Shown: piece by piece, positions 1 to 50,923 of the stretch | Position numbering within the stretch: position 1 is the stretch's first letter | Layout: every line of letters starts with the position of its first letter | Origin: an uncultured Bacilli bacterium | Lineage (GTDB): Bacteria; Bacillota_I; Bacilli_A; RF39; UBA660 | Length of the DNA: 50,923 nucleotides | Direction: 5' to 3' | Assembly (NCBI GenBank): GCA_947631035.1 | Contig: CANRJW010000007.1 | Coordinates: forward strand, 1-50,923 | The notes under the pieces: generated by a model | What the model saw: the letters and a program-made list of their open reading frames with translations, nothing else | What the model was told of the DNA's origin: nothing | Database searches by the model: none | Made by a program: the position numbers and the translations under genes

Positions 1-19
1 AAAACTTTATTTAATTAAA

Positions 20-50
20 AGAGAGCCATTCTTTTATAATGCTCTCCTTT
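20..50 (-). terminator. Rho-independent terminator after frr
   Basis: GAGAGC at 21-26 pairs with GCTCTC at 41-46, and the pairing extends into ATT/AAT. Read on the minus strand the hairpin is followed by a short T-rich run, so it probably ends the transcript that carries frr. A T-run also follows on the plus strand, so it may work in both directions. Confidence 0.6.
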
Positions 51-87
51 TAACATGACTTAGTCTGAATAGTTACAAAAAAAAGAA

Positions 88-615
88 TTAAACGGTCATT
101 AATTCTTCTTCCTTTTCCTTTAATTTTTCATCGACAATTTTATTATATTTATTAATTGCTTCTTGTACATCATCCATTAATCTTTTTTCTTCATCTTCAG
201 GATATTCTTCTTTTTTAATCGCATTATTTTCCTCTTGGCGTATATTACGTAGAGCCACTTTTGCTTCTTCAGCAACTTCTTTTGCTTCTTTGACGTATTC
301 TCTTCTTCTTTCTTCGGTAAGTTCAGGAACCGTTAAAATAATCAATTCTCCATTATTCGTGGGAGTAATCCCAATATTTGCTTCATTAATAGTTCTTTCA
401 ATATCTTTTAAAGCACTTCGGTCAAAGGGTTTAATCATTAATTGTCTTGCTTCTGGAACCGTAATATTGGCTAAACTTTGAATGGGTGTTGCTACTCCAT
501 AATAAGGAACCATAATGCCATTTAGCATAGCAGGATTTGCTCTTCCCGCTCTAATATTTAAAAGTTTATTTTCTAAAGCAAGGATTGCTTTATCCATCTT
601 TTCTTCAACGTTCAT
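88..615 (-). CDS. frr: Ribosome recycling factor
   Basis: Releases 70S subunits from mRNA after termination, together with EF-G, in the cytoplasm. The 175-residue protein has the family's typical features: the RAGRANP motif near residue 23, the central P-x-Y-Y-G-x-x-T/P-I-x-x-L-A segment, and the long charged helices of the three-helix domain at the C-terminus. It is about ten residues shorter than the usual 185, mostly at the N-terminus. In most Firmicutes frr follows rpsB-tsf-pyrH. Here it follows two unrelated membrane-protein genes, only 9 bp from the preceding stop, so it is presumably co-transcribed with them. pyrH is not in the window. Confidence 0.95.
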   Translation of the reverse strand: MNVEEKMDKAILALENKLLNIRAGRANPAMLNGIMVPYYGVATPIQSLANITVPEARQLMIKPFDRSALKDIERTINEANIGITPTNNGELIILTVPELTEERRREYVKEAKEVAEEAKVALRNIRQEENNAIKKEEYPEDEEKRLMDDVQEAINKYNKIVDEKLKEKEEELMTV

Positions 616-624
616 ACAATTCTC

Positions 625-1407
625 CTATTCATTAATTATTATATTATCATTATAATCGACGGAATTTGTTTTGACAACATAATTCATAACCAAATTGCCA
701 AATTCATCGATATAGATAACAAAAGTTTCATTTTCTTTTAAATTTTTTAAAGTTTCTTCTACTTGAATACTTTCGCTTTCGCTAGTAGTTTCATTCATAC
801 TTTCTAATTCTTGTCTTATTCTTTCTAAAACTTGCGTTAAAGTCGTATTGTATTTCAAAAGTAACTCTTCAGTTGTCAGTTTCTTTCCAGTTAAGACATT
901 AAAAGTATAAGATTTTACTTTACTCGATGCGGAAAACCCGGTTTCACAATTAAAATTAGATTCTAAAACAAGTAGCGTAATATATTCTTCATACGTATAA
1001 ATTCCATAATCTAAATAATTGGTTTCAGCAATTTGTTCTTCATTTTCGTAAACACACGCTGTTTGTTCGGTTTGCTTTTTCAAAGTTTGATTGACACTTT
1101 CTACATAAGTTTTTAATTCATTCGTTGCATTTAACGCATCTGAACTATTTAAATTAATCACCGGAAATTTACTTGTAAGAGATAAAGACTCGCTTAATAC
1201 AACTTCATTCGTATAATAGATAAAATCTTTATTTTTTTCTTCCTTATTTTTATCGCTTACAATGACGTTTTCATTTTCATCGACGATTTTTTCTTTTTGC
1301 TTATTTTGAAAATTGGTATAAATAAGATAAGAGCCACCCAAAACAATCAGTACAATGAGAAAAAAGAATAAGCCAAAACCTAAAAAATTATTTGATTCTT
1401 CATCCAT
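625..1407 (-). CDS. Membrane-anchored extracellular protein of unknown function
   Basis: A 260-residue protein with one N-terminal membrane segment (about residues 9-30) and no lipobox, so it should be anchored with the rest outside. The external part is rich in Ser, Thr, Asn and Glu, has two cysteines that could form a disulfide, and its spacing (a domain with NLNSSDALNATNELKTYVE, then a LTGKKLTTEELL segment) recalls the PdaC/RsiV (DUF4163/DUF3298) type of extracellular domain. That resemblance is weak and by eye only. The start overlaps the end of the upstream gene by 8 bp, and frr follows after 9 bp, so the three form an operon. Confidence 0.7.
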   Translation of the reverse strand: MDEESNNFLGFGLFFFLIVLIVLGGSYLIYTNFQNKQKEKIVDENENVIVSDKNKEEKNKDFIYYTNEVVLSESLSLTSKFPVINLNSSDALNATNELKTYVESVNQTLKKQTEQTACVYENEEQIAETNYLDYGIYTYEEYITLLVLESNFNCETGFSASSKVKSYTFNVLTGKKLTTEELLLKYNTTLTQVLERIRQELESMNETTSESESIQVEETLKNLKENETFVIYIDEFGNLVMNYVVKTNSVDYNDNIIINE

Positions 1408-1996
1408 TTTGATTCCCTTCCATTTCTAATAAGGCTCTATCTATATCCATTTTAATTAAATTTTTGCGATAATCCGTGAAATAATCTTCTGGATTCACAT
1501 CTCCTACCAAAGTACCAACTTCATTATTGAAATAAAGAACGTTTCCTTCTTTTACAATCACAATCGTTGGGGCACTAACCTTTTGTTCTTTAGTATCAGA
1601 AAATGGTAAATAAGCACTTAATTTAGTTACAATACTTTTATAGGTTTTATTATTTAATTCTCTATCTTTATAAAAATCATAATAATATATTTCTTCTACA
1701 TGATGTAAGCTTGCCATTTCATTTAAGTATTCAGCATAGTAATGACTCCAAATATTACTTGAAAATCCCATAAAGAGAATACCGGTTTTTCCATTTAAAA
1801 GTTCTAATGCTTCGCTTTCATTAACGTATTTATAAAGATTATTCTTAGAAATATCTTTATATTCAGTAGCAAATCTTACATTATCAGCAATATCGGTATG
1901 ATAATCTTTCGTTCCTAAATAAGCAAATAAATAAAGCATTACCACAAATAACACTAATTTTACGATACTCTTTTTATTATTTTTCAACTTCTTCAT
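1400..1996 (-). CDS. Membrane-anchored thioredoxin-fold-like protein lacking the CxxC motif
   Basis: 198 residues: a basic N-terminus, one membrane segment (about 11-28), then a soluble domain whose order of elements suggests a thioredoxin fold. These are a GKTGILFMGF strand followed by the helix where CxxC normally sits, a YYYDF strand, and an APTIVIVKEGNVLYF strand with the cis-Pro position conserved. The active-site position reads SSNIWSHY with no cysteine, so it cannot do thiol chemistry. It resembles bacteriocin-transport accessory proteins in outline. ATG start with AAGGTAG upstream. Fold assignment is inference. Confidence 0.6.
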   Translation of the reverse strand: MKKLKNNKKSIVKLVLFVVMLYLFAYLGTKDYHTDIADNVRFATEYKDISKNNLYKYVNESEALELLNGKTGILFMGFSSNIWSHYYAEYLNEMASLHHVEEIYYYDFYKDRELNNKTYKSIVTKLSAYLPFSDTKEQKVSAPTIVIVKEGNVLYFNNEVGTLVGDVNPEDYFTDYRKNLIKMDIDRALLEMEGNQNG

Positions 1997-2020
1997 ACTA
2001 TCACTACCTTAAGTATAACA

Positions 2021-2045
2021 AAAAAAGCAGTAAATTGCTTTCTTT
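2021..2045 (-). terminator. Possible terminator upstream of the thioredoxin-like gene
   Basis: AAGCA and TGCTT flank a 6-base loop, with a T-run on the minus strand. It could stop minus-strand readthrough from the small-peptide locus into the frr operon, but the stem is short. Confidence 0.4.
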
Positions 2046-2083
2046 TTTCTCCATCTTTACAAAAAAACTGGTTATAAATTTTT

Positions 2084-2112
2084 TTGCATTTATTTTAAAT
2101 TTATATTATAAT
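2084..2112 (+). promoter_or_regulatory. Promoter of predicted antisense RNA, locus 1
   Basis: TTGCAT at 2084-2089 and a perfect TATAAT at 2107-2112 with a 17-base spacer. It points toward the 3' end of the small hydrophobic-peptide gene on the other strand. The same arrangement (TTG-type -35, 17 bases, TATAAT) recurs at the two related loci near 21.6 and 23.5 kb. Confidence 0.7.
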
Positions 2113-2117
2113 CTATT

Positions 2118-2188
2118 TAAGCGAGTTACTAAGTATAGTGCTTGCCATATTTGGTTTGCACCATTCCTTTCGGAAATGGTGTTTTTTT
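2118..2188 (+). ncRNA. Predicted antisense/antitoxin RNA, locus 1
   Basis: About 70 nt between the promoter at 2084-2112 and a hairpin terminator (CACCATT 2159-2165 with AATGGTG 2175-2181, then seven Ts at 2182-2188). It holds no credible coding frame. It converges with the minus-strand transcript of the 22-residue hydrophobic peptide and would be complementary to that mRNA's 3' region. By analogy with type I toxin-antitoxin loci such as par of pAD1 it is a candidate RNA antitoxin. Function is inferred from layout only. Confidence 0.5.
2159..2188 (+). terminator. Terminator of predicted antisense RNA, locus 1
   Basis: Stem CACCATTCC/GGAAATGGTG with one bulge, followed by T7 on the plus strand. 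Confidence 0.7.
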
Positions 2189-2240
2189 AAATTCAATGAA
2201 CCTTATCAACCTCACCCCCCTGAAGAGAACTGCTTGTGGC

Positions 2241-2309
2241 TTAGTCGAATAGTATCAATAGAACTATTATCACTAATAAAGCAACTATTAAAAAGTCACG
2301 TTTATCCAT
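2241..2309 (-). CDS. 22-residue hydrophobic peptide, type I toxin-like
   Basis: ATG preceded by GAGGTGG at a good distance; the product has a charged head (MDKRD) followed by about 17 nearly unbroken hydrophobic residues (core LLVIIVLLIL) and a final Asp. This fits membrane-acting peptide toxins of type I toxin-antitoxin systems (Hol-Tox/Fst-like in general character). It lies between the XRE/surface-protein operon and a converging plus-strand RNA. The core LVIIVLL is shared with the peptide encoded at 23297-23383, which supports that both are real genes of one family. Toxicity is untested inference. Confidence 0.6.
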   Translation of the reverse strand: MDKRDFLIVALLVIIVLLILFD

Positions 2310-2349
2310 TGTGACCACCTCAATCCTTTTTAAAATTTTGGTGGCAAAC

Positions 2350-2378
2350 AACATCACTTCGTAAATCGCAAGAACACT
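2350..2378 (-). promoter_or_regulatory. 5' leader of small-peptide mRNA with weak promoter
   Basis: A minus-strand TTGCAA, 17 bases, then TAAAGT is a possible promoter (within about 2380-2408). The leader that follows carries AGTG..CTTGC, which can pair with GCAAGCACT near the mRNA 3' end, a feature also seen more clearly at the 23.2 kb copy. Confidence 0.3.
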
Positions 2379-2384
2379 TTATCA

Positions 2385-2425
2385 AACAAAAAATAGATTT
2401 GCAAATTCCTAATTTGGCAAATCTA
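2385..2425 (-). terminator. Terminator after the XRE gene
   Basis: TAGATTTGC (2394-2402) pairs with GCAAATCTA (2417-2425), with a further AAATT/AATTT inside. On the minus strand it is followed by TTTTTTGTTT. It would end the surface-protein-XRE operon. Confidence 0.7.
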
Positions 2426-2438
2426 TAGCACAATTAAA

Positions 2439-2480
2439 CAAATTCGCTAGAGAATTTAACAAATTTCCCTAGCGAATTTG
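2439..2480 (-). terminator. Perfect 12-bp inverted repeat downstream of the XRE gene
   Basis: CAAATTCGCTAG (2439-2450) pairs exactly with CTAGCGAATTTG (2469-2480) around an 18-base centre. There is no strong T-run beside it, so it may be an mRNA-stabilising hairpin ahead of the true terminator, or a protein-binding site. Confidence 0.5.
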
Positions 2481-2517
2481 ACCCTTTTTGGCAAAATTGG
2501 TATTTTTTGAAAAATTT

Positions 2518-2700
2518 TTACTTTTTTTCTAATTTTACTTTATAACCACAAGTATTTAGGATTTTTAAGTACATCTCAAGTGTAATTTTATTTATACCTA
2601 CTTCATATCTTGAGTATTGTTGTTGGGTTACTCCTATTTTCTTAGCTAATTCTTTTTGAGATAGGCCACTAGACTTTCTTATATCTTTTAGACTTCTCAT
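2518..2700 (-). CDS. XRE-family transcriptional regulator (60 aa)
   Basis: A single Cro/CI-type helix-turn-helix fills the protein: IRKSSGLSQKELAKKIGVTQ is a textbook HTH_3, followed by QQYSRYEVG and a short helix. It would bind DNA as a dimer. Its ATG overlaps the TGA of the surface-protein gene (ATGA), so the two are translationally coupled and the regulator probably controls that operon. The inverted repeat TTGTC-AAAA-GACAA over the -35 of the surface-gene promoter (4721-4734) is a plausible operator. A second small XRE gene (16316-16507) stands beside another surface gene of the same type. Confidence 0.85.
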   Translation of the reverse strand: MRSLKDIRKSSGLSQKELAKKIGVTQQQYSRYEVGINKITLEMYLKILNTCGYKVKLEKK

Positions 2701-4673
2701 GAGGCACTATTGGTTGGCGCAAGGGCAATACGGAAACTGCGACCGGTATCTTTAGCACCTTCGTTACGACGGAAATCGAAGACACCGGAACCCGTACCAC
2801 TGTAGTGAGCACCACCACGATTGAACCAAGATTCACTAGAAGATACGAACCAAGCTTCGTCATTATGCCAAGAACTAATTTGTCGATTTTGGGTATTATA
2901 TTTTCGACTTTGAAAAGGTCCCATCTCTCCGGTCGCATCTCCTAAAATTCTTTTATTATATTCTAAAGAATTTATATTATTGTATTTGTCATAATATTTT
3001 TCTTCAATTTTTGATAAAGTTAAACCGCTTTTATCACTACTATTTGGTGAAATACTAGTCATAACTCCCATAACATATTCCCATGTTCCTCCACTCATAT
3101 CAAAAATTCCCGTATTATTTTTTGTTGTACTTGCTTCAGTACTTGAAGGATACACATTAGATTTTTCATTGGCAGTTCTCGGAGTTGTAGTAGTGTAATC
3201 TTTATAAGCATCATATCCAGTAGTTGGTGCAATTTTTGCTGAAACTCCAGTTACATAATTTTGACTATTATTGATTCGTATTTCTTCACATGTTGTTTCA
3301 CCATCTGTATTAGTACATCTTCCATAGATACTTTGCGTTAAATAAGCTACTACTCCCCATTCCGTATTCTTTAACATATGGCTTTGTAATTCTGTTTTAT
3401 ATTGTTTTGATGTATTAAATGCATTTCCTACTGTTATATTTCTCCAACTATAGACATTTGGCTTTATTATTACTTTTGTAGGTTCATTTGTATCTTTTTC
3501 TGCTCCAGTTTTTTTCCAACTATTAGTGTCTTTTAAAGAATTATCTTCATTTTGGTTATAGCCCGTTTCAAATTTTCCTACCCATATTCCTTCGCTTTCA
3601 GGAAAAGCTAGAAATGCTGGATGCGTCATCCATTTTCCTACTTCACAAGTTCCGGTTCCTCCTGATTCTGTTGGGGTGGTACATTCTGTTTCACTATCCG
3701 TTGTATTCTCTAAACCAAACCTAATCTCTATTGCTTTTTCTTTTCCTTCTTTTATTGTTGTTAATCCTGTATAGTCGGTTCCCATATCAAAGATTTGATA
3801 TTGATACTTTGGTATCCATACAAAATAACTTTCGATATCTTCTTCATTTATTGTTGCTCCTGTTTCATATGTGTCTTCTTTTCCATTTGCAAGGATTACT
3901 GCATTCGCCCATTTCTTTTTCCCATATTCATACCATTTTGCTGTTGGATCTGCTTTGGTGACATCCCCATTTTCTTCATTTATTTGTACTGCAACCATTC
4001 CTTTGCCTAATACTGGGTCTGCTCCTTGTAATAAGGGTTCACTATATATCGCTATTTCATTTTGTACTGCTTCTATTACCACTTTACTTTTGAATATTTT
4101 ATTTTGACTTTCATTTCCTGCATTCTCATCTATCCATATTCTTACTTCATGACTTTTTTCTTCATAAGGTTTTAATGTACCTGTTCCTATTTTATATGTT
4201 TCTTGGTCTTTGCCATCCATTTGTTGTGTTAATGTTAACTTATTATTACTATCTAGTTTTACTGCTATATCTTGAGATGGTAATTTATTTTCTTCTACAT
4301 TCTCTACTTCTAGTTCTACTTGATAATCCACTCCTACTCCACAAGCATTTCTTATTTTAAATTGATAGGCATCTGTATTGCTTCCTGTTTCTTCTTTCAT
4401 AGGATAGGCATGATACAAATTTAGAGCTTCTGTTACTTCTTCCATCTCTATTTTGATACATTCTGTTCCTATAATATTTTCATTCTTTTCTTTTGTTTCA
4501 TATTTTATATAAGCATAACTAAAAGACACTACCATTATAAGTGTTACTATACTTATTAAACTTACTATTATTTTCTTGAGTCGTCTTGGTTCCTTCTTCT
4601 TATTATTATCTAATATACCCCCCCCCAGACGACGATTTTCACTGGTTGGGAGGTTCTTTTTGAAATTATTCAT
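2697..4673 (-). CDS. Phase-variable (ON) surface protein with C-terminal SUMF1/C-type-lectin-like fold
   Basis: 658 residues from the ATG at 4673, which has GGAGGAGAAAG before it. A cytoplasmic head (1-33) contains LGGG encoded by a run of nine Gs; a membrane segment covers about 35-55; the middle holds a C(x)nC domain and a WYEYGKKKWANAVIL segment found in the paralogue at 14220-16172. The last 330 residues look like the formylglycine-generating/SUMF1 fold: WMTHPAFLAF, WVGKFETGY, NTEWGVVAYL, GIFDMSGGTWEYVMG, and at the end SWFNRGG..GVFDFRRN..SFRIALAP. That end matches the variable region of diversity-generating-retroelement targets and uses many C-ending codons (TTC, TAC, AAC, ACC) unlike the rest of the gene. 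Surface ligand binding is likely; enzymatic sulfatase activation is not supported. Confidence 0.75.
   Translation of the reverse strand: MNNFKKNLPTSENRRLGGGILDNNKKKEPRRLKKIIVSLISIVTLIMVVSFSYAYIKYETKEKNENIIGTECIKIEMEEVTEALNLYHAYPMKEETGSNTDAYQFKIRNACGVGVDYQVELEVENVEENKLPSQDIAVKLDSNNKLTLTQQMDGKDQETYKIGTGTLKPYEEKSHEVRIWIDENAGNESQNKIFKSKVVIEAVQNEIAIYSEPLLQGADPVLGKGMVAVQINEENGDVTKADPTAKWYEYGKKKWANAVILANGKEDTYETGATINEEDIESYFVWIPKYQYQIFDMGTDYTGLTTIKEGKEKAIEIRFGLENTTDSETECTTPTESGGTGTCEVGKWMTHPAFLAFPESEGIWVGKFETGYNQNEDNSLKDTNSWKKTGAEKDTNEPTKVIIKPNVYSWRNITVGNAFNTSKQYKTELQSHMLKNTEWGVVAYLTQSIYGRCTNTDGETTCEEIRINNSQNYVTGVSAKIAPTTGYDAYKDYTTTTPRTANEKSNVYPSSTEASTTKNNTGIFDMSGGTWEYVMGVMTSISPNSSDKSGLTLSKIEEKYYDKYNNINSLEYNKRILGDATGEMGPFQSRKYNTQNRQISSWHNDEAWFVSSSESWFNRGGAHYSGTGSGVFDFRRNEGAKDTGRSFRIALAPTNSAS
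4618..4626 (-). repeat. G9 tract, in-frame contingency repeat
   Basis: Nine consecutive Gs on the coding strand, codons 16-19 of the surface gene. With nine the reading frame is open through all 658 codons; any change not a multiple of three would truncate the protein within a few codons. Long G runs are otherwise absent from this AT-rich window apart from the tract at 23015-23024. Confidence 0.9.
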
Positions 4674-4701
4674 TTCTCTTTCTCCTCCATATCTTAATCT
4701 A

Positions 4702-4730
4702 ATTCTACACTCTTTTTTGTCTTTTGACAA
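4702..4730 (-). promoter_or_regulatory. Promoter of phase-variable surface gene, with inverted repeat on -35
   Basis: TTGTCA (complement of 4725-4730), 17 bases, TAGAAT (complement of 4702-4707). The -35 lies in TTGTC-AAAA-GACAA, a possible XRE operator. Confidence 0.75.
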
Positions 4731-4732
4731 GA

Positions 4733-4760
4733 CATGAAAAAAAGGCTTTACTTAGCCTTT
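4733..4760 (-). terminator. Terminator of rpsB-tsf
   Basis: AAAGGCT/AGCCTTT stem (4741-4760) followed on the minus strand by a run of seven or more Ts. The stem includes the tsf stop codon. It separates tsf from the surface-gene promoter, so the surface gene is independently transcribed. Confidence 0.8.
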
Positions 4761-5637
4761 AATTTCCTTTTACTTGATTCATTACTTCTTCAGCGAAGTT
4801 TTCATTTCTTTTTTCCATTCCTTCACCAACTTCATAACGAACCATTTTTATAATTTCTCCACCATTATTAGTTACGTAGGTTCCAACCGTCATATCGCCA
4901 TCTTTTATAAAGTCTTGTTCAGCTAAACAAACTTCTTTATAAAATTTCTTAAGTCTACCTTCTACCATTTTTTCTGCGATATCAGCAGGTTTTCCTTCAT
5001 TCATAGATTGTTCTTTTAAAATCTCACGTTCACGAGCAACAACCTCTTCAGGTACATCACTTATGAAAACATAATTTGGTTTCATAGCAGCAGATTGCAT
5101 GGCAACATCTTTAGCAACACTTTCTGTTGTACCTTTTAAAACTGTTAATACAGCGATTTTACCACCCATATGTAAGTAAGAACCAAAAACTTCTTCATTA
5201 CTTTTTTCCACAACTTCGATTCTTCTAAGTGATAATTTTTCACCAATCTTGGCTGTTTTGGCAACAATTAAGTCATTTATAGTACCATCACTTACAGATA
5301 CATTTAATGCATCTTCTAAAGTAGTAGCATCACTTTTTAAAATAGCATTTCCTATTTCATCAATCATACTTGTAAATTCTTCATTTTTACTAACAAAATC
5401 GGTTTCAGAATTTACTTCTAAAATAACAGCTTTATTGCCATCCATATAAATATTGGCAAGGCCTTCAGCAGCAATACGATTTCCTTTTTTTTCAGCTTTG
5501 GCAATTCCTTTTTCTCTTAAATAATCCATAGCAGCATCTATATCACCATTGCATTCAGAAAGGGCTTTTTTACAGTCCATCATGCCTGCGCCACTTTTTT
5601 CACGTAAATCTTTTACTAAACTTGCTGTAACTTCCAT
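4759..5637 (-). CDS. tsf: Elongation factor Ts
   Basis: Nucleotide-exchange factor for EF-Tu. 292 residues, normal length. The N-terminal UBA-like domain (LVKDLREKSGAGMMDCKKAL, about 7-26) and the TDFVSKNEEF motif (79-88) that inserts into EF-Tu are both intact, followed by the two core subdomains and a final helix. It lies 17 bp downstream of rpsB in the universal rpsB-tsf order and ends in a strong terminator. Confidence 0.98.
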   Translation of the reverse strand: MEVTASLVKDLREKSGAGMMDCKKALSECNGDIDAAMDYLREKGIAKAEKKGNRIAAEGLANIYMDGNKAVILEVNSETDFVSKNEEFTSMIDEIGNAILKSDATTLEDALNVSVSDGTINDLIVAKTAKIGEKLSLRRIEVVEKSNEEVFGSYLHMGGKIAVLTVLKGTTESVAKDVAMQSAAMKPNYVFISDVPEEVVAREREILKEQSMNEGKPADIAEKMVEGRLKKFYKEVCLAEQDFIKDGDMTVGTYVTNNGGEIIKMVRYEVGEGMEKRNENFAEEVMNQVKGN

Positions 5638-5654
5638 TCTAAATCCTCCCTTTT

Positions 5655-6623
5655 TTATTTTAAATTATTAATTAATTCTTCTTTTTTCATTGTAGAATAA
5701 CCTTTGATACCTTGTTCTTTAGCAATAGATTTAAGTTCTGCTAAAGTCATTGTAGAATAATCTTTTTGCTCTTTTTTACTTTCTTTTTTAGTAGGTTTTT
5801 CTTCAGCATGTTCTTCTTGTTCTTCCACTTCTACTTCTTCTTGTACTTTTCTAGGTTCAATATTTTCTACAACAGATGCCATATTAACTTCTTTGGCATC
5901 ACTTTTATTTTTATCTTCTTCAGTTACATAATCAACCATTTCTAAACCACGAGATTCACAAATAGCATTATTAAGTACCCCAATAACAACTTTAACAGCA
6001 CGAACCGCATCGTCATTAGCTGGAATACAATAATCTACGTCATCTGGGTCGCAATTTGTATCGACAATTCCAAATACCGGAATATTTAATTTTCTAGCTT
6101 CACGAATAGCATTCATTTCCTTTTTAGGGTCAACGATAATAATGGCTTGTGGTAACTTATTCATTTCACGAATACCACATAGAACACGATTTAATTTATC
6201 ATATTCTTTTCTTAGTCCAATGACTTCTTTTTTAGGAAGTACATCAAAGACACCATTACTTTCCATTTCTTCAATTTCTTCTAGACGTTTTACTCTTCTT
6301 CTAATCGTTCTAAAGTTGGTAAGAGTTCCTCCTAACCATCTTTCTGTTACATAGTAACTATTACTACGTAGGGCTTCTTCTTTGCATACTTCACTTGCTT
6401 GTTTTTTGGTTCCCACAAACAAGAATGTTCCACCATTATCCGCAATGGCTTTTAATTCTGCATAAGCCTCCTCTAACTTTTCTACTGTTTTTTGTAAATC
6501 AATGATGTGTATTTCATCTCTTGCTGCAAAAATATACGGTTTCATTTTTGGGTTCCATCTTTTTGTTTGATGTCCAAAATGAACTCCTGCTTCTAATAAA
6601 TAATTCATAGAAACAACGGCCAT
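5655..6623 (-). CDS. rpsB: 30S ribosomal protein S2 with C-terminal SAP/Rho-N-like extension
   Basis: The ATG at 6623 is chosen because AAGGAGG precedes it and the protein then begins [19 protein letters not shown], as in S2 generally. Residues 1 to about 230 are ordinary S2 ([30 protein letters not shown]-like [16 protein letters not shown]). After that come about 55 acidic, low-complexity residues and a 35-residue tail, [20 protein letters not shown] then a KKEELI helix, typical of the Rho N-terminal/SAP helix-extension-helix. The total, 322 residues, is about 70-80 more than usual. The extension may bind nucleic acid; that is inference. Confidence 0.95.
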
Positions 6624-6663
6624 AAAAAATTCCTCCTTCGTTATAACATCTGCCAAGATCAAC

Positions 6664-6700
6664 TTATATTTATCACCTCTTCGGCACTCGATAAATATAA
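6664..6700 (-). promoter_or_regulatory. Hairpin in rpsB mRNA leader
   Basis: TTATATTTATC (6664-6674) pairs perfectly over 11 bp with GATAAATATAA (6690-6700), about 40 nt before the start codon. A ribosomal-protein autoregulatory leader is a plausible role; no known Rfam family was recognised by eye. Confidence 0.5.
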
Positions 6701-6778
6701 TCCCTTAAACATGTCTATTTGCTAACTTTTTAGCCATTTGTATTTTAGCAAAAACTAAGTCTACTTACAAGCATTTTT

Positions 6779-6807
6779 ATTATAATATATCGAAAAAATT
6801 GCAAAAA
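6779..6807 (-). promoter_or_regulatory. Promoter of rpsB-tsf
   Basis: Perfect TATAAT on the minus strand (complement of 6779-6784) with TTTTTG 17 bases upstream. It gives a leader of about 150 nt before rpsB. Confidence 0.55.
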
Positions 6808-6819
6808 ATGCGCAAAATC

Positions 6820-7566
6820 TTATAAAAATGAGAAGTTTTCTCCATCATTTAGTAGTCCAACTATCAAAAAGCCTTTCGTATTTTTATATTGAAAATGAAT
6901 TTTTAAGGCATAAACTGCAGGAGTTTCTACATACTTGGTAATATCTCTTGGTAATTCTCCTTGATAAACGATTTCGTAATTAGAAATTTTAGAAGAACTC
7001 CAACTATTTTCCCTTACTTGAAAATTACATATTGCACTATTTTCCTCTACACCATAATATTCACAATTTGAACTTAATGCATATTTTAAAATTTCCAAAT
7101 TATACGTCGTATCTTCGTTTTTTACCATATGATTCTCATTCTTACTATATTCGCTACAAGAGATAAGTGTTTTTTTCTTTTTATTTGGAATATAGCAAGT
7201 ATAAGAATCTACTTTTAATAAAACAGGATTATCAATAGAAAATTTTTCTTCACTTCCAAAGTAAAAGTATGCCTTTTTATCATTTTGGACAACGAACAAA
7301 TTAGGAATAAGTGTCGTAGGTTCGATTGTTTCCTTAACATCCATTAATTGGTTATTTACACTTACTTCATAATAACGGATATTTTGATTAAAAGCAAATT
7401 GAAAAAAGATTTGAATAAAAGGAAGACGAAAAAGGATGGGAAAACTTAAAAGAATAAGAACTACGAAAATTAAAATCTTTTTTAGTTTCTTCTTATGGTC
7501 TTTCCCCGCTTCCAAAGAGGATTTTAAATAATCATTGTATGCTTTTATTTGTTCTTCTTCCTTCAT
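6820..7566 (-). CDS. Membrane protein of unknown function
   Basis: 248 residues, not recognised. A charged cytoplasmic head (1-28) is followed by a hydrophobic stretch at about 29-58 that forms one or two membrane segments, then an external domain with several Tyr/Asn-rich strands and five cysteines, some probably paired. ATG follows a usable leader with TATAAT some 30 bp upstream. It is the last gene before the rpsB promoter and does not overlap its neighbours. No function is suggested by context. Confidence 0.6.
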   Translation of the reverse strand: MKEEEQIKAYNDYLKSSLEAGKDHKKKLKKILIFVVLILLSFPILFRLPFIQIFFQFAFNQNIRYYEVSVNNQLMDVKETIEPTTLIPNLFVVQNDKKAYFYFGSEEKFSIDNPVLLKVDSYTCYIPNKKKKTLISCSEYSKNENHMVKNEDTTYNLEILKYALSSNCEYYGVEENSAICNFQVRENSWSSSKISNYEIVYQGELPRDITKYVETPAVYALKIHFQYKNTKGFLIVGLLNDGENFSFL

Positions 7567-7628
7567 TTACTATACCTTTACTTTCTATAGTTCTATTATA
7601 ATTGAAAGACAAAAAGAAAAAAAGACTT

Positions 7629-7850
7629 TTATTGAATCATTAAGAATCCAGTAAATTGATGGTAATAGTTTCTTTTAAATTGATTTAATAATTCTTTATT
7701 GCTCTTTCCTAAAATCCGAATAATGATTTTATCAATGGCATAATCTTCGATAATCCGAAAAATTCTTCTTTCTAACATGGAGATGGTATCTAAAGTAATA
7801 TCATTTTCCACATTGACATAAAGCGTTTCATTTTGATAATAGATTTCCAT
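7629..7850 (-). CDS. Small hypothetical protein, possible STAS-like strand-helix pattern
   Basis: 73 residues from the ATG at 7850 (GGTGA about ten bases upstream); a TTG at 7910 in the same frame lacks a ribosome site and would add an ill-fitting basic head. The protein alternates strands and helices (MEIYYQNETLYVNVENDI then ISMLERRIFRIIEDY and DKIIIRILG), which recalls the anti-sigma-antagonist/STAS fold, but no phosphorylatable Ser motif is evident. Function unknown. It lies immediately downstream of queH. Confidence 0.5.
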   Translation of the reverse strand: MEIYYQNETLYVNVENDITLDTISMLERRIFRIIEDYAIDKIIIRILGKSNKELLNQFKRNYYHQFTGFLMIQ

Positions 7851-7926
7851 TTTCTTCTTCACCATCACTAGCATAGCAAAAAGAAAAACTTTTTTCTTTA
7901 GGTTCGACAAAAGATAACGAAACTTA

Positions 7927-8562
7927 TCAAAACTCCTCTTTTTTCTGATTAGCTAGTCCATACAAACACCCACAATATTCTTGGCGATATAAATGAAACT
8001 CTCGACTTAATTCGATACTTTTTTTATACCCCTCTTTTTTCTTAAAATCCGAAACCAAAAAGGAAGGGATTGAATTTTCTTCTTCAGATTGTTTTTCTAA
8101 TAGAAGTCCAATTTCATTAATCACTTTGGCACTTTTATAAGGACTTACCGTTAAAGTGGTCCCAAAATAATCAAAATGGTAGTGTTTTGCCACCTCAAAT
8201 GTTTTTTTAAGACGTAAATAGTAGCATTTATGACATCTTGCACCACCCTCTTTTTCGTGCTCTAACCCTTTAGCCATTTTAATAAAACTTTCATGGTCAT
8301 AATCACAATCCAAAAACTGAATAGCGTATCCACATTCTTTTAAGTATCGTTTTTGTTCTTCTTTTCTTTTTATATATTCTTCTTGAGGTTCTATATTGGG
8401 ATTATAATAAAAAATAGTAATTTCAAAATAATCTTTTAAACGTTCAATGACTGCTGTCGAACAAGGTCCACAACAACTATGTAAAAGAATTGTTTTTTTC
8501 TTAGGAAAATTCTTTATCGTTTGTTCCATTAGCGCGTTATAGTCTATCTTTTTTTCTTCCAT
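7927..8562 (-). CDS. queH: Epoxyqueuosine reductase QueH
   Basis: Catalyses the last step of queuosine synthesis, reducing epoxyqueuosine in tRNA. 211 residues from the ATG at 8562; an upstream ATG at 8583 overlaps the ftsQ stop and lacks a ribosome site. Family marks are the cysteine pairs LLHSCCGPC (28-34), the CHKCYYLRL motif and the CGC near the C-terminus (YCGCLYG), which bind an Fe-S cluster and metal, plus the YYNPNIEPQEEY segment. It overlaps or abuts ftsQ and is likely co-transcribed with murG-ftsQ. Confidence 0.93.
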   Translation of the reverse strand: MEEKKIDYNALMEQTIKNFPKKKTILLHSCCGPCSTAVIERLKDYFEITIFYYNPNIEPQEEYIKRKEEQKRYLKECGYAIQFLDCDYDHESFIKMAKGLEHEKEGGARCHKCYYLRLKKTFEVAKHYHFDYFGTTLTVSPYKSAKVINEIGLLLEKQSEEENSIPSFLVSDFKKKEGYKKSIELSREFHLYRQEYCGCLYGLANQKKEEF

Positions 8563-8575
8563 AGTTTTCACTCTT

Positions 8576-9289
8576 TCATTCATTACTGAATCGAACATTG
8601 AAATCAGAATCGAGATATAAATATTTTTCTTCTTTATTCTTGACAGAATATAATTCTTTATAAAGATCAAGTCGATCCATATGGATTAAATTTACGTAAA
8701 CGAGTATACCATCATTCATACGAAAAATAAACCTAGTATCATCTAAAGTAACATCTCCACTAATACTTGGAGAATATTCCATTTCACTTACTAAAGATAA
8801 TGTTTCCGGATTTAACTTAGCTAGTTCTTTAATTAAACGCTCATAAATAGAACTTTGCACATAATTAACTAAAAAAGGAACTCCAGTATAATGACCATTC
8901 TCAATCTCTTTTCCATTCGATAAAACATAAGTACCATTATTCCGATTGTAAAAAAGAACTTTCGCTTCTTCAATTAAAATAGTTACTTGACCAAATAAAT
9001 TTTTTCTTACCTTCACTTGGTCCACTAAAGCAATATCTTCTATTTTTTTCTTAATGGTATTACAACTATACTTAAATAAATTGGGATATTCCTTTAAACC
9101 AGTCTTTTCCATAATTTCATAATCGGGAATTAAATTGGTTCCTTTGATTAAAACATGTTTGATGGGTAAATTGAGAAAAGTATAGCCAAAATAAACAATT
9201 AAAGCTAAAAAGCATAACAAAAGAAAAACAGCCTTCCATTTAATACGACGTTTTACTTTTCTTTTGCCTTTCTTCATATACTTCATCAC
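8576..9289 (-). CDS. divIB: Cell division protein FtsQ/DivIB
   Basis: Links FtsL/FtsB-type proteins with the septal wall machinery. 237 residues: very basic cytoplasmic head (KKGKRKVKRRIKWK), membrane segment about 19-38, then the POTRA domain (KHVLIKGTNLIPDYEIMEKT onward, about 43-115) and the beta domain ending near residue 225. The length is normal for DivIB of Firmicutes. It follows murG with a 2-bp gap, the classic murG-divIB order of division and cell-wall clusters. Confidence 0.92.
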   Translation of the reverse strand: MMKYMKKGKRKVKRRIKWKAVFLLLCFLALIVYFGYTFLNLPIKHVLIKGTNLIPDYEIMEKTGLKEYPNLFKYSCNTIKKKIEDIALVDQVKVRKNLFGQVTILIEEAKVLFYNRNNGTYVLSNGKEIENGHYTGVPFLVNYVQSSIYERLIKELAKLNPETLSLVSEMEYSPSISGDVTLDDTRFIFRMNDGILVYVNLIHMDRLDLYKELYSVKNKEEKYLYLDSDFNVRFSNE

Positions 9290-9291
9290 CT

Positions 9292-10374
9292 TTATTTTAT
9301 TAAATCTTTAATCGTTTCATAAATCGTTAAACTAGGATTACCCTTTTTATATTCTAACATATTTTTCTTTAATTCTTCTATTTTTTCTCGGTTGTTTAAT
9401 AAAGTATCTATTTTTTGTGCCAAAAGTTCTTTGGTTAAATCTTTTTCTTCGATTACTTCAATAGCATGATGCTCGAGTAATTCTTTGGCATTAAAATATT
9501 GATGGTTATTACTAACATTGGGACTTGGAATAATAATACTTGGTTTTAATAGTCCCATAATTTCAAATAAAGTTCCTGCTCCAGCTCTAGATATAACAAC
9601 ATCACTAGAAGCCATAATACTTGGTAAATTATCAAAGTAAGGAACAATTTTTATTTTGCTTTTGGAAGTAATTTGGTTTTTAAAATCACTAAGACTCACA
9701 TTACTTCCCACAATATATAAAATTTCATACGAATCATGAAGATTACTATTTAAAAAATCAATCATTTTTTGATTTAGAGAAGAACTTCCTAAACTTCCTG
9801 CTACATAAACCACTAATTTTTTAGAAGGACTAAACCCAAGTAAAGTTTTATCCATTTTGCTCGTTTTAATCGCTCCATCTAAAGAAGGATGCCCCGTATA
9901 AACCACTTTCTTAGCTTTTTTAAAATAAGGAATGGAACTTTTAAACGTCACTCCGACGATATCTGCAAAACGACTTACTAAATAATTGACTTTTCCTGGA
10001 CGACTATTTTGCTCATGAATAAAAGTTTTGATGCCTAACTTCTTTGCTGCTTTAATAACCGGATACGTTACATACCCTCCTACACCAATCACCACATCGG
10101 GTTGAAAGTCTTTCATAATCTCTACGCATCTTTTATATGCCTTACGAATTAAAAAAACGTTTTTAAAATCTCTTTTAATATCTTTAGTAAATCCATAGAT
10201 TTCGATAGGTTCATAAGCAATTCCTTTTTTAGGAACAATATCTTTTTCCATTCGATTATGAGTTCCAATATATAAAACGTTTAGATTTTTTTCATGACGT
10301 TTAAATTCTTCAATAATAGCTAAAGCAGGATAGATATGTCCCCCACTTCCTCCAGCAGATACAATAATATTCAT
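9292..10374 (-). CDS. murG: UDP-GlcNAc:lipid I N-acetylglucosaminyltransferase MurG
   Basis: Adds GlcNAc to lipid I to make lipid II at the inner face of the membrane. 360 residues. Glycine-rich acceptor loop SAGGSGGHIYPALAI (6-20), second loop GVGGYVTYP, HEQNSRPGK, and the donor-site segment SRAGAGTLFEI with the following PSPNVSNNHQ. Length and both GT-B halves are complete. It starts an operon with divIB and queH, and a TATAAT -10 lies about 20 bp upstream. Confidence 0.97.
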   Translation of the reverse strand: MNIIVSAGGSGGHIYPALAIIEEFKRHEKNLNVLYIGTHNRMEKDIVPKKGIAYEPIEIYGFTKDIKRDFKNVFLIRKAYKRCVEIMKDFQPDVVIGVGGYVTYPVIKAAKKLGIKTFIHEQNSRPGKVNYLVSRFADIVGVTFKSSIPYFKKAKKVVYTGHPSLDGAIKTSKMDKTLLGFSPSKKLVVYVAGSLGSSSLNQKMIDFLNSNLHDSYEILYIVGSNVSLSDFKNQITSKSKIKIVPYFDNLPSIMASSDVVISRAGAGTLFEIMGLLKPSIIIPSPNVSNNHQYFNAKELLEHHAIEVIEEKDLTKELLAQKIDTLLNNREKIEELKKNMLEYKKGNPSLTIYETIKDLIK

Positions 10375-10392
10375 GGTATCACCCTTTATAAC

Positions 10393-10398
10393 ATTATA
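10393..10398 (-). promoter_or_regulatory. -10 element of murG operon
   Basis: Perfect TATAAT on the minus strand, part of TATAGTATAATG; the -35 region is weak. Confidence 0.5.
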
Positions 10399-10448
10399 CT
10401 ATATTTTTAAAAAACTTATTAGTAAATTCAATTGGAATTGTCAATCCC

Positions 10449-10477
10449 TTGCGATTGGTTTCTTTTTTCGATATACT
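10449..10477 (+). promoter_or_regulatory. Promoter of the plus-strand gene at 10501
   Basis: TTGCGA (10449-10454), 17 bases, TATACT (10472-10477); transcription would begin about 15 bp before the start codon. Confidence 0.6.
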
Positions 10478-10500
10478 ACATTTAGAAATGAGGTTTACAT

Positions 10501-10989
10501 ATGAAAATAACGGAAAATACCCAATTCGAAGAAGTCGCTAGTAAAACCAAACAAATTTTTCTTCTTAACAAAGAAAAAGAAAAAAGAGAAAACACTACTC
10601 TTATCAAAAATTGGCTTCAAGTTGAATGTGTCGAAAATGTCGAAGGCATTGTTTTCCAACTTTGTGATTTAAGAAATTATTTAAATCAACAACGAAATGT
10701 TTCTTTATCTATCAAGGGACTACTCTTATTTTTAGAATCCATTATTCAATATGGAGAAAGACAATCTGGTTGGTTTCAAAATCATCCTATAAGTTATGAA
10801 ACAAGGGAAGAAAAAATTCGCAAGTTTTTGTCGGTAACGACTAAAGAAGATATTCTAGCCTTTTTTGACTTTAGTAATCGAAGCCATTTACAAAATAGCA
10901 CTACTTGGATAGATACATCTTCATTTTCCTATTTTTATCAAAAAATGTTAAATATTCCGGAAACTTCCGAAGAAAGTCTTAAAAAATAG
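10501..10989 (+). CDS. Hypothetical soluble protein
   Basis: 162 residues, not recognised. Predicted largely helical, with no membrane segment, signal or metal motif; two cysteines only. GAGGTTT lies before the ATG and its own promoter is visible. It is the only sizeable gene on the plus strand in this region and begins the accessory stretch between murG and ftsW. A shared terminator hairpin separates it from the ORF6N gene on the other strand. Confidence 0.6.
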   Translation: MKITENTQFEEVASKTKQIFLLNKEKEKRENTTLIKNWLQVECVENVEGIVFQLCDLRNYLNQQRNVSLSIKGLLLFLESIIQYGERQSGWFQNHPISYETREEKIRKFLSVTTKEDILAFFDFSNRSHLQNSTTWIDTSSFSYFYQKMLNIPETSEESLKK

Positions 10990-11006
10990 TCGCACCACTA
11001 TTTTTT
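10981..11006. terminator. Bidirectional terminator
   Basis: AAAAAATAGT (10981-10990), 6-base loop, ACTATTTTTT (10997-11006). It provides T-runs to both converging genes and includes the stop of the plus-strand gene. Confidence 0.8.
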
Positions 11007-11867
11007 TATTTTGTCTAACAAAGATTCTTTTACCATTTCGTCTTCTAATAAATTTATCGAAAAATTTTTCTTTTCTTTAGAATTTAAGGATGCCCCACAA
11101 TGATAAAAAGTTTTATAATCTAAAATAAAATAGCAATCATGAAAAGTATTATCATAAAGTACTTTTAAATTAGGATATTCTTTCTGATATTTTTCCTTAT
11201 CGAGTTCATGTAGTACACTCTTTTTCTTTACAATCAAAGTGACTTCGACTTTCAATTTCTTTATTAAATCAAGTATCGTTTTATCAGCATAGCAATCGAT
11301 AATCACGAGTGATTCTTTGGCACTTTTAAAAATATCCATAATTTTAGAAGCACCATCATAAATTTTTCCATCAAAGAAGACTTCATAGGTCCACTTTTTC
11401 TCTTCAAATTTTTTGAAAACTTCTTGGATTCGTTTGATATCACCATCGTACTCTCTAACCACCGGATTTATGTGTTTTTGTTCGATTAAATTTGAACCTA
11501 TATATTTTCTTATCGCTATAAAATAATCCATGATTCTGATACTAATTTCTCCTGCGATTTCTGTTTTAAGAACAGTTGCTAGCATGGCAACCCCTGGCAT
11601 CGTAAAAACATAAGGCAATTTTCTAACCCCTACATAAGGATTCCAATTCAAAGTTTCATTTTGTAACTTCAAATTTTCATATTCTCCTTCGGTAAGTTGA
11701 AAATAAAAATCACTCGGAAATCGTTCACTATTCCTTTTTACCGCCAAATATAAAGATTTGGTTCCATTCGTACACTGATACAATTTAGCCAAGTCATAAT
11801 CAAGCATTACTTGCTTTCCTCTTACTTCATAAATGAAATTTTTTCCTTCTATCACGTTCTTTTGCAT
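10998..11867 (-). CDS. ORF6N-domain protein with PLD-like C-terminus
   Basis: 289 residues. The N-terminal third is an ORF6N domain (KilA-N/Bro-like phage antirepressor DNA-binding type): IYEVRGKQVMLDYDLAKLYQ, then NSERFPSDFYFQLT and the LPYVFTMPGVAMLATVL segment. After a linker (about 125-165) a second domain shows FDGKIYDGASKIMDIFKSA, LVIIDCYAD, HDCYFILD and FYHCGASLNS, the order seen in phospholipase-D-like nuclease modules fused to such proteins. The HKD motif is degenerate (His kept, Lys not), so catalysis is doubtful. Such proteins occur in prophages and defence islands; no other phage genes are present here. Confidence 0.8.
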   Translation of the reverse strand: MQKNVIEGKNFIYEVRGKQVMLDYDLAKLYQCTNGTKSLYLAVKRNSERFPSDFYFQLTEGEYENLKLQNETLNWNPYVGVRKLPYVFTMPGVAMLATVLKTEIAGEISIRIMDYFIAIRKYIGSNLIEQKHINPVVREYDGDIKRIQEVFKKFEEKKWTYEVFFDGKIYDGASKIMDIFKSAKESLVIIDCYADKTILDLIKKLKVEVTLIVKKKSVLHELDKEKYQKEYPNLKVLYDNTFHDCYFILDYKTFYHCGASLNSKEKKNFSINLLEDEMVKESLLDKIKK

Positions 11868-11915
11868 AAAAAGACCTCTTTTCTTAAAGTCTTTATATTA
11901 GCAGACCAGAACTCT

Positions 11916-12893
11916 CTATTTTGTCGATTTTTGTAAGCATAGACCTTTATATTGTTCAAAAAAAGAATCTTTATCTATAGAATACTTAAAAATGGTATTC
12001 ACAAATTCGTCGACTAATGCATCAGCACCTGCGACAAATTTTTCAAAAGTATGCCAATTTTTTCGAACGTTCAATACATGGTCACAACGTTTTTGATAGA
12101 TTTCCTCTTTAAAAGAATTGGATAAAGCATAAGCTAAACTAGAAAGAGTTACATTAATATAATTTTCAATAATACATTCGTTGATTGTTCCATTAAAAAT
12201 ACGGACTTCAAAAGAAGAACCATACCCAAAATTTGTAAAAGAGAAACCTTTAAAATGTAAGCCATTTTCTTTATGTATAGAACTTGCATTTTCTTTTATA
12301 TAGGTTTCCATAGTTTTTGGATTCACCAGCCCTTTTAAATTTAAAACAACTGGATTGGCAAAAGCATAAGCATATTCTCTTACATGCCCAAAATTTCCCA
12401 TAGCACTCAGTTTATAGAAAACAGGTTCAAAATACAGATAAAAAAGAAAGAAATGATACAATTTTTTTAAATCCCCTTGAAAAGAAGAAGCTCCCATATG
12501 AATATGAACACCACAACTTTCATTCACTTCAGCATGAATACTTTGCAAAAATTTTAAAACCATCTTTAAATTTTTTAAATCTTGTTTTTCATTATGTAAA
12601 ATGGGAGATATAATTTCAACACCTAGATTTTTATTTTCTTCATTGGTATCTTCATATTGATATAACCAATAGGCTTCTTTTTTATTTCGAAAAGCAAAAT
12701 GCCCTTTATAATAAATCTCTTCTGCTCTTTTTTTACCAAATTGCTTTTCCAATTCTATATACGTTTTCCTATTTTCAAGAATTTGCTTTTCTTTTAAAAT
12801 AGCATCTAAATCATTTAAAGTTTTATTAGAAATTTCAATTTCAACCCCAAAAGGGAGTTCTTTTGAAAAATTTAAGTGCTCTCTATATTCCAT
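11916..12893 (-). CDS. Putative amidoligase (Amidoligase_2 family)
   Basis: 325 residues with the three signature blocks of the glutamine-synthetase-like amidoligase family: FGVEIEIS near the N-terminus (about residue 15), CGVHIHMG (about 133) and SFEVRIFNGT (about 222), which supply the metal and ATP ligands. Members are thought to form amide bonds on peptides or cell-wall precursors, often in conflict or modification clusters. It sits 48 bp upstream of the ORF6N gene on the same strand and could be co-transcribed. The substrate cannot be read from the sequence. Confidence 0.8.
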   Translation of the reverse strand: MEYREHLNFSKELPFGVEIEISNKTLNDLDAILKEKQILENRKTYIELEKQFGKKRAEEIYYKGHFAFRNKKEAYWLYQYEDTNEENKNLGVEIISPILHNEKQDLKNLKMVLKFLQSIHAEVNESCGVHIHMGASSFQGDLKKLYHFFLFYLYFEPVFYKLSAMGNFGHVREYAYAFANPVVLNLKGLVNPKTMETYIKENASSIHKENGLHFKGFSFTNFGYGSSFEVRIFNGTINECIIENYINVTLSSLAYALSNSFKEEIYQKRCDHVLNVRKNWHTFEKFVAGADALVDEFVNTIFKYSIDKDSFFEQYKGLCLQKSTK

Positions 12894-12955
12894 AATAGCC
12901 TCTTTCTTTTTGCTATTATATAGATACTTTTTGAAAAAAGCAATTTTAAACGTTT

Positions 12956-13034
12956 CTTTTATTCGTCTTTCTTATTTTTTAAAAAATTGGCAAGTTCATG
13001 ATAAGCATCTAGAAGAAGATACCAAAAAAGGACA
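12956..13034 (-). pseudogene. Possible short gene remnant
   Basis: A minus-strand frame encodes a credible C-terminal piece (LLLDAYHELANFLKNKKDE, then stop) but has a stop just upstream and no start codon or ribosome site. It may be the tail of a lost gene at the edge of the accessory island. Weak call. Confidence 0.2.
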
Positions 13035-13059
13035 AATTAGGTGTGATGTCAACCATCTT

Positions 13060-14145
13060 TTAATGATTTTTAGAAATATTTAAAATAATTCCCATACTTG
13101 CCATTGAAACTAAAAGAGAAGAACCTCCATAAGATAGGAAAGGAAGCGTAACACCTGTTACGGGAATAATACCAACCACAACCATTAGATTTAATAAGGC
13201 TTGAATAATAATTCCAAAAGATAATCCAAAAGCCAAGTATTTGGCAAACAAATCACTTTGTTTAAGAGAAATATTTAAGGCTCTATAAAAGATAAAGAAA
13301 AAAACACCAGTAACAATTAAGACACCCAAAAAGCCAAATTCCTCACTAATAATCGAAAAGATAAAATCGGTTTGAGGTTCGGGAAGATAAAAATGTTTTT
13401 GTCTTGAATTCATAAATCCTTGTCCGAGTAATCCACCTGGACCTATAGCATACAAACTTTGAATGATTTGAAACCCACTTCCTAAGGGGTCAGTCCACGG
13501 ATTTAAAAAAGACACAATTCTTGCCATACGATATGGAGCAACAATAATTAAACCGACAATGCCAATCAAACCCACAATACCAATTTTAACAAAGAAAGAT
13601 ATTTGAACCCCAGATGTAAAAATCATAACCACTAACGTTAAAACAATGACCATAGCTGTTCCAAAATCCGGTTCTAGCATAATGAGAATAAAAAAAGCAA
13701 AAATCACACTTAAAATAGGAAGTACCCCTTGTTTAATACTGCGCATATTCTTTTTATTATTAGCAAGATATTTGGCAACATAAATAATTAAACCAATTTT
13801 AGCAAATTCACTGGGTTGAATACCAAAACCACCTATTCCAAACCAACTTCTACTTCCATTACGAATTGTTCCAATACCAGGGATTAAAACTAAAAGAAGT
13901 AAAATAAAACAACCGAGCAAAAGAATATTGGCTTTTTCATAATACAAATGATAATCCACTTTAGATAAGAAAAGCATTACAAAAATCCCAATGATAAAAA
14001 AGAGTCCTTGTGCTTTTACAAATTTAAAAGGATCTTGAAATTTATATTCTGCCCAAATAGAACTTGCGGAATAAATCATGATAATTCCAAATAAGGCAAT
14101 TAAAACAATCGCAATAAATAATTTATAATCTATTTTATTTTTCAT
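13060..14145 (-). CDS. ftsW: Cell division glycosyltransferase FtsW (SEDS family)
   Basis: SEDS peptidoglycan polymerase acting with a class B PBP at the septum. 361 residues, about ten membrane segments. Characteristic elements are IMIYSASS in segment 1, RSWFGIGGFGIQPSEFAK with the extracellular loop, and PEPQTDFIFSIISEEFGFLG, and the terminal FLSYGGSSL. FtsW is preferred over RodA because of the neighbouring murG/divIB and the PEPQTDFIFSI loop, though SpoVE-like function cannot be excluded. Confidence 0.9.
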   Translation of the reverse strand: MKNKIDYKLFIAIVLIALFGIIMIYSASSIWAEYKFQDPFKFVKAQGLFFIIGIFVMLFLSKVDYHLYYEKANILLLGCFILLLLVLIPGIGTIRNGSRSWFGIGGFGIQPSEFAKIGLIIYVAKYLANNKKNMRSIKQGVLPILSVIFAFFILIMLEPDFGTAMVIVLTLVVMIFTSGVQISFFVKIGIVGLIGIVGLIIVAPYRMARIVSFLNPWTDPLGSGFQIIQSLYAIGPGGLLGQGFMNSRQKHFYLPEPQTDFIFSIISEEFGFLGVLIVTGVFFFIFYRALNISLKQSDLFAKYLAFGLSFGIIIQALLNLMVVVGIIPVTGVTLPFLSYGGSSLLVSMASMGIILNISKNH

Positions 14146-14173
14146 ATAACCTCATTACATTTTATTAAATAAC

Positions 14174-14202
14174 ATGAAAAAAAAGTAGAATTTTCTACTT
14201 TT
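14174..14202 (-). terminator. Terminator of surface gene 2
   Basis: AAAAGTAGAA (14181-14190) pairs with TTCTACTTTT (14193-14202); on the minus strand it is followed by a T8 run. Confidence 0.8.
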
Positions 14203-14219
14203 ATATGAATAAATCTTAC

Positions 14220-16172
14220 CTAAAGTGCTAGAACAATACGGAAAGTGACATAATGCTTGTTTCCTCCATCATAAGGTCCGAAACCAAATAAGCCTCCCTT
14301 CAGACCACCATCACTGAACAAATTACCTCGGTTAATCCACGAACTGGCTACATAAGTATACCCTGCCCAATCTTGATACCAAGAGCTAGCTGTATAGTTA
14401 TCCAATCCCTTTTTAAATGGCCCCAATTCTCCTATCGCATCTCCAAGTATACCTTTTCCCCATTGAAGTGACGCCACAGTTAAATACAAATCTATATATT
14501 TTAGACTTGGTATCTCTTCTCCAGTTAAACCGCTTGCTCCAAATTGAATATTATCTAAACCTACATTTTCTGCTGTGGTAGCATTCGTCACAACTCCGGC
14601 TAGACCTTCCCATGCTCCACCGGACATATCATAAATTCCTGAGTAATTTCCAGTAGTGCTTGCTTTTGTACTATAAGAATCTTTGTAATTATAAGTACCA
14701 TTAGCATTATTTTCAGGTAGTGCTACTACAGAACTGCTACTATTCTCTGCTCCTGCATAGCCCGTTACAAAATTGCTATTATTGTTAATTGTTACTTCTT
14801 CACATTTTATTGTTCCATACTCATTATTACATCTTCCATAAAGTGAATTTGTAAGATAAGCAACAGCTCCCCATTCCGTATTCTTTAACATATGACTTTG
14901 TAAATCTGGTTCATAATTTTTGGATACATTAAAGGCATTTCCTATCTTTATGTTTCTCCATGAATAGACATTTGGTTTTATAACAATTTTATCTGCTTCA
15001 GTTGCATTATTATGATTTTCTGCTTCACTTGTACTATTTGCTCCCTCATATCCAGTTTCAAATTTTCCTACCCATAACCCTGTTGTTCCTTCAAAAGCAA
15101 GGAAGGCTGGATGCGTCATCCATTCTCCATAAGCACAATCTCCTGTTTCTCCAGGTTTCTTTGGACTTTCACACTCATTTTTATTTTCGTTGGTTGTATC
15201 GTTAATTCCGAATCGTATCTCGATGGCGGTTGTTTCTCCTTTATTGGGTAGTTCACTTCCATCTGGTAATACTCCATCATAATTTCCTAACTCTTTATCA
15301 AACAACTTATAACTATATTTTGGTATCCATACAAAATAACTTTCGATATCGTTTTCTGATATTGGTTCTCCTTCTTCTGGTTCTTTGGTACCTTCTGTTA
15401 AGATTACTGCATTCGCCCATCTCTTCTCTTCATAGTTATACCACTCTTCTGATAATTTTGCTTTGGTGACTTTTCCATCCTCTCCTATTACAACTGGTAT
15501 TAATTTACCATTTTCTTCTGTACTTATTGTACTTACTTTACTTTCTAATACAGGATCTGTTCCTTTTAGTTTTGGTTCTGTATAGATGGCATATTCATTT
15601 ATACTTCCATCCACTACTATTTTACTTCTTAAACTTTTATCCATTGCTTGATCTTCTATTGTGACATCTTCGTCCATCCATAGTTTTATTTTAAATTCTT
15701 TTTGTCCACTTCCTTTTAGTGTTCCTGCTGCTATATTTTTGGTTTCTATGGATTCATATTCTTTTCCTTCATAAGTGCTTTTTCCATCGGGATAATTTCC
15801 TAGTATTTCCTTTTGTCCGTCATTTACTTCTACTGCTACATACTTACTATCTAATATAGTAGATTTATCTTCTGTATTTGTTTTTAACTTCTCTAATTTT
15901 ACTATATAATTTACATTTGTATCACACACATTTTGTAGGGTAAAACTATAAGGAGTTAAACTTTTTGCTTCTTCGTCTGTTATTGGGTACGCTTTTTCTA
16001 AATAAATATCATTTTGTTCTTCTGTTAAACTTAATTTTAAACAACTACTTGTTATTTCATTAATTCCATGTTGCATTGCTGTTGTTGTCCACCATGCATA
16101 ACTTGTTCCTACTAAAACTAGAATGGTTACAGCTAAGCCTATCATAACGTACATTTTATTTCTCTTTTTCAT
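14220..16172 (-). CDS. Large surface protein with C-terminal SUMF1/C-type-lectin-like fold
   Basis: 650 residues, paralogue of the protein at 2697-4673 but without a G-tract or the shared leader. Signal/anchor segment about 8-28 ending SYAWW, a C(x)nC domain, WYNYEEKRWANAVIL, then WMTHPAFLAFEG, WVGKFETGY, NTEWGAVAYL, GIYDMSGGAWEGLAG and a C-terminus SWINRG...GGLFGF...VTFRIVLAL. The middle is well conserved with the first protein while the last 40 residues differ strongly between fixed anchor positions, the pattern of a variable ligand-binding face. Ribosome site GAGAGGTG. It is transcribed away from a small XRE gene across a region full of TGTCAT/ATGACA motifs. Confidence 0.75.
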   Translation of the reverse strand: MKKRNKMYVMIGLAVTILVLVGTSYAWWTTTAMQHGINEITSSCLKLSLTEEQNDIYLEKAYPITDEEAKSLTPYSFTLQNVCDTNVNYIVKLEKLKTNTEDKSTILDSKYVAVEVNDGQKEILGNYPDGKSTYEGKEYESIETKNIAAGTLKGSGQKEFKIKLWMDEDVTIEDQAMDKSLRSKIVVDGSINEYAIYTEPKLKGTDPVLESKVSTISTEENGKLIPVVIGEDGKVTKAKLSEEWYNYEEKRWANAVILTEGTKEPEEGEPISENDIESYFVWIPKYSYKLFDKELGNYDGVLPDGSELPNKGETTAIEIRFGINDTTNENKNECESPKKPGETGDCAYGEWMTHPAFLAFEGTTGLWVGKFETGYEGANSTSEAENHNNATEADKIVIKPNVYSWRNIKIGNAFNVSKNYEPDLQSHMLKNTEWGAVAYLTNSLYGRCNNEYGTIKCEEVTINNNSNFVTGYAGAENSSSSVVALPENNANGTYNYKDSYSTKASTTGNYSGIYDMSGGAWEGLAGVVTNATTAENVGLDNIQFGASGLTGEEIPSLKYIDLYLTVASLQWGKGILGDAIGELGPFKKGLDNYTASSWYQDWAGYTYVASSWINRGNLFSDGGLKGGLFGFGPYDGGNKHYVTFRIVLAL

Positions 16173-16191
16173 TTACTTTCACCTCTCTATT

Positions 16192-16300
16192 ATGTCTTAT
16201 ATGTCATATCTTAATTTTATAATCTTATGACATAAATGTCAATCTCAAACATGTCATACATGACATACAAAAGCATTTTGAAATATGACATTATTGTCGT
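16192..16300. promoter_or_regulatory. Divergent control region with TGTCAT/ATGACA operators
   Basis: At least four inverted-repeat-type sites: ATGTCTT/ATGTCAT (16192-16207), ATGACAT-AA-ATGTCA (16227-16241), ATGTCAT-AC-ATGACAT (16251-16266) and TGACA-TTAT-TGTC (16286-16299). A minus-strand promoter, TTGACA (complement of 16237-16242), 17 bases, TAAAAT, is overlaid by them. They are probably bound by the adjacent XRE protein to control both the surface gene and its own gene. Confidence 0.65.
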
Positions 16301-16315
16301 AGAGGTGTTTACAAT

Positions 16316-16507
16316 ATGTTAAAAGAATATCGTATTAAAAGAGGATATAGTTTAGAAAAACTAGCAGAACTTTGTGAAATTTCCTGGCGTAATCTACAAA
16401 GAATCGAAAATGGAAAAGCCAACGTAGCAAAATTTGAAACGATAAAAAAACTAATTAAAATATTGGAAATAGAAGACCAAGATATCTTAAAACTAATTAA
16501 AAATTAA
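16316..16507 (+). CDS. XRE-family transcriptional regulator (63 aa)
   Basis: A single helix-turn-helix: YRIKRGYSLEKLAELCEIS then WRNLQRIENGKANVAKFETI. AGAGGTG precedes the ATG. Divergent from surface gene 2 with repeated operator-like motifs between them, which argues for direct control. It is distinct in sequence from the XRE protein at 2518-2700 but plays the same positional role beside a related surface gene. Confidence 0.85.
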   Translation: MLKEYRIKRGYSLEKLAELCEISWRNLQRIENGKANVAKFETIKKLIKILEIEDQDILKLIKN

Positions 16508-16510
16508 GTC

Positions 16511-16545
16511 AAAAAAAAATTGATTTCAAAAACAATCAATTTTTT
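16511..16545. terminator. Bidirectional terminator between XRE gene and topA
   Basis: AAAAATTGATT and AATCAATTTTT around an 8-base loop, with A-run and T-run flanks serving both strands. Confidence 0.85.
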
Positions 16546-16546
16546 A

Positions 16547-18571
16547 TCACTCTTTTTCATAATCACAATTGGAACAACCAATTTTATTTTTCTTTTCGAC
16601 AAGTGGCCAATTACATTTCGGACACATTTCTCCAGTTGGTTTGTACCAAGAAGCAAAATCACATTTTGGATAATTTGAACATCCATAGAAAAATTTTCCT
16701 TTACGCGTTCTTTTTTCCACAATTTTGCCATCACATTTTGGACAATCACATAATTCTGTAACGACACGTTCTTCTTTTTTAATGTATTTGCAAGTTGGAT
16801 AATTCGAACAAGCCGTAAATTTTCCATATTTTCCATTTCGAATGACTAAATCACTACCACATTCTGGACAAACTTCACCAGTTTTTTCCGCTTCTTTCTT
16901 TTCCATTTTATGGAAAGCTTCTTCAACCATAGGTTCAAATTTATCATAAAAAGTATGCAAAACTTTAATATTGTCCTTTTTATCGTCGGCGATTTCGTCT
17001 AAATCAGTTTCCATGGCACTGGTATATTCGACATTGACAATATCACTAAAGAACTCTTGCAATTTATCGGTCGTTTCAATTCCAATTTCCGTAGGAATCA
17101 TTTTTTTATCTTCAATGGTTACATAGCCACGGTCTTTAATCGTCGATAAAATCGTCGAATACGTACTAGGTCGTCCAATCCCTAAATTTTCCATTTCTTT
17201 AATTAAACTACTTTCGGTATATCGAGGAAGTGGTTTAGTAAAATGTTGTTCTTTTAAAATCGCATCAGCAATGATTGTATTGCTTTTATAATTTTTAAAA
17301 TCTGGTAAAAGTGTATCGGTTTGCTCTTCATATGGAGCATAGACTTTTAAATAACCATCAAAGATTCCAACACTTCCAGTGGTTTTAAAAGTATAACCAT
17401 TATTTTCAAGAATAACAGAAGTTGTTTTAAATTTCGCATTGGCCATTAAAGAAGATAAAGCACGAAGATAAATTAAATTATATAATTTGTACTCGTCGTT
17501 GGTTAAATACTTTTTAACACTTTCTGGCGTACGATAAATACTAGTAGGACGAATACCTTCATGAGCATCTTGCATCATTTTATCTTTTTTCCCTACTTTG
17601 ACACTTCCAATATATTCAGGGCCAAAATTTTTCTTAATGTATTCATATGTCTCCGCAACAAAAGTATTGGATACACGTTCTGAATCTGTACGCATATAGG
17701 TAATTAAACCAACCGTTTCACTGCCAATATCAATACCTTCATAAAGTTTTTGCGCTACACGCATCGTTTTTGATGGAGCAAAATTAATTCGATTGGCTGC
17801 CATTCTTTGCATTGTACTCGTTTTAAATACTGGTTTGGCACTCTTTTGCGTATCACTTTCTTTAATATCTTCGAGTTTAAAAGATTTTGATAAAGCCGAA
17901 AGAATTTCATTTGCCTCTACTTCACTTTTGATTTCAACTTTTTTGCCATGATATTTTTCTAAATCTGCCGTAAACTCTTTAAAATCTGCCGTAATACTCC
18001 AATATTCCTCCGGAATAAATGCTTCAATTTCACGTTCACGGTCGACAATTAATTTTAAAGCAACACTTTGTACTCTTCCCGCACTCTTCCCACCGGTTTT
18101 GGATTGCATTAACTTACTTAAACGAAATCCAATAATCCGATCGAGTATTCTTCTAGTTTCTTGACTTTTTACTAAAGCCTCATCAATTTTACGAGGATGG
18201 TTCATTGCATCCATGACAACATCTTTGGTAATTTCATTAAATACAACACGACTATAATTATCACTAATATCTAGAGTATCTTTTAAATGCCAAGAAATAG
18301 CCTCCCCTTCACGATCTGGATCGGTGGCTAAATAAACAAAACTAGCATTTTTAACATCCTTCTTTAAGGCATTGATATCCTTGGCTTTTCCTTTAATAGG
18401 AATATAGTTTGGTAAAAAATCATGGTCAACATCAACACCTAAACCAAACTTCCCACTGGTTGCCAAATCTCTGATATGTCCTTTACTGGAAACAACCTTA
18501 TAATCACTACCTAAATATTTTTCAATCGTTTTACTTTTTGCTGGAGATTCAACAATGACTAATTTTTTCAT
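16547..18571 (-). CDS. topA: DNA topoisomerase I
   Basis: Relaxes negative supercoils by a type IA mechanism. 674 residues. TOPRIM domain begins VIVESPAKSKTIEKYLG and includes the TDPDREGEAI acidic triad; the catalytic Tyr is in GLITYMRTDSERV; the LGIGRPSTYS motif follows. The C-terminus carries three zinc-ribbon units (CPECGSDL..CSNYPTC, CPKCDGKI..CSNYPKC, CPKCNWPL..CSNC). Normal length for low-GC Firmicutes. It lies 12 bp downstream of the sulfatase gene. Confidence 0.98.
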   Translation of the reverse strand: MKKLVIVESPAKSKTIEKYLGSDYKVVSSKGHIRDLATSGKFGLGVDVDHDFLPNYIPIKGKAKDINALKKDVKNASFVYLATDPDREGEAISWHLKDTLDISDNYSRVVFNEITKDVVMDAMNHPRKIDEALVKSQETRRILDRIIGFRLSKLMQSKTGGKSAGRVQSVALKLIVDREREIEAFIPEEYWSITADFKEFTADLEKYHGKKVEIKSEVEANEILSALSKSFKLEDIKESDTQKSAKPVFKTSTMQRMAANRINFAPSKTMRVAQKLYEGIDIGSETVGLITYMRTDSERVSNTFVAETYEYIKKNFGPEYIGSVKVGKKDKMMQDAHEGIRPTSIYRTPESVKKYLTNDEYKLYNLIYLRALSSLMANAKFKTTSVILENNGYTFKTTGSVGIFDGYLKVYAPYEEQTDTLLPDFKNYKSNTIIADAILKEQHFTKPLPRYTESSLIKEMENLGIGRPSTYSTILSTIKDRGYVTIEDKKMIPTEIGIETTDKLQEFFSDIVNVEYTSAMETDLDEIADDKKDNIKVLHTFYDKFEPMVEEAFHKMEKKEAEKTGEVCPECGSDLVIRNGKYGKFTACSNYPTCKYIKKEERVVTELCDCPKCDGKIVEKRTRKGKFFYGCSNYPKCDFASWYKPTGEMCPKCNWPLVEKKNKIGCSNCDYEKE

Positions 18572-18582
18572 AATTTTCCTTT

Positions 18583-20676
18583 CTATTGTTCTACTTTATC
18601 GGTATTTTCTTCTAATTCTTCGTTTTCTTCCTCATTGGTCGTATCTTGGGTGGTATCTGTAGGTTCTGGTTCTACATAATATTTTTTTAATCCATCATTC
18701 AAATATTCAAAGTAATTGGACGTAATGGCTAAATTACTCATTTTTATCATATTATTAATTTCTTTATTGTATGCAATAATTTCTTCATTTGTATATTTTT
18801 CGTCCCCAAAGTAAGTCATTTTACCATTGGTAGCATCATAAGAACCAATACTATTTTCCCATGAACCATCTGTAAAGATAACTCGATTTTTATAAGAAGA
18901 ACTATATTCTGGATTTAAAATATCTTCTCCAATATACAATCTAGGATCATAATTCAAATTAAAGAGATTGGCAATAGTAGGAACAAGATTTATATAACTT
19001 GTATATTGCTTAAAGTTCTTTCCTTCCATACCACTATTATAGATAACAAGTGGTGTTTTTTCTTTATTATTTCTTTCTAAAGCATCTGGTAGAACACTAG
19101 CAACATCACTATCATGAAGTCCATAAGGACAATGATCTCCAAATAAAACAATGACTGTATCTTCTAAAACACCCTTTTCTTCTAAGAGTTCAAGAAGTCT
19201 TTCTAGTGCTTTATCGACTTCTACCAGTTTAGACATATAACGTTTTGTTCCCATAGAATACTTAGTATCTTTAAATAAATCCAAATATTTATCTCCATAT
19301 TCACTGGATACATAATAAGGTTGATGGGAGGTAACAGTTGTCATCCAAGCCATAAATGGTTTTGTCGTATCAATATGTTCCATGGCTCTTTCCATTAAAA
19401 GTACATCACTAGGCCACTCTTCATAAACCCAATTATAAGGAATTTTTAAATCTTCTACTCCGTAGTAAGCACCACTTCCCATATTTTTATGAATCGTTGA
19501 CCTAAAATAGTAACTTTCGGTATAATCATGATAAGAACTCGTAGAATATCCAGCATTATTAAAAAGACCAAATATACTTTCGTCGTATTTATTATTTTTA
19601 TACGTATTGTTTGTACAAAAACGATTAATACTAAATAAACTAATCATACCACTCATTTCATTGTTTCCTGTTGGACAGGAGTTTCTTGGTGAGTAATTAT
19701 TGGAAAAACTAAAGCCTTCCGTATACATTTTATAGAAGGTTGGATAATACTCGGGATTAATAAAGATTTCTCCGACACTTTCCATCATAATCATAATTAG
19801 ATTTTTACCTTCAAACATTCCCGTATATTCATTTTTATCGGTGATGGTTCGGTTTATAAAGTAGTTATTTAATAGTTGGTAGTTATTATCAGTGGTTTCA
19901 CTAGCAAGGGTATGCCATGCCGTATCATCAATAATACGAGAATTATCCGTAATCTCTTCTGTTTGCGTATTGGATTCAAAAATCGTAGGTTCACTTTCTT
20001 CTGTTTTAAAGAGAATCGTTTTGACATCTAATATACCAAAGACACTAGTTCCAAATTGATTAACACTAATATTAGGATTTTCTGGTTTTTTAAATAAAGC
20101 TTTCGTACTTTCTAATTGCAAACTATTTTGCATAAAAGAAGCCGATAAAGTTAAATTATAAATCCCTGCAAGAACGAGGATGATTAAAGTAAAAACTCCT
20201 GCAACTTGACGATTATTTCTTTTTTGAAATTGATTCTCTTCGATTCTAAAAAATTTCTTTTCTAAAAAGATTTTATAAAGAATAAAAAGAACAAAAGGAA
20301 TTAAAATAGTCCAAAAAAGAGGATTAAAAGAAGCCAAATAATCTCCAACATATTCTTTAACTGCCCCAAGTTGACTACTGGTTCCCAGTGAGATATAAAT
20401 TCCTAAAAAGTTTTTAAAACCAGCCTGTAAAGTAGTATAAATAGAAGCAACGAATAATATAAGACTACTAAAAATATTACCTAGTTTTCTATTCATAAAA
20501 CAAGTACAAATACTTACAAATAAGGAAAGAATATTACAACTAATAAAGATTCTTAAAACGGCCCAATCGAGTATTGGCATTTCTTCCAAAATACGAAATA
20601 AAACCTCTATAATAAATAAAGGAATTAAAAACGAAATATAGTTTTTAAAAACGATATTATTCAAATACTTCTTCAT
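18583..20676 (-). CDS. LTA-synthase-type membrane sulfatase
   Basis: 697 residues from the ATG at 20676 (AAGGTGA nine bases before); a GTG four codons upstream overlaps that ribosome site. About five membrane segments occupy residues 5-190, followed by a linker and an alkaline-phosphatase/sulfatase domain (about 290-590) with MIMMESVGE (metal Glu), NSCPTGNNEMSGM (nucleophilic Thr), MTTVTSHQPY and LFGDHCPYG metal ligands. These polymerise glycerol-phosphate onto glycolipid or transfer phospho-groups to surface polymers. The C-terminal 30 residues are an acidic Thr/Glu tail. The 5' end overlaps rnhB by 20 bp. Confidence 0.9.
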   Translation of the reverse strand: MKKYLNNIVFKNYISFLIPLFIIEVLFRILEEMPILDWAVLRIFISCNILSLFVSICTCFMNRKLGNIFSSLILFVASIYTTLQAGFKNFLGIYISLGTSSQLGAVKEYVGDYLASFNPLFWTILIPFVLFILYKIFLEKKFFRIEENQFQKRNNRQVAGVFTLIILVLAGIYNLTLSASFMQNSLQLESTKALFKKPENPNISVNQFGTSVFGILDVKTILFKTEESEPTIFESNTQTEEITDNSRIIDDTAWHTLASETTDNNYQLLNNYFINRTITDKNEYTGMFEGKNLIMIMMESVGEIFINPEYYPTFYKMYTEGFSFSNNYSPRNSCPTGNNEMSGMISLFSINRFCTNNTYKNNKYDESIFGLFNNAGYSTSSYHDYTESYYFRSTIHKNMGSGAYYGVEDLKIPYNWVYEEWPSDVLLMERAMEHIDTTKPFMAWMTTVTSHQPYYVSSEYGDKYLDLFKDTKYSMGTKRYMSKLVEVDKALERLLELLEEKGVLEDTVIVLFGDHCPYGLHDSDVASVLPDALERNNKEKTPLVIYNSGMEGKNFKQYTSYINLVPTIANLFNLNYDPRLYIGEDILNPEYSSSYKNRVIFTDGSWENSIGSYDATNGKMTYFGDEKYTNEEIIAYNKEINNMIKMSNLAITSNYFEYLNDGLKKYYVEPEPTDTTQDTTNEEENEELEENTDKVEQ

Positions 20677-21331
20677 TTTCTTCTTCACCTTTCTTAATTA
20701 AATCACGAACTGGCTTATATGTAAATCGGTAATTTTCAAGTGGACCATATTTTTTTAAACATTCTAAGTGTAATTTTGTAGGATATCCTTTATGTTTATC
20801 AAAGTGGTATTCAGGGTGTTTTTGATGTAACTCTAGCATCATTCTATCTCTAGTGACTTTAGCAATCACACTTGCAGCAGCAATAGATAAGGATAAAGCA
20901 TCCCCATGAATAATACTGGTTGATGGAACATCTAAATCTAATTTCATCGCATCTATTAAAACATGTTCAGGTTTTATTTGTAAATGATTTAAAGCCTCAT
21001 ACATGGCAAGTTTACTCGCTTCATAAATATTCACTTCATCTATTTTTTGGGCAGAAATTTCTCCTACCCCAATCGCAAGAGCATCTCTTTTTATAATTTT
21101 ATAGTATTTTTCTCTTTTTTTCTCACTTAATTGTTTCGAATCGGTAAGACCTTCACATTGATAATTTTTAGGAAGGATAACAGCAGCAGCTACAACTGGA
21201 CCTACAAGGGGTCCACGTCCCACTTCATCTACTCCCGCTATTAACGTAATATTCTTTTCGTATAATTCTTGTTCATATTTTAAAAGATTCACGACTTGTT
21301 TTACCACTTTATTTACACCTTCTTTTACCAT
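20657..21331 (-). CDS. rnhB: Ribonuclease HII
   Basis: Removes RNA primers and misinserted ribonucleotides. 224 residues. The acidic active site is visible: GVDEVGRGPLVGPVV (DE pair) and LIDAMKL with later Asp, TDSKQLSEKKRE, and AAASVIAKVTRDRMM. The C-terminal FDKHKGYPTKLH motif is intact. The gene precedes the sulfatase and topA, the usual rnhB-topA neighbourhood of Firmicutes with the sulfatase inserted between. Confidence 0.96.
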   Translation of the reverse strand: MVKEGVNKVVKQVVNLLKYEQELYEKNITLIAGVDEVGRGPLVGPVVAAAVILPKNYQCEGLTDSKQLSEKKREKYYKIIKRDALAIGVGEISAQKIDEVNIYEASKLAMYEALNHLQIKPEHVLIDAMKLDLDVPSTSIIHGDALSLSIAAASVIAKVTRDRMMLELHQKHPEYHFDKHKGYPTKLHLECLKKYGPLENYRFTYKPVRDLIKKGEEENEEVFE

Positions 21332-21534
21332 TTTATCACAATTTTTTTAAATCGCTAGAAGAATTTAAAAGAAGAAAGTAAACCGAATTAAAAAAGAAAC
21401 CTTATAAAAGATAAAGTTTCTTTTTGATAAAAACTGGCATTAATACCAAAAAAACTCGGCAACCACTATCCATTTTCTTTCTCTTCCTTATTCAAAAAAT
21501 AATTTTGGTTTTTTGAAAGGTAGAAGGAGTAGTT

Positions 21535-21579
21535 ATGACGAAAGAAGCACTTCAATTAAATTTTTCTCTTTTGATATAA
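21535..21579 (+). pseudogene. Truncated small-peptide toxin gene
   Basis: A ribosome site AAGGAG precedes an ATG whose frame gives only MTKEALQLNFSLLI. The start resembles Hol-Tox-type peptides, but the hydrophobic segment ends after a few residues. Homologous leader sequence shows it derives from the same cassette as 23297-23383. Confidence 0.45.
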
Positions 21580-21587
21580 TGCCATAA

Positions 21588-21648
21588 GTAGGTGCTAATT
21601 AGTAGCACTTACAACTTAAATTATATTAGATTTTTTTGTATATAGCAA
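21588..21648 (-). ncRNA. Predicted antisense RNA, locus 3
   Basis: Promoter TTGCTA (complement of 21643-21648), 17 bases, TATAAT (complement of 21620-21625); a 10-bp hairpin GTAGGTGCTA/TAGCACTTAC follows at 21588-21612. The promoter is as good as in the intact loci although the toxin frame has decayed, as expected if antitoxin must outlast toxin. No strong T-run follows the hairpin. Confidence 0.4.
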
Positions 21649-21660
21649 GCCAATTTATAG

Positions 21661-23071
21661 TTATTCTCCTATATAAGTGATTCTTGCAAAACCATCTCCA
21701 CTATTTCCTTCCATTCTTTCTTCTGACCCATCATGAGTCGGCATGTCAATTTTATCACCTTTTTGAGTAGTCCAGTTATAGCCTGATCCATCAATTATCA
21801 CTGTTTCTGTAAAAATTTTCCTTGAATAATGCTCTGATGTGTCTAAATGTGTTATTTTACCATCTGTAGAATCTTCTGTTATGGCTTTGCAACCATCATG
21901 TCCTGAGATATAAGAAGAACCTCCGCCAGCGCCCATATCTCCGCAACAGATACCGGAGCCACCTGAACCACCATAGTAACCTCCACCGCCTCCGGCTCCG
22001 CCACCTACAATTGGTGCAGCACTATCACCTGGATTATTGCTATTTGCTCCCCCAATTCCACCGATTCCAAAAGAACCTGCAGTCGAACCGGTTGATGCAC
22101 ACTTCCATCTCCAGGCCACCGAACCACCAGAAGTTTGGCTTCCACCTCTTCCTTGATAATTGGCTAAAGTCCCGCAACCATCATATCCATTTAGACCTCC
22201 GCCAGAGCCACCACAATAACCGTAACCGGTTCCGCCGCCTCCAGCTCCGCCACCAGCAACCATAATACGAGATTTTAAACTTTCAAATTCATTCCATGCT
22301 CCATTTGTCAATCTTACATCTGTGGCTCCGCCTCCAGTTGAGCCACTTTTCCCTAATTTATTTATAGTGGAATTACCACCACCATTATATCCTCCTAAAG
22401 CATTTCCGTCCGATGGACTTCCTTCTCCTCCTACATAAATATATAAAGTTGTCCCACTTGTAAGTTCTATCTCTCCTTTTGTATATCCTCCTAATGTATG
22501 ACCATTCGAATATTTTCCTCCAGCAGCTCCCCATAATTCTATTTGATACTTTCCGTCTGCTGGGGCAATGAATTCTTGCTCATCACCTGTATAATTATAT
22601 TCTATTATATCACCACTATTGATTATAAAATCAACTGTACAAGATGTTGGTACTTTGGTAATATGTTTTACATTCAAATCCCATTCTTCTACATTCCATA
22701 CCCCTTCTGCTTCATTATCACAATTGACATCTATTTTCGAGTAAGTTCCCTTCGGAGGAATTGTACTCGCCTTTTCCCCATTTACTGTAAGGGCAATAAA
22801 GTTAACATCGCCTTTTCCTTTTCGAAAATCCGGTACAGTTCCTTTTAGTACATCAAAAGAAGCTTTTTCTTCATACATAGCAAAACTTCGGTATAAACTT
22901 ATACCTCCAATTATCATTACGATTGCTATGATACTTCCAATTATAATTTGTTTTTGTTTTCTATTTTTATTAAACCGTTTTAAGTCCTCTGGTTTCTTAT
23001 TATCTAAATAATAACCCCCCCCCCAGACGACTATTTCGCTCGGTTGGGAGGTTCTTTTTGAAATTATTCAT
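21661..23071 (-). CDS. Phase-variable glycine-rich (ALK/LTK-type) surface protein, OFF in this sequence
   Basis: From the ATG at 23071 (GGAGGAGAAAG before it) the frame reads MNNFKKNLPTERNSRLGGG and then, because the G-tract has 10 Gs, stops after 23 codons. Removing one G gives an uninterrupted 469-residue protein: cytoplasmic head, membrane segment about 41-58, a domain of about 100 residues with two cysteines, then the glycine-rich domain (EYNYTGDEQEFIAPADGKYQ, IELWGAAGG, many GGG/GGSGG blocks, GAGGGSSYISG, ending GDGFARITYIGE) as in the ALK/LTK glycine-rich family. The body is intact without other lesions, so this is a switched-off gene rather than a pseudogene, unless the extra G is a sequencing error. 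An internal ATG at 22917 would give 418 residues but lacks a leader. Confidence 0.75.
23015..23024 (-). repeat. G10 tract, out-of-frame contingency repeat
   Basis: Ten consecutive Gs on the coding strand at codons 16-19. Ten shifts the frame to a stop four codons later; nine would open it. The orthologous position in the gene at 2697-4673 has nine. Confidence 0.9.
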
Positions 23072-23099
23072 TTCTCTTTCTCCTCCATATCTTAATTTA

Positions 23100-23128
23100 A
23101 TTCTACACTCTTTTTCTAATTTTGACAA
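23100..23128 (-). promoter_or_regulatory. Promoter of glycine-rich surface gene
   Basis: TTGTCA (complement of 23123-23128), 17 bases, TAGAAT (complement of 23100-23105), the same as copy 1. Confidence 0.75.
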
Positions 23129-23168
23129 TCACCTTTAAAGAAAGTTTTGACATCTTTTGTCGAATCTA

Positions 23169-23196
23169 TTGAAATATAAAATGTTTCCTCTATAAT
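23169..23196 (+). promoter_or_regulatory. Promoter of small-peptide toxin gene, locus 2
   Basis: TTGAAA (23169-23174), 16 bases, TATAAT (23191-23196). The mRNA would start near 23203, just before GTTACCGAAAAGG. Confidence 0.65.
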
Positions 23197-23204
23197 AACT
23201 CACC

Positions 23205-23217
23205 GTTACCGAAAAGG
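23205..23217 (+). repeat. 13-bp inverted repeat, toxin mRNA 5' arm
   Basis: GTTACCGAAAAGG is repeated in perfect inverted form at 23450-23462. The sense leader and the 5' end of the antisense RNA therefore carry the same 13-nt motif. Confidence 0.7.
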
Positions 23218-23296
23218 AGCGTTTGCTATCCATTTTCTTTCTTCCTTACTAGGGGACCGTTTTGGTTTTTGAAAGGGCAAAAAGGAGTGAGTAGTA

Positions 23297-23383
23297 ATGA
23301 AAAAAGAAGAGTTACATTTTTGTATACTAGTTCTTCTAGTAATTATCGTTTTATTATTCGTAATTATATTACGTTTAATATAA
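23297..23383 (+). CDS. 28-residue hydrophobic peptide, type I toxin-like
   Basis: ATG at 23297 preceded by AAAGGAG. The product has a charged head (MKKEELHF) and an unbroken hydrophobic stretch (core LVLLVIIVLLFVII) ending RLI. It shares LVIIVLL with the 22-residue peptide at 2241-2309. It has its own promoter and a converging antisense transcript that begins just downstream of dnaJ. The arrangement fits a type I toxin-antitoxin module; activity is inferred. Confidence 0.65.
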   Translation: MKKEELHFCILVLLVIIVLLFVIILRLI

Positions 23384-23386
23384 ACG

Positions 23387-23425
23387 AAAAACGTCATACC
23401 AAAACATTTTATGTAATGGTATAAC
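23387..23425 (-). terminator. Terminator of antisense RNA, locus 2
   Basis: GTCATACCA (23393-23401) pairs with TGGTATAAC (23417-23425), and T5 follows on the minus strand. It could also help end transcripts coming out of dnaJ. Confidence 0.65.
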
Positions 23426-23468
23426 GCTAACAAAATTTTGTGAGCGTTGCCTTTTCGGTAACACTTAC
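23390..23468 (-). ncRNA. Predicted antisense/antitoxin RNA, locus 2
   Basis: Promoter TTGTTA (complement of 23498-23503), 17 bases, TATAAT (complement of 23475-23480), just past the dnaJ stop. The RNA of about 80 nt contains GTTACCGAAAAGG, a strong loopless hairpin AACGCT..AGCGTT (23423-23448) and the terminator above, and overlaps the 3' end of the toxin mRNA. Confidence 0.55.
23423..23452 (+). terminator. Terminator of small-peptide mRNA, locus 2
   Basis: AACGCT-A-ACAAAA pairs with TTTTGT-G-AGCGTT (23423-23448), then a short T-run. It can also fold within the antisense RNA. Confidence 0.5.
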
Positions 23469-23474
23469 ATTTTG

Positions 23475-23503
23475 ATTATAATTTATTTTTTTATAAATAA
23501 CAA
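23475..23503 (-). promoter_or_regulatory. Promoter of antisense RNA, locus 2
   Basis: TTGTTA, 17 bases, TATAAT on the minus strand, equal in spacing to those at loci 1 and 3. Confidence 0.7.
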
Positions 23504-23513
23504 GAATTGATTT

Positions 23514-24650
23514 CTAATTCTTCAAATATTTTTTAAAATTTTTAAAAATTGCTTCATCCTCTAAGCCAGTATCACGAAGTTCTTCTAATAAACTTTTTTG
23601 CTTACGACTTAGTTTGGTTGGGGTTACGACATTTAAAATGACATATAAATCTCCTTTACGTAAAGAGTTTGGTATTTTAATTCCTTTTCCTTTTAAACGT
23701 AGTTTATCTCCGGTAGAAGCTCCAGCTTTAATTTCTAACATGACATTATTTTCAAGGGTTGGAATTTCTTTTTTGCAACCAAGAGCAGCCTCAGCGATAG
23801 TAATCGGAACTTCTAAATAGATATCTTCTTCTTGTCTTTCGAAGAAATCATGCTTTCGAACATTAAATTCAATATAAATATCTCCATTAGGTCCACCATT
23901 TTTACCAGCTTCCCCTTTACCACTGATTCTTAATTGATAACCTGTATCAACACCTTCTGGAACGGTTACCACAATTTCTTTATTATTTTTTACAAATCCA
24001 GTACCACGACAATCACTACATACTTTCTCAAATGTTATACCATCCCCGCCACATTCCGGACAAGTAGTTTGGGTTTGAAATATACCAAACATAGATTTTT
24101 GTTCCATGACAATGGTTCCTCGTCCATTACATTTGGAACATTTCTTTTCGTTAAAGCCACCTTTACCATGACAAGACTCACAAGTTTCGTTTAAATCGAT
24201 ACGAATACTTTTTTTACAACCAAATACAGCTTCTTCAAAAGTTAAGTTTAACGTAATCAAGCGATCTTTTCCTTTAGTTGGTGCATTTCTTCTATTTTCT
24301 CTTCCACCAAAATTAAAGCCAAAGTTTGAACCAAATCCTCCTCCAAAAGAAGAACCAAATAAGTCTTCAAATATGGCACTTAAATCGATATCGTCCGTAC
24401 TAAATCCACTAAAGCCAGCTCCACCATTTTCAAAAGCAGCATGACCATATTGGTCATATTGACGACGTTTTTCTGGGTCGGAAAGGATGGCATAGGCTTC
24501 CCCTATTTCTTTAAATTTTGCTTCAGCATCCGGACTTTTATTGACATCGGGATGGTATTGTTTGGCAAGACGACGAAAAGCACGTTTAATTTCTTCGTCA
24601 CTTGCCGTTTTCTCTACTCCCAAAACCTCATAGTAATCTTTTTTATTCAT
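23514..24650 (-). CDS. dnaJ: Chaperone DnaJ
   Basis: Co-chaperone that delivers substrates to DnaK and stimulates its ATPase. 378 residues. J domain 1-70 with YHPDVN (HPD), a Gly/Phe-rich linker ([27 protein letters not shown]), four zinc-binding CxxCxGxG repeats ([32 protein letters not shown]) and the two C-terminal substrate domains. It is the last gene of the hrcA operon, 12 bp after pepF. Confidence 0.98.
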
Positions 24651-24662
24651 TTAGACTCACCT

Positions 24663-26456
24663 CTAGTTTTTATATAATTCTTCCAAAGCACTTACTAAAT
24701 TTAAGAAATAGTCAAATGCTTCTTCAATTGGTTCTTGGCTTGACATATCGACACCAGCCACTTTTAAGGATTCAATTGGATCTTTGGTACAACCAAGACT
24801 TAAAAATTTTAGATAATTCTCTTTAGCATTTTCTTTATCATTTAGAATATCCATAGCTATTTTAATGGCTGCGGCATAAGCAGTAGCGTATTGATAAACA
24901 TAAAAGTTCATATAGAAATGAGGAATTCTTTCCCATTCGTATTTTATGTTTTCATCAACTACAATATTTTTGCCATAGTATTCTTTATTTAATTTATAAT
25001 AAAGAGCACATAATTCTTCATGAGTTAAAATAGTTCCTTCGCTATCTTTGTCATGAATTAATTTTTCAAATTCTGCAAACATCGTTTGGCGATAGATCGT
25101 TGATTTAAAGTCTTGAATCAAATCATCAATTAAATATTTCTTTTCTTCAACATCACTGGTTTTAGAAATTAAATATTTACTTAATAAAATTTGATTAACT
25201 TGACTCGCCACTTCTGCAACAAAAATGGAATATGCATAATCTTGATAATTTTGATTTTGACAAGCATAGTAATAATGCATTGCATGTCCAAGTTCATGGG
25301 CTAATGTAGACACACTATTAAAGGAACCATCAAAACTTAATAAGACATAAGGGTGGACACTATAACATGCTGTACAATAGGCTCCATTTCTTTTGCCATC
25401 GTTTGGTGGAAAATCAATCCATCCTTCTTGAAAGGCTTTTTTAAAATCCTGAATGTAAGTTGGCCCTAACACAGAAAGCGCATCAAGTAAAAGAGTTTCG
25501 GCTTCCTCTTCCGTATACTTATGTTTAATCTCTTTCGTTATTGGAGCATAAGTATCATAAATATGTAACGTTTTTACTCCTAAAGCCTCTTTTTTAAGTT
25601 TCCAAAACTTCGATAAAGGTTTGATATTTTGTTTGACCATTTGAATTAGATTCGTATAGATTTCTTCGGGAATGGCATCAGGATATAAAGAAGCACTTAA
25701 AGCACTTTCATATCCCCTAACACTCGCCATTTTGTTATTGTTCTTTACTTCATTCATTAATAAAGAAGCATAAGTATTTTTAAAATTACCATACGTCGTT
25801 AAAAGTTTATTAAAAGCACTCTTTCGAACATTTCTATTCGAACTTTCGATAAATTCACGATAGTTTTTTTCCGTTAATTCTTCTAACTTTCCTTTTTCAT
25901 TTCTAATTTTGCCAAACTTCATATCAGCATCGGTTAAAATGGAATAGACTTCATCAGGAGTTCGAAAACTTCCAACAAAATGGGAAATGATTTGTTCTTC
26001 TTGATCACTTAACGTATACTTTTTAAATTTAAACAAATCTTTTAAAGTACGTCCATACTCTTTTAGTTTAGGATTTTCTTTTAAATAATCTTCTATAACC
26101 TTGTAACCTGTTTTTAGAATTTCTGGAACGATAAAGGAAGTCGTTGCAACATATTTTTCTTGTAGTTTAGCAATGTGGCCATACATTGATTGATAATGCG
26201 TATCGGTCGTATCTTGGTCATTTTGAATATGGGCATAAATAATTGCTCTTTCTAAACGTTTTTCAAAAGAAGTATTAAATTCTAAAAAGGTATAAAGTGT
26301 CTTACTATCTTTTAAAATATTTCCTTTAAATTTCCCGTATTGTTTTAAATCTTGTTCTAAATTTTGGCATTCTTTTTGAAAATCTTCTTCAGAAGAATAT
26401 AAATCTTGAACGTTCCATTTTAAATGCTCATCAAATTCTTTTCTGGGTTTCGCCAT
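24663..26456 (-). CDS. pepF: Oligoendopeptidase F
   Basis: M3B metallopeptidase that cuts short peptides in the cytoplasm. 597 residues with the zinc motif HELGHAMH at about residue 387 and its typical surroundings (SFDGSFNSVSTLAHELGHAM), and the downstream Glu ligand region (VAEVASQVNQILL). The N-terminal WNVQDLYSSEEDF is also family-like. It is placed between dnaK and dnaJ, behind a strong intercistronic hairpin, so it should be heat-induced with them. That position is unusual. Confidence 0.96.
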   Translation of the reverse strand: MAKPRKEFDEHLKWNVQDLYSSEEDFQKECQNLEQDLKQYGKFKGNILKDSKTLYTFLEFNTSFEKRLERAIIYAHIQNDQDTTDTHYQSMYGHIAKLQEKYVATTSFIVPEILKTGYKVIEDYLKENPKLKEYGRTLKDLFKFKKYTLSDQEEQIISHFVGSFRTPDEVYSILTDADMKFGKIRNEKGKLEELTEKNYREFIESSNRNVRKSAFNKLLTTYGNFKNTYASLLMNEVKNNNKMASVRGYESALSASLYPDAIPEEIYTNLIQMVKQNIKPLSKFWKLKKEALGVKTLHIYDTYAPITKEIKHKYTEEEAETLLLDALSVLGPTYIQDFKKAFQEGWIDFPPNDGKRNGAYCTACYSVHPYVLLSFDGSFNSVSTLAHELGHAMHYYYACQNQNYQDYAYSIFVAEVASQVNQILLSKYLISKTSDVEEKKYLIDDLIQDFKSTIYRQTMFAEFEKLIHDKDSEGTILTHEELCALYYKLNKEYYGKNIVVDENIKYEWERIPHFYMNFYVYQYATAYAAAIKIAMDILNDKENAKENYLKFLSLGCTKDPIESLKVAGVDMSSQEPIEEAFDYFLNLVSALEELYKN

Positions 26457-26476
26457 GCGTATTTCCTTTCCATGAA

Positions 26477-26504
26477 GATAAGTTCTAGTTTTCTAGAACT
26501 TATC
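26477..26504 (-). promoter_or_regulatory. Intercistronic hairpin between dnaK and pepF
   Basis: GATAAGTTCTAG and CTAGAACTTATC form a perfect 12-bp stem with a 4-base loop, immediately after the dnaK stop. No T-run follows, so it is more likely an mRNA processing or stabilising element that favours dnaK over the downstream genes than a full terminator. Confidence 0.7.
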
Positions 26505-26507
26505 CAA

Positions 26508-28343
<1,836 letters not shown>

Positions 28344-28362
28344 TTATTCACCTTTCCTTTTC

Positions 28363-28911
28363 TTATTCGCTTACCTTGACCATGGCAGGTCTAAGTAATT
28401 TATCTTTATACATATATCCTTTTTGAAGGACTTCTATGACTTGATTTTTTTCCACACCCTCTTCTTTAGAGGTTAATACTGCATCCATTATCGATGGGTC
28501 AAACTCTTTTCCTAAGCAATCAATTTCTTTGATTTCTTTTTGATTTAATAAATTTACTAAATTTGCATAAATCATTTTAAAACCACTTAAGAACTTCGAT
28601 AATTCATCTTCTAGATTGGTATCATCTAATTGGATGGCCCTTTCAAAATTATCAATGGTAGGGAGTAATTCTCTTGCCAAATCTAATCCTTCATATTTTT
28701 GTAGTCTTGCAATTTCATCTTCGAGTCTTTTTCTCATATTTTGCGCATCTGCACTAATACGCAAGATTTTTTCATTTAAGGCTTGATTTTCTAATCTTAA
28801 CTTTTCCAGTTCTTTATTGCCTTTTATTTTTTTAGGCTTTTCTTCTTTTTTTATTTCTTTTTTTTGTTCTTCTAGCTGTACTTTTTCTTCTTTTATTTCT
28901 TCGTTATTCAT
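28363..28911 (-). CDS. grpE: Nucleotide exchange factor GrpE
   Basis: Releases ADP from DnaK. 182 residues from the ATG at 28911, which has AAAGGA before it; the nine codons upstream in frame overlap hrcA. A long Lys/Glu coiled coil (1-70) leads to the dimer helices (LRISADAQNMRKRLEDE) and the beta-wing (EIDCLGKEFDPSIMDAVLT, GYMYKDKLLRPAMVKVS). Its start overlaps the end of hrcA by a few bases, suggesting coupling. Confidence 0.97.
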   Translation of the reverse strand: MNNEEIKEEKVQLEEQKKEIKKEEKPKKIKGNKELEKLRLENQALNEKILRISADAQNMRKRLEDEIARLQKYEGLDLARELLPTIDNFERAIQLDDTNLEDELSKFLSGFKMIYANLVNLLNQKEIKEIDCLGKEFDPSIMDAVLTSKEEGVEKNQVIEVLQKGYMYKDKLLRPAMVKVSE

Positions 28912-29926
28912 TGTTTTTTCCTTTCTTATCGACTTCATTTAGCGTTTTTTGTAAATAGCTAAGTAAACCAACCACACGATCATATTCCATTCGCTTTGGT
29001 CCTACAATCGCAATGGTTCCCTCTTCACCATTTAACTTATAAGTACTTTTAATAATGGTGACATTGGGGTCAAATTCTGTTTCTTCTCCAATATAAATTT
29101 TAATATCTCCATTATTTTCTTCCTCTTCGATTTTTTTAATGAAGGTTTGGTCTTCAAATTTACTGGCTAATCGTTTAATTTCATTCGCATCATTGTATTC
29201 TGGTTCATCAAAAATTTTTGTTTTCCCACCAAAATGAACATTTTCTCTTTTGGTAATAAAATCATTAAATGCATCAGCAAATATATTATAAACGGCTTCA
29301 TATTGCTTAATTTGTCGACTTATAATCGGTTTGATATCAAACTCTAGTCTTCTTGCTACATCATTAATAGGAGTACCTACAAGCATTTTATTAATAATTT
29401 CACAAGTCTTGACAATTTCGTTCATTTCCGATTCATTTTCAAGAACAAATTGTTTATTTTCTACAATTCCTTTATCCGTACAAACCACTGCGACGATTTT
29501 ATGATCACTTATCGGAATAATACTTACTTGTTTTAAGGTATTTTCATCACTACTTTTTCCTAAAACAATACTAGTATAATGCGTAAGTTCACTAATAATT
29601 TCCACAGTTTTATTAATTGTATCACTAAGCTCTAGTTCATTATTTTTAAATATCGTTTGAAGCTTTAGCATATCTTCTCCGGTGAGTTCTTTCGGTTTCA
29701 TTAAGTGTTCTACGTAATATTTATAACCTGCTTCACTAGGAATTCGACCAGAAGAAATATGGTTCTTTTCAATATAGCCTAAGTTTTCTAAGACAGCCAT
29801 TTCATTTCGAATCGTTGCACTTGAACAATTAAATTTTTTACATAACGACTTTGAACCAATCGGTTTTACGGTCTTAATATAGGACTCTACAATGGCTTTT
29901 AACAATTTACTTTGTCTTTCGTCCAC
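28904..29926 (-). CDS. hrcA: Heat-inducible transcription repressor HrcA
   Basis: Represses the operon by binding CIRCE. 340 residues if it begins at the GTG at 29926, which has GAGGTGG five bases upstream; a TTG at 29959 lies almost at the expected transcription start and has no ribosome site. Winged-helix N-terminus: VDERQSKLLKAIVESYIKT, KPIGSKSLCKKFNCSSATIR, NEMAVLENLGYIEKNHISSG, RIPSEAGYKYYV. The GAF-like and dimerisation parts follow. Autoregulated via the sites listed separately. Confidence 0.96.
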   Translation of the reverse strand: MDERQSKLLKAIVESYIKTVKPIGSKSLCKKFNCSSATIRNEMAVLENLGYIEKNHISSGRIPSEAGYKYYVEHLMKPKELTGEDMLKLQTIFKNNELELSDTINKTVEIISELTHYTSIVLGKSSDENTLKQVSIIPISDHKIVAVVCTDKGIVENKQFVLENESEMNEIVKTCEIINKMLVGTPINDVARRLEFDIKPIISRQIKQYEAVYNIFADAFNDFITKRENVHFGGKTKIFDEPEYNDANEIKRLASKFEDQTFIKKIEEEENNGDIKIYIGEETEFDPNVTIIKSTYKLNGEEGTIAIVGPKRMEYDRVVGLLSYLQKTLNEVDKKGKNNE

Positions 29927-29939
29927 TTTACCACCTCTT

Positions 29940-29966
29940 TTAGCACTGGTGATTTCCAATTGCTAA
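29940..29966. promoter_or_regulatory. Degenerate second CIRCE-like element
   Basis: TTAGCACTG, 9 bases, AATTGCTAA: full left arm and six of nine positions of the right arm, with the standard 9-base spacer. It lies around the transcription start of the hrcA operon. Confidence 0.45.
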
Positions 29967-29970
29967 TTCC

Positions 29971-29999
29971 ATTATAATAGTATGCTTAGCACTTGTCAA
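29971..29999 (-). promoter_or_regulatory. Promoter of hrcA-grpE-dnaK-pepF-dnaJ
   Basis: A consensus sigma-A promoter: TTGACA (complement of 29994-29999), 17 bases, TATAAT (complement of 29971-29976). Confidence 0.9.
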
Positions 30000-30013
30000 T
30001 ATATGAGTGCTAA
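29986..30013. promoter_or_regulatory. CIRCE operator (HrcA-binding site) with 10-base spacer
   Basis: TTAGCACTT (29986-29994), ten bases, GAGTGCTAA (30005-30013), overlapping the -35. The classical element has nine bases between the arms; here there are ten. Confidence 0.85.
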
Positions 30014-30037
30014 TTTTTTAAAAATTTTATCGAAATT

Positions 30038-30089
30038 TTATCGAATAAGAATGGAATCAAAATATCTTTCTAAAAATTCCGTTAAAGCC
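30038..30089 (-). pseudogene. Duplicated 3' end of the pyrophosphatase gene
   Basis: 52 bp with 49 identical to 30167-30218. On the minus strand it encodes ALTEFLERYFDSILIR and the stop, i.e. the last 16 codons of the neighbouring pyrophosphatase with Leu for Gln. It is a remnant of a tandem paralogue or a scar of integration/excision. Confidence 0.75.
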
Positions 30090-30123
30090 AAATAAAATAA
30101 TTTAAATATCATAATTATACTTA

Positions 30124-30153
30124 ATGTCACTATAAATGTCACTAAATGTCACT
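30124..30153. repeat. Three copies of ATGTCACT
   Basis: At 30124-30131, 30136-30143 and 30146-30153, in the spacer between the two copies of the pyrophosphatase 3' end. Spacing 12 and 10 bases. Function unknown. Confidence 0.6.
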
Positions 30154-30166
30154 ATAAATTTAACTA

Positions 30167-30511
30167 TTATCGAATAAGAATAGAATCAAAATATCTTTCT
30201 TGAAATTCCGTTAAAGCCCTTATTGCATCATTAGAATAATCGCTGTTTTCTGGAGCAACAACCAATTTATCGTCATCATCGTTGGTTCGGTGAATAATGG
30301 CAATCACATATCCCTTAAATTCCTCGACGGGTTCGAAAACACCAATAACATAAGCATCAAGTTCTTCTCCATCACCACTGATTGTATTGGGAATATAACC
30401 ATAATTTAATAAATAGAGAAAGCCATGACTCGGGTGCTTAGAACCGAGTGGTCGATCAATTTTGACAACAACTTCTTTTCCTAAAAAATCTTTCGCATTT
30501 GTTTTTTCCAT
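30167..30511 (-). CDS. Small inorganic pyrophosphatase-family protein
   Basis: 114 residues. It keeps the family I pyrophosphatase core: VKIDRPLGSKHPSHG, YLLNYGYIPNT, the metal-binding GDGEELDAYVIG, and the AIIHRTNDDDDKLVV block rich in Asp. Typical family I enzymes are about 165-175 residues; this compact version of 110-120 is common in gut Firmicutes. It would hydrolyse pyrophosphate or a related phosphoanhydride. The last 16 codons are duplicated just downstream (30038-30089). Confidence 0.8.
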   Translation of the reverse strand: MEKTNAKDFLGKEVVVKIDRPLGSKHPSHGFLYLLNYGYIPNTISGDGEELDAYVIGVFEPVEEFKGYVIAIIHRTNDDDDKLVVAPENSDYSNDAIRALTEFQERYFDSILIR

Positions 30512-30544
30512 TTTTTTACCTCTTCTATCTATTATAACATTTAA

Positions 30545-30577
30545 AAAGAAAAAACACTTCTTATTTTTGAAGTGTTT
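30545..30577 (-). terminator. Terminator of HD-valS operon
   Basis: AAACACTTC (30552-30560) and GAAGTGTTT (30569-30577) with an 8-base loop and a T-run on the minus strand; includes the valS stop codon. Confidence 0.85.
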
Positions 30578-33092
30578 CTAATTTTTCCTCTTCTAATTTT
30601 AGTTTTTGTTTTTCTTCTTCAACTAGTTCTTTAGGAGCTTTTTTTACATAGTTTTCATTGGCTAAAAGTTTTTTTCTTCGCTCGATACTAGCCTCTAATT
30701 TTTCGATTTCTTTTTTCTTATTTTCTTTTTCCTCTTCGGTAAGGACTTTCTCAAAATAAATAGTTGCATCAAACGTATTTGATTTTACACTATAAGTCGG
30801 TAAATCTAGTTTTTTATCTGTAATATGGTCTTCTAATTTTAACATTTTACTAATAAGAGAATAATCTTTTTCATTATTCAGTTTTATTTTAAAGTCACTC
30901 GTAATATTATTTTCTGCTTTGATATTACGATAATTTTTGATAAATAAGAAAGTATCTTCTATTTCTTCTTCCTCACTCTTAAAGTTATATTCTTTTTTAT
31001 AAGCTGGATAGGTACTAATCATGATATTTTCTTCTTTAATCGGAAGCATATTATAGATTTCGTCGGTAACATAAGGCATAAAAGGATGTAGCATTTTTAA
31101 TGTTGAAGATAACACCTCTAATAAAACGGATTTTGTTGTAAAGTCTTTTAAATTAAATTTAGAGGCTTCAATGTATTTATCACAAAATTCGTTCCAAATA
31201 AAATCATAAATAGAAGCCCCAGCATTATTAAATTCATATTTCTCCATAAATTTAGTTACTTCTTTAATGGTTTTATTTAGTTTTGATAAAATCCATTTAT
31301 CTTCTTTTTTTAAGTTTTCTAAAGAATAGTTTTCTTCTGTTAAATCCTCAATATTCATAAGAACAAAACGAGAAGCATTCCACAATTTATTAATAAAATT
31401 CCAAGTGGATTTCATCTTATCTTCATCAAAACGAATATCCGTTCCGTTACTAGCAGTCGTAGCAAGATAAAATCTTAACGTATCTGCTCCATAAATTTCG
31501 CACATATCCATAGGGTCTACTCCATTTCCTAAAGATTTAGAAAATTTACGGCCCAGTTTATCCCGAATAAGGCCATGAATCAATACATCTTTAAAAGGCT
31601 TTTCTCCTGTAAACTCTAAACCTTGAAATGTCATACGATTAACCCAAAAAGGAATGATGTCATATCCAGTCACTAAACAATCCGTTGGATAGTAACGTTT
31701 AAAGTCTTCGGTCATTTCTGGCCAACCAAGGGTACTAAATGGCCACAAAGCACTACTAAACCATGTATCTAAAACATCTGGGTCTTGTACCCAGCCTTCT
31801 TCTTTAGGAGCTTCCATGCCAACATAGACTTCGTCCCCCTTATACCAAGCGGGTATTTGGTGTCCCCACCATAGTTGTCTTGAAATACACCAATCATATG
31901 TAATCTCCATCCAGTGATTCATAATTTTTTCATATCTTGCTGGAACAAAACGAACTTTGGTTTCTTTATTCTTTTGATTTTCTAAAACTTTATCTGCTAA
32001 AGGTCTCATTTTAACAAACCATTGTTTGGAAAGATAAGGTTCAATGACTACATCGGTTCTTTCAGAGTGACCTACACTATGAGTAATTGGTTCAATTTCA
32101 ATTAATAAATCTTGTTCTTGTAAATCTTTTATTAGTGCATCACGACAGACAAAACGATCCATTCCGTTATAGATTCCGGCATGCTCATTCATCGTTCCAT
32201 CCGGATTAATAACAATGATTTTTTCTAAGTTATGACGAAGTCCTACTTCAAAGTCGTTTGGGTCGTGAGCAGGAGTAATTTTAACTACCCCTGTTCCAAA
32301 TTCTGGGTCAGCATGAATATCTCCAATAACAGGAATCAAACGATTTACGATGGGTAAAACAACATTTTTTCCGATATAGTTTTTGTAACGTTCATCGCTC
32401 GGATTTACCGCAACTGCTGTATCTCCAAATAAAGTTTCGGGTCTTGTGGTTGCTACACGCAAGTATTCCGTGTCGCTTCCTTCAATAAAGTATTTTAAAT
32501 GATAAAACGCTCCTTTATCCTCTTTCATTATAACTTCTTCTTTGGATAGCGCGGTTTTGGCAAGCGGATCCCAGTTAATAATCCGTTCCCCACGATAAAT
32601 TAAACCTTTATTATATAAATCAACAAAAACTTTGCGAACGGCCTTAGATAAGCCATCATCAAGAGTAAAACGTTCTTTATTGTAGTCAAGAGAAAGTCCA
32701 AGTCTAGCCCATTGCTCGTGAATAGAAGTAGCATACTCTTCTTTCCATTCCCAAGCTTTTTTAAGCCAATCCTCTCTTTTCATTTCTCTAGGGTTTATAC
32801 CCATCTCTTTTAATTTTTTATCGACTTTCGCTTGGGTAGCAATTCCCGCATGGTCCATTCCAGGAAGCCACAAGCAATCATACCCTTGCATTCTTTTATA
32901 GCGAATTAAAATATCTTGTAAAGTTGTGTCCCAAGCATGGCCCAAATGAAGTTTTCCTGTAACATTTGGAGGAGGTATTACAATCGTATAAGGGATTTTA
33001 CTTTTATCACCACTATTAAAATAGCCCATTTTTTTCCAATATTCATATTTGTTTTCTTCTACAGTTTTATGGTCATATTTTTTATCTAACAT
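30561..33092 (-). CDS. valS: Valyl-tRNA synthetase
   Basis: Charges tRNA-Val. 843 residues. Class I signatures [15 protein letters not shown] (about 40-54) and KFSKSLGNG (about 515), an editing domain between them ([29 protein letters not shown]), the anticodon-binding domain and a C-terminal coiled-coil arm rich in Glu/Lys. Its start overlaps the stop of the HD gene by 7 bp. The operon is headed by a T-box with a GUC (Val) specifier. Confidence 0.98.
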
Positions 33093-33841
33093 AAATCTTT
33101 CATCCTTTCTTCTATAAATGTTCGTAATTCTTTTTTAACACTTTCAAATTCATTTTCTAATGCTTTATCAACTTCCACAACACTAAAGAACAATTCTAAA
33201 TTATCCGTATCTAAAAGTAACTCAAACGATTCTTTAAAATTAATATCGTAGACAAAGGCGAGTTGCATAATTAAATTGTCGTTTTTGGCTTTTAAATCTT
33301 TACTATCAATTAATTGATGCTTGTAAAATGTATCTTTCACCCGCTTCGACATTGCCTCTTCGTATGGCCATTCAAAGGAAGTAGCTTCTTGTCTAAAAAT
33401 ATCGATTTTATCGACATCACGAATAAATTTTGCATAGAACAGTTCTTCTTCGCTTAAAAAAGACTCAATTTCTAGTTTATTATGATTGAAAATCGCCTTT
33501 TCTAAAATAGGATAATATTTTTCCGGAATCGCAAAATTTTCTATATGATTTTCTTTAAATAAATAATCTACCCCATATAAAGCATGGTCAAACTTGCTTA
33601 AATAATCATTATAGGATTTCGTTTTTTCGTATTGAGCAAATCTACCGATGTCATGGAGTAATCCTAAGATTTTGCAAAACACAACTTGTTCTTCTTCCAG
33701 TTCCAAGCGTTTGGCTAACTTCCCTGCTAAATCCGCAGTGTGCAAACTATGCGATATTTTCATAGCAATATTTTTATCCTTGGCATCAAAAGTATTGACA
33801 TATTTCATAAATTCTTTTAAAACATTTTCATATTGAAACAT
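33086..33841 (-). CDS. HD-domain phosphohydrolase
   Basis: 251 residues from the ATG at 33841, which has AAGGAGGAG before it. The HD motif is clear: [14 protein letters not shown]-type ([14 protein letters not shown] at 63-64), with His31/His34 upstream ([12 protein letters not shown]), FNHNK and RDVDKIDIF further on, the usual metal ligands of the superfamily. Such proteins hydrolyse nucleotides or phosphoesters; the substrate is unknown. Being first gene of the T-box/valS operon, it will be expressed when charged tRNA-Val is low, an unusual pairing. Confidence 0.85.
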
Positions 33842-33848
33842 AAAAAAT

Positions 33849-33873
33849 CTCCTCCTTTTCATTTAAGGACGAG
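33849..33873 (-). promoter_or_regulatory. Possible Shine-Dalgarno sequestering hairpin at the end of the T-box leader
   Basis: On the mRNA CTCGTCCTT can pair with AAGGAGGAG in eight of nine positions across a loop of about 7 bases, hiding the ribosome site of the HD gene. There is no T-run here to make a terminator. Confidence 0.5.
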
Positions 33874-34060
33874 ATTTCCCGCGGTACCACCTTATTTTAT
33901 ACAAATTTGTATACCCTTCATTTCTTTCTAACGTTAAGATGTACGGAAATTCTTAAAGTTATTTTCAGAATTTCAGCTCCACTGCTACCTTTCATAACTT
34001 TCTTTGTTTATTTACACCGACCATAAACTCTCTAAAAAATCCAGTTATGTACTCCTCAGT
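33861..34060 (-). promoter_or_regulatory. T-box riboswitch, tRNA-Val specific
   Basis: The conserved AAGGTGGTACCGCG element lies at 33880-33893 and stem I begins GAGGAGTAC near 34056. The specifier GTC (complement of 34019-34021), followed by GGTG, is a Val codon and agrees with valS in the operon. The acceptor-binding TGGT matches the A discriminator of tRNA-Val. Uncharged tRNA-Val should therefore switch on the HD-valS operon. Confidence 0.92.
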
Positions 34061-34077
34061 TTCTTGGCTTTTTTTCT

Positions 34078-34106
34078 ATTCTACCCTTTTTTTTATTGGA
34101 TTGCAA
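34078..34106 (-). promoter_or_regulatory. Promoter of the T-box operon
   Basis: TTGCAA (complement of 34101-34106), 17 bases, TAGAAT (complement of 34078-34083). The -35 lies inside the 3' end of the upstream gene. Confidence 0.7.
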
Positions 34107-35043
34107 CATTTTCTACTAATTCATCCCCAAAATAAATACGTAAATATTTGCCATCTACTTTATAGGATAAATCTTCAATATTGGTTAGAGTATGTGTTGC
34201 AGAAGCTTCTTGATTGTTTTCTAAATCATATAAATAGAAAATCGAATTATTATCGACGATGGCTACAAATTGTTCCCAAAAATCTAAATACGTATAGGTT
34301 CCATACAAGCGATTGCTTCCTTGATAGTTCAAAAGATTCATGTTGGTTCCATTTGAAGTAATCACATATTGTTCATTGTAATTGATTATTGAATCCGTAA
34401 AATCGGCACTTACTTTATTGTTTTCTGCATCAATCAAATACCAAGTATTTTCTTTTAAGACGGCAAAAGAATCTGCCTTAATTTCCCCTGCTTCATTTTT
34501 TAAATCAGCAAGCCCAATATAGTCATACGAAAAAGGAATGACTTCTTTTACTTCATTGGTAATTTCTAAAACGCCCCATAAATCTTCGGAATTTTTTGCA
34601 ATATAATAATGATTTTCAATGCCTACACCATAATTTTTTATTTCTTTATAGCGTTCTAAGATAGTTCCATTTACAACATCATATAAAATCACTTCAGCAT
34701 TTAATAGATTCATGGTCGTTGTATCCATTAAAAGTGCATAGTGGTCTTGGATTAACGTTTGTTTATCACTAGCCTTAGTTTTCGGTTCTATTAAAGGATA
34801 GGTAGTTGAATTTCTAGAAACTGCATAATCACAATAATCCGTATTTTCACAAATATAGTTACCTATTAAATTGTCTTGTTCGTCATAAAAATAGAGTTTA
34901 CCATTCAAATAAAATTCATGTCCTTCATTTTCTTTTCCTTCCGCAGTTCTTAAAAAATGCATAGTCGTAGCAAAAATACTAAGAGGCAAGAAAAGAACTA
35001 ATAAAACAATAATGACGATAAGAGCTATTTTTTTATGTTGCAT
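34093..35043 (-). CDS. Membrane-anchored surface protein, WG-repeat-like, one module
   Basis: 316 residues from the ATG at 35043 (AAGGTGGTGG before it). An N-terminal membrane segment (about 4-25) is followed by a module that starts KLYFYDEQDNLIGNYICEN and contains two or three cysteines, then beta-repeats of the WG type (DLWGVLEI, FSYDYIGL, WYLIDAENN). The gene directly downstream of a longer relative shares this module. Probably a beta-propeller-like surface protein; no enzymatic motif. Confidence 0.65.
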   Translation of the reverse strand: MQHKKIALIVIIVLLVLFLPLSIFATTMHFLRTAEGKENEGHEFYLNGKLYFYDEQDNLIGNYICENTDYCDYAVSRNSTTYPLIEPKTKASDKQTLIQDHYALLMDTTTMNLLNAEVILYDVVNGTILERYKEIKNYGVGIENHYYIAKNSEDLWGVLEITNEVKEVIPFSYDYIGLADLKNEAGEIKADSFAVLKENTWYLIDAENNKVSADFTDSIINYNEQYVITSNGTNMNLLNYQGSNRLYGTYTYLDFWEQFVAIVDNNSIFYLYDLENNQEASATHTLTNIEDLSYKVDGKYLRIYFGDELVENVAIQ

Positions 35044-35056
35044 GTTTTCCACCACC

Positions 35057-37213
35057 TTAATTTTCTTCTGGTAATACAATCGTTTGGGAAGCAGGAGCAT
35101 AAGTTTTATCACTATTTCCCACTAATACTTCGGTTCCACTAATTTTAAAAGCAAGCACTTTATTTCCATAATAATCCGTTAAATTTAATTGAATTAATTC
35201 ATTGCCACTTAGAATATTGGCTTCTGGACGAAGATAAGTATAAATACCCAATTGATTGTTTTCATTTACACCAGCAAAGAACTTATCATACAATTCAATA
35301 TATTTAAAACCATCATCATTGATTTGTTTTCCTTTAAAATCATAGATATAATATTTTCCATTATTTTTTACTTTGACATAAGAGTCCGTATAGTTTCTTA
35401 TTTTGTAAGGAATTGCACTCGTTATACTTGCGCCATTACTTTTAGAGATTAACAAATACCCATTGGCATCTTTGGCAACATAGTAATCTCTTAAACGTTC
35501 CATTTCACTATAATTAAAGCCAATATGACCCGTTACTTCTGTTAAATTGATTTTAATGACACCATAATTGCCACTTTGATTTTTCGCAACCACTTGTAAA
35601 TCCGTTACAGTTGAGAAAGTAATATCATCGGTTCCGGTATAAGAATACGTATTTACAGTACGATATTTTCCTAAACTGGCATTTTTCTTTAAATCGTATA
35701 ATACCACGGTTTCATTATTTTCGTTGACCAATTCAGGATTATCACTTATGAAAACAAAACGTTCATTAAAGACTGGAATTACACCAGATTCTCCCGGAGA
35801 TTCGGCATCATTATCCTCATAAATCGTATCATAAGCAAGAGTACAATTTTTAAGTTCTTTATCTTTACTTCCAACATCATTTTTATTGGCACAAGTATAA
35901 CTACCAAGCAGGGTTTCTTTTTCCGTATCGCTATAAATATAAATCTTACCATTAAAGTAATTCATATTTCGTAAGTTTTTATTTAGCTTTCCTTCATTTT
36001 TATTTAAAGTAACCGTTTCAGTAGATGCTCCTTCATAAAGAGTAATGGTAATAATATCATTATTTTCTTCTAAAGAGAAACTTTCTTTTGTTTCCTTTAA
36101 TACATGATTTGCATCGTAAACACTGGTTTTCACATAATCCGTATTTTTTAAATTTATTGCTTCTTCATTTAATTTATTTTGATCATAAAATTTAAGAACC
36201 ATTTTATTTTCATTAATTAATGCAGCGTAATCTTCATAAAGTTCGATATAATCATAACTTTCTTCAAATACTTTTTGATTACCATAAGTATAAACCACAT
36301 ATTTTCCTTCATTGTTTTTAGCTTTAATATACGTTTCATTAAAGTTTTCAATACTATCATCGATAGCTTTACTAATATTTTTGCCTTTTTCGTCGATGAT
36401 ATAATTTTGTTCATTTTGTAATGCCACATAATAATTTTTTTCGTTTGGCATAAAGCTCAAATTATTATAGACAAAATCAAGTTGATTCGTAAACGTTCCA
36501 TCATGAAATTGAAGGAGTCCATAAAGACCACTTTCATTTTGCACAATAATTTTGTCCGTATCTACTTTTTTAATCGCTTGATAGGTATTCTCGACTTTTT
36601 GTTCTTTTAAATTGTAAAGTTTTAATTTTGGTTCTTCTACTCTAGCATTATCATTTATAAAAACATATTGTTCTAAAAGAATTGAACTACGTATTTTGAC
36701 TTTTTCGCCATTTTCATAAATTTTTTGTTCTACACTCAAAATATCTTCTGGACTGTAATAAGAAACAAAACATAAATTTTCATTTTGATTTTCACAAGTA
36801 TAACGACCGATTTCTTCCTTTTTACTATTTAGGAAAATTAATACCCCATTGTCATAAGTATAATTTTCTTCTTCAACAATAACTTCCGGTGGTGGAACAA
36901 TTTCTTCTTCCTTATGTAAAGACTTAGTTAAGAAAAACAAACCAATTCCTAAAAGGATAAAGCCGATTACTAAAGCACTACAAAAAAGAATTCTTTGTTT
37001 TTTACTTAATTTTTTCCACCAATCTTTTATTTTATCTTTCCATTTTCTTTTTTTAGGGGTGGTAAAAAATTCTTCGGGAGCTTGTTCACTTTCCAAAACT
37101 TCAATTGAATCATCCCCTCTTTTTTCTTCCATTTCCACAATTTGATTATTTAAATCATTAATATTTTCTAGTTCTTTGGTTATTTCAAAATCGTTATTTT
37201 CTTCATTTGGCAT
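35057..37213 (-). CDS. Membrane-anchored surface protein, WG-repeat-like, two modules
   Basis: 718 residues. An acidic cytoplasmic head (1-52), a basic stretch, one membrane segment (about 74-96), then two successive copies of the module found once in the next gene: VLIFLNSKKEEIGRYTCEN and, about 300 residues later, IYIYSDTEKETLLGSYTCAN. Each is followed by repeats such as GLYGLLQF, NYGVIKI, DYIELYEDYAAL, FKYIELYDKFFAG. The cytoplasmic part is missing in the smaller relative. Function unknown; extracellular. AAGGATGTGGG ribosome site. Confidence 0.7.
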   Translation of the reverse strand: MPNEENNDFEITKELENINDLNNQIVEMEEKRGDDSIEVLESEQAPEEFFTTPKKRKWKDKIKDWWKKLSKKQRILFCSALVIGFILLGIGLFFLTKSLHKEEEIVPPPEVIVEEENYTYDNGVLIFLNSKKEEIGRYTCENQNENLCFVSYYSPEDILSVEQKIYENGEKVKIRSSILLEQYVFINDNARVEEPKLKLYNLKEQKVENTYQAIKKVDTDKIIVQNESGLYGLLQFHDGTFTNQLDFVYNNLSFMPNEKNYYVALQNEQNYIIDEKGKNISKAIDDSIENFNETYIKAKNNEGKYVVYTYGNQKVFEESYDYIELYEDYAALINENKMVLKFYDQNKLNEEAINLKNTDYVKTSVYDANHVLKETKESFSLEENNDIITITLYEGASTETVTLNKNEGKLNKNLRNMNYFNGKIYIYSDTEKETLLGSYTCANKNDVGSKDKELKNCTLAYDTIYEDNDAESPGESGVIPVFNERFVFISDNPELVNENNETVVLYDLKKNASLGKYRTVNTYSYTGTDDITFSTVTDLQVVAKNQSGNYGVIKINLTEVTGHIGFNYSEMERLRDYYVAKDANGYLLISKSNGASITSAIPYKIRNYTDSYVKVKNNGKYYIYDFKGKQINDDGFKYIELYDKFFAGVNENNQLGIYTYLRPEANILSGNELIQLNLTDYYGNKVLAFKISGTEVLVGNSDKTYAPASQTIVLPEEN

Positions 37214-37279
37214 TTTCCCACATCCTTATTCTATATTTTTTATTATAGCATAGGATTGGAAATTCATATAGGGGTAATT

Positions 37280-37897
37280 TTAGAATTTCTTTTTTCGAGG
37301 AATTTTATCGACAATATAATAAACATTTTCCCATTTTAAATCTTCTTCTTCGTTTATAACGCCATATAAGAATACTTCCACTTTCCTATTTTGATAAGCT
37401 TCTATTAACTTTTTAGTCGTGAAATTATTTAAAAGACAAATAAAATCATATAAATTCTCTTCACTATTTAAAATATAATTTAAAACACCTACTTTTTTAG
37501 TTAATCCCAATTCTTTTAATTTTTTAATCACTTCATTGTGAAAACTCATGACATAGATTTTTTTATCGGGAAAAGATTCAAGGATTTGCATCAATCTTTC
37601 ATAAGGAATATCACTATCTTTTATTTCGACGAGCATCAATTTATCGGTCTTTAAACTTAAGACTTCACTTAAAAGAGGCAAATGATAGTTTTGTTTTAAA
37701 TATTTATAGGTTTTGGTACGAATTAAATCATTTTTAATAAAAGCATTGTGATGGACAACAAATTGTTGGTCTTTGGTTTTACGAATGTCAAATTCAAACC
37801 CATCTGTAAAAGGACTTGCAATTGCATTTTGAAACGCTTCAAGGGTATTTTCTTTTATTTCATTTGTTCTAAGTCCACGATGCATAATCAATTTCAA
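37280..37897 (-). CDS. Glycerophosphodiester phosphodiesterase
   Basis: 205 residues. GDPD-family features: MHRGLRTNEIKENTLEAF at the N-terminus (catalytic His, Arg, Asn-Thr), GFEFDIRKTKDQQFVVHHN (metal Glu/Asp and second His), and MLVEIKDSD. It is cytoplasmic (no signal) and shorter than the 240-250 usual, but the catalytic half is intact. It would release glycerol-3-phosphate from glycerophosphodiesters, possibly from teichoic-acid or lipid turnover. Confidence 0.9.
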   Translation of the reverse strand: MKLIMHRGLRTNEIKENTLEAFQNAIASPFTDGFEFDIRKTKDQQFVVHHNAFIKNDLIRTKTYKYLKQNYHLPLLSEVLSLKTDKLMLVEIKDSDIPYERLMQILESFPDKKIYVMSFHNEVIKKLKELGLTKKVGVLNYILNSEENLYDFICLLNNFTTKKLIEAYQNRKVEVFLYGVINEEEDLKWENVYYIVDKIPRKKKF

Positions 37898-37929
37898 AAA
37901 AAATCACCTAATAGAATATATTAGAAGAT

Positions 37930-38385
37930 TTATTTTTTATGATAAAAGATTATTTTATAGGAAAGCAAAAGAAGAATGAGACACGCAAGTGGAATCACCA
38001 TGGTTTTATATTGAAACATAAAATTGGTGGGCACTTCTTCTTTTTCTTCTAAAAAAACGGGACGCATTTCTTCTGTTTCTTCTTTTAAGATTTGAAAGGT
38101 ATACTCTATGGTATCTGTATCATGAATCAATTGTAAAGTTACGACAGAATTGTTTTGCAAATTTTCATTATTTTCAATATGTACTTCTACTTCATTATCG
38201 ACTTCGTAAACAAAATCTACACTTTCCACGTCTTCTTCTAAAGTAATCGTATAAAGATTATTTAAAGAATCAAAAGGCAAAGAAAGTTTTCCATTTTTAA
38301 TTTCTAAAGCATTTAGTTTTAAATCACTTGCCAATACAAAAGTAGGAAAACACAGAAGAAAAAGAAAAAAGGCCAATTTTTTCAT
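37930..38385 (-). CDS. Secreted membrane-anchored protein with cadherin-like beta-sandwich domain
   Basis: 151 residues: signal peptide about 1-19 (ends VLAS), a single domain DLKLNALEIKNGKLSLPFDS then YTITLEEDVESVDFVYEVDN, the pattern of the cadherin-like beta-sandwich (Cadherin-like_beta_sandwich) family, and a C-terminal membrane segment about 128-147. It should be displayed outside. Nine bp separate it from hemW upstream. Role unknown. Confidence 0.7.
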   Translation of the reverse strand: MKKLAFFLFLLCFPTFVLASDLKLNALEIKNGKLSLPFDSLNNLYTITLEEDVESVDFVYEVDNEVEVHIENNENLQNNSVVTLQLIHDTDTIEYTFQILKEETEEMRPVFLEEKEEVPTNFMFQYKTMVIPLACLILLLLSYKIIFYHKK

Positions 38386-38394
38386 ACGTCACCT

Positions 38395-39486
38395 CTATAT
38401 CATTTTGAGTAAAATCTCATTCATAATATATAGTTTGTCCGGATTTATAAAAATATTGCCTTTTTTTATCATTAAATCCCCATTTTTAAGAAGAGGCTTT
38501 ATCGGATAGATATTTTCTAGTTTTACTTGGTAAAGACGTTCAAATTCTTCGATATTAAAACCACTTGTTAAACGAAATCCAAGCATCAAATGATGGTCTC
38601 TAATATCTTCATTGGACAAAAAGATTCTTTCTCCCGTCCGTTCTTTTTTCAAATATTTGGTTAACGACTTAGTATTCGTATAGCGCACTTTATCTAAATA
38701 TCCAGAAGCACCAAGTCCAAAACCATAGTATTCTTCATTATGCCAATAGACTAAATTATGTTTGGATTCATATCCTTTTATAGCAAAATTACTCACTTCA
38801 TAATGAAAATACCCTTTTTTCTTTAAATACTTTTTTATAAAAGCATATAAATCGGCATCGGCATCATCATTTAATCGTTCATATCCCTTTATTTTCAGAA
38901 GAGTTCCTTCTTCAATCATTAAACTATAGGTACTAATGTGTTTCGGCTTTAAAGAAAGAATTTGTTTTAAATCTTTTTTTACTATTTTTTTATTTTCAAA
39001 AGAAAAGCCATAGATAAAGTCAATATTGATGTTTTCAATGTATTTTTGACAAAAACTAATTTTTTCTTTGACCGTTTTATAGTCATGATTTCTGCCCATA
39101 TACTTTAGTTTTTCCGAATGAAAAGATTCAACCCCAATACTTAAACGATTGACACCATTTTCAAAAAGAAATTTTACTAAATCTTCTGTTAAATCATTCA
39201 CGTTGCATTCAAACGTAAATTCTTGCAAATTTTGGGTATTTAGAAGATGGACAATTTCCATTAATCGCTTTAAACTTTTTAAAGACAAAGAAGAAGGTGT
39301 TCCTCCTCCAATATAGAGAGTCTCAATTTTCTCTCCATTGTAGAAATCTTTAATTTCTTCTTCCAAACAATCCAAGTATTGCATTACCCATTTTTCATTA
39401 TAAAATACTTTACAAAAATCACAATAAGAACAAATGCTTCGACAAAAGGGAATATGTAGATAAACACTTTTACACTCTGTTTTCAT
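38395..39486 (-). CDS. hemW: Radical SAM heme chaperone HemW
   Basis: 363 residues. CxxxCxxC Fe-S motif in YLHIPFCRSICSYCDFCK, SAM-binding GGGTPSSL, RLSIGVESFH, and the C-terminal HemW domain (GLGASGYLDKVRYTNTKSL, LMLGFRLTSG). Family members insert heme into respiratory enzymes; older annotations as coproporphyrinogen oxidase are unlikely. No other heme gene is nearby; hemW beside lepA is a typical Firmicutes arrangement. Confidence 0.93.
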   Translation of the reverse strand: MKTECKSVYLHIPFCRSICSYCDFCKVFYNEKWVMQYLDCLEEEIKDFYNGEKIETLYIGGGTPSSLSLKSLKRLMEIVHLLNTQNLQEFTFECNVNDLTEDLVKFLFENGVNRLSIGVESFHSEKLKYMGRNHDYKTVKEKISFCQKYIENINIDFIYGFSFENKKIVKKDLKQILSLKPKHISTYSLMIEEGTLLKIKGYERLNDDADADLYAFIKKYLKKKGYFHYEVSNFAIKGYESKHNLVYWHNEEYYGFGLGASGYLDKVRYTNTKSLTKYLKKERTGERIFLSNEDIRDHHLMLGFRLTSGFNIEEFERLYQVKLENIYPIKPLLKNGDLMIKKGNIFINPDKLYIMNEILLKMI

Positions 39487-39498
39487 AAAAATCCAATT

Positions 39499-40596
39499 CT
39501 AGCGATTTTTCGCACTTTTTTGAGTAGCAACTAAATCCAAAATTTGATTGTACTTTCCATGAAAAACCGATTGATATAAATCATACTTTTGAGCAAATGT
39601 CGAATCACGAAGTGCTAAATCTTGCATGTCTTTTTTTAAATTTTTACTATCACGGTGAAGAATTTTCTCACCATTTTCTAAACTCATATAGTATTTTAAC
39701 ATAAAACGAGCATACTTATCTTTTTCTTCTTGGGTAAGAGTTTGACTACGCTTTTGTATCAATTGAGTTATCACAGAATCATCGATTTCATGATTCAATT
39801 CTTTTAGTTTTTCTTTCATAGCAAGCATCTTTTCCGTATCCTTATTTTTTGTATACTGGTTAAGATACATGATAATTTTATTTCTTCTTATTAAATAATT
39901 TTTGGCTTTTTGATAAGCATATTCTTCCACTTCCGGTGCTTCATTTAATGTTTCTAAAAATAAAGCATCCTTCGTTAAATCTTTTAAATCAATTTGTAAA
40001 AAAGCTTTTGCAATATCTAGGATGGTCGTATTAAAAAGTTTGGCCATGGACTTAAAAGAAACACGATAAGTTAAAGACATCAAAATCATTTCTTTTTGTA
40101 AATTTAAGGGATAAGATTGAAAAGATTTTTTTACGACCTTATCATTCTCTTCTTTGGCAAAACCAAATGGTTTTAAGAATTCTTGTATTTCATTATAAAA
40201 AGAACTAGAATAACTTAATTCCAACAAAAATTGTAGCACAGACCTTTGATTTTCCTTTGCAGCTGTTACTAAATCCATCTCTCCTGCTAATAATTGCTTT
40301 AGTATGCCTAAACGTTTCTTATTTAAAAAAGGACTTGTTCCTAAAAAATAGTCTTTGTTTTGATATTTTTGTAAAATTTCTTTCTTTTTTTCCATAATTT
40401 TTTTATAACGATTTACGTTATAAAGGCTAGAATCTGGATTGTTTAAACTTTCAATGATATGTCCGACTGCATTTGGAGCAATTCCTAAATTTTGGGCAAT
40501 TTCAATATTGGTTTTTCCTGCCATAATTCTTTCTTCAATTTTATCAATATATTTCGGGTGTTCTTCTTTATAAACTTTCTTTACTTCCCCACTCAT
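39499..40596 (-). CDS. Helical protein of unknown function with N-terminal HTH-like segment
   Basis: 365 residues, not recognised. Near the N-terminus MAGKTNIEIAQNLGIAPNAV resembles a helix-turn-helix, so DNA binding is possible. The rest is highly charged and helical with many Lys/Glu and no membrane segment. It is packed between lepA (5 bp) and hemW (12 bp) and so is co-expressed with them. Confidence 0.65.
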   Translation of the reverse strand: MSGEVKKVYKEEHPKYIDKIEERIMAGKTNIEIAQNLGIAPNAVGHIIESLNNPDSSLYNVNRYKKIMEKKKEILQKYQNKDYFLGTSPFLNKKRLGILKQLLAGEMDLVTAAKENQRSVLQFLLELSYSSSFYNEIQEFLKPFGFAKEENDKVVKKSFQSYPLNLQKEMILMSLTYRVSFKSMAKLFNTTILDIAKAFLQIDLKDLTKDALFLETLNEAPEVEEYAYQKAKNYLIRRNKIIMYLNQYTKNKDTEKMLAMKEKLKELNHEIDDSVITQLIQKRSQTLTQEEKDKYARFMLKYYMSLENGEKILHRDSKNLKKDMQDLALRDSTFAQKYDLYQSVFHGKYNQILDLVATQKSAKNR

Positions 40597-40601
40597 AATT
40601 T

Positions 40602-42398
40602 TTAACTCTCTTCCTTTAATATTTCTAAGAAGGCTTCTTTTGGTACTTCAACACTACCAAGCATCTTCATTTTTTTCTTACCTTCTTTTTGATGCTCTAA
40701 TAATTTTCTTTTACGAGAAATATCCCCACCATAGCATTTCGCTAAAACATTCTTCTTTAAAGCACTGATGGTTTCTCGAGCAATAACTTTAGAACCGATG
40801 CTCGCTTGAATGGGCACTTGAAACATTTGACGAGGAATCAAGTTTCGTAATTTTTCAACCATTTGTTTTCCTCTTTGATAAGCAAAATCTTTATGGACAA
40901 TGACAGATAAAGCATCGACAGCTTCCCCATTCAGTAAGATATTCATTTTAACAAGTTTACTTTCTTTATAACCGGATAGTTCGTAATCGAAAGAGGCATA
41001 CCCCTTTGTCATACTCTTTAGTTTGTCAAAAAAATCATAAACGATTTCCGATAAAGGAATTTCGTAATGAATATTTGCTCTTGTATTTTCGATGTATTCA
41101 ATGGATTTATAAATTCCTCTTTTATTTTGACAAAGTTCCATAATAGGACCAATGTATTCACTAGGCACAATGATATTCGTATAAATAAAAGGTTCTTCTA
41201 TTTTAGAAATATACGTATTATCAGGCATTTTATTTGGTGAATCAATTTCGAGCATACTTCCATCGGTTTTATAGACTTTATAAATAACGTTGGGACTGGT
41301 CGCAATAATATCTAAATTAAATTCTCTTTCTAAACGGGTTATGATAATATCCATATGTAATAGACCTAGAAAACCCATCCGAAAACCAAATCCTAAGGCT
41401 ACAGAAGTTTCTGGTTCAAAAGTTAAAGCCGCGTCATTTAGTTTTAACTTTTCAATGGCTTCTTTTAAACTTTCGTATTTATTAGGTTCCACAGGAAATA
41501 ATCCGGAATACACCATCGGTTTCATTTTTTTATAACCCGTAAGAGGTGCTAAAGCACTTTCCTTTTCTAAGGTAATCGTATCTCCTACTTCGACACTTGT
41601 AATATCTTTAATACTAGCACATATATAACCAACTTCCCCACTTTTTAAAACAGATAACTTTTGTTCTTTTGGGGTATGAACACCAAGTTCCGTGACTTCA
41701 AAAACATGACCATTTGCCATCATTTTAATTTTATCTTTGACTTTGACTTCGCCATCTACGACTTTTACTAAAGCAACGACTCCTTTATAGGAATCAAAAT
41801 ACGAATCAAAGATTAAGGCCCTTAAAGGTTTTTCAATTTCGTTTTTGGGTGGTTTAATTCTTTCGACCACGGCATCTAAAAGTTCTTTAACCCCTTCTCC
41901 TGTTTTACCACTGCATAATAAAATCTCTTCTTCTTTAAACCCCAACACATTTTTTAATTCTTCTTTTCTTTTGGGAATATCGGCGTTTGGCAAATCAATT
42001 TTATTGATAACGGGAATAATCGTTAAATTTTGCTCCATAGCAAGATACAAATTGGCAAGAGTTTGGGCTTCAATTCCTTGAGCAGCATCGACAACTAAAA
42101 TTGCCCCTTCGCATGCGGCTAGACTTCTAGAAACTTCATAAGAAAAATCGACATGTCCGGGGGTATCAATCAAATTTAAAATATAGTCTTCCTTTTGGTA
42201 CGTATACGTTAAATGAACGGCATTTAATTTAATAGTAATCCCACGTTCTCTTTCCAAATCCATACTATCTAAAACTTGGTCAACCATTTCTCTTTTGTCA
42301 ATGGCGTGTGTTAGTTCTAGCATGCGATCGGCAAGGGTACTTTTTCCATGGTCAATGTGAGCAATAATTGAAAAATTACGGATATTCTCTTGTTTCAT
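40602..42398 (-). CDS. lepA: Elongation factor 4 (LepA)
   Basis: Back-translocating GTPase of the ribosome. 598 residues if started at the ATG at 42398 ([20 protein letters not shown]); an ATG at 42404 is also possible. GTPase motifs [24 protein letters not shown], and the LepA-specific C-terminal domain ([38 protein letters not shown]) are complete. Confidence 0.98.
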
Positions 42399-42443
42399 AC
42401 ACATCACTATCTATTATTATACTGATTTTTCAAAAAAAGAAAA

Positions 42444-42475
42444 GAAAAAAATGGCGCTCTAAATCCAAACGCCAT
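42444..42475 (-). terminator. Terminator after mraY
   Basis: ATGGCG/CGCCAT stem (42451-42456, 42470-42475) with a T7 run on the minus strand; includes the last codons of mraY. Confidence 0.8.
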
Positions 42476-43460
42476 ATGTAATTGCCGCCATGGCAAGTAA
42501 AAAACCAATGACCCAAAATAATTTTACAATATCCGTTTCGGCCCAACCAAGTTGTTCGAAATGGTGATGCAAAGGAGCCATCTTGAATATTTTTTTATGA
42601 AATTTACGAATCGCAATGATTTGTACAAAACTAGAAATAGTTTCCACAACGAATACCCCACCCACTAAAACTAAGGATAGTTCGTGTCTTGTTAAAATGG
42701 CAACTGTGGCTAGAGCTCCACCTAGAGCAAGACTTCCTAAATCTCCCATAAAGATTTTAGCAGGATGCGAGTTGTAAAGTAAAAACCCTAGTAAACTTCC
42801 AACCAGTAAGAAGCAGAATATAGCCACCTCTTCATACCCTTGCATCCAACCGGTATTCCAAGCAATAATTCCAAATGCTAAAAAGGCAATCGCCGAAAGT
42901 CCTCCAGCTAAACCATCAAGTCCATCCGTAATATTGACAGCATTACTGGTTCCTACTAATACAAACAAAATAAAGATACCAAATAACCAACCCATCGGAA
43001 TACTAATATTAAGAGACGTAATCCATAAAACCGGTTCGCCCCCATTTTTCATAAAGATATAGAAAAATACTAAAGCAATTCCCATTTGAATTAAAAATTT
43101 TGTGGTAATACTAAGTCCTTCATTATTTTTATATTTAATTTTTAAATAATCATCAATAAATCCTAGAAAAGCATACGATACAAAGACAAAAACTAAAATA
43201 AGCAAATTGGAATTTAACGTAATACTTCCGCGAATATAGAGCATAAACAAAGAAAGCAAGACCGGAAAAATGAAAATCACTCCGCCCATTGTTGGTGTTC
43301 CATTCTTTTTTAAATGACGTTCGCCAATGGTGTGACTGACATTTTGACCCATCTTTCTTTTACGAGCAAATCGCACAAAAAAGAAACCAAAAAGCATTGA
43401 AATCACAAAGCCAAGCATAATGGACATGGCTGCTTTTGCTAAAATTAACATTTGCATCAC
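42459..43460 (-). CDS. mraY: Phospho-N-acetylmuramoyl-pentapeptide transferase MraY
   Basis: Makes lipid I from UDP-MurNAc-pentapeptide and undecaprenyl phosphate. 333 residues, about ten membrane segments. Signatures KKNGTPTMGGVIF, FIDDYLKI (DD pair), NAVNITDGLDGLAGG, FMGDLGSLALGG and MAPLHHHFE. It follows the PBP gene and ends the transcript; murG, ftsW and divIB sit about 30 kb away, so the wall-division cluster is dispersed. Confidence 0.98.
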   Translation of the reverse strand: MMQMLILAKAAMSIMLGFVISMLFGFFFVRFARKRKMGQNVSHTIGERHLKKNGTPTMGGVIFIFPVLLSLFMLYIRGSITLNSNLLILVFVFVSYAFLGFIDDYLKIKYKNNEGLSITTKFLIQMGIALVFFYIFMKNGGEPVLWITSLNISIPMGWLFGIFILFVLVGTSNAVNITDGLDGLAGGLSAIAFLAFGIIAWNTGWMQGYEEVAIFCFLLVGSLLGFLLYNSHPAKIFMGDLGSLALGGALATVAILTRHELSLVLVGGVFVVETISSFVQIIAIRKFHKKIFKMAPLHHHFEQLGWAETDIVKLFWVIGFLLAMAAITYGVWI

Positions 43461-43522
43461 TCCGTAATCAAATTATACACTATTTTTCTAAAAACATTTT
43501 ATACCACCGATTAAAATTGACA

Positions 43523-45430
43523 CTAGTTAGACAATAATAAAGAGATTTTACTTCCCTCTTCGACATAATAATTTCCTTCAGGACTTTGGTAAGCCACTTT
43601 ATCTCCTTCACCACTCGTTAATACTTGAAAACCCTTTAGTGTTTTTTTCGCTTCTTCAAGACTCATACCCACTACATTTGGTAAGACAACGTACTTTTTA
43701 TCAAGCCAAGTATATTCTCTTGGCATTCCTTCGTTGGTTTTAGGAAATCCATAAAGTTCAATCGCTGTTTTAAAAACATTTTTAGCAATTGGAGCAGAGA
43801 CAACCCCACCATATTGCGTAACGCCACTTGGGTGGTCAATAGCAACATAAACAACAATTTCTGGGTCATCCGCTGGCATAAAGCCCATAAACGATAAAAT
43901 GTAATTGCCTACCATATAAGCACCATCTTTTACTTTTTGAGCTGTTCCCGTTTTTCCTCCAATACGATAATTTTCGATATACGCATTTTTTCCAGAACCA
44001 TTAGCAACAACACTTTCTAAAGCATACCGAACCATTTTACTTGTCTCTTCACTAATCACACGGACTCCTTCGTCTGGTTGGAATAATTTAATCACACTAT
44101 TCGTTTCCGGTTCCGTCATTTTAGATACAATATAAGGGGTATGTAAAATTCCTCCATTTACAGCAGCGGAGACGGCCCTGATTTGTTGAATGGGCGTAAC
44201 ACTGATTCCTTGTCCAAAAGAGGTCGTTGCAAGTTCCACCGGTCCCATTTGCTCTAAAGAAAACAAAATACCACTTGCTTCACCATTTAAATCAATTCCT
44301 GTTTTTTTACCAAAACCAAAATTTTTTATATACTTTAAAAGCGTTTCGGCACCGAGCTTCTGCCCCATTACGACAAAACCGGGGTTACAAGAATTCTCCA
44401 CCACTTGCAAAAACGTTTCGGCACCATGTCCTCCAGCTTTCCAACACTTAATACGGGCCCCTTCTACCGTAATAGAACCTCCATCGTAATAATTATCTTT
44501 AAATAAATTAATGGTTTGTTCTTCTAGCGATGCTGCAAGGGTAATAACCTTAAAAGTCGAACCTGGTTCATACGTCATCCAAATCGGTAGATTACGATTA
44601 ATGACTTCCACCGAAGAAGTTTGATAATGATTGGGATTAAAATTGGGACGACTCGCCATGGCAAGTATTTCTCCTGTTTTAGGATTCATCGCTAAAATAA
44701 GAGCTTGTTCAGGGTTATATTTCGCCATAACATTATCAAGTTCATTTTCGATAGCGAGTTGTAAATCAATGTCAATTGTTAAATCAATGTTAATACCATT
44801 TTGGGGTTCTTCATAAATTTCCGTTAGAGCTAAACGATTGCCCTTTCCATCGGAAAAATATTTGATAGCCCCATCTTCACCAGTAAGGTATTCGTCATAA
44901 TTGAGTTCTATCCCCGATAAACCCTGGTTATCAATACCAACATATCCTAAAACATGCGATAAAACATTTTCATAAGGATAGGTTCTTTTGCTTTCCTTTA
45001 CTAAGTATACCCCATCAAAATTAAGATTATGAATTTGTTCCGCAACTTCATAAGAAAGTTGTCTTCCTTCCGGATGTACTCTTTCAATGCTAGTCTTTTT
45101 ACTGACATGCTTATACATATCTTCGTAGGAAACTTGTAAAATACTTGCTAGTTTCGTAGCCACTTCTTCTTTGTTTTTAATTTGGTTGGGGATTAACACC
45201 AAAGAAGTAGTCGTAATATTGGTTGCCAAGACTTTGCCATTGCGGTCTCTTATTTCCCCTCGGTCTGCCGTAATAGGAAGTTTACGACTCCATAAAGATT
45301 CTGCAAGAGTGCTTAATTTATTGTATTGAAATACTTGAATATAAAATACTTTGAAAATAATAGCTACTAAAAGAATACAAACAACAATAAAAACAACACG
45401 CATACGAATATGTAATTTATTAAAAAACAT
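43523..45430 (-). CDS. Class B penicillin-binding protein with one PASTA domain (FtsI/SpoVD-like)
   Basis: 635 residues. Membrane anchor about 12-31; dimerisation domain with ADRGEIRDRNGKVLA; transpeptidase with STFK (Ser291), SCN (347-349) and KTGT (493-496), all intact; and a single PASTA domain at about 578-635 (VVLPNVVGMSLEEAKKTLK). It cross-links septal peptidoglycan as partner of FtsW. Its place directly before mraY is the classical ftsI/spoVD-mraY order; which of the two names applies cannot be decided. Confidence 0.95.
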   Translation of the reverse strand: MFFNKLHIRMRVVFIVVCILLVAIIFKVFYIQVFQYNKLSTLAESLWSRKLPITADRGEIRDRNGKVLATNITTTSLVLIPNQIKNKEEVATKLASILQVSYEDMYKHVSKKTSIERVHPEGRQLSYEVAEQIHNLNFDGVYLVKESKRTYPYENVLSHVLGYVGIDNQGLSGIELNYDEYLTGEDGAIKYFSDGKGNRLALTEIYEEPQNGINIDLTIDIDLQLAIENELDNVMAKYNPEQALILAMNPKTGEILAMASRPNFNPNHYQTSSVEVINRNLPIWMTYEPGSTFKVITLAASLEEQTINLFKDNYYDGGSITVEGARIKCWKAGGHGAETFLQVVENSCNPGFVVMGQKLGAETLLKYIKNFGFGKKTGIDLNGEASGILFSLEQMGPVELATTSFGQGISVTPIQQIRAVSAAVNGGILHTPYIVSKMTEPETNSVIKLFQPDEGVRVISEETSKMVRYALESVVANGSGKNAYIENYRIGGKTGTAQKVKDGAYMVGNYILSFMGFMPADDPEIVVYVAIDHPSGVTQYGGVVSAPIAKNVFKTAIELYGFPKTNEGMPREYTWLDKKYVVLPNVVGMSLEEAKKTLKGFQVLTSGEGDKVAYQSPEGNYYVEEGSKISLLLSN

Positions 45431-45491
45431 AGCCAGGCTCCTTTATAACCATTTTATTAAAAAACAAAATAAATTATTAATGCATGATACA

Positions 45492-45513
45492 AAAAAACAA
45501 AACAATCGTTTTG
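45492..45513 (-). terminator. Terminator before the PBP gene
   Basis: CAAAAC (45498-45503), AATC, GTTTTG (45508-45513), then T7 on the minus strand. It ends transcription from the upstream remnant. Confidence 0.65.
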
Positions 45514-45517
45514 CTTT

Positions 45518-45775
45518 CTAATATTTTGGTTTCGCACATTTATCGAAATGCACCGCAATCGAATCTAAAAATTCTTTCAAAATGGGATTATCTTCACTTA
45601 CAAAATAAGTGGCATATCCTTCTGATGTTTTCAAAGTAATTTCATAGTCTTCTTGATTTTCAGTAGTATGGGACTTTTCTAAAATACTTTCTTCTAGTCT
45701 TTTTTCCACTTCTTCTTGATAGGTTCCTTTAATCGATTGGACATATTGTAAGGAAAGAGTACAGGTTTTAATTGG
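45518..45775 (-). pseudogene. N-terminally truncated gene remnant
   Basis: The minus-strand frame is open from 45775 (just after a stop) to 45518 and encodes a soluble, acidic piece (KTCTLSLQYVQSIKGTYQEE, then LKTSEGYATYFVSEDNPIL, ending CAKPKY), yet has no ATG with a ribosome site; only a GTG at 45709 could start it, giving 63 residues. It looks like the C-terminal half of a lipoprotein or secreted protein whose signal and start are lost. It could also be a real small gene. Confidence 0.4.
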
Positions 45776-45777
45776 TT

Positions 45778-46331
45778 AATTTTTACGTACTTTACTCTTT
45801 TTTAAACTAAATTGTAAAAATGAAAGATTGCTAGCAATAGATAAAATAAAAACAATTGTCGCAATTAAAACATGTACCCCAATATTATATAAAAATACAC
45901 TCAAAGAAAAAGGCACAATTCTAAAAAAAGAATACATATACTAAAAAATAAAGAAAAACTCTACATATAATTAAAAAAAGCAGATAAATAAAATATTTTT
46001 TTATAGCAAAATGATAAAAATCAGAACGCAAAAATACGAATTCCGGAGAATTATCAGCTTCATAAAAAAAGTAAAGATAGGATAAATAAACTGTAGTCCC
46101 CATTTGATACAAAGACCAAATAATAGCAAGAAAATAAAAGAAAGATAATCCTAAAGCAAGCTGAATAGAGCCAATACTAATCGGAGCAACTGGAGTATTA
46201 TCATATATAACAAATAAAACAGCAAAAAGCAAAAGAAAGAAAAATAATACAATTTTATAAAACCCATTTTTAAAAATCTTTTTTAAAATTTGAAAACTAT
46301 ATACGAAACTATTCAACTTTTCCTCCATCAA
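45778..46331 (-). CDS. Membrane component of the ABC transporter, frameshifted at a T7 run
   Basis: The first part (45921-46331, 136 residues) has about three membrane segments and ends VYVFFF-stop. Just there the coding strand has C-T7-AG. Removing one T continues the frame as FFFRIVPFSLSVFL and about 45 more residues with another membrane segment (IGVHVLIATIVFILSIAS), ending KSKVRKN at 45778. So the gene is probably a 180-residue four- or five-helix permease split by a homopolymer frameshift, or by a sequencing error. The start overlaps the ATPase gene by 23 bp. Confidence 0.6.
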
Positions 46332-46935
46332 ATGTATAAATTTTGTCCGCTAAACTTTTCAAATCTTCTTCTGTATGGCTTGTTAGAATAATAATTTTTC
46401 CTTTTTTCTTCTCTTCTAATAAATAGGTTTTAATTTTTTCAACGCTTTCCTTTTCAACACCATTAAATGGCTCATCAAGTATTAAAACATGTGGATTTTC
46501 CATAATGACTTGAGCAATTCCTAACTTTTGTTTCATACCTAAAGAATATTTAGAAAACTTTTTATCCTTTTCATTGATTAAATTTACATTTTCTAACGAA
46601 GAAAGAATCTCTTTATCAGTAATTTTATTTTGAATGTTTGCAAGTAATTTTAAATTTTCAAATCCGGTTAAGTCTGGAAAAAAACTAGGTTTTTCAATTA
46701 AGGCACGTACATTAGGTACATATTCGTTTAATTTAGTATATTCTACCCCATCATAGAAAACATGCCCACTTGTTGGTTTATAAAGACCACAAATAATTTT
46801 TATAAGAACAGATTTTCCACTTCCATTTCTTCCTTGAAAACCATAAATGTGTCCATCTAGAAAAGTCATGTTTACATTTTCTAATATGCTAATTTTTTTA
46901 AATTCTTTACTTACATTTTTTACTTCTATTTTCAT
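46309..46935 (-). CDS. ABC transporter ATP-binding protein
   Basis: 208 residues, a single nucleotide-binding domain. Walker A GRNGSGKS (35-42), signature YSLGMKQK (degenerate LSGGQ, as in ABC-2-type exporters), Walker B HVLILDEP, and the switch His in LTSHTEED. Works with the flanking membrane proteins. Short ATPases with small permeases occur in bacteriocin self-immunity and drug export. Substrate unknown. The gene is 8 bp downstream of the larger membrane protein. Confidence 0.92.
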   Translation of the reverse strand: MKIEVKNVSKEFKKISILENVNMTFLDGHIYGFQGRNGSGKSVLIKIICGLYKPTSGHVFYDGVEYTKLNEYVPNVRALIEKPSFFPDLTGFENLKLLANIQNKITDKEILSSLENVNLINEKDKKFSKYSLGMKQKLGIAQVIMENPHVLILDEPFNGVEKESVEKIKTYLLEEKKKGKIIILTSHTEEDLKSLADKIYTFDGGKVE

Positions 46936-46943
46936 ATATCCTC

Positions 46944-47960
46944 CTAATTATTTTTTTCACAAGCCATTACAAGTTTTTCTTTATTACGATAAGATAAGTA
47001 AACACCTACAAACGATAGCAAACACATTGTTATACTAAAGCATAATAATGGAAATAATCCCCATGAATCACTATAATTCCACATATTCATAATATTAAAT
47101 ATATGTCCAAAATCACTATGAAAAACCAAAGAAATAAAGACTCTTACCACCAGTTCGAAAAAAAGTTCTAAACCTAGATAGGTTAAAAAAGAAACGATAA
47201 TAGCAACAAACGTATTATGATATTTTCTAACAACAATTAAACCCAAATTAATAAAGAAACAAGAATATAAAAGAATATTGCCTACATATCCAAATATAAA
47301 TAAATAACGATTTTGAATAGTAGATAAAGTCCAATTCGTATAATCAAAATGTGCTAAAGAATAGGTATGATCAAAAGTAGTTCCTAAAATACTTATCACT
47401 ATCATAAATAAAGCAATAAAAGGTAGTACCCAAACGTAACGATAAGCTTTTTTAAAAAATTTTATCAAAAAATCTTTGTAACTTTCTCGAGTTGAAGTAT
47501 TTATAATATATTTTCTTTTTAAAATTCGGCAGATACCCATTAAAGTTGGGATAACTAGTATTAAGAAAGAAAATGGATTTAAGTACCTTGTATTACTACT
47601 CCATAATATATTAGAAAACATAATATAAAAGTCATTTTTCGGTTCTCGCTCTTTCGCTATTATATCTTGGCATTGTTGCTCAGTTCCTTCAACAAGACCA
47701 TCACGAGCAAATTTTTTACACATTAGATTTGTATAAGTATCCTTTTGAAAACGTGGTTCAGTTAACAATTCATTGCAAAAAGCATTATAATCTTTTTCAT
47801 TATTGCCATCTACTAAGAAATGACAAAAGCGATTTGTAAATTCATCTCGAACATCATGCTGTTTGAAAGTTTTTGCATAGCTTAATATTGAACCTAATAT
47901 AAGAATAAAAAGAATTATCATAAGCCAATTGCTTTTTAAAAATGTTTTTAATTTTATCAT
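46944..47960 (-). CDS. ABC transporter-associated membrane protein
   Basis: 338 residues. A first membrane segment (about 12-29), then a Cys-rich external domain of roughly 90 residues (FCHFLVD, AFCNELL, LMCKKFARD, QQCQDI), followed by about six membrane segments. This ABC-2-like shape, with a loop outside after helix 1, fits the permease of the adjacent ATPase. The four or more external cysteines are unusual. Not assigned to a named family. Confidence 0.7.
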   Translation of the reverse strand: MIKLKTFLKSNWLMIILFILILGSILSYAKTFKQHDVRDEFTNRFCHFLVDGNNEKDYNAFCNELLTEPRFQKDTYTNLMCKKFARDGLVEGTEQQCQDIIAKEREPKNDFYIMFSNILWSSNTRYLNPFSFLILVIPTLMGICRILKRKYIINTSTRESYKDFLIKFFKKAYRYVWVLPFIALFMIVISILGTTFDHTYSLAHFDYTNWTLSTIQNRYLFIFGYVGNILLYSCFFINLGLIVVRKYHNTFVAIIVSFLTYLGLELFFELVVRVFISLVFHSDFGHIFNIMNMWNYSDSWGLFPLLCFSITMCLLSFVGVYLSYRNKEKLVMACEKNN

Positions 47961-48040
47961 ATCACGCCAAGTAATAAATTCTTGATATTCACCTCTCTTT
48001 TTCTACTACTAAAAAGTAATCTATCTTTTCTAACCTCATG

Positions 48041-48205
48041 TTAAAACCGACTACTATTATTTACATTATAGCATTCAATACTATTAAAAAAAAGAGAGAA
48101 TGGAGTGCAATTAGGACAATTTCTTTTATAAATCAAAAAAACAATAGCAATTAAAACACAGCCAATAAAAATTAAAATCTTTTTCTTTTTTAAAATTTGC
48201 TTCAT
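48041..48205 (-). CDS. 54-residue Cys-containing membrane peptide
   Basis: A strong ribosome site (GGAGGAAAAAA) precedes the ATG at 48205. A basic head (MKQILKKKK), a membrane segment (ILIFIGCVLIAIVFLIY) and a C-terminal tail with CPNC and one more Cys (NCPNCTPFSLFF, ECYNVNNSS). Four cysteines in 54 residues and position next to an ABC exporter with a Cys-rich external domain suggest a secreted peptide, immunity protein or transporter partner. Too short for most gene callers. Confidence 0.5.
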   Translation of the reverse strand: MKQILKKKKILIFIGCVLIAIVFLIYKRNCPNCTPFSLFFNSIECYNVNNSSRF

Positions 48206-48223
48206 TTTTTTCCTCCTGAAATA

Positions 48224-48251
48224 AGAAAAAAAACAATTGTTTTTAATTGTT
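48224..48251 (-). terminator. Terminator of the DUF1292 operon
   Basis: AACAATT/AATTGTT stem (48232-48251) with a T8 run on the minus strand. Confidence 0.75.
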
Positions 48252-48527
48252 TTCGTCTAAATTTTCTTTAAATAATTCAAAAAAGATTCTCGAAACTTCT
48301 TTTAGTTCTTCGGCTTCCGTTACTTTTTCAATGGCTTGTTCGTCGCCTTTTATAACCAACTTGACAATCATTTGACTTTGTTCGATAATATTTTCGTTTT
48401 CGTCCACTTCAATTAAATAAAGATAAGTGCCTTCATTGTATTCTGTCATTGAAGCAATGGTATATTCTTTTTTCTTTCCATCGTTATCTTCTAAAGTAAT
48501 GATTTTATAGGGTTCTAACTTTTCCAT
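48243..48527 (-). CDS. DUF1292 (YrzB-like) protein
   Basis: 94 residues. Matches the DUF1292 pattern: an N-terminal strand ITLEDNDGKKKEYTIASM, EYNEGTYLYLIEVDENENI, and an acidic Glu-rich second half ending in a helix. Members are small, cytoplasmic and of unknown function, often near yrrK/mltG in Firmicutes; here the context differs. The ATG overlaps the stop of the upstream gene (TAATG), so it is translationally coupled. Confidence 0.85.
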   Translation of the reverse strand: MEKLEPYKIITLEDNDGKKKEYTIASMTEYNEGTYLYLIEVDENENIIEQSQMIVKLVIKGDEQAIEKVTEAEELKEVSRIFFELFKENLDENN

Positions 48528-50869
48528 TAGCGTCCTTTCCTTTCTACATTTTCTTCATTTATGAAATTTACATCGTCTTCATTAAAAAATCCTTCATAAC
48601 CACTATAATTGGCATTTTCATTTCTTCCAACATAACCAATTTGTTTGGCACCATTATTTTCTAACGCCTTTTTTTTCGCTTCGGCATCGCTATCATTATC
48701 AAAAATCGTTATCTTTTCGCCATTATAATCATAGACAATACCACCTATTTTTCTGACACTTAAAGCATCAAAATAGGTTTTGACATTATTTTCTTCACTT
48801 GCCATATCATATTGTGTTTTATAAATTGTACCAGTCGTTGTAAATGTATCACCAAAATCATGATTTTCTTCTACCGTCGAACTGGTTTCTCCTAATAATT
48901 CATTAATTTCTTGTTCAAAATCCTTTTGATTGTCTTTAGTAGCATCACTTGAAACAGTCAGTTTTATTTCTTCTTCAGGACTTTCTAAAGCTTCCTCTAC
49001 TTCCACAATATCAAAATAATGCGGTTGATTTTCTTTGGCTGAAGCTAACATTTCTCTAGCAATTTGAAGATTGCGCTCTTCCATTTTTGCTTGAGCCGTA
49101 TTCATTAAAATACCCATGCCTAATATGGAAGTTCCTATCACCGCAGCGGATAAAACGCCTGCTAAAACTTTCTTGTTTCGCGCCTCACGAACATTCGAAA
49201 TTTTATAAGTTTCTTTTTCATTGTCTGGAATCAAATGAAAACACTTCTTTAATTTTGTAATACTTTTTTCTAAAATCGTCTCTTTTTCTTCTTTTTCCGT
49301 TTCAAAGCAAGCAATGATTTTGGCTAAAATATTTTTCTTTTCTTTGTCATTATAGCCTTCCGATTTCATAAATTTTTCCGGATTTTCCGCAATCGTAAGC
49401 AATGCTGTTTGATTTTCTGAAGAATTGGTTAGATTTTTTAATTTCATTTTCATATTAGCAAAAACAGCTAAGTTTTTACTTTTGGCAAGTCGCGTTAATT
49501 TTTCTTTTAATTCTTTTACTTTGGTTTCAATTTCCAAGGAAGTTCCTTGTTTTTCCAAAGCTTTGATGTCTTTATAGGTTTTTGTTTCTAAGTCTTCTAA
49601 ATTGGCAAATTTTTGCGAAGTATCAATGATATCAAAATGATTTTCTAAAGCATATTTATTCAAACGATTTTGATATTTTTTATAAGAAACAAAAATACGA
49701 TTAAATTTTTCTAAATCAGTCTTTAAAATATAAAGTGGTTCTTTATTATAAGAAGCAACCGCTATAAGATTCTTACTCGTTCCATATTCTTTCGCTTTAC
49801 GCGTTAATTTAAATAATTCTTTTTCAGCATATTTATAATCATCATAAAGCATCGCATATTCTTTTTTTATAAACTCTACTTCTTCATTTTGAAGACGAAG
49901 AGATGCCATATCTTCTTCCATAGCTTTTTGGTATTTTTCTAACTCTGATTGACATTTTATCCATTTTGCTTGATATTTGGAAGAAATTCTTTTCTTATTT
50001 CCTTTATATTTGACCGTCATTTTTTTACCAGGAGCTTTTTCAATATTAGCAAGAATGGCCTTTAAATAAGCAATTTTATCAGGAATATAGATGAGCTCTT
50101 TTAAGTAATCTTCATCGATGGTAACTTGTTCAGTTGGCATAATAGGAGCCATTACATTTGCTTCATCTTCTTGATCCATATCTTCCATTTGAAAGATGTT
50201 TTCCAAAGAAGCAATGGTTTCTTTGCCTAATTGTTGAAGTTTATCAATACCAGCAATTTTTTCATAGCTGTCTTTAAAATCTTCTGGATTCAATTGTCTT
50301 TTTGAAGCACCACCCAACTCTAAAATACGATTTAAGGCTTCTTTTTCTTCCGGAGAAGATTCAAGATTTTCTAACTTTTCATTTAATTCGACAAATTCTA
50401 AGTTTTCTTTCTCCCAATTCGGATTGGATGGTTGAACCATTTGATTAAAGTTTTCATTCATTTTTTTATAGATACGTTCTTTTTCATGGCGAAAAGATAA
50501 AACTTGTTTTACATCGACCCACTCACGAATCATTTCAGAGTCCGTAATGAATCCCACAACATCATGATAAGACTTTAAATGATTCAATAAAGAAACAAGC
50601 AAAGTTAAAAATTCATTTTCTTTTTCTAAGTTCTCCAAAAGTTGTTCTTTACTTGCTTCACTAGCAATCCCTTCATAAATTTCCGTATATTCTTTTAAAA
50701 TTTGATCGACTTCCTTAAAAAGTTGTTGAAAATCTAAAACACTCTTCATTTTTATTGTGTCATTTAATATATTGTTTTCTAAATCGTTAATTTTTACTTG
50801 AAACTCTGCAACCCTTTTATTATAGATATCCATGTTCATTACGAAACAGTCGAGTAGACGTCTCGACAT
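48527..50869 (-). CDS. Large coiled-coil membrane protein of unknown function
   Basis: 780 residues. The first 560 are cytoplasmic and largely coiled coil (many Glu/Lys heptads, repeated KELKEKL/KLEKYQ-type segments). A membrane segment spans about 565-588 (VLAGVLSAAVIGTSILGMGI). About 190 residues remain outside, acidic and Thr-rich, ending in a small domain (IGGIVYDYNGEKITIFDNDS, then ENNGAKQIGYVG). GAGAGG lies close before the ATG at 50869; an ATG eleven codons on has no ribosome site. Not recognised; length and topology suggest a structural envelope protein. Confidence 0.65.
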   Translation of the reverse strand: MSRRLLDCFVMNMDIYNKRVAEFQVKINDLENNILNDTIKMKSVLDFQQLFKEVDQILKEYTEIYEGIASEASKEQLLENLEKENEFLTLLVSLLNHLKSYHDVVGFITDSEMIREWVDVKQVLSFRHEKERIYKKMNENFNQMVQPSNPNWEKENLEFVELNEKLENLESSPEEKEALNRILELGGASKRQLNPEDFKDSYEKIAGIDKLQQLGKETIASLENIFQMEDMDQEDEANVMAPIMPTEQVTIDEDYLKELIYIPDKIAYLKAILANIEKAPGKKMTVKYKGNKKRISSKYQAKWIKCQSELEKYQKAMEEDMASLRLQNEEVEFIKKEYAMLYDDYKYAEKELFKLTRKAKEYGTSKNLIAVASYNKEPLYILKTDLEKFNRIFVSYKKYQNRLNKYALENHFDIIDTSQKFANLEDLETKTYKDIKALEKQGTSLEIETKVKELKEKLTRLAKSKNLAVFANMKMKLKNLTNSSENQTALLTIAENPEKFMKSEGYNDKEKKNILAKIIACFETEKEEKETILEKSITKLKKCFHLIPDNEKETYKISNVREARNKKVLAGVLSAAVIGTSILGMGILMNTAQAKMEERNLQIAREMLASAKENQPHYFDIVEVEEALESPEEEIKLTVSSDATKDNQKDFEQEINELLGETSSTVEENHDFGDTFTTTGTIYKTQYDMASEENNVKTYFDALSVRKIGGIVYDYNGEKITIFDNDSDAEAKKKALENNGAKQIGYVGRNENANYSGYEGFFNEDDVNFINEENVERKGR
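50849..50867 (-). promoter_or_regulatory. Inverted repeat over the first codons
   Basis: GTCGAG (50849-50854) and CTCGAC (50862-50867) flank AGACGTCT's first part. The hairpin lies just after the start codon and could hinder initiation; it may equally be chance. Confidence 0.35.
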
Positions 50870-50923
50870 ACCTCTCTTTCTTTTACTTAATTTTTTTTTT
50901 CTTTCTTTGTGAGAAGTTTGTCT

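Follow-up and report, generated by a model that had tools for sequence, protein, structure and literature searches.

A shared G-tract leader, mostly at an OFF length, precedes unrelated putative surface genes in an uncultured gut Bacilli genome

Forty-seven of the 60 G-runs (at least 8 G) in the 1.43 Mb draft genome of an uncultured Bacilli bacterium, counted in an unbiased census, are carried by one shared leader placed before genes for unrelated, putatively surface-exposed proteins. The G-tract lies inside the reading frame, and all full-leader copies of this genome require G9 or G12 for an open gene body; tracts of G8, G10 or G11 lead to a stop after 20–23 codons, and the bodies downstream are intact though out of frame. 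This is the arrangement of simple-sequence-repeat phase variation. The leader and its surroundings, here called the cassette, probably form a default-OFF, slipped-strand phase variation system of a surface repertoire in which recombination at the leader keeps the switches alike. In such a system, slipped-strand mispairing during replication would lengthen or shorten the G-tract, loss of one base (G10 to G9) would switch one gene ON, and each cell would display a small, changing subset of surface proteins. Homologous recombination or gene conversion via the leader would homogenise the switches and reshuffle promoters, leaders and bodies. Surface location, expression and switching of the cassette genes are presumed here from the DNA sequence.

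Two of the copies, both on the minus strand, are present in the window, which is the whole 50,923-nucleotide stretch analysed here (contig CANRJW010000007.1 of assembly GCA_947631035.1). Coordinates of their parts are presented in Table 1. An earlier sequence-only reading of this DNA had claimed that a 113 bp block at 4618-4730 recurs at 23015-23128. Alignment of the two blocks bears this out: they differ by 7 mismatches and 3 gap columns, one of which reflects the difference between G9 and G10, and the score is 184 as compared to -2 +/- 9 for shuffled sequence. Each copy contains, in order, a TTGTCA / 17 bp / TAGAAT promoter, GGAGG, ATG, the 47-nt leader and the G-run; leaders of the cassette in general measure 41–53 nt. 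The first 19 codons, which had been described as the same, are similar and non-identical (MNNFKKNLPTSENRRLGGG in copy 1 and MNNFKKNLPTERNSRLGGG in copy 2). The flanks of the two copies are near chance, with 52% identity over 60 bp upstream and 55% over 300 bp downstream. The further claim that everything differs after the tract is correct for the bodies, but over all copies the shared block fades gradually. A window copy is placed downstream of tsf, and a T-box leader (RF00230, score above the Rfam gathering threshold) is located at 33862-34074 on the minus strand.

Table 1. Parts of the two window copies and the template repeat of one further cassette gene.
Feature	Position	Strand	Basis or remark
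Copy 1 -35 hexamer TTGTCA	4725..4730	-	sequence; promoter class A, recurring in 19 of 44 copies
Copy 1 -10 hexamer TAGAAT, 17 bp spacer	4702..4707	-	sequence
Copy 1 Shine-Dalgarno GGAGG	4684..4688	-	sequence
Copy 1 leader ORF, 47 nt, ATG to CT	4627..4673	-	common to 44 full-leader copies
Copy 1 leader hairpin: ACCUCCC / inner stem / G-tract + U; 3' arm is the G-tract	4617..4653	-	prediction
Copy 1 G9 tract, in frame (ON)	4618..4626	-	sequence, frame reading
Body 1 (639 aa + stop): membrane anchor and ectodomain	2697..4616	-	
Body 1 C-terminus: weakly FGE/C-type-lectin-like, DGR-type hypervariable tip	within 2697..4616	-	
Copy 2 -35 hexamer TTGTCA	23123..23128	-	sequence
Copy 2 -10 hexamer TAGAAT	23100..23105	-	sequence
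Copy 2 leader ORF, 47 nt	23025..23071	-	sequence
Copy 2 leader hairpin	23014..23051	-	prediction
Copy 2 G10 tract, out of frame (OFF); stop in 0 frame after 23 codons	23015..23024	-	
Body 2 (450 aa + stop): membrane anchor and ALK/LTK glycine-rich domain; intact, reachable only with G9 or G12	21661..23013	-	
DGR-type template repeat of C60:77	G000 C60:1870-1993 (L189)		

A whole-genome BLAST search with a 201 bp query from copy 1 returned 40 matches, and a truncated 48th cassette is probably represented by the G-run C16:19, which lies where a contig begins. Of 22 genomes from the genus, 14 contain the motif CCTCYCA-N8..30-G7, which is absent from the reversed control. The proposal of an ON/OFF leader before unrelated surface genes is thereby extended from two copies to 47 in the genome, and to a cassette that is genus-wide. 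The matching public records are metagenome-assembled genomes labelled 'uncultured Bacilli' or 'uncultured Tenericutes', with isolate names that indicate rabbit ('Lapin') and mouse samples. Occurrence in other phyla was considered and rejected: pattern matches outside the gut Bacilli/Tenericutes records are without the leader start codon, except L281, and look like chance. A phage origin was rejected as well, window positions 2700-4730 being unmatched among phage records and the pattern matches in viral contigs being without a cassette. In one genome of the set (G003), which has 68 G-runs of at least 10, the main leader motif is rare and some of the runs belong to a diverged leader (ATCCTCCCCATCCTAGG).

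The cassettes of this genome comprise 38 G10 (OFF), 3 G9 (ON), 3 G11 (OFF) and 1 G8 (OFF), and two more start off the contig; 3 of the 45 scorable copies are thus ON. These tract lengths and ON/OFF states, like all those given here, are consensus values from metagenome assemblies. Over 11 species, 78 of 100 scored copies are G10 and 10 are ON as compared to one third expected (p about 1e-7); the copies are related to each other and not independent, so this and other p-values overstate the strength of the evidence. The body is open only with a tract of 9 or 12 in 92 of the 100 copies, with close stops in the other frames. In G007 three copies need G8 or G11 and one needs G10, the tract still being G10, and a few other copies need 8/11 or 7/10. 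Most bodies are open over about 240–700 aa, and those of a few copies are short or broken. Most copies are therefore OFF in the assemblies, because most tracts are G10 and reading the bodies requires G9 or G12. The sequence-only reading had overlooked that G10, the consensus length, is an OFF state for nearly all copies. The segment directly after the tract (22996-23014 in the window) occurs here and elsewhere in a few palindrome-like versions (TTATTATTTAGATAATAATA, TCTATTAAATAATAGA), which supply stops in both other frames.

The preference for G10 is seen outside the cassette as well. Among the non-cassette tracts of this genome 10 of 12 are G10 and the rest G11, two of them in promoter spacers, and the genus contains 416 tracts of at least 10 compared with 70 of exactly 9. 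Random slippage alone would make such a strong preference for one OFF length unexpected, and either a set-point or selection must be invoked. These tract lengths are most simply read as a general set-point close to G10, from which the open frame of the cassette would be one base away, making OFF the default. Three G10/G11 tracts (G000 C28:15362, L187; C52:7063, L188; C6:32882, L176) are located between -35-like and -10-like hexamers, and their position suggests promoter-spacing phase variation.

The N-terminal part of the bodies comprises a positively charged stretch and one predicted membrane anchor, with at least three anchor types present, after which unrelated ectodomains follow. These are ALK/LTK glycine-rich, DUF285/BspA-like, or belong to a large group with a weakly FGE/C-type-lectin-like C-terminus. 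The domains assigned in the sequence-only reading fared differently: the glycine-rich domain of copy 2 is well supported (PF12810, E 5.7e-43), but the FGE/SUMF1 resemblance of copy 1 is weak (E 0.005, below the Pfam cut-off). Sequence searches found no relatives of solved structure, and an AlphaFold model of the C-terminus was discarded for its pLDDT of 42; the C-termini may be described as resembling a C-type-lectin fold by sequence. Many bodies end in tips that resemble DGR targets. For the cassette gene C60:77 (G9, ON), a template repeat lies 328 bp downstream of the C-terminal tip, and 20 of the 34 mismatches between variable and template repeat fall at template A (p 3e-5, a test applied to C60:77 only). 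The draft genome, which is 92.7% complete, yielded no reverse transcriptase. Relatives contain reverse transcriptases with DGR-like motifs and clear template/variable pairs; on contigs L214, L216, L218 and L219 (from G017, G020, G005 and G011), which also hold reverse transcriptases, the mismatches occur almost only at template A.

Nucleotide-level selection appears to act on the leader itself, tract included, as a predicted hairpin. Leaders nearly always contain CCTCCC (or a close variant), which pairs with the G-tract, and the Leu codon CTC is present in all scored leaders but one as compared to 2.8% of Leu codons in the bodies. The segment between CCTCCC and the tract forms a predicted inner stem that ends at the tract start, and its sequence varies by species (CCAUUG/CAAUGG, CCAGAA/UUCUGG, CUUCAGG/CCUGGG and others). 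Folding gave a mean z of about -3 over 12 species, relative to composition-preserving shuffles of the middle only, with the weakest hairpin in a copy of G021 (z -0.9). The 47 cassettes of this genome reach z -3.6 as compared to -0.9 for 12 non-cassette tracts, which mostly lack a hairpin, and its leader variants fall roughly in the most stable 10% of 1024 possible ones (p 0.011 against column-frequency draws). Covariation, based on the alignment, is moderate (14 double-change cells versus 9.1; 13 of 500 shuffles). RNAalifold alone gave no compensated pair in the leader alignment and its consensus missed the inner stem, and per-sequence folding was used. This miss and the moderate column covariation are probably due to a shift of the stem register between species. 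The G-tract is not followed by a U-run. The conserved predicted hairpin with the tract as its 3' arm and the apparent DGR-like tips on many bodies are new observations of this study, both of them passed over in the sequence-only reading. Candidate roles for the hairpin are shielding of the Shine-Dalgarno-like G-run, anti-Shine-Dalgarno switching and stimulation of slippage. Ribosomal +1 frameshifting of the RF2 kind, with a Shine-Dalgarno-like G-run before a stop, was rejected, as the stop distance varies, the needed frames differ and no re-pairing slip codon is conserved.

The strongest specific idea for the function of the hairpin is programmed transcriptional slippage, in which it would cause RNA polymerase to skip one G of a G10 template. 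Some full-length protein would then be made from G10 genes, G9 mRNAs giving a low level of it from every 'OFF' copy. A precedent is the IS630-type element of Roseiflexus, where stem-loop-mediated transcriptional slippage loses one C beside the nascent stem-loop (PMC5009743). Both systems place a stem-loop (predicted here) directly 5' of a homopolymer, and in both a one-base loss gives the functional frame. The cassette differs in that many genes rather than one transposase are concerned and the DNA tract varies among copies. The inner stem ending at the tract start, the intact OFF bodies and the fact that G10 with a need for G9 is the norm all agree with slippage by the polymerase. However, tracts without a hairpin, including those in promoters, are also G10, the required change is not a constant one-base loss (G007 and a few other copies differ), and tract length ranges from G8 to G11 among paralogues, which makes this explanation rather unlikely. 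A combined DNA and RNA switch, in which the G10 tract is set to OFF within the hairpin, the polymerase drops a G, all genes leak, rare G9 cells express fully and DGR activity diversifies the tips, seems quite unlikely too.

Phase variation by slipped strands, with homogenisation through the leader, draws further support from comparisons among paralogues. Paralogous leaders are alike within a species regardless of the body that follows, as in a gene family under concerted evolution. In gapped comparisons, leader identity within species is 0.877 for the same and 0.875 for different body families, and between species it is 0.695 and 0.684, respectively. The same body families occur in different species, but the leaders group by species. 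Within species, identity is about 0.86 around the Shine-Dalgarno sequence, peaks at 0.89 in the leader, drops to 0.75 directly after the tract and 0.7 in the membrane anchor, and is close to baseline in the ectodomain; for pairs with unrelated bodies it goes from about 0.51 far upstream, where chance gives about 0.5, through 0.89 at the leader to 0.57 in the ectodomain. In this genome no association is seen among promoter class, N-terminal, mid-leader and post-tract variants and anchor class (all permutation p > 0.14), and four gametes are present at 53 of 91 pairs of two-state sites, a linkage equilibrium that could partly reflect recurrent mutation at a few sites. Recombination between loci, which the sequence-only reading had suggested, is therefore favoured over whole-gene duplication, since the leaders group by species and the blocks are unassociated; this pattern of sequence identity favours recombinational homogenisation.

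A similar leader in every copy might also be maintained without recombination, through species-specific purifying selection on its RNA structure and peptide after ordinary duplication. The nucleotide-level constraint on the leader is in line with such selection, but the likeness reaches into the promoter and membrane-anchor regions, identity is equal for related and unrelated bodies, and the variable positions are found in all combinations; we consider this very unlikely. The sequence-only reading had further taken the cassette to be mobile. Scattered copies do adjoin unrelated housekeeping genes, such as tsf in the window, as a mobile element inserting its promoter and leader before genes would. 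However, the one leader is preceded by promoters of at least three classes, sequence identity declines by degrees in both directions, and matches in viral contigs and outside the gut Bacilli/Tenericutes records are unlike the cassette. A mobile unit is unsupported because the homology is without fixed ends; no element ends were found, no recombinase or transposase was seen by the copies in flanks that are annotated in part, and the idea is highly improbable. An ancient whole-gene duplication without later exchange, which, together with an absence of further copies, the sequence-only reading had named as speaking against its own view, can hardly be credited: one architecture is common to all copies, but the copies are many, leaders are decoupled from bodies, and leaders group by species with body families across species.

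Homogenised phase variation as proposed here resembles several known systems. In Neisseria, each of about 11 opa genes has CTCTT repeats in its leader-encoding region (PMC3745409); these too are many dispersed surface genes with a frame-shifting leader repeat each and independent ON/OFF states. The Opa proteins, however, form one family with a pentamer repeat and 11 copies, compared with several unrelated ectodomain families and 47 copies here. For Campylobacter jejuni NCTC11168, 29 poly-G contingency loci with tracts of 7 or more are reported (PMC4965091). These loci share with the cassette G/C tracts in or near reading frames and a gene set that switches independently, but here one homogenised leader serves most loci and most copies are at the OFF length in the assemblies. 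The pil1 locus of Streptococcus gallolyticus undergoes leader-peptide phase variation with a stem-loop, repeat length controlling a downstream terminator, and most cells are low and few high (PMC3894217). A length change of a leader-frame repeat is tied to an RNA stem-loop in both cases; in the cassette, however, the tract is an arm of the predicted hairpin and has no U-run after it, and the body forms an in-frame fusion. In Candidatus Mycoplasma girerdii, majority alleles of BspA-like surface proteins are OFF, with minor ON variants in reads, according to the portion of the source available (PMC5476646). Repeat-length phase variation of BspA-like proteins is common to both, but its repeats are mostly dinucleotides, and that portion reports no shared homogenised leader cassette. 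A limited literature search found no paper on phase variation in this uncultured gut lineage.

If the proposed system is real, it would place a very large repertoire, with 47 copies in a genome of 1.4 Mb, under a single homogenised phase-variation leader. A favoured tract length one base off the open frame would be a simple means of expressing a big repertoire sparsely, and three diversifying processes, namely tract slippage, leader recombination and DGR-type tips, would act on one gene set. It also raises the question of why a phase-variation tract sits within a conserved hairpin.

Two genes of G000 (C10:1655, L177, and C21:15261, L183) share a second, smaller leader, MIKS-N/T-I followed by G10; both are long ORFs, and the body at C21 contains DUF285/BspA-like repeats. 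An acyltransferase-3 gene at G000 C6:25014 (L176:325-1383) has an intragenic G10 tract close to its start.

Follow-up and report, generated by a model that had tools for sequence, protein, structure and literature searches.

A gene on the minus strand at positions 21661–23071 of the window—the whole stretch of uncultured Bacilli DNA analyzed here, 50,923 nucleotides in length—raises the question of why a reading frame with intact start signals should close at a run of ten guanines, and whether it is a switch caught in one phase, a dead gene, or an error of assembly. A sigma-70-like promoter (23100–23128), recognizable in the sequence and conserved among copies of the leader, consists of TTGTCA (23128–23123), a 17-base spacer, and TAGAAT (23105–23100). 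It is followed at 23069–23086 by a ribosome site, GGAGGA (23086–23081), and an ATG (23071–23069); 15 codons and the bases CT then separate the ATG from the start of a G10 tract (23024–23015). With ten Gs the product is a peptide of 23 codons, MNNFKKNLPTERNSRLGGGLLFR, after which there are two stops. The frame past the tract has 450 stop-free codons ending at the TAA at 21661, and a tract length n of 0 mod 3 joins it to the start as a frame of 1410 nt, 469 codons. The first-pass annotation had described this start, tract and early stop, and a frame otherwise intact on removal of one G, and both descriptions hold on the minus strand. A possible alternative start, from which G10 would be the ON length, was rejected: the in-phase upstream frame meets a TGA overlapping the ATG, and there is no ATG, GTG or TTG before the tract. 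Runs of eight or more Gs far exceed chance in the window, with five overlapping G8 matches (in two tracts) versus 0.10 expected from dinucleotide shuffles.

When ON, the gene would encode the leader peptide, a hydrophobic segment common to the family and predicted to be a signal anchor in the membrane (IIIGSIIAIVMIIGGISLYR, 22888–22947, minus strand), and an ALK/LTK-type glycine-rich domain (PF12810, 21670–22557, minus strand). The profile match to this domain is strong (E = 5.7e-43; 148.1 bits versus a curated cut-off of 24.5), the ALK/LTK label being a domain name only, with no kinase implied. A near-copy of the leader, overlooked in the first-pass annotation, lies elsewhere in the window on the same strand, with its own promoter at 4702–4730 (TTGTCA at 4730–4725, a 17-base spacer, and TAGAAT at 4707–4702) and a G9 tract at 4618–4626. 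The gene that it begins (2697–4673) is in frame and ON, and encodes 658 aa with a C-terminus of the FRIALAP (FGE/C-type-lectin-like) type. With the G9 gene in frame and the G10 gene out of frame, the window thus has one ON and one OFF member. Neither of the window proteins, nor a 27-member profile, had a match among the sequences of solved structures; predictions by AlphaFold2 for the ON window protein and for a relative of the diversity-generating retroelement (DGR) type were too poor to use, with mean pLDDT values of 34 and 32.

Both genes belong to a family that extends throughout the window's own genome (G000; 1,430,974 bases, 82 contigs, 92.7% complete). There are 62 tracts of seven or more Gs in this genome and at least 48 copies of the leader module: 40 with G10, four with G9, three with G11, and one with G8. 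Four of the 48 loci run off a contig end, so that their state was judged from tract length alone, and the presence of leaders at contig ends points to a family of more than 48. The module comprises a sigma-70-like promoter, a ribosome site, an ATG, a leader of the form MNNFKKNLPT..RLGGG, and the G tract, after which come a membrane anchor, itself conserved, and outer domains of diverse kinds. Across an alignment of 38 leaders, identity is 0.89–0.93 in the ~80 columns that directly precede the tract versus about 0.5–0.6 upstream, and the conserved block holds the TTGACA-like and TAGAAT boxes, GGAGGA, and the ATG. Common to the open reading frames downstream of the tract are a basic stretch and a hydrophobic anchor, NNRKPEDLKRFNKNKKQK-IIIGSIIAIV-IIGGISLYRSFAMYEEK or one of two variants, beyond which they diverge. 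Among 42 of these frames, five match the ALK/LTK glycine-rich domain, one matches DUF285/PARCEL repeats, and one, weakly, FGE-sulfatase; gene names beyond such Pfam matches are descriptive. A C-terminus of the WF-RGG...GVFAF...FRIVLA type is common to about 26 members. A few members are shortened, such as that at L094:1454, which is open for only 27 codons.

All 40 leader genes with a scorable frame in G000 require n = 0 mod 3, and four of the 48 are therefore ON; about 44 of the at least 48, the window gene included, are OFF in the assembled genome. The OFF copies have frames of up to 691 codons, and dN/dS has a median of 0.32 over 51 OFF–OFF pairs (pairs with more than 60% identity) and is 0.21 for the window gene versus its closest paralogue. 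Judged by these ratios OFF copies are under purifying selection, and the long frames and low dN/dS indicate that they must have been expressed often enough for selection to act on them. The codon GGG accounts for 183 of the 2,071 glycine codons in the family genes; the tracts are nonetheless pure G.

The same arrangement recurs in related genomes. G10 tracts are present in all 22 genomes of the genus, in nearly all of them together with G9 tracts and usually far above G9 in number, and leader-type genes are found in many of its species, with an ATG-to-tract distance of mostly 41–53 nt and a common CTCCCAACC-type core. G9 members in frame occur in G000, G004, G010 and others; G004 has ALK/LTK members at G9 (in frame), G8 and G10, so that the comparison with relatives proposed in the first-pass annotation yields an in-frame gene of the ALK/LTK type. 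Named matches to the leader pattern are uncultured Bacilli or Tenericutes metagenome-assembled genomes, several of them carrying the label Lapin (rabbit) or wildmice; unrelated genomes of high GC content match the pattern too, by chance. The leader core, a short pattern, has 13 matches in viral contigs. In a class-wide sample most genomes have no G10 tract or one to two, and a sister genus has ten; the sister-genus tracts inspected are promoter-spacer-like (TTGAC-Gn-TA[GT]AAT) and not in a translational leader. One ALK/LTK member in G007 (G007:C6:11729–12541, L394) has the family anchor and neither leader nor G tract, and is therefore possibly expressed constitutively.

Not all tracts lie in the shared leader. 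In-frame G10 tracts outside it are found in G000 at C6 (L098:1515–1524), at C10 and C21 (L102, L112), and at C28 (L118:12422, minus strand); the genes at these tracts encode an acyltransferase-3, DUF285/leucine-rich surface proteins that have another short leader (MIKSxI), and an InlB-type repeat protein of 1190 codons, whose frame reads ON. An acyltransferase leader in G017 stands at G9, in frame (L190). Other G tracts fall between TTGAC-type and TATAAT/TAGAAT-type boxes with spacers near 17–19 (L118:1139, minus strand; L129:1564; L098:9383), and the same type is seen without a translational leader in the sister genus (L424, L428, L434, L440); phase variation through promoter spacing is probable at these sites from their layout. 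Finally, G10 or G11 tracts lie just 5′ of genes starting MAGNxSxQFLRG (L092, at 6202, and L133, at 945, both minus strand), one of which has a match to DUF6273 and the other a weak match to the phage major tropism determinant N-terminal domain; these genes possibly encode phase-variable phage-type binding proteins.

We propose that slipped-strand phase variation of a large, mostly OFF surface repertoire explains the locus, and put the probability of this reading at roughly 0.86. Slipped-strand mispairing during replication would add or remove Gs just past the start of the reading frame; a multiple of three (G9) would give a membrane-anchored surface protein, and G8, G10 or G11 a peptide of 20-odd residues. 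With G10 the usual length, each locus would normally be OFF and occasionally ON, and cells would display changing, small subsets of the repertoire. The anatomy, copy number, length spectrum, frame logic, genus-wide conservation, and selection on OFF copies are the observed features behind this reading. As at contingency loci, the repeat is placed where it can switch the gene (G10 after codon 15), both phases occur among copies and relatives, and the OFF gene is intact and selected. The predicted anchor and the domain types suggest surface exposure of the products, whose variation may help the cell to evade host antibody, phage or competitors. The first-pass annotation's claim of a phase-variable surface gene caught OFF is thus supported by the 48 modules with lengths of 8–11, the in-frame G9 paralogues, the purifying selection on OFF copies, and the relative at G9; its picture of a lone locus gives way to one of a genome-wide family for which G10, and OFF, is the normal state.

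The predominance of G10 itself calls for an account. The ON fraction of 4/48 is below one third (P = 8.5e-5, a value that treats copies as independent, which they are not), and simple neutral three-phase slippage is therefore insufficient; a length bias toward G10, selection for OFF, or both are needed. G10 exceeds G9 by 63 to 9 in G003, 37 to 1 in G012, and 50 to 4 in G000. The uniformity of G10 (40 of 48 leaders) and the purifying selection on OFF copies would also fit a scheme in which G10 is the working state, with RNA polymerase slippage or a programmed ribosomal frameshift giving a fixed in-frame fraction without any switching of DNA. We consider this improbable: leaders in G007 need n = 0, 1 or 2 mod 3 and are mostly G10 all the same, and a one-directional programmed shift cannot serve all three phases; G10 also predominates among the promoter-spacer tracts, where no reading frame is involved; and members with G8, G9 and G11 exist. 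Because G007 leaders of every phase and the promoter-spacer tracts share this preference, the G10 excess is better read as a length bias of the slippage process than as a frame-specific programmed shift. Selection for OFF may add to this bias, and two-directional slippage in transcription could add leak. Loss of mismatch repair was rejected as a general cause: all 22 genomes of the genus have MutL, and 20 of them have MutS. In G000 MutL is present and MutS was not found in the 92.7% complete assembly; the gene may lie in sequence absent from the assembly, or it may truly have been lost, which would make the tracts more mutable.

A more remote explanation is that OFF members are silent donors, their outer domains being swapped into a few ON loci by recombination between the nearly identical leaders, with the G tract of minor importance. 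Leader and anchor sub-types on either side of the tract are combined at random, as past exchange would predict (mutual information 0.36 versus a shuffled mean of 0.39, a weak test with 48 copies and a dozen sub-types), and the data are consistent with exchange around the tract in the past. In contrast to promoterless silent cassettes, however, each copy comes with a promoter, a ribosome site and an ATG, and the tracts have stayed pure, with lengths close to G10; exchange could accompany slippage rather than replace it. Least probable is that the G10 is a sequencing or assembly error for a true G9, or that the gene is dead. The genome is fragmented and incomplete, and truncated members such as that at L094:1454 do exist, but many genomes of the genus, each assembled separately, show a matching length spectrum, OFF frames are mostly long and have dN/dS values near 0.32, and neutral decay would not keep a promoter, ribosome site, ATG and pure tract in dozens of copies. 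These comparisons make a chance assembly error, or a solitary pseudogene, very unlikely.

Slipped-strand phase variation may be coupled in relatives to a second source of diversity. Their leader genes include a family ending in GVRPRFLI, in which hypervariable codons keep a pyrimidine in the third base. A cassette in G012 contains an RVT_1 reverse transcriptase (L380:1386–2543), an adenine-rich template (L380:1164–1247), a MutS domain-I protein, and a variable gene; relative to the template, 14 of 23 adenines and 4 of 61 other bases are changed in this adjacent gene, and 18 of 23 adenines and 7 of 61 other bases in a leader-G10 gene elsewhere in the genome. As the changes in the latter fall mainly at template adenines, at least one poly-G leader gene is very probably a DGR target in G012. 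At 11 of 12 reverse-transcriptase loci no template match to the variable regions examined was present. Short proteins (120–190 aa) matching MutS domain I only are found in G009, G010, G011, G012, G014, G017, G020 and G021, and those of G010, G011, G012, G014, G017 and G021 have a reverse transcriptase no more than about 1 kb away. No RVT_1 match was obtained in the G000 assembly (92.7% complete), and its excess of NNY at hypervariable C-terminal codons (0.67 versus 0.43 elsewhere) is weak and only suggestive; the DGR claim is therefore limited to relatives. DGR target proteins have a C-type lectin fold (PMC5006420, PMC6328139). The genes here resemble such targets in their hypervariable C-termini with NNY codons and, in G012, in the template, reverse transcriptase and adenine-specific substitutions; they differ in that no reverse transcriptase was detected in G000 and that the window gene has an ALK/LTK glycine-rich domain and no such variable region. 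A tentative picture, to which we give slightly less than even odds, is one of two layers, in which a poly-G-switched paralogous surface family, recombined around the tract, would in some species be rewritten by a DGR at the binding site, each cell showing a small, randomly drawn set of hypervariable binding proteins.

The best-known poly-G contingency loci are those of Gram-negative pathogens such as Campylobacter, Helicobacter and Neisseria. Campylobacter jejuni NCTC11168 has 29 G/C tracts of seven or more, and colony assays in C. jejuni gave 257 G8, 214 G9, 431 G10 and 77 G11, with G10 the commonest (PMC4965091). The present loci are similar in their in-frame tracts of 8–11 G, ON/OFF control by frame, surface-related genes, and commonest length of G10. 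In contrast to the mostly single, unrelated genes of C. jejuni, one paralogous family of at least 48 members with a single promoter-leader-tract module is found here in an uncultured gut bacterium of the Bacilli, whose 62 tracts in 1.43 Mb are about twice the C. jejuni number, 48 of them belonging to the one surface family. Poly-G phase variation of the promoter spacer is the Neisseria porA type; G000 and its relatives also have TTGAC-Gn-TATAAT promoters, whereas the window gene is switched by reading frame and not promoter spacing. The vlp, vsa and vlhA genes of Mycoplasma are families of variable surface proteins, and resemble this one in that a small, low-GC genome holds many paralogues whose 5′ module is conserved and whose outer parts vary; here, unlike in those families, every leader has an in-frame poly-G and a membrane anchor replaces the lipoprotein signal. 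Literature on phase variation together with RF39, metagenome-assembled genomes or Tenericutes yielded no report of this system, and no pairing of poly-G phase variation with a DGR was apparent from titles and the openings of abstracts among the papers listed for both terms.

Through the DGR link in a relative, a single gene would come under two classical diversity mechanisms. Since tract length reveals the state of each locus, ordinary metagenomic reads could be used to score combinatorial expression across the whole family, and a commensal of this kind would be a natural case for random surface display in the face of host antibody, phage and competitors.
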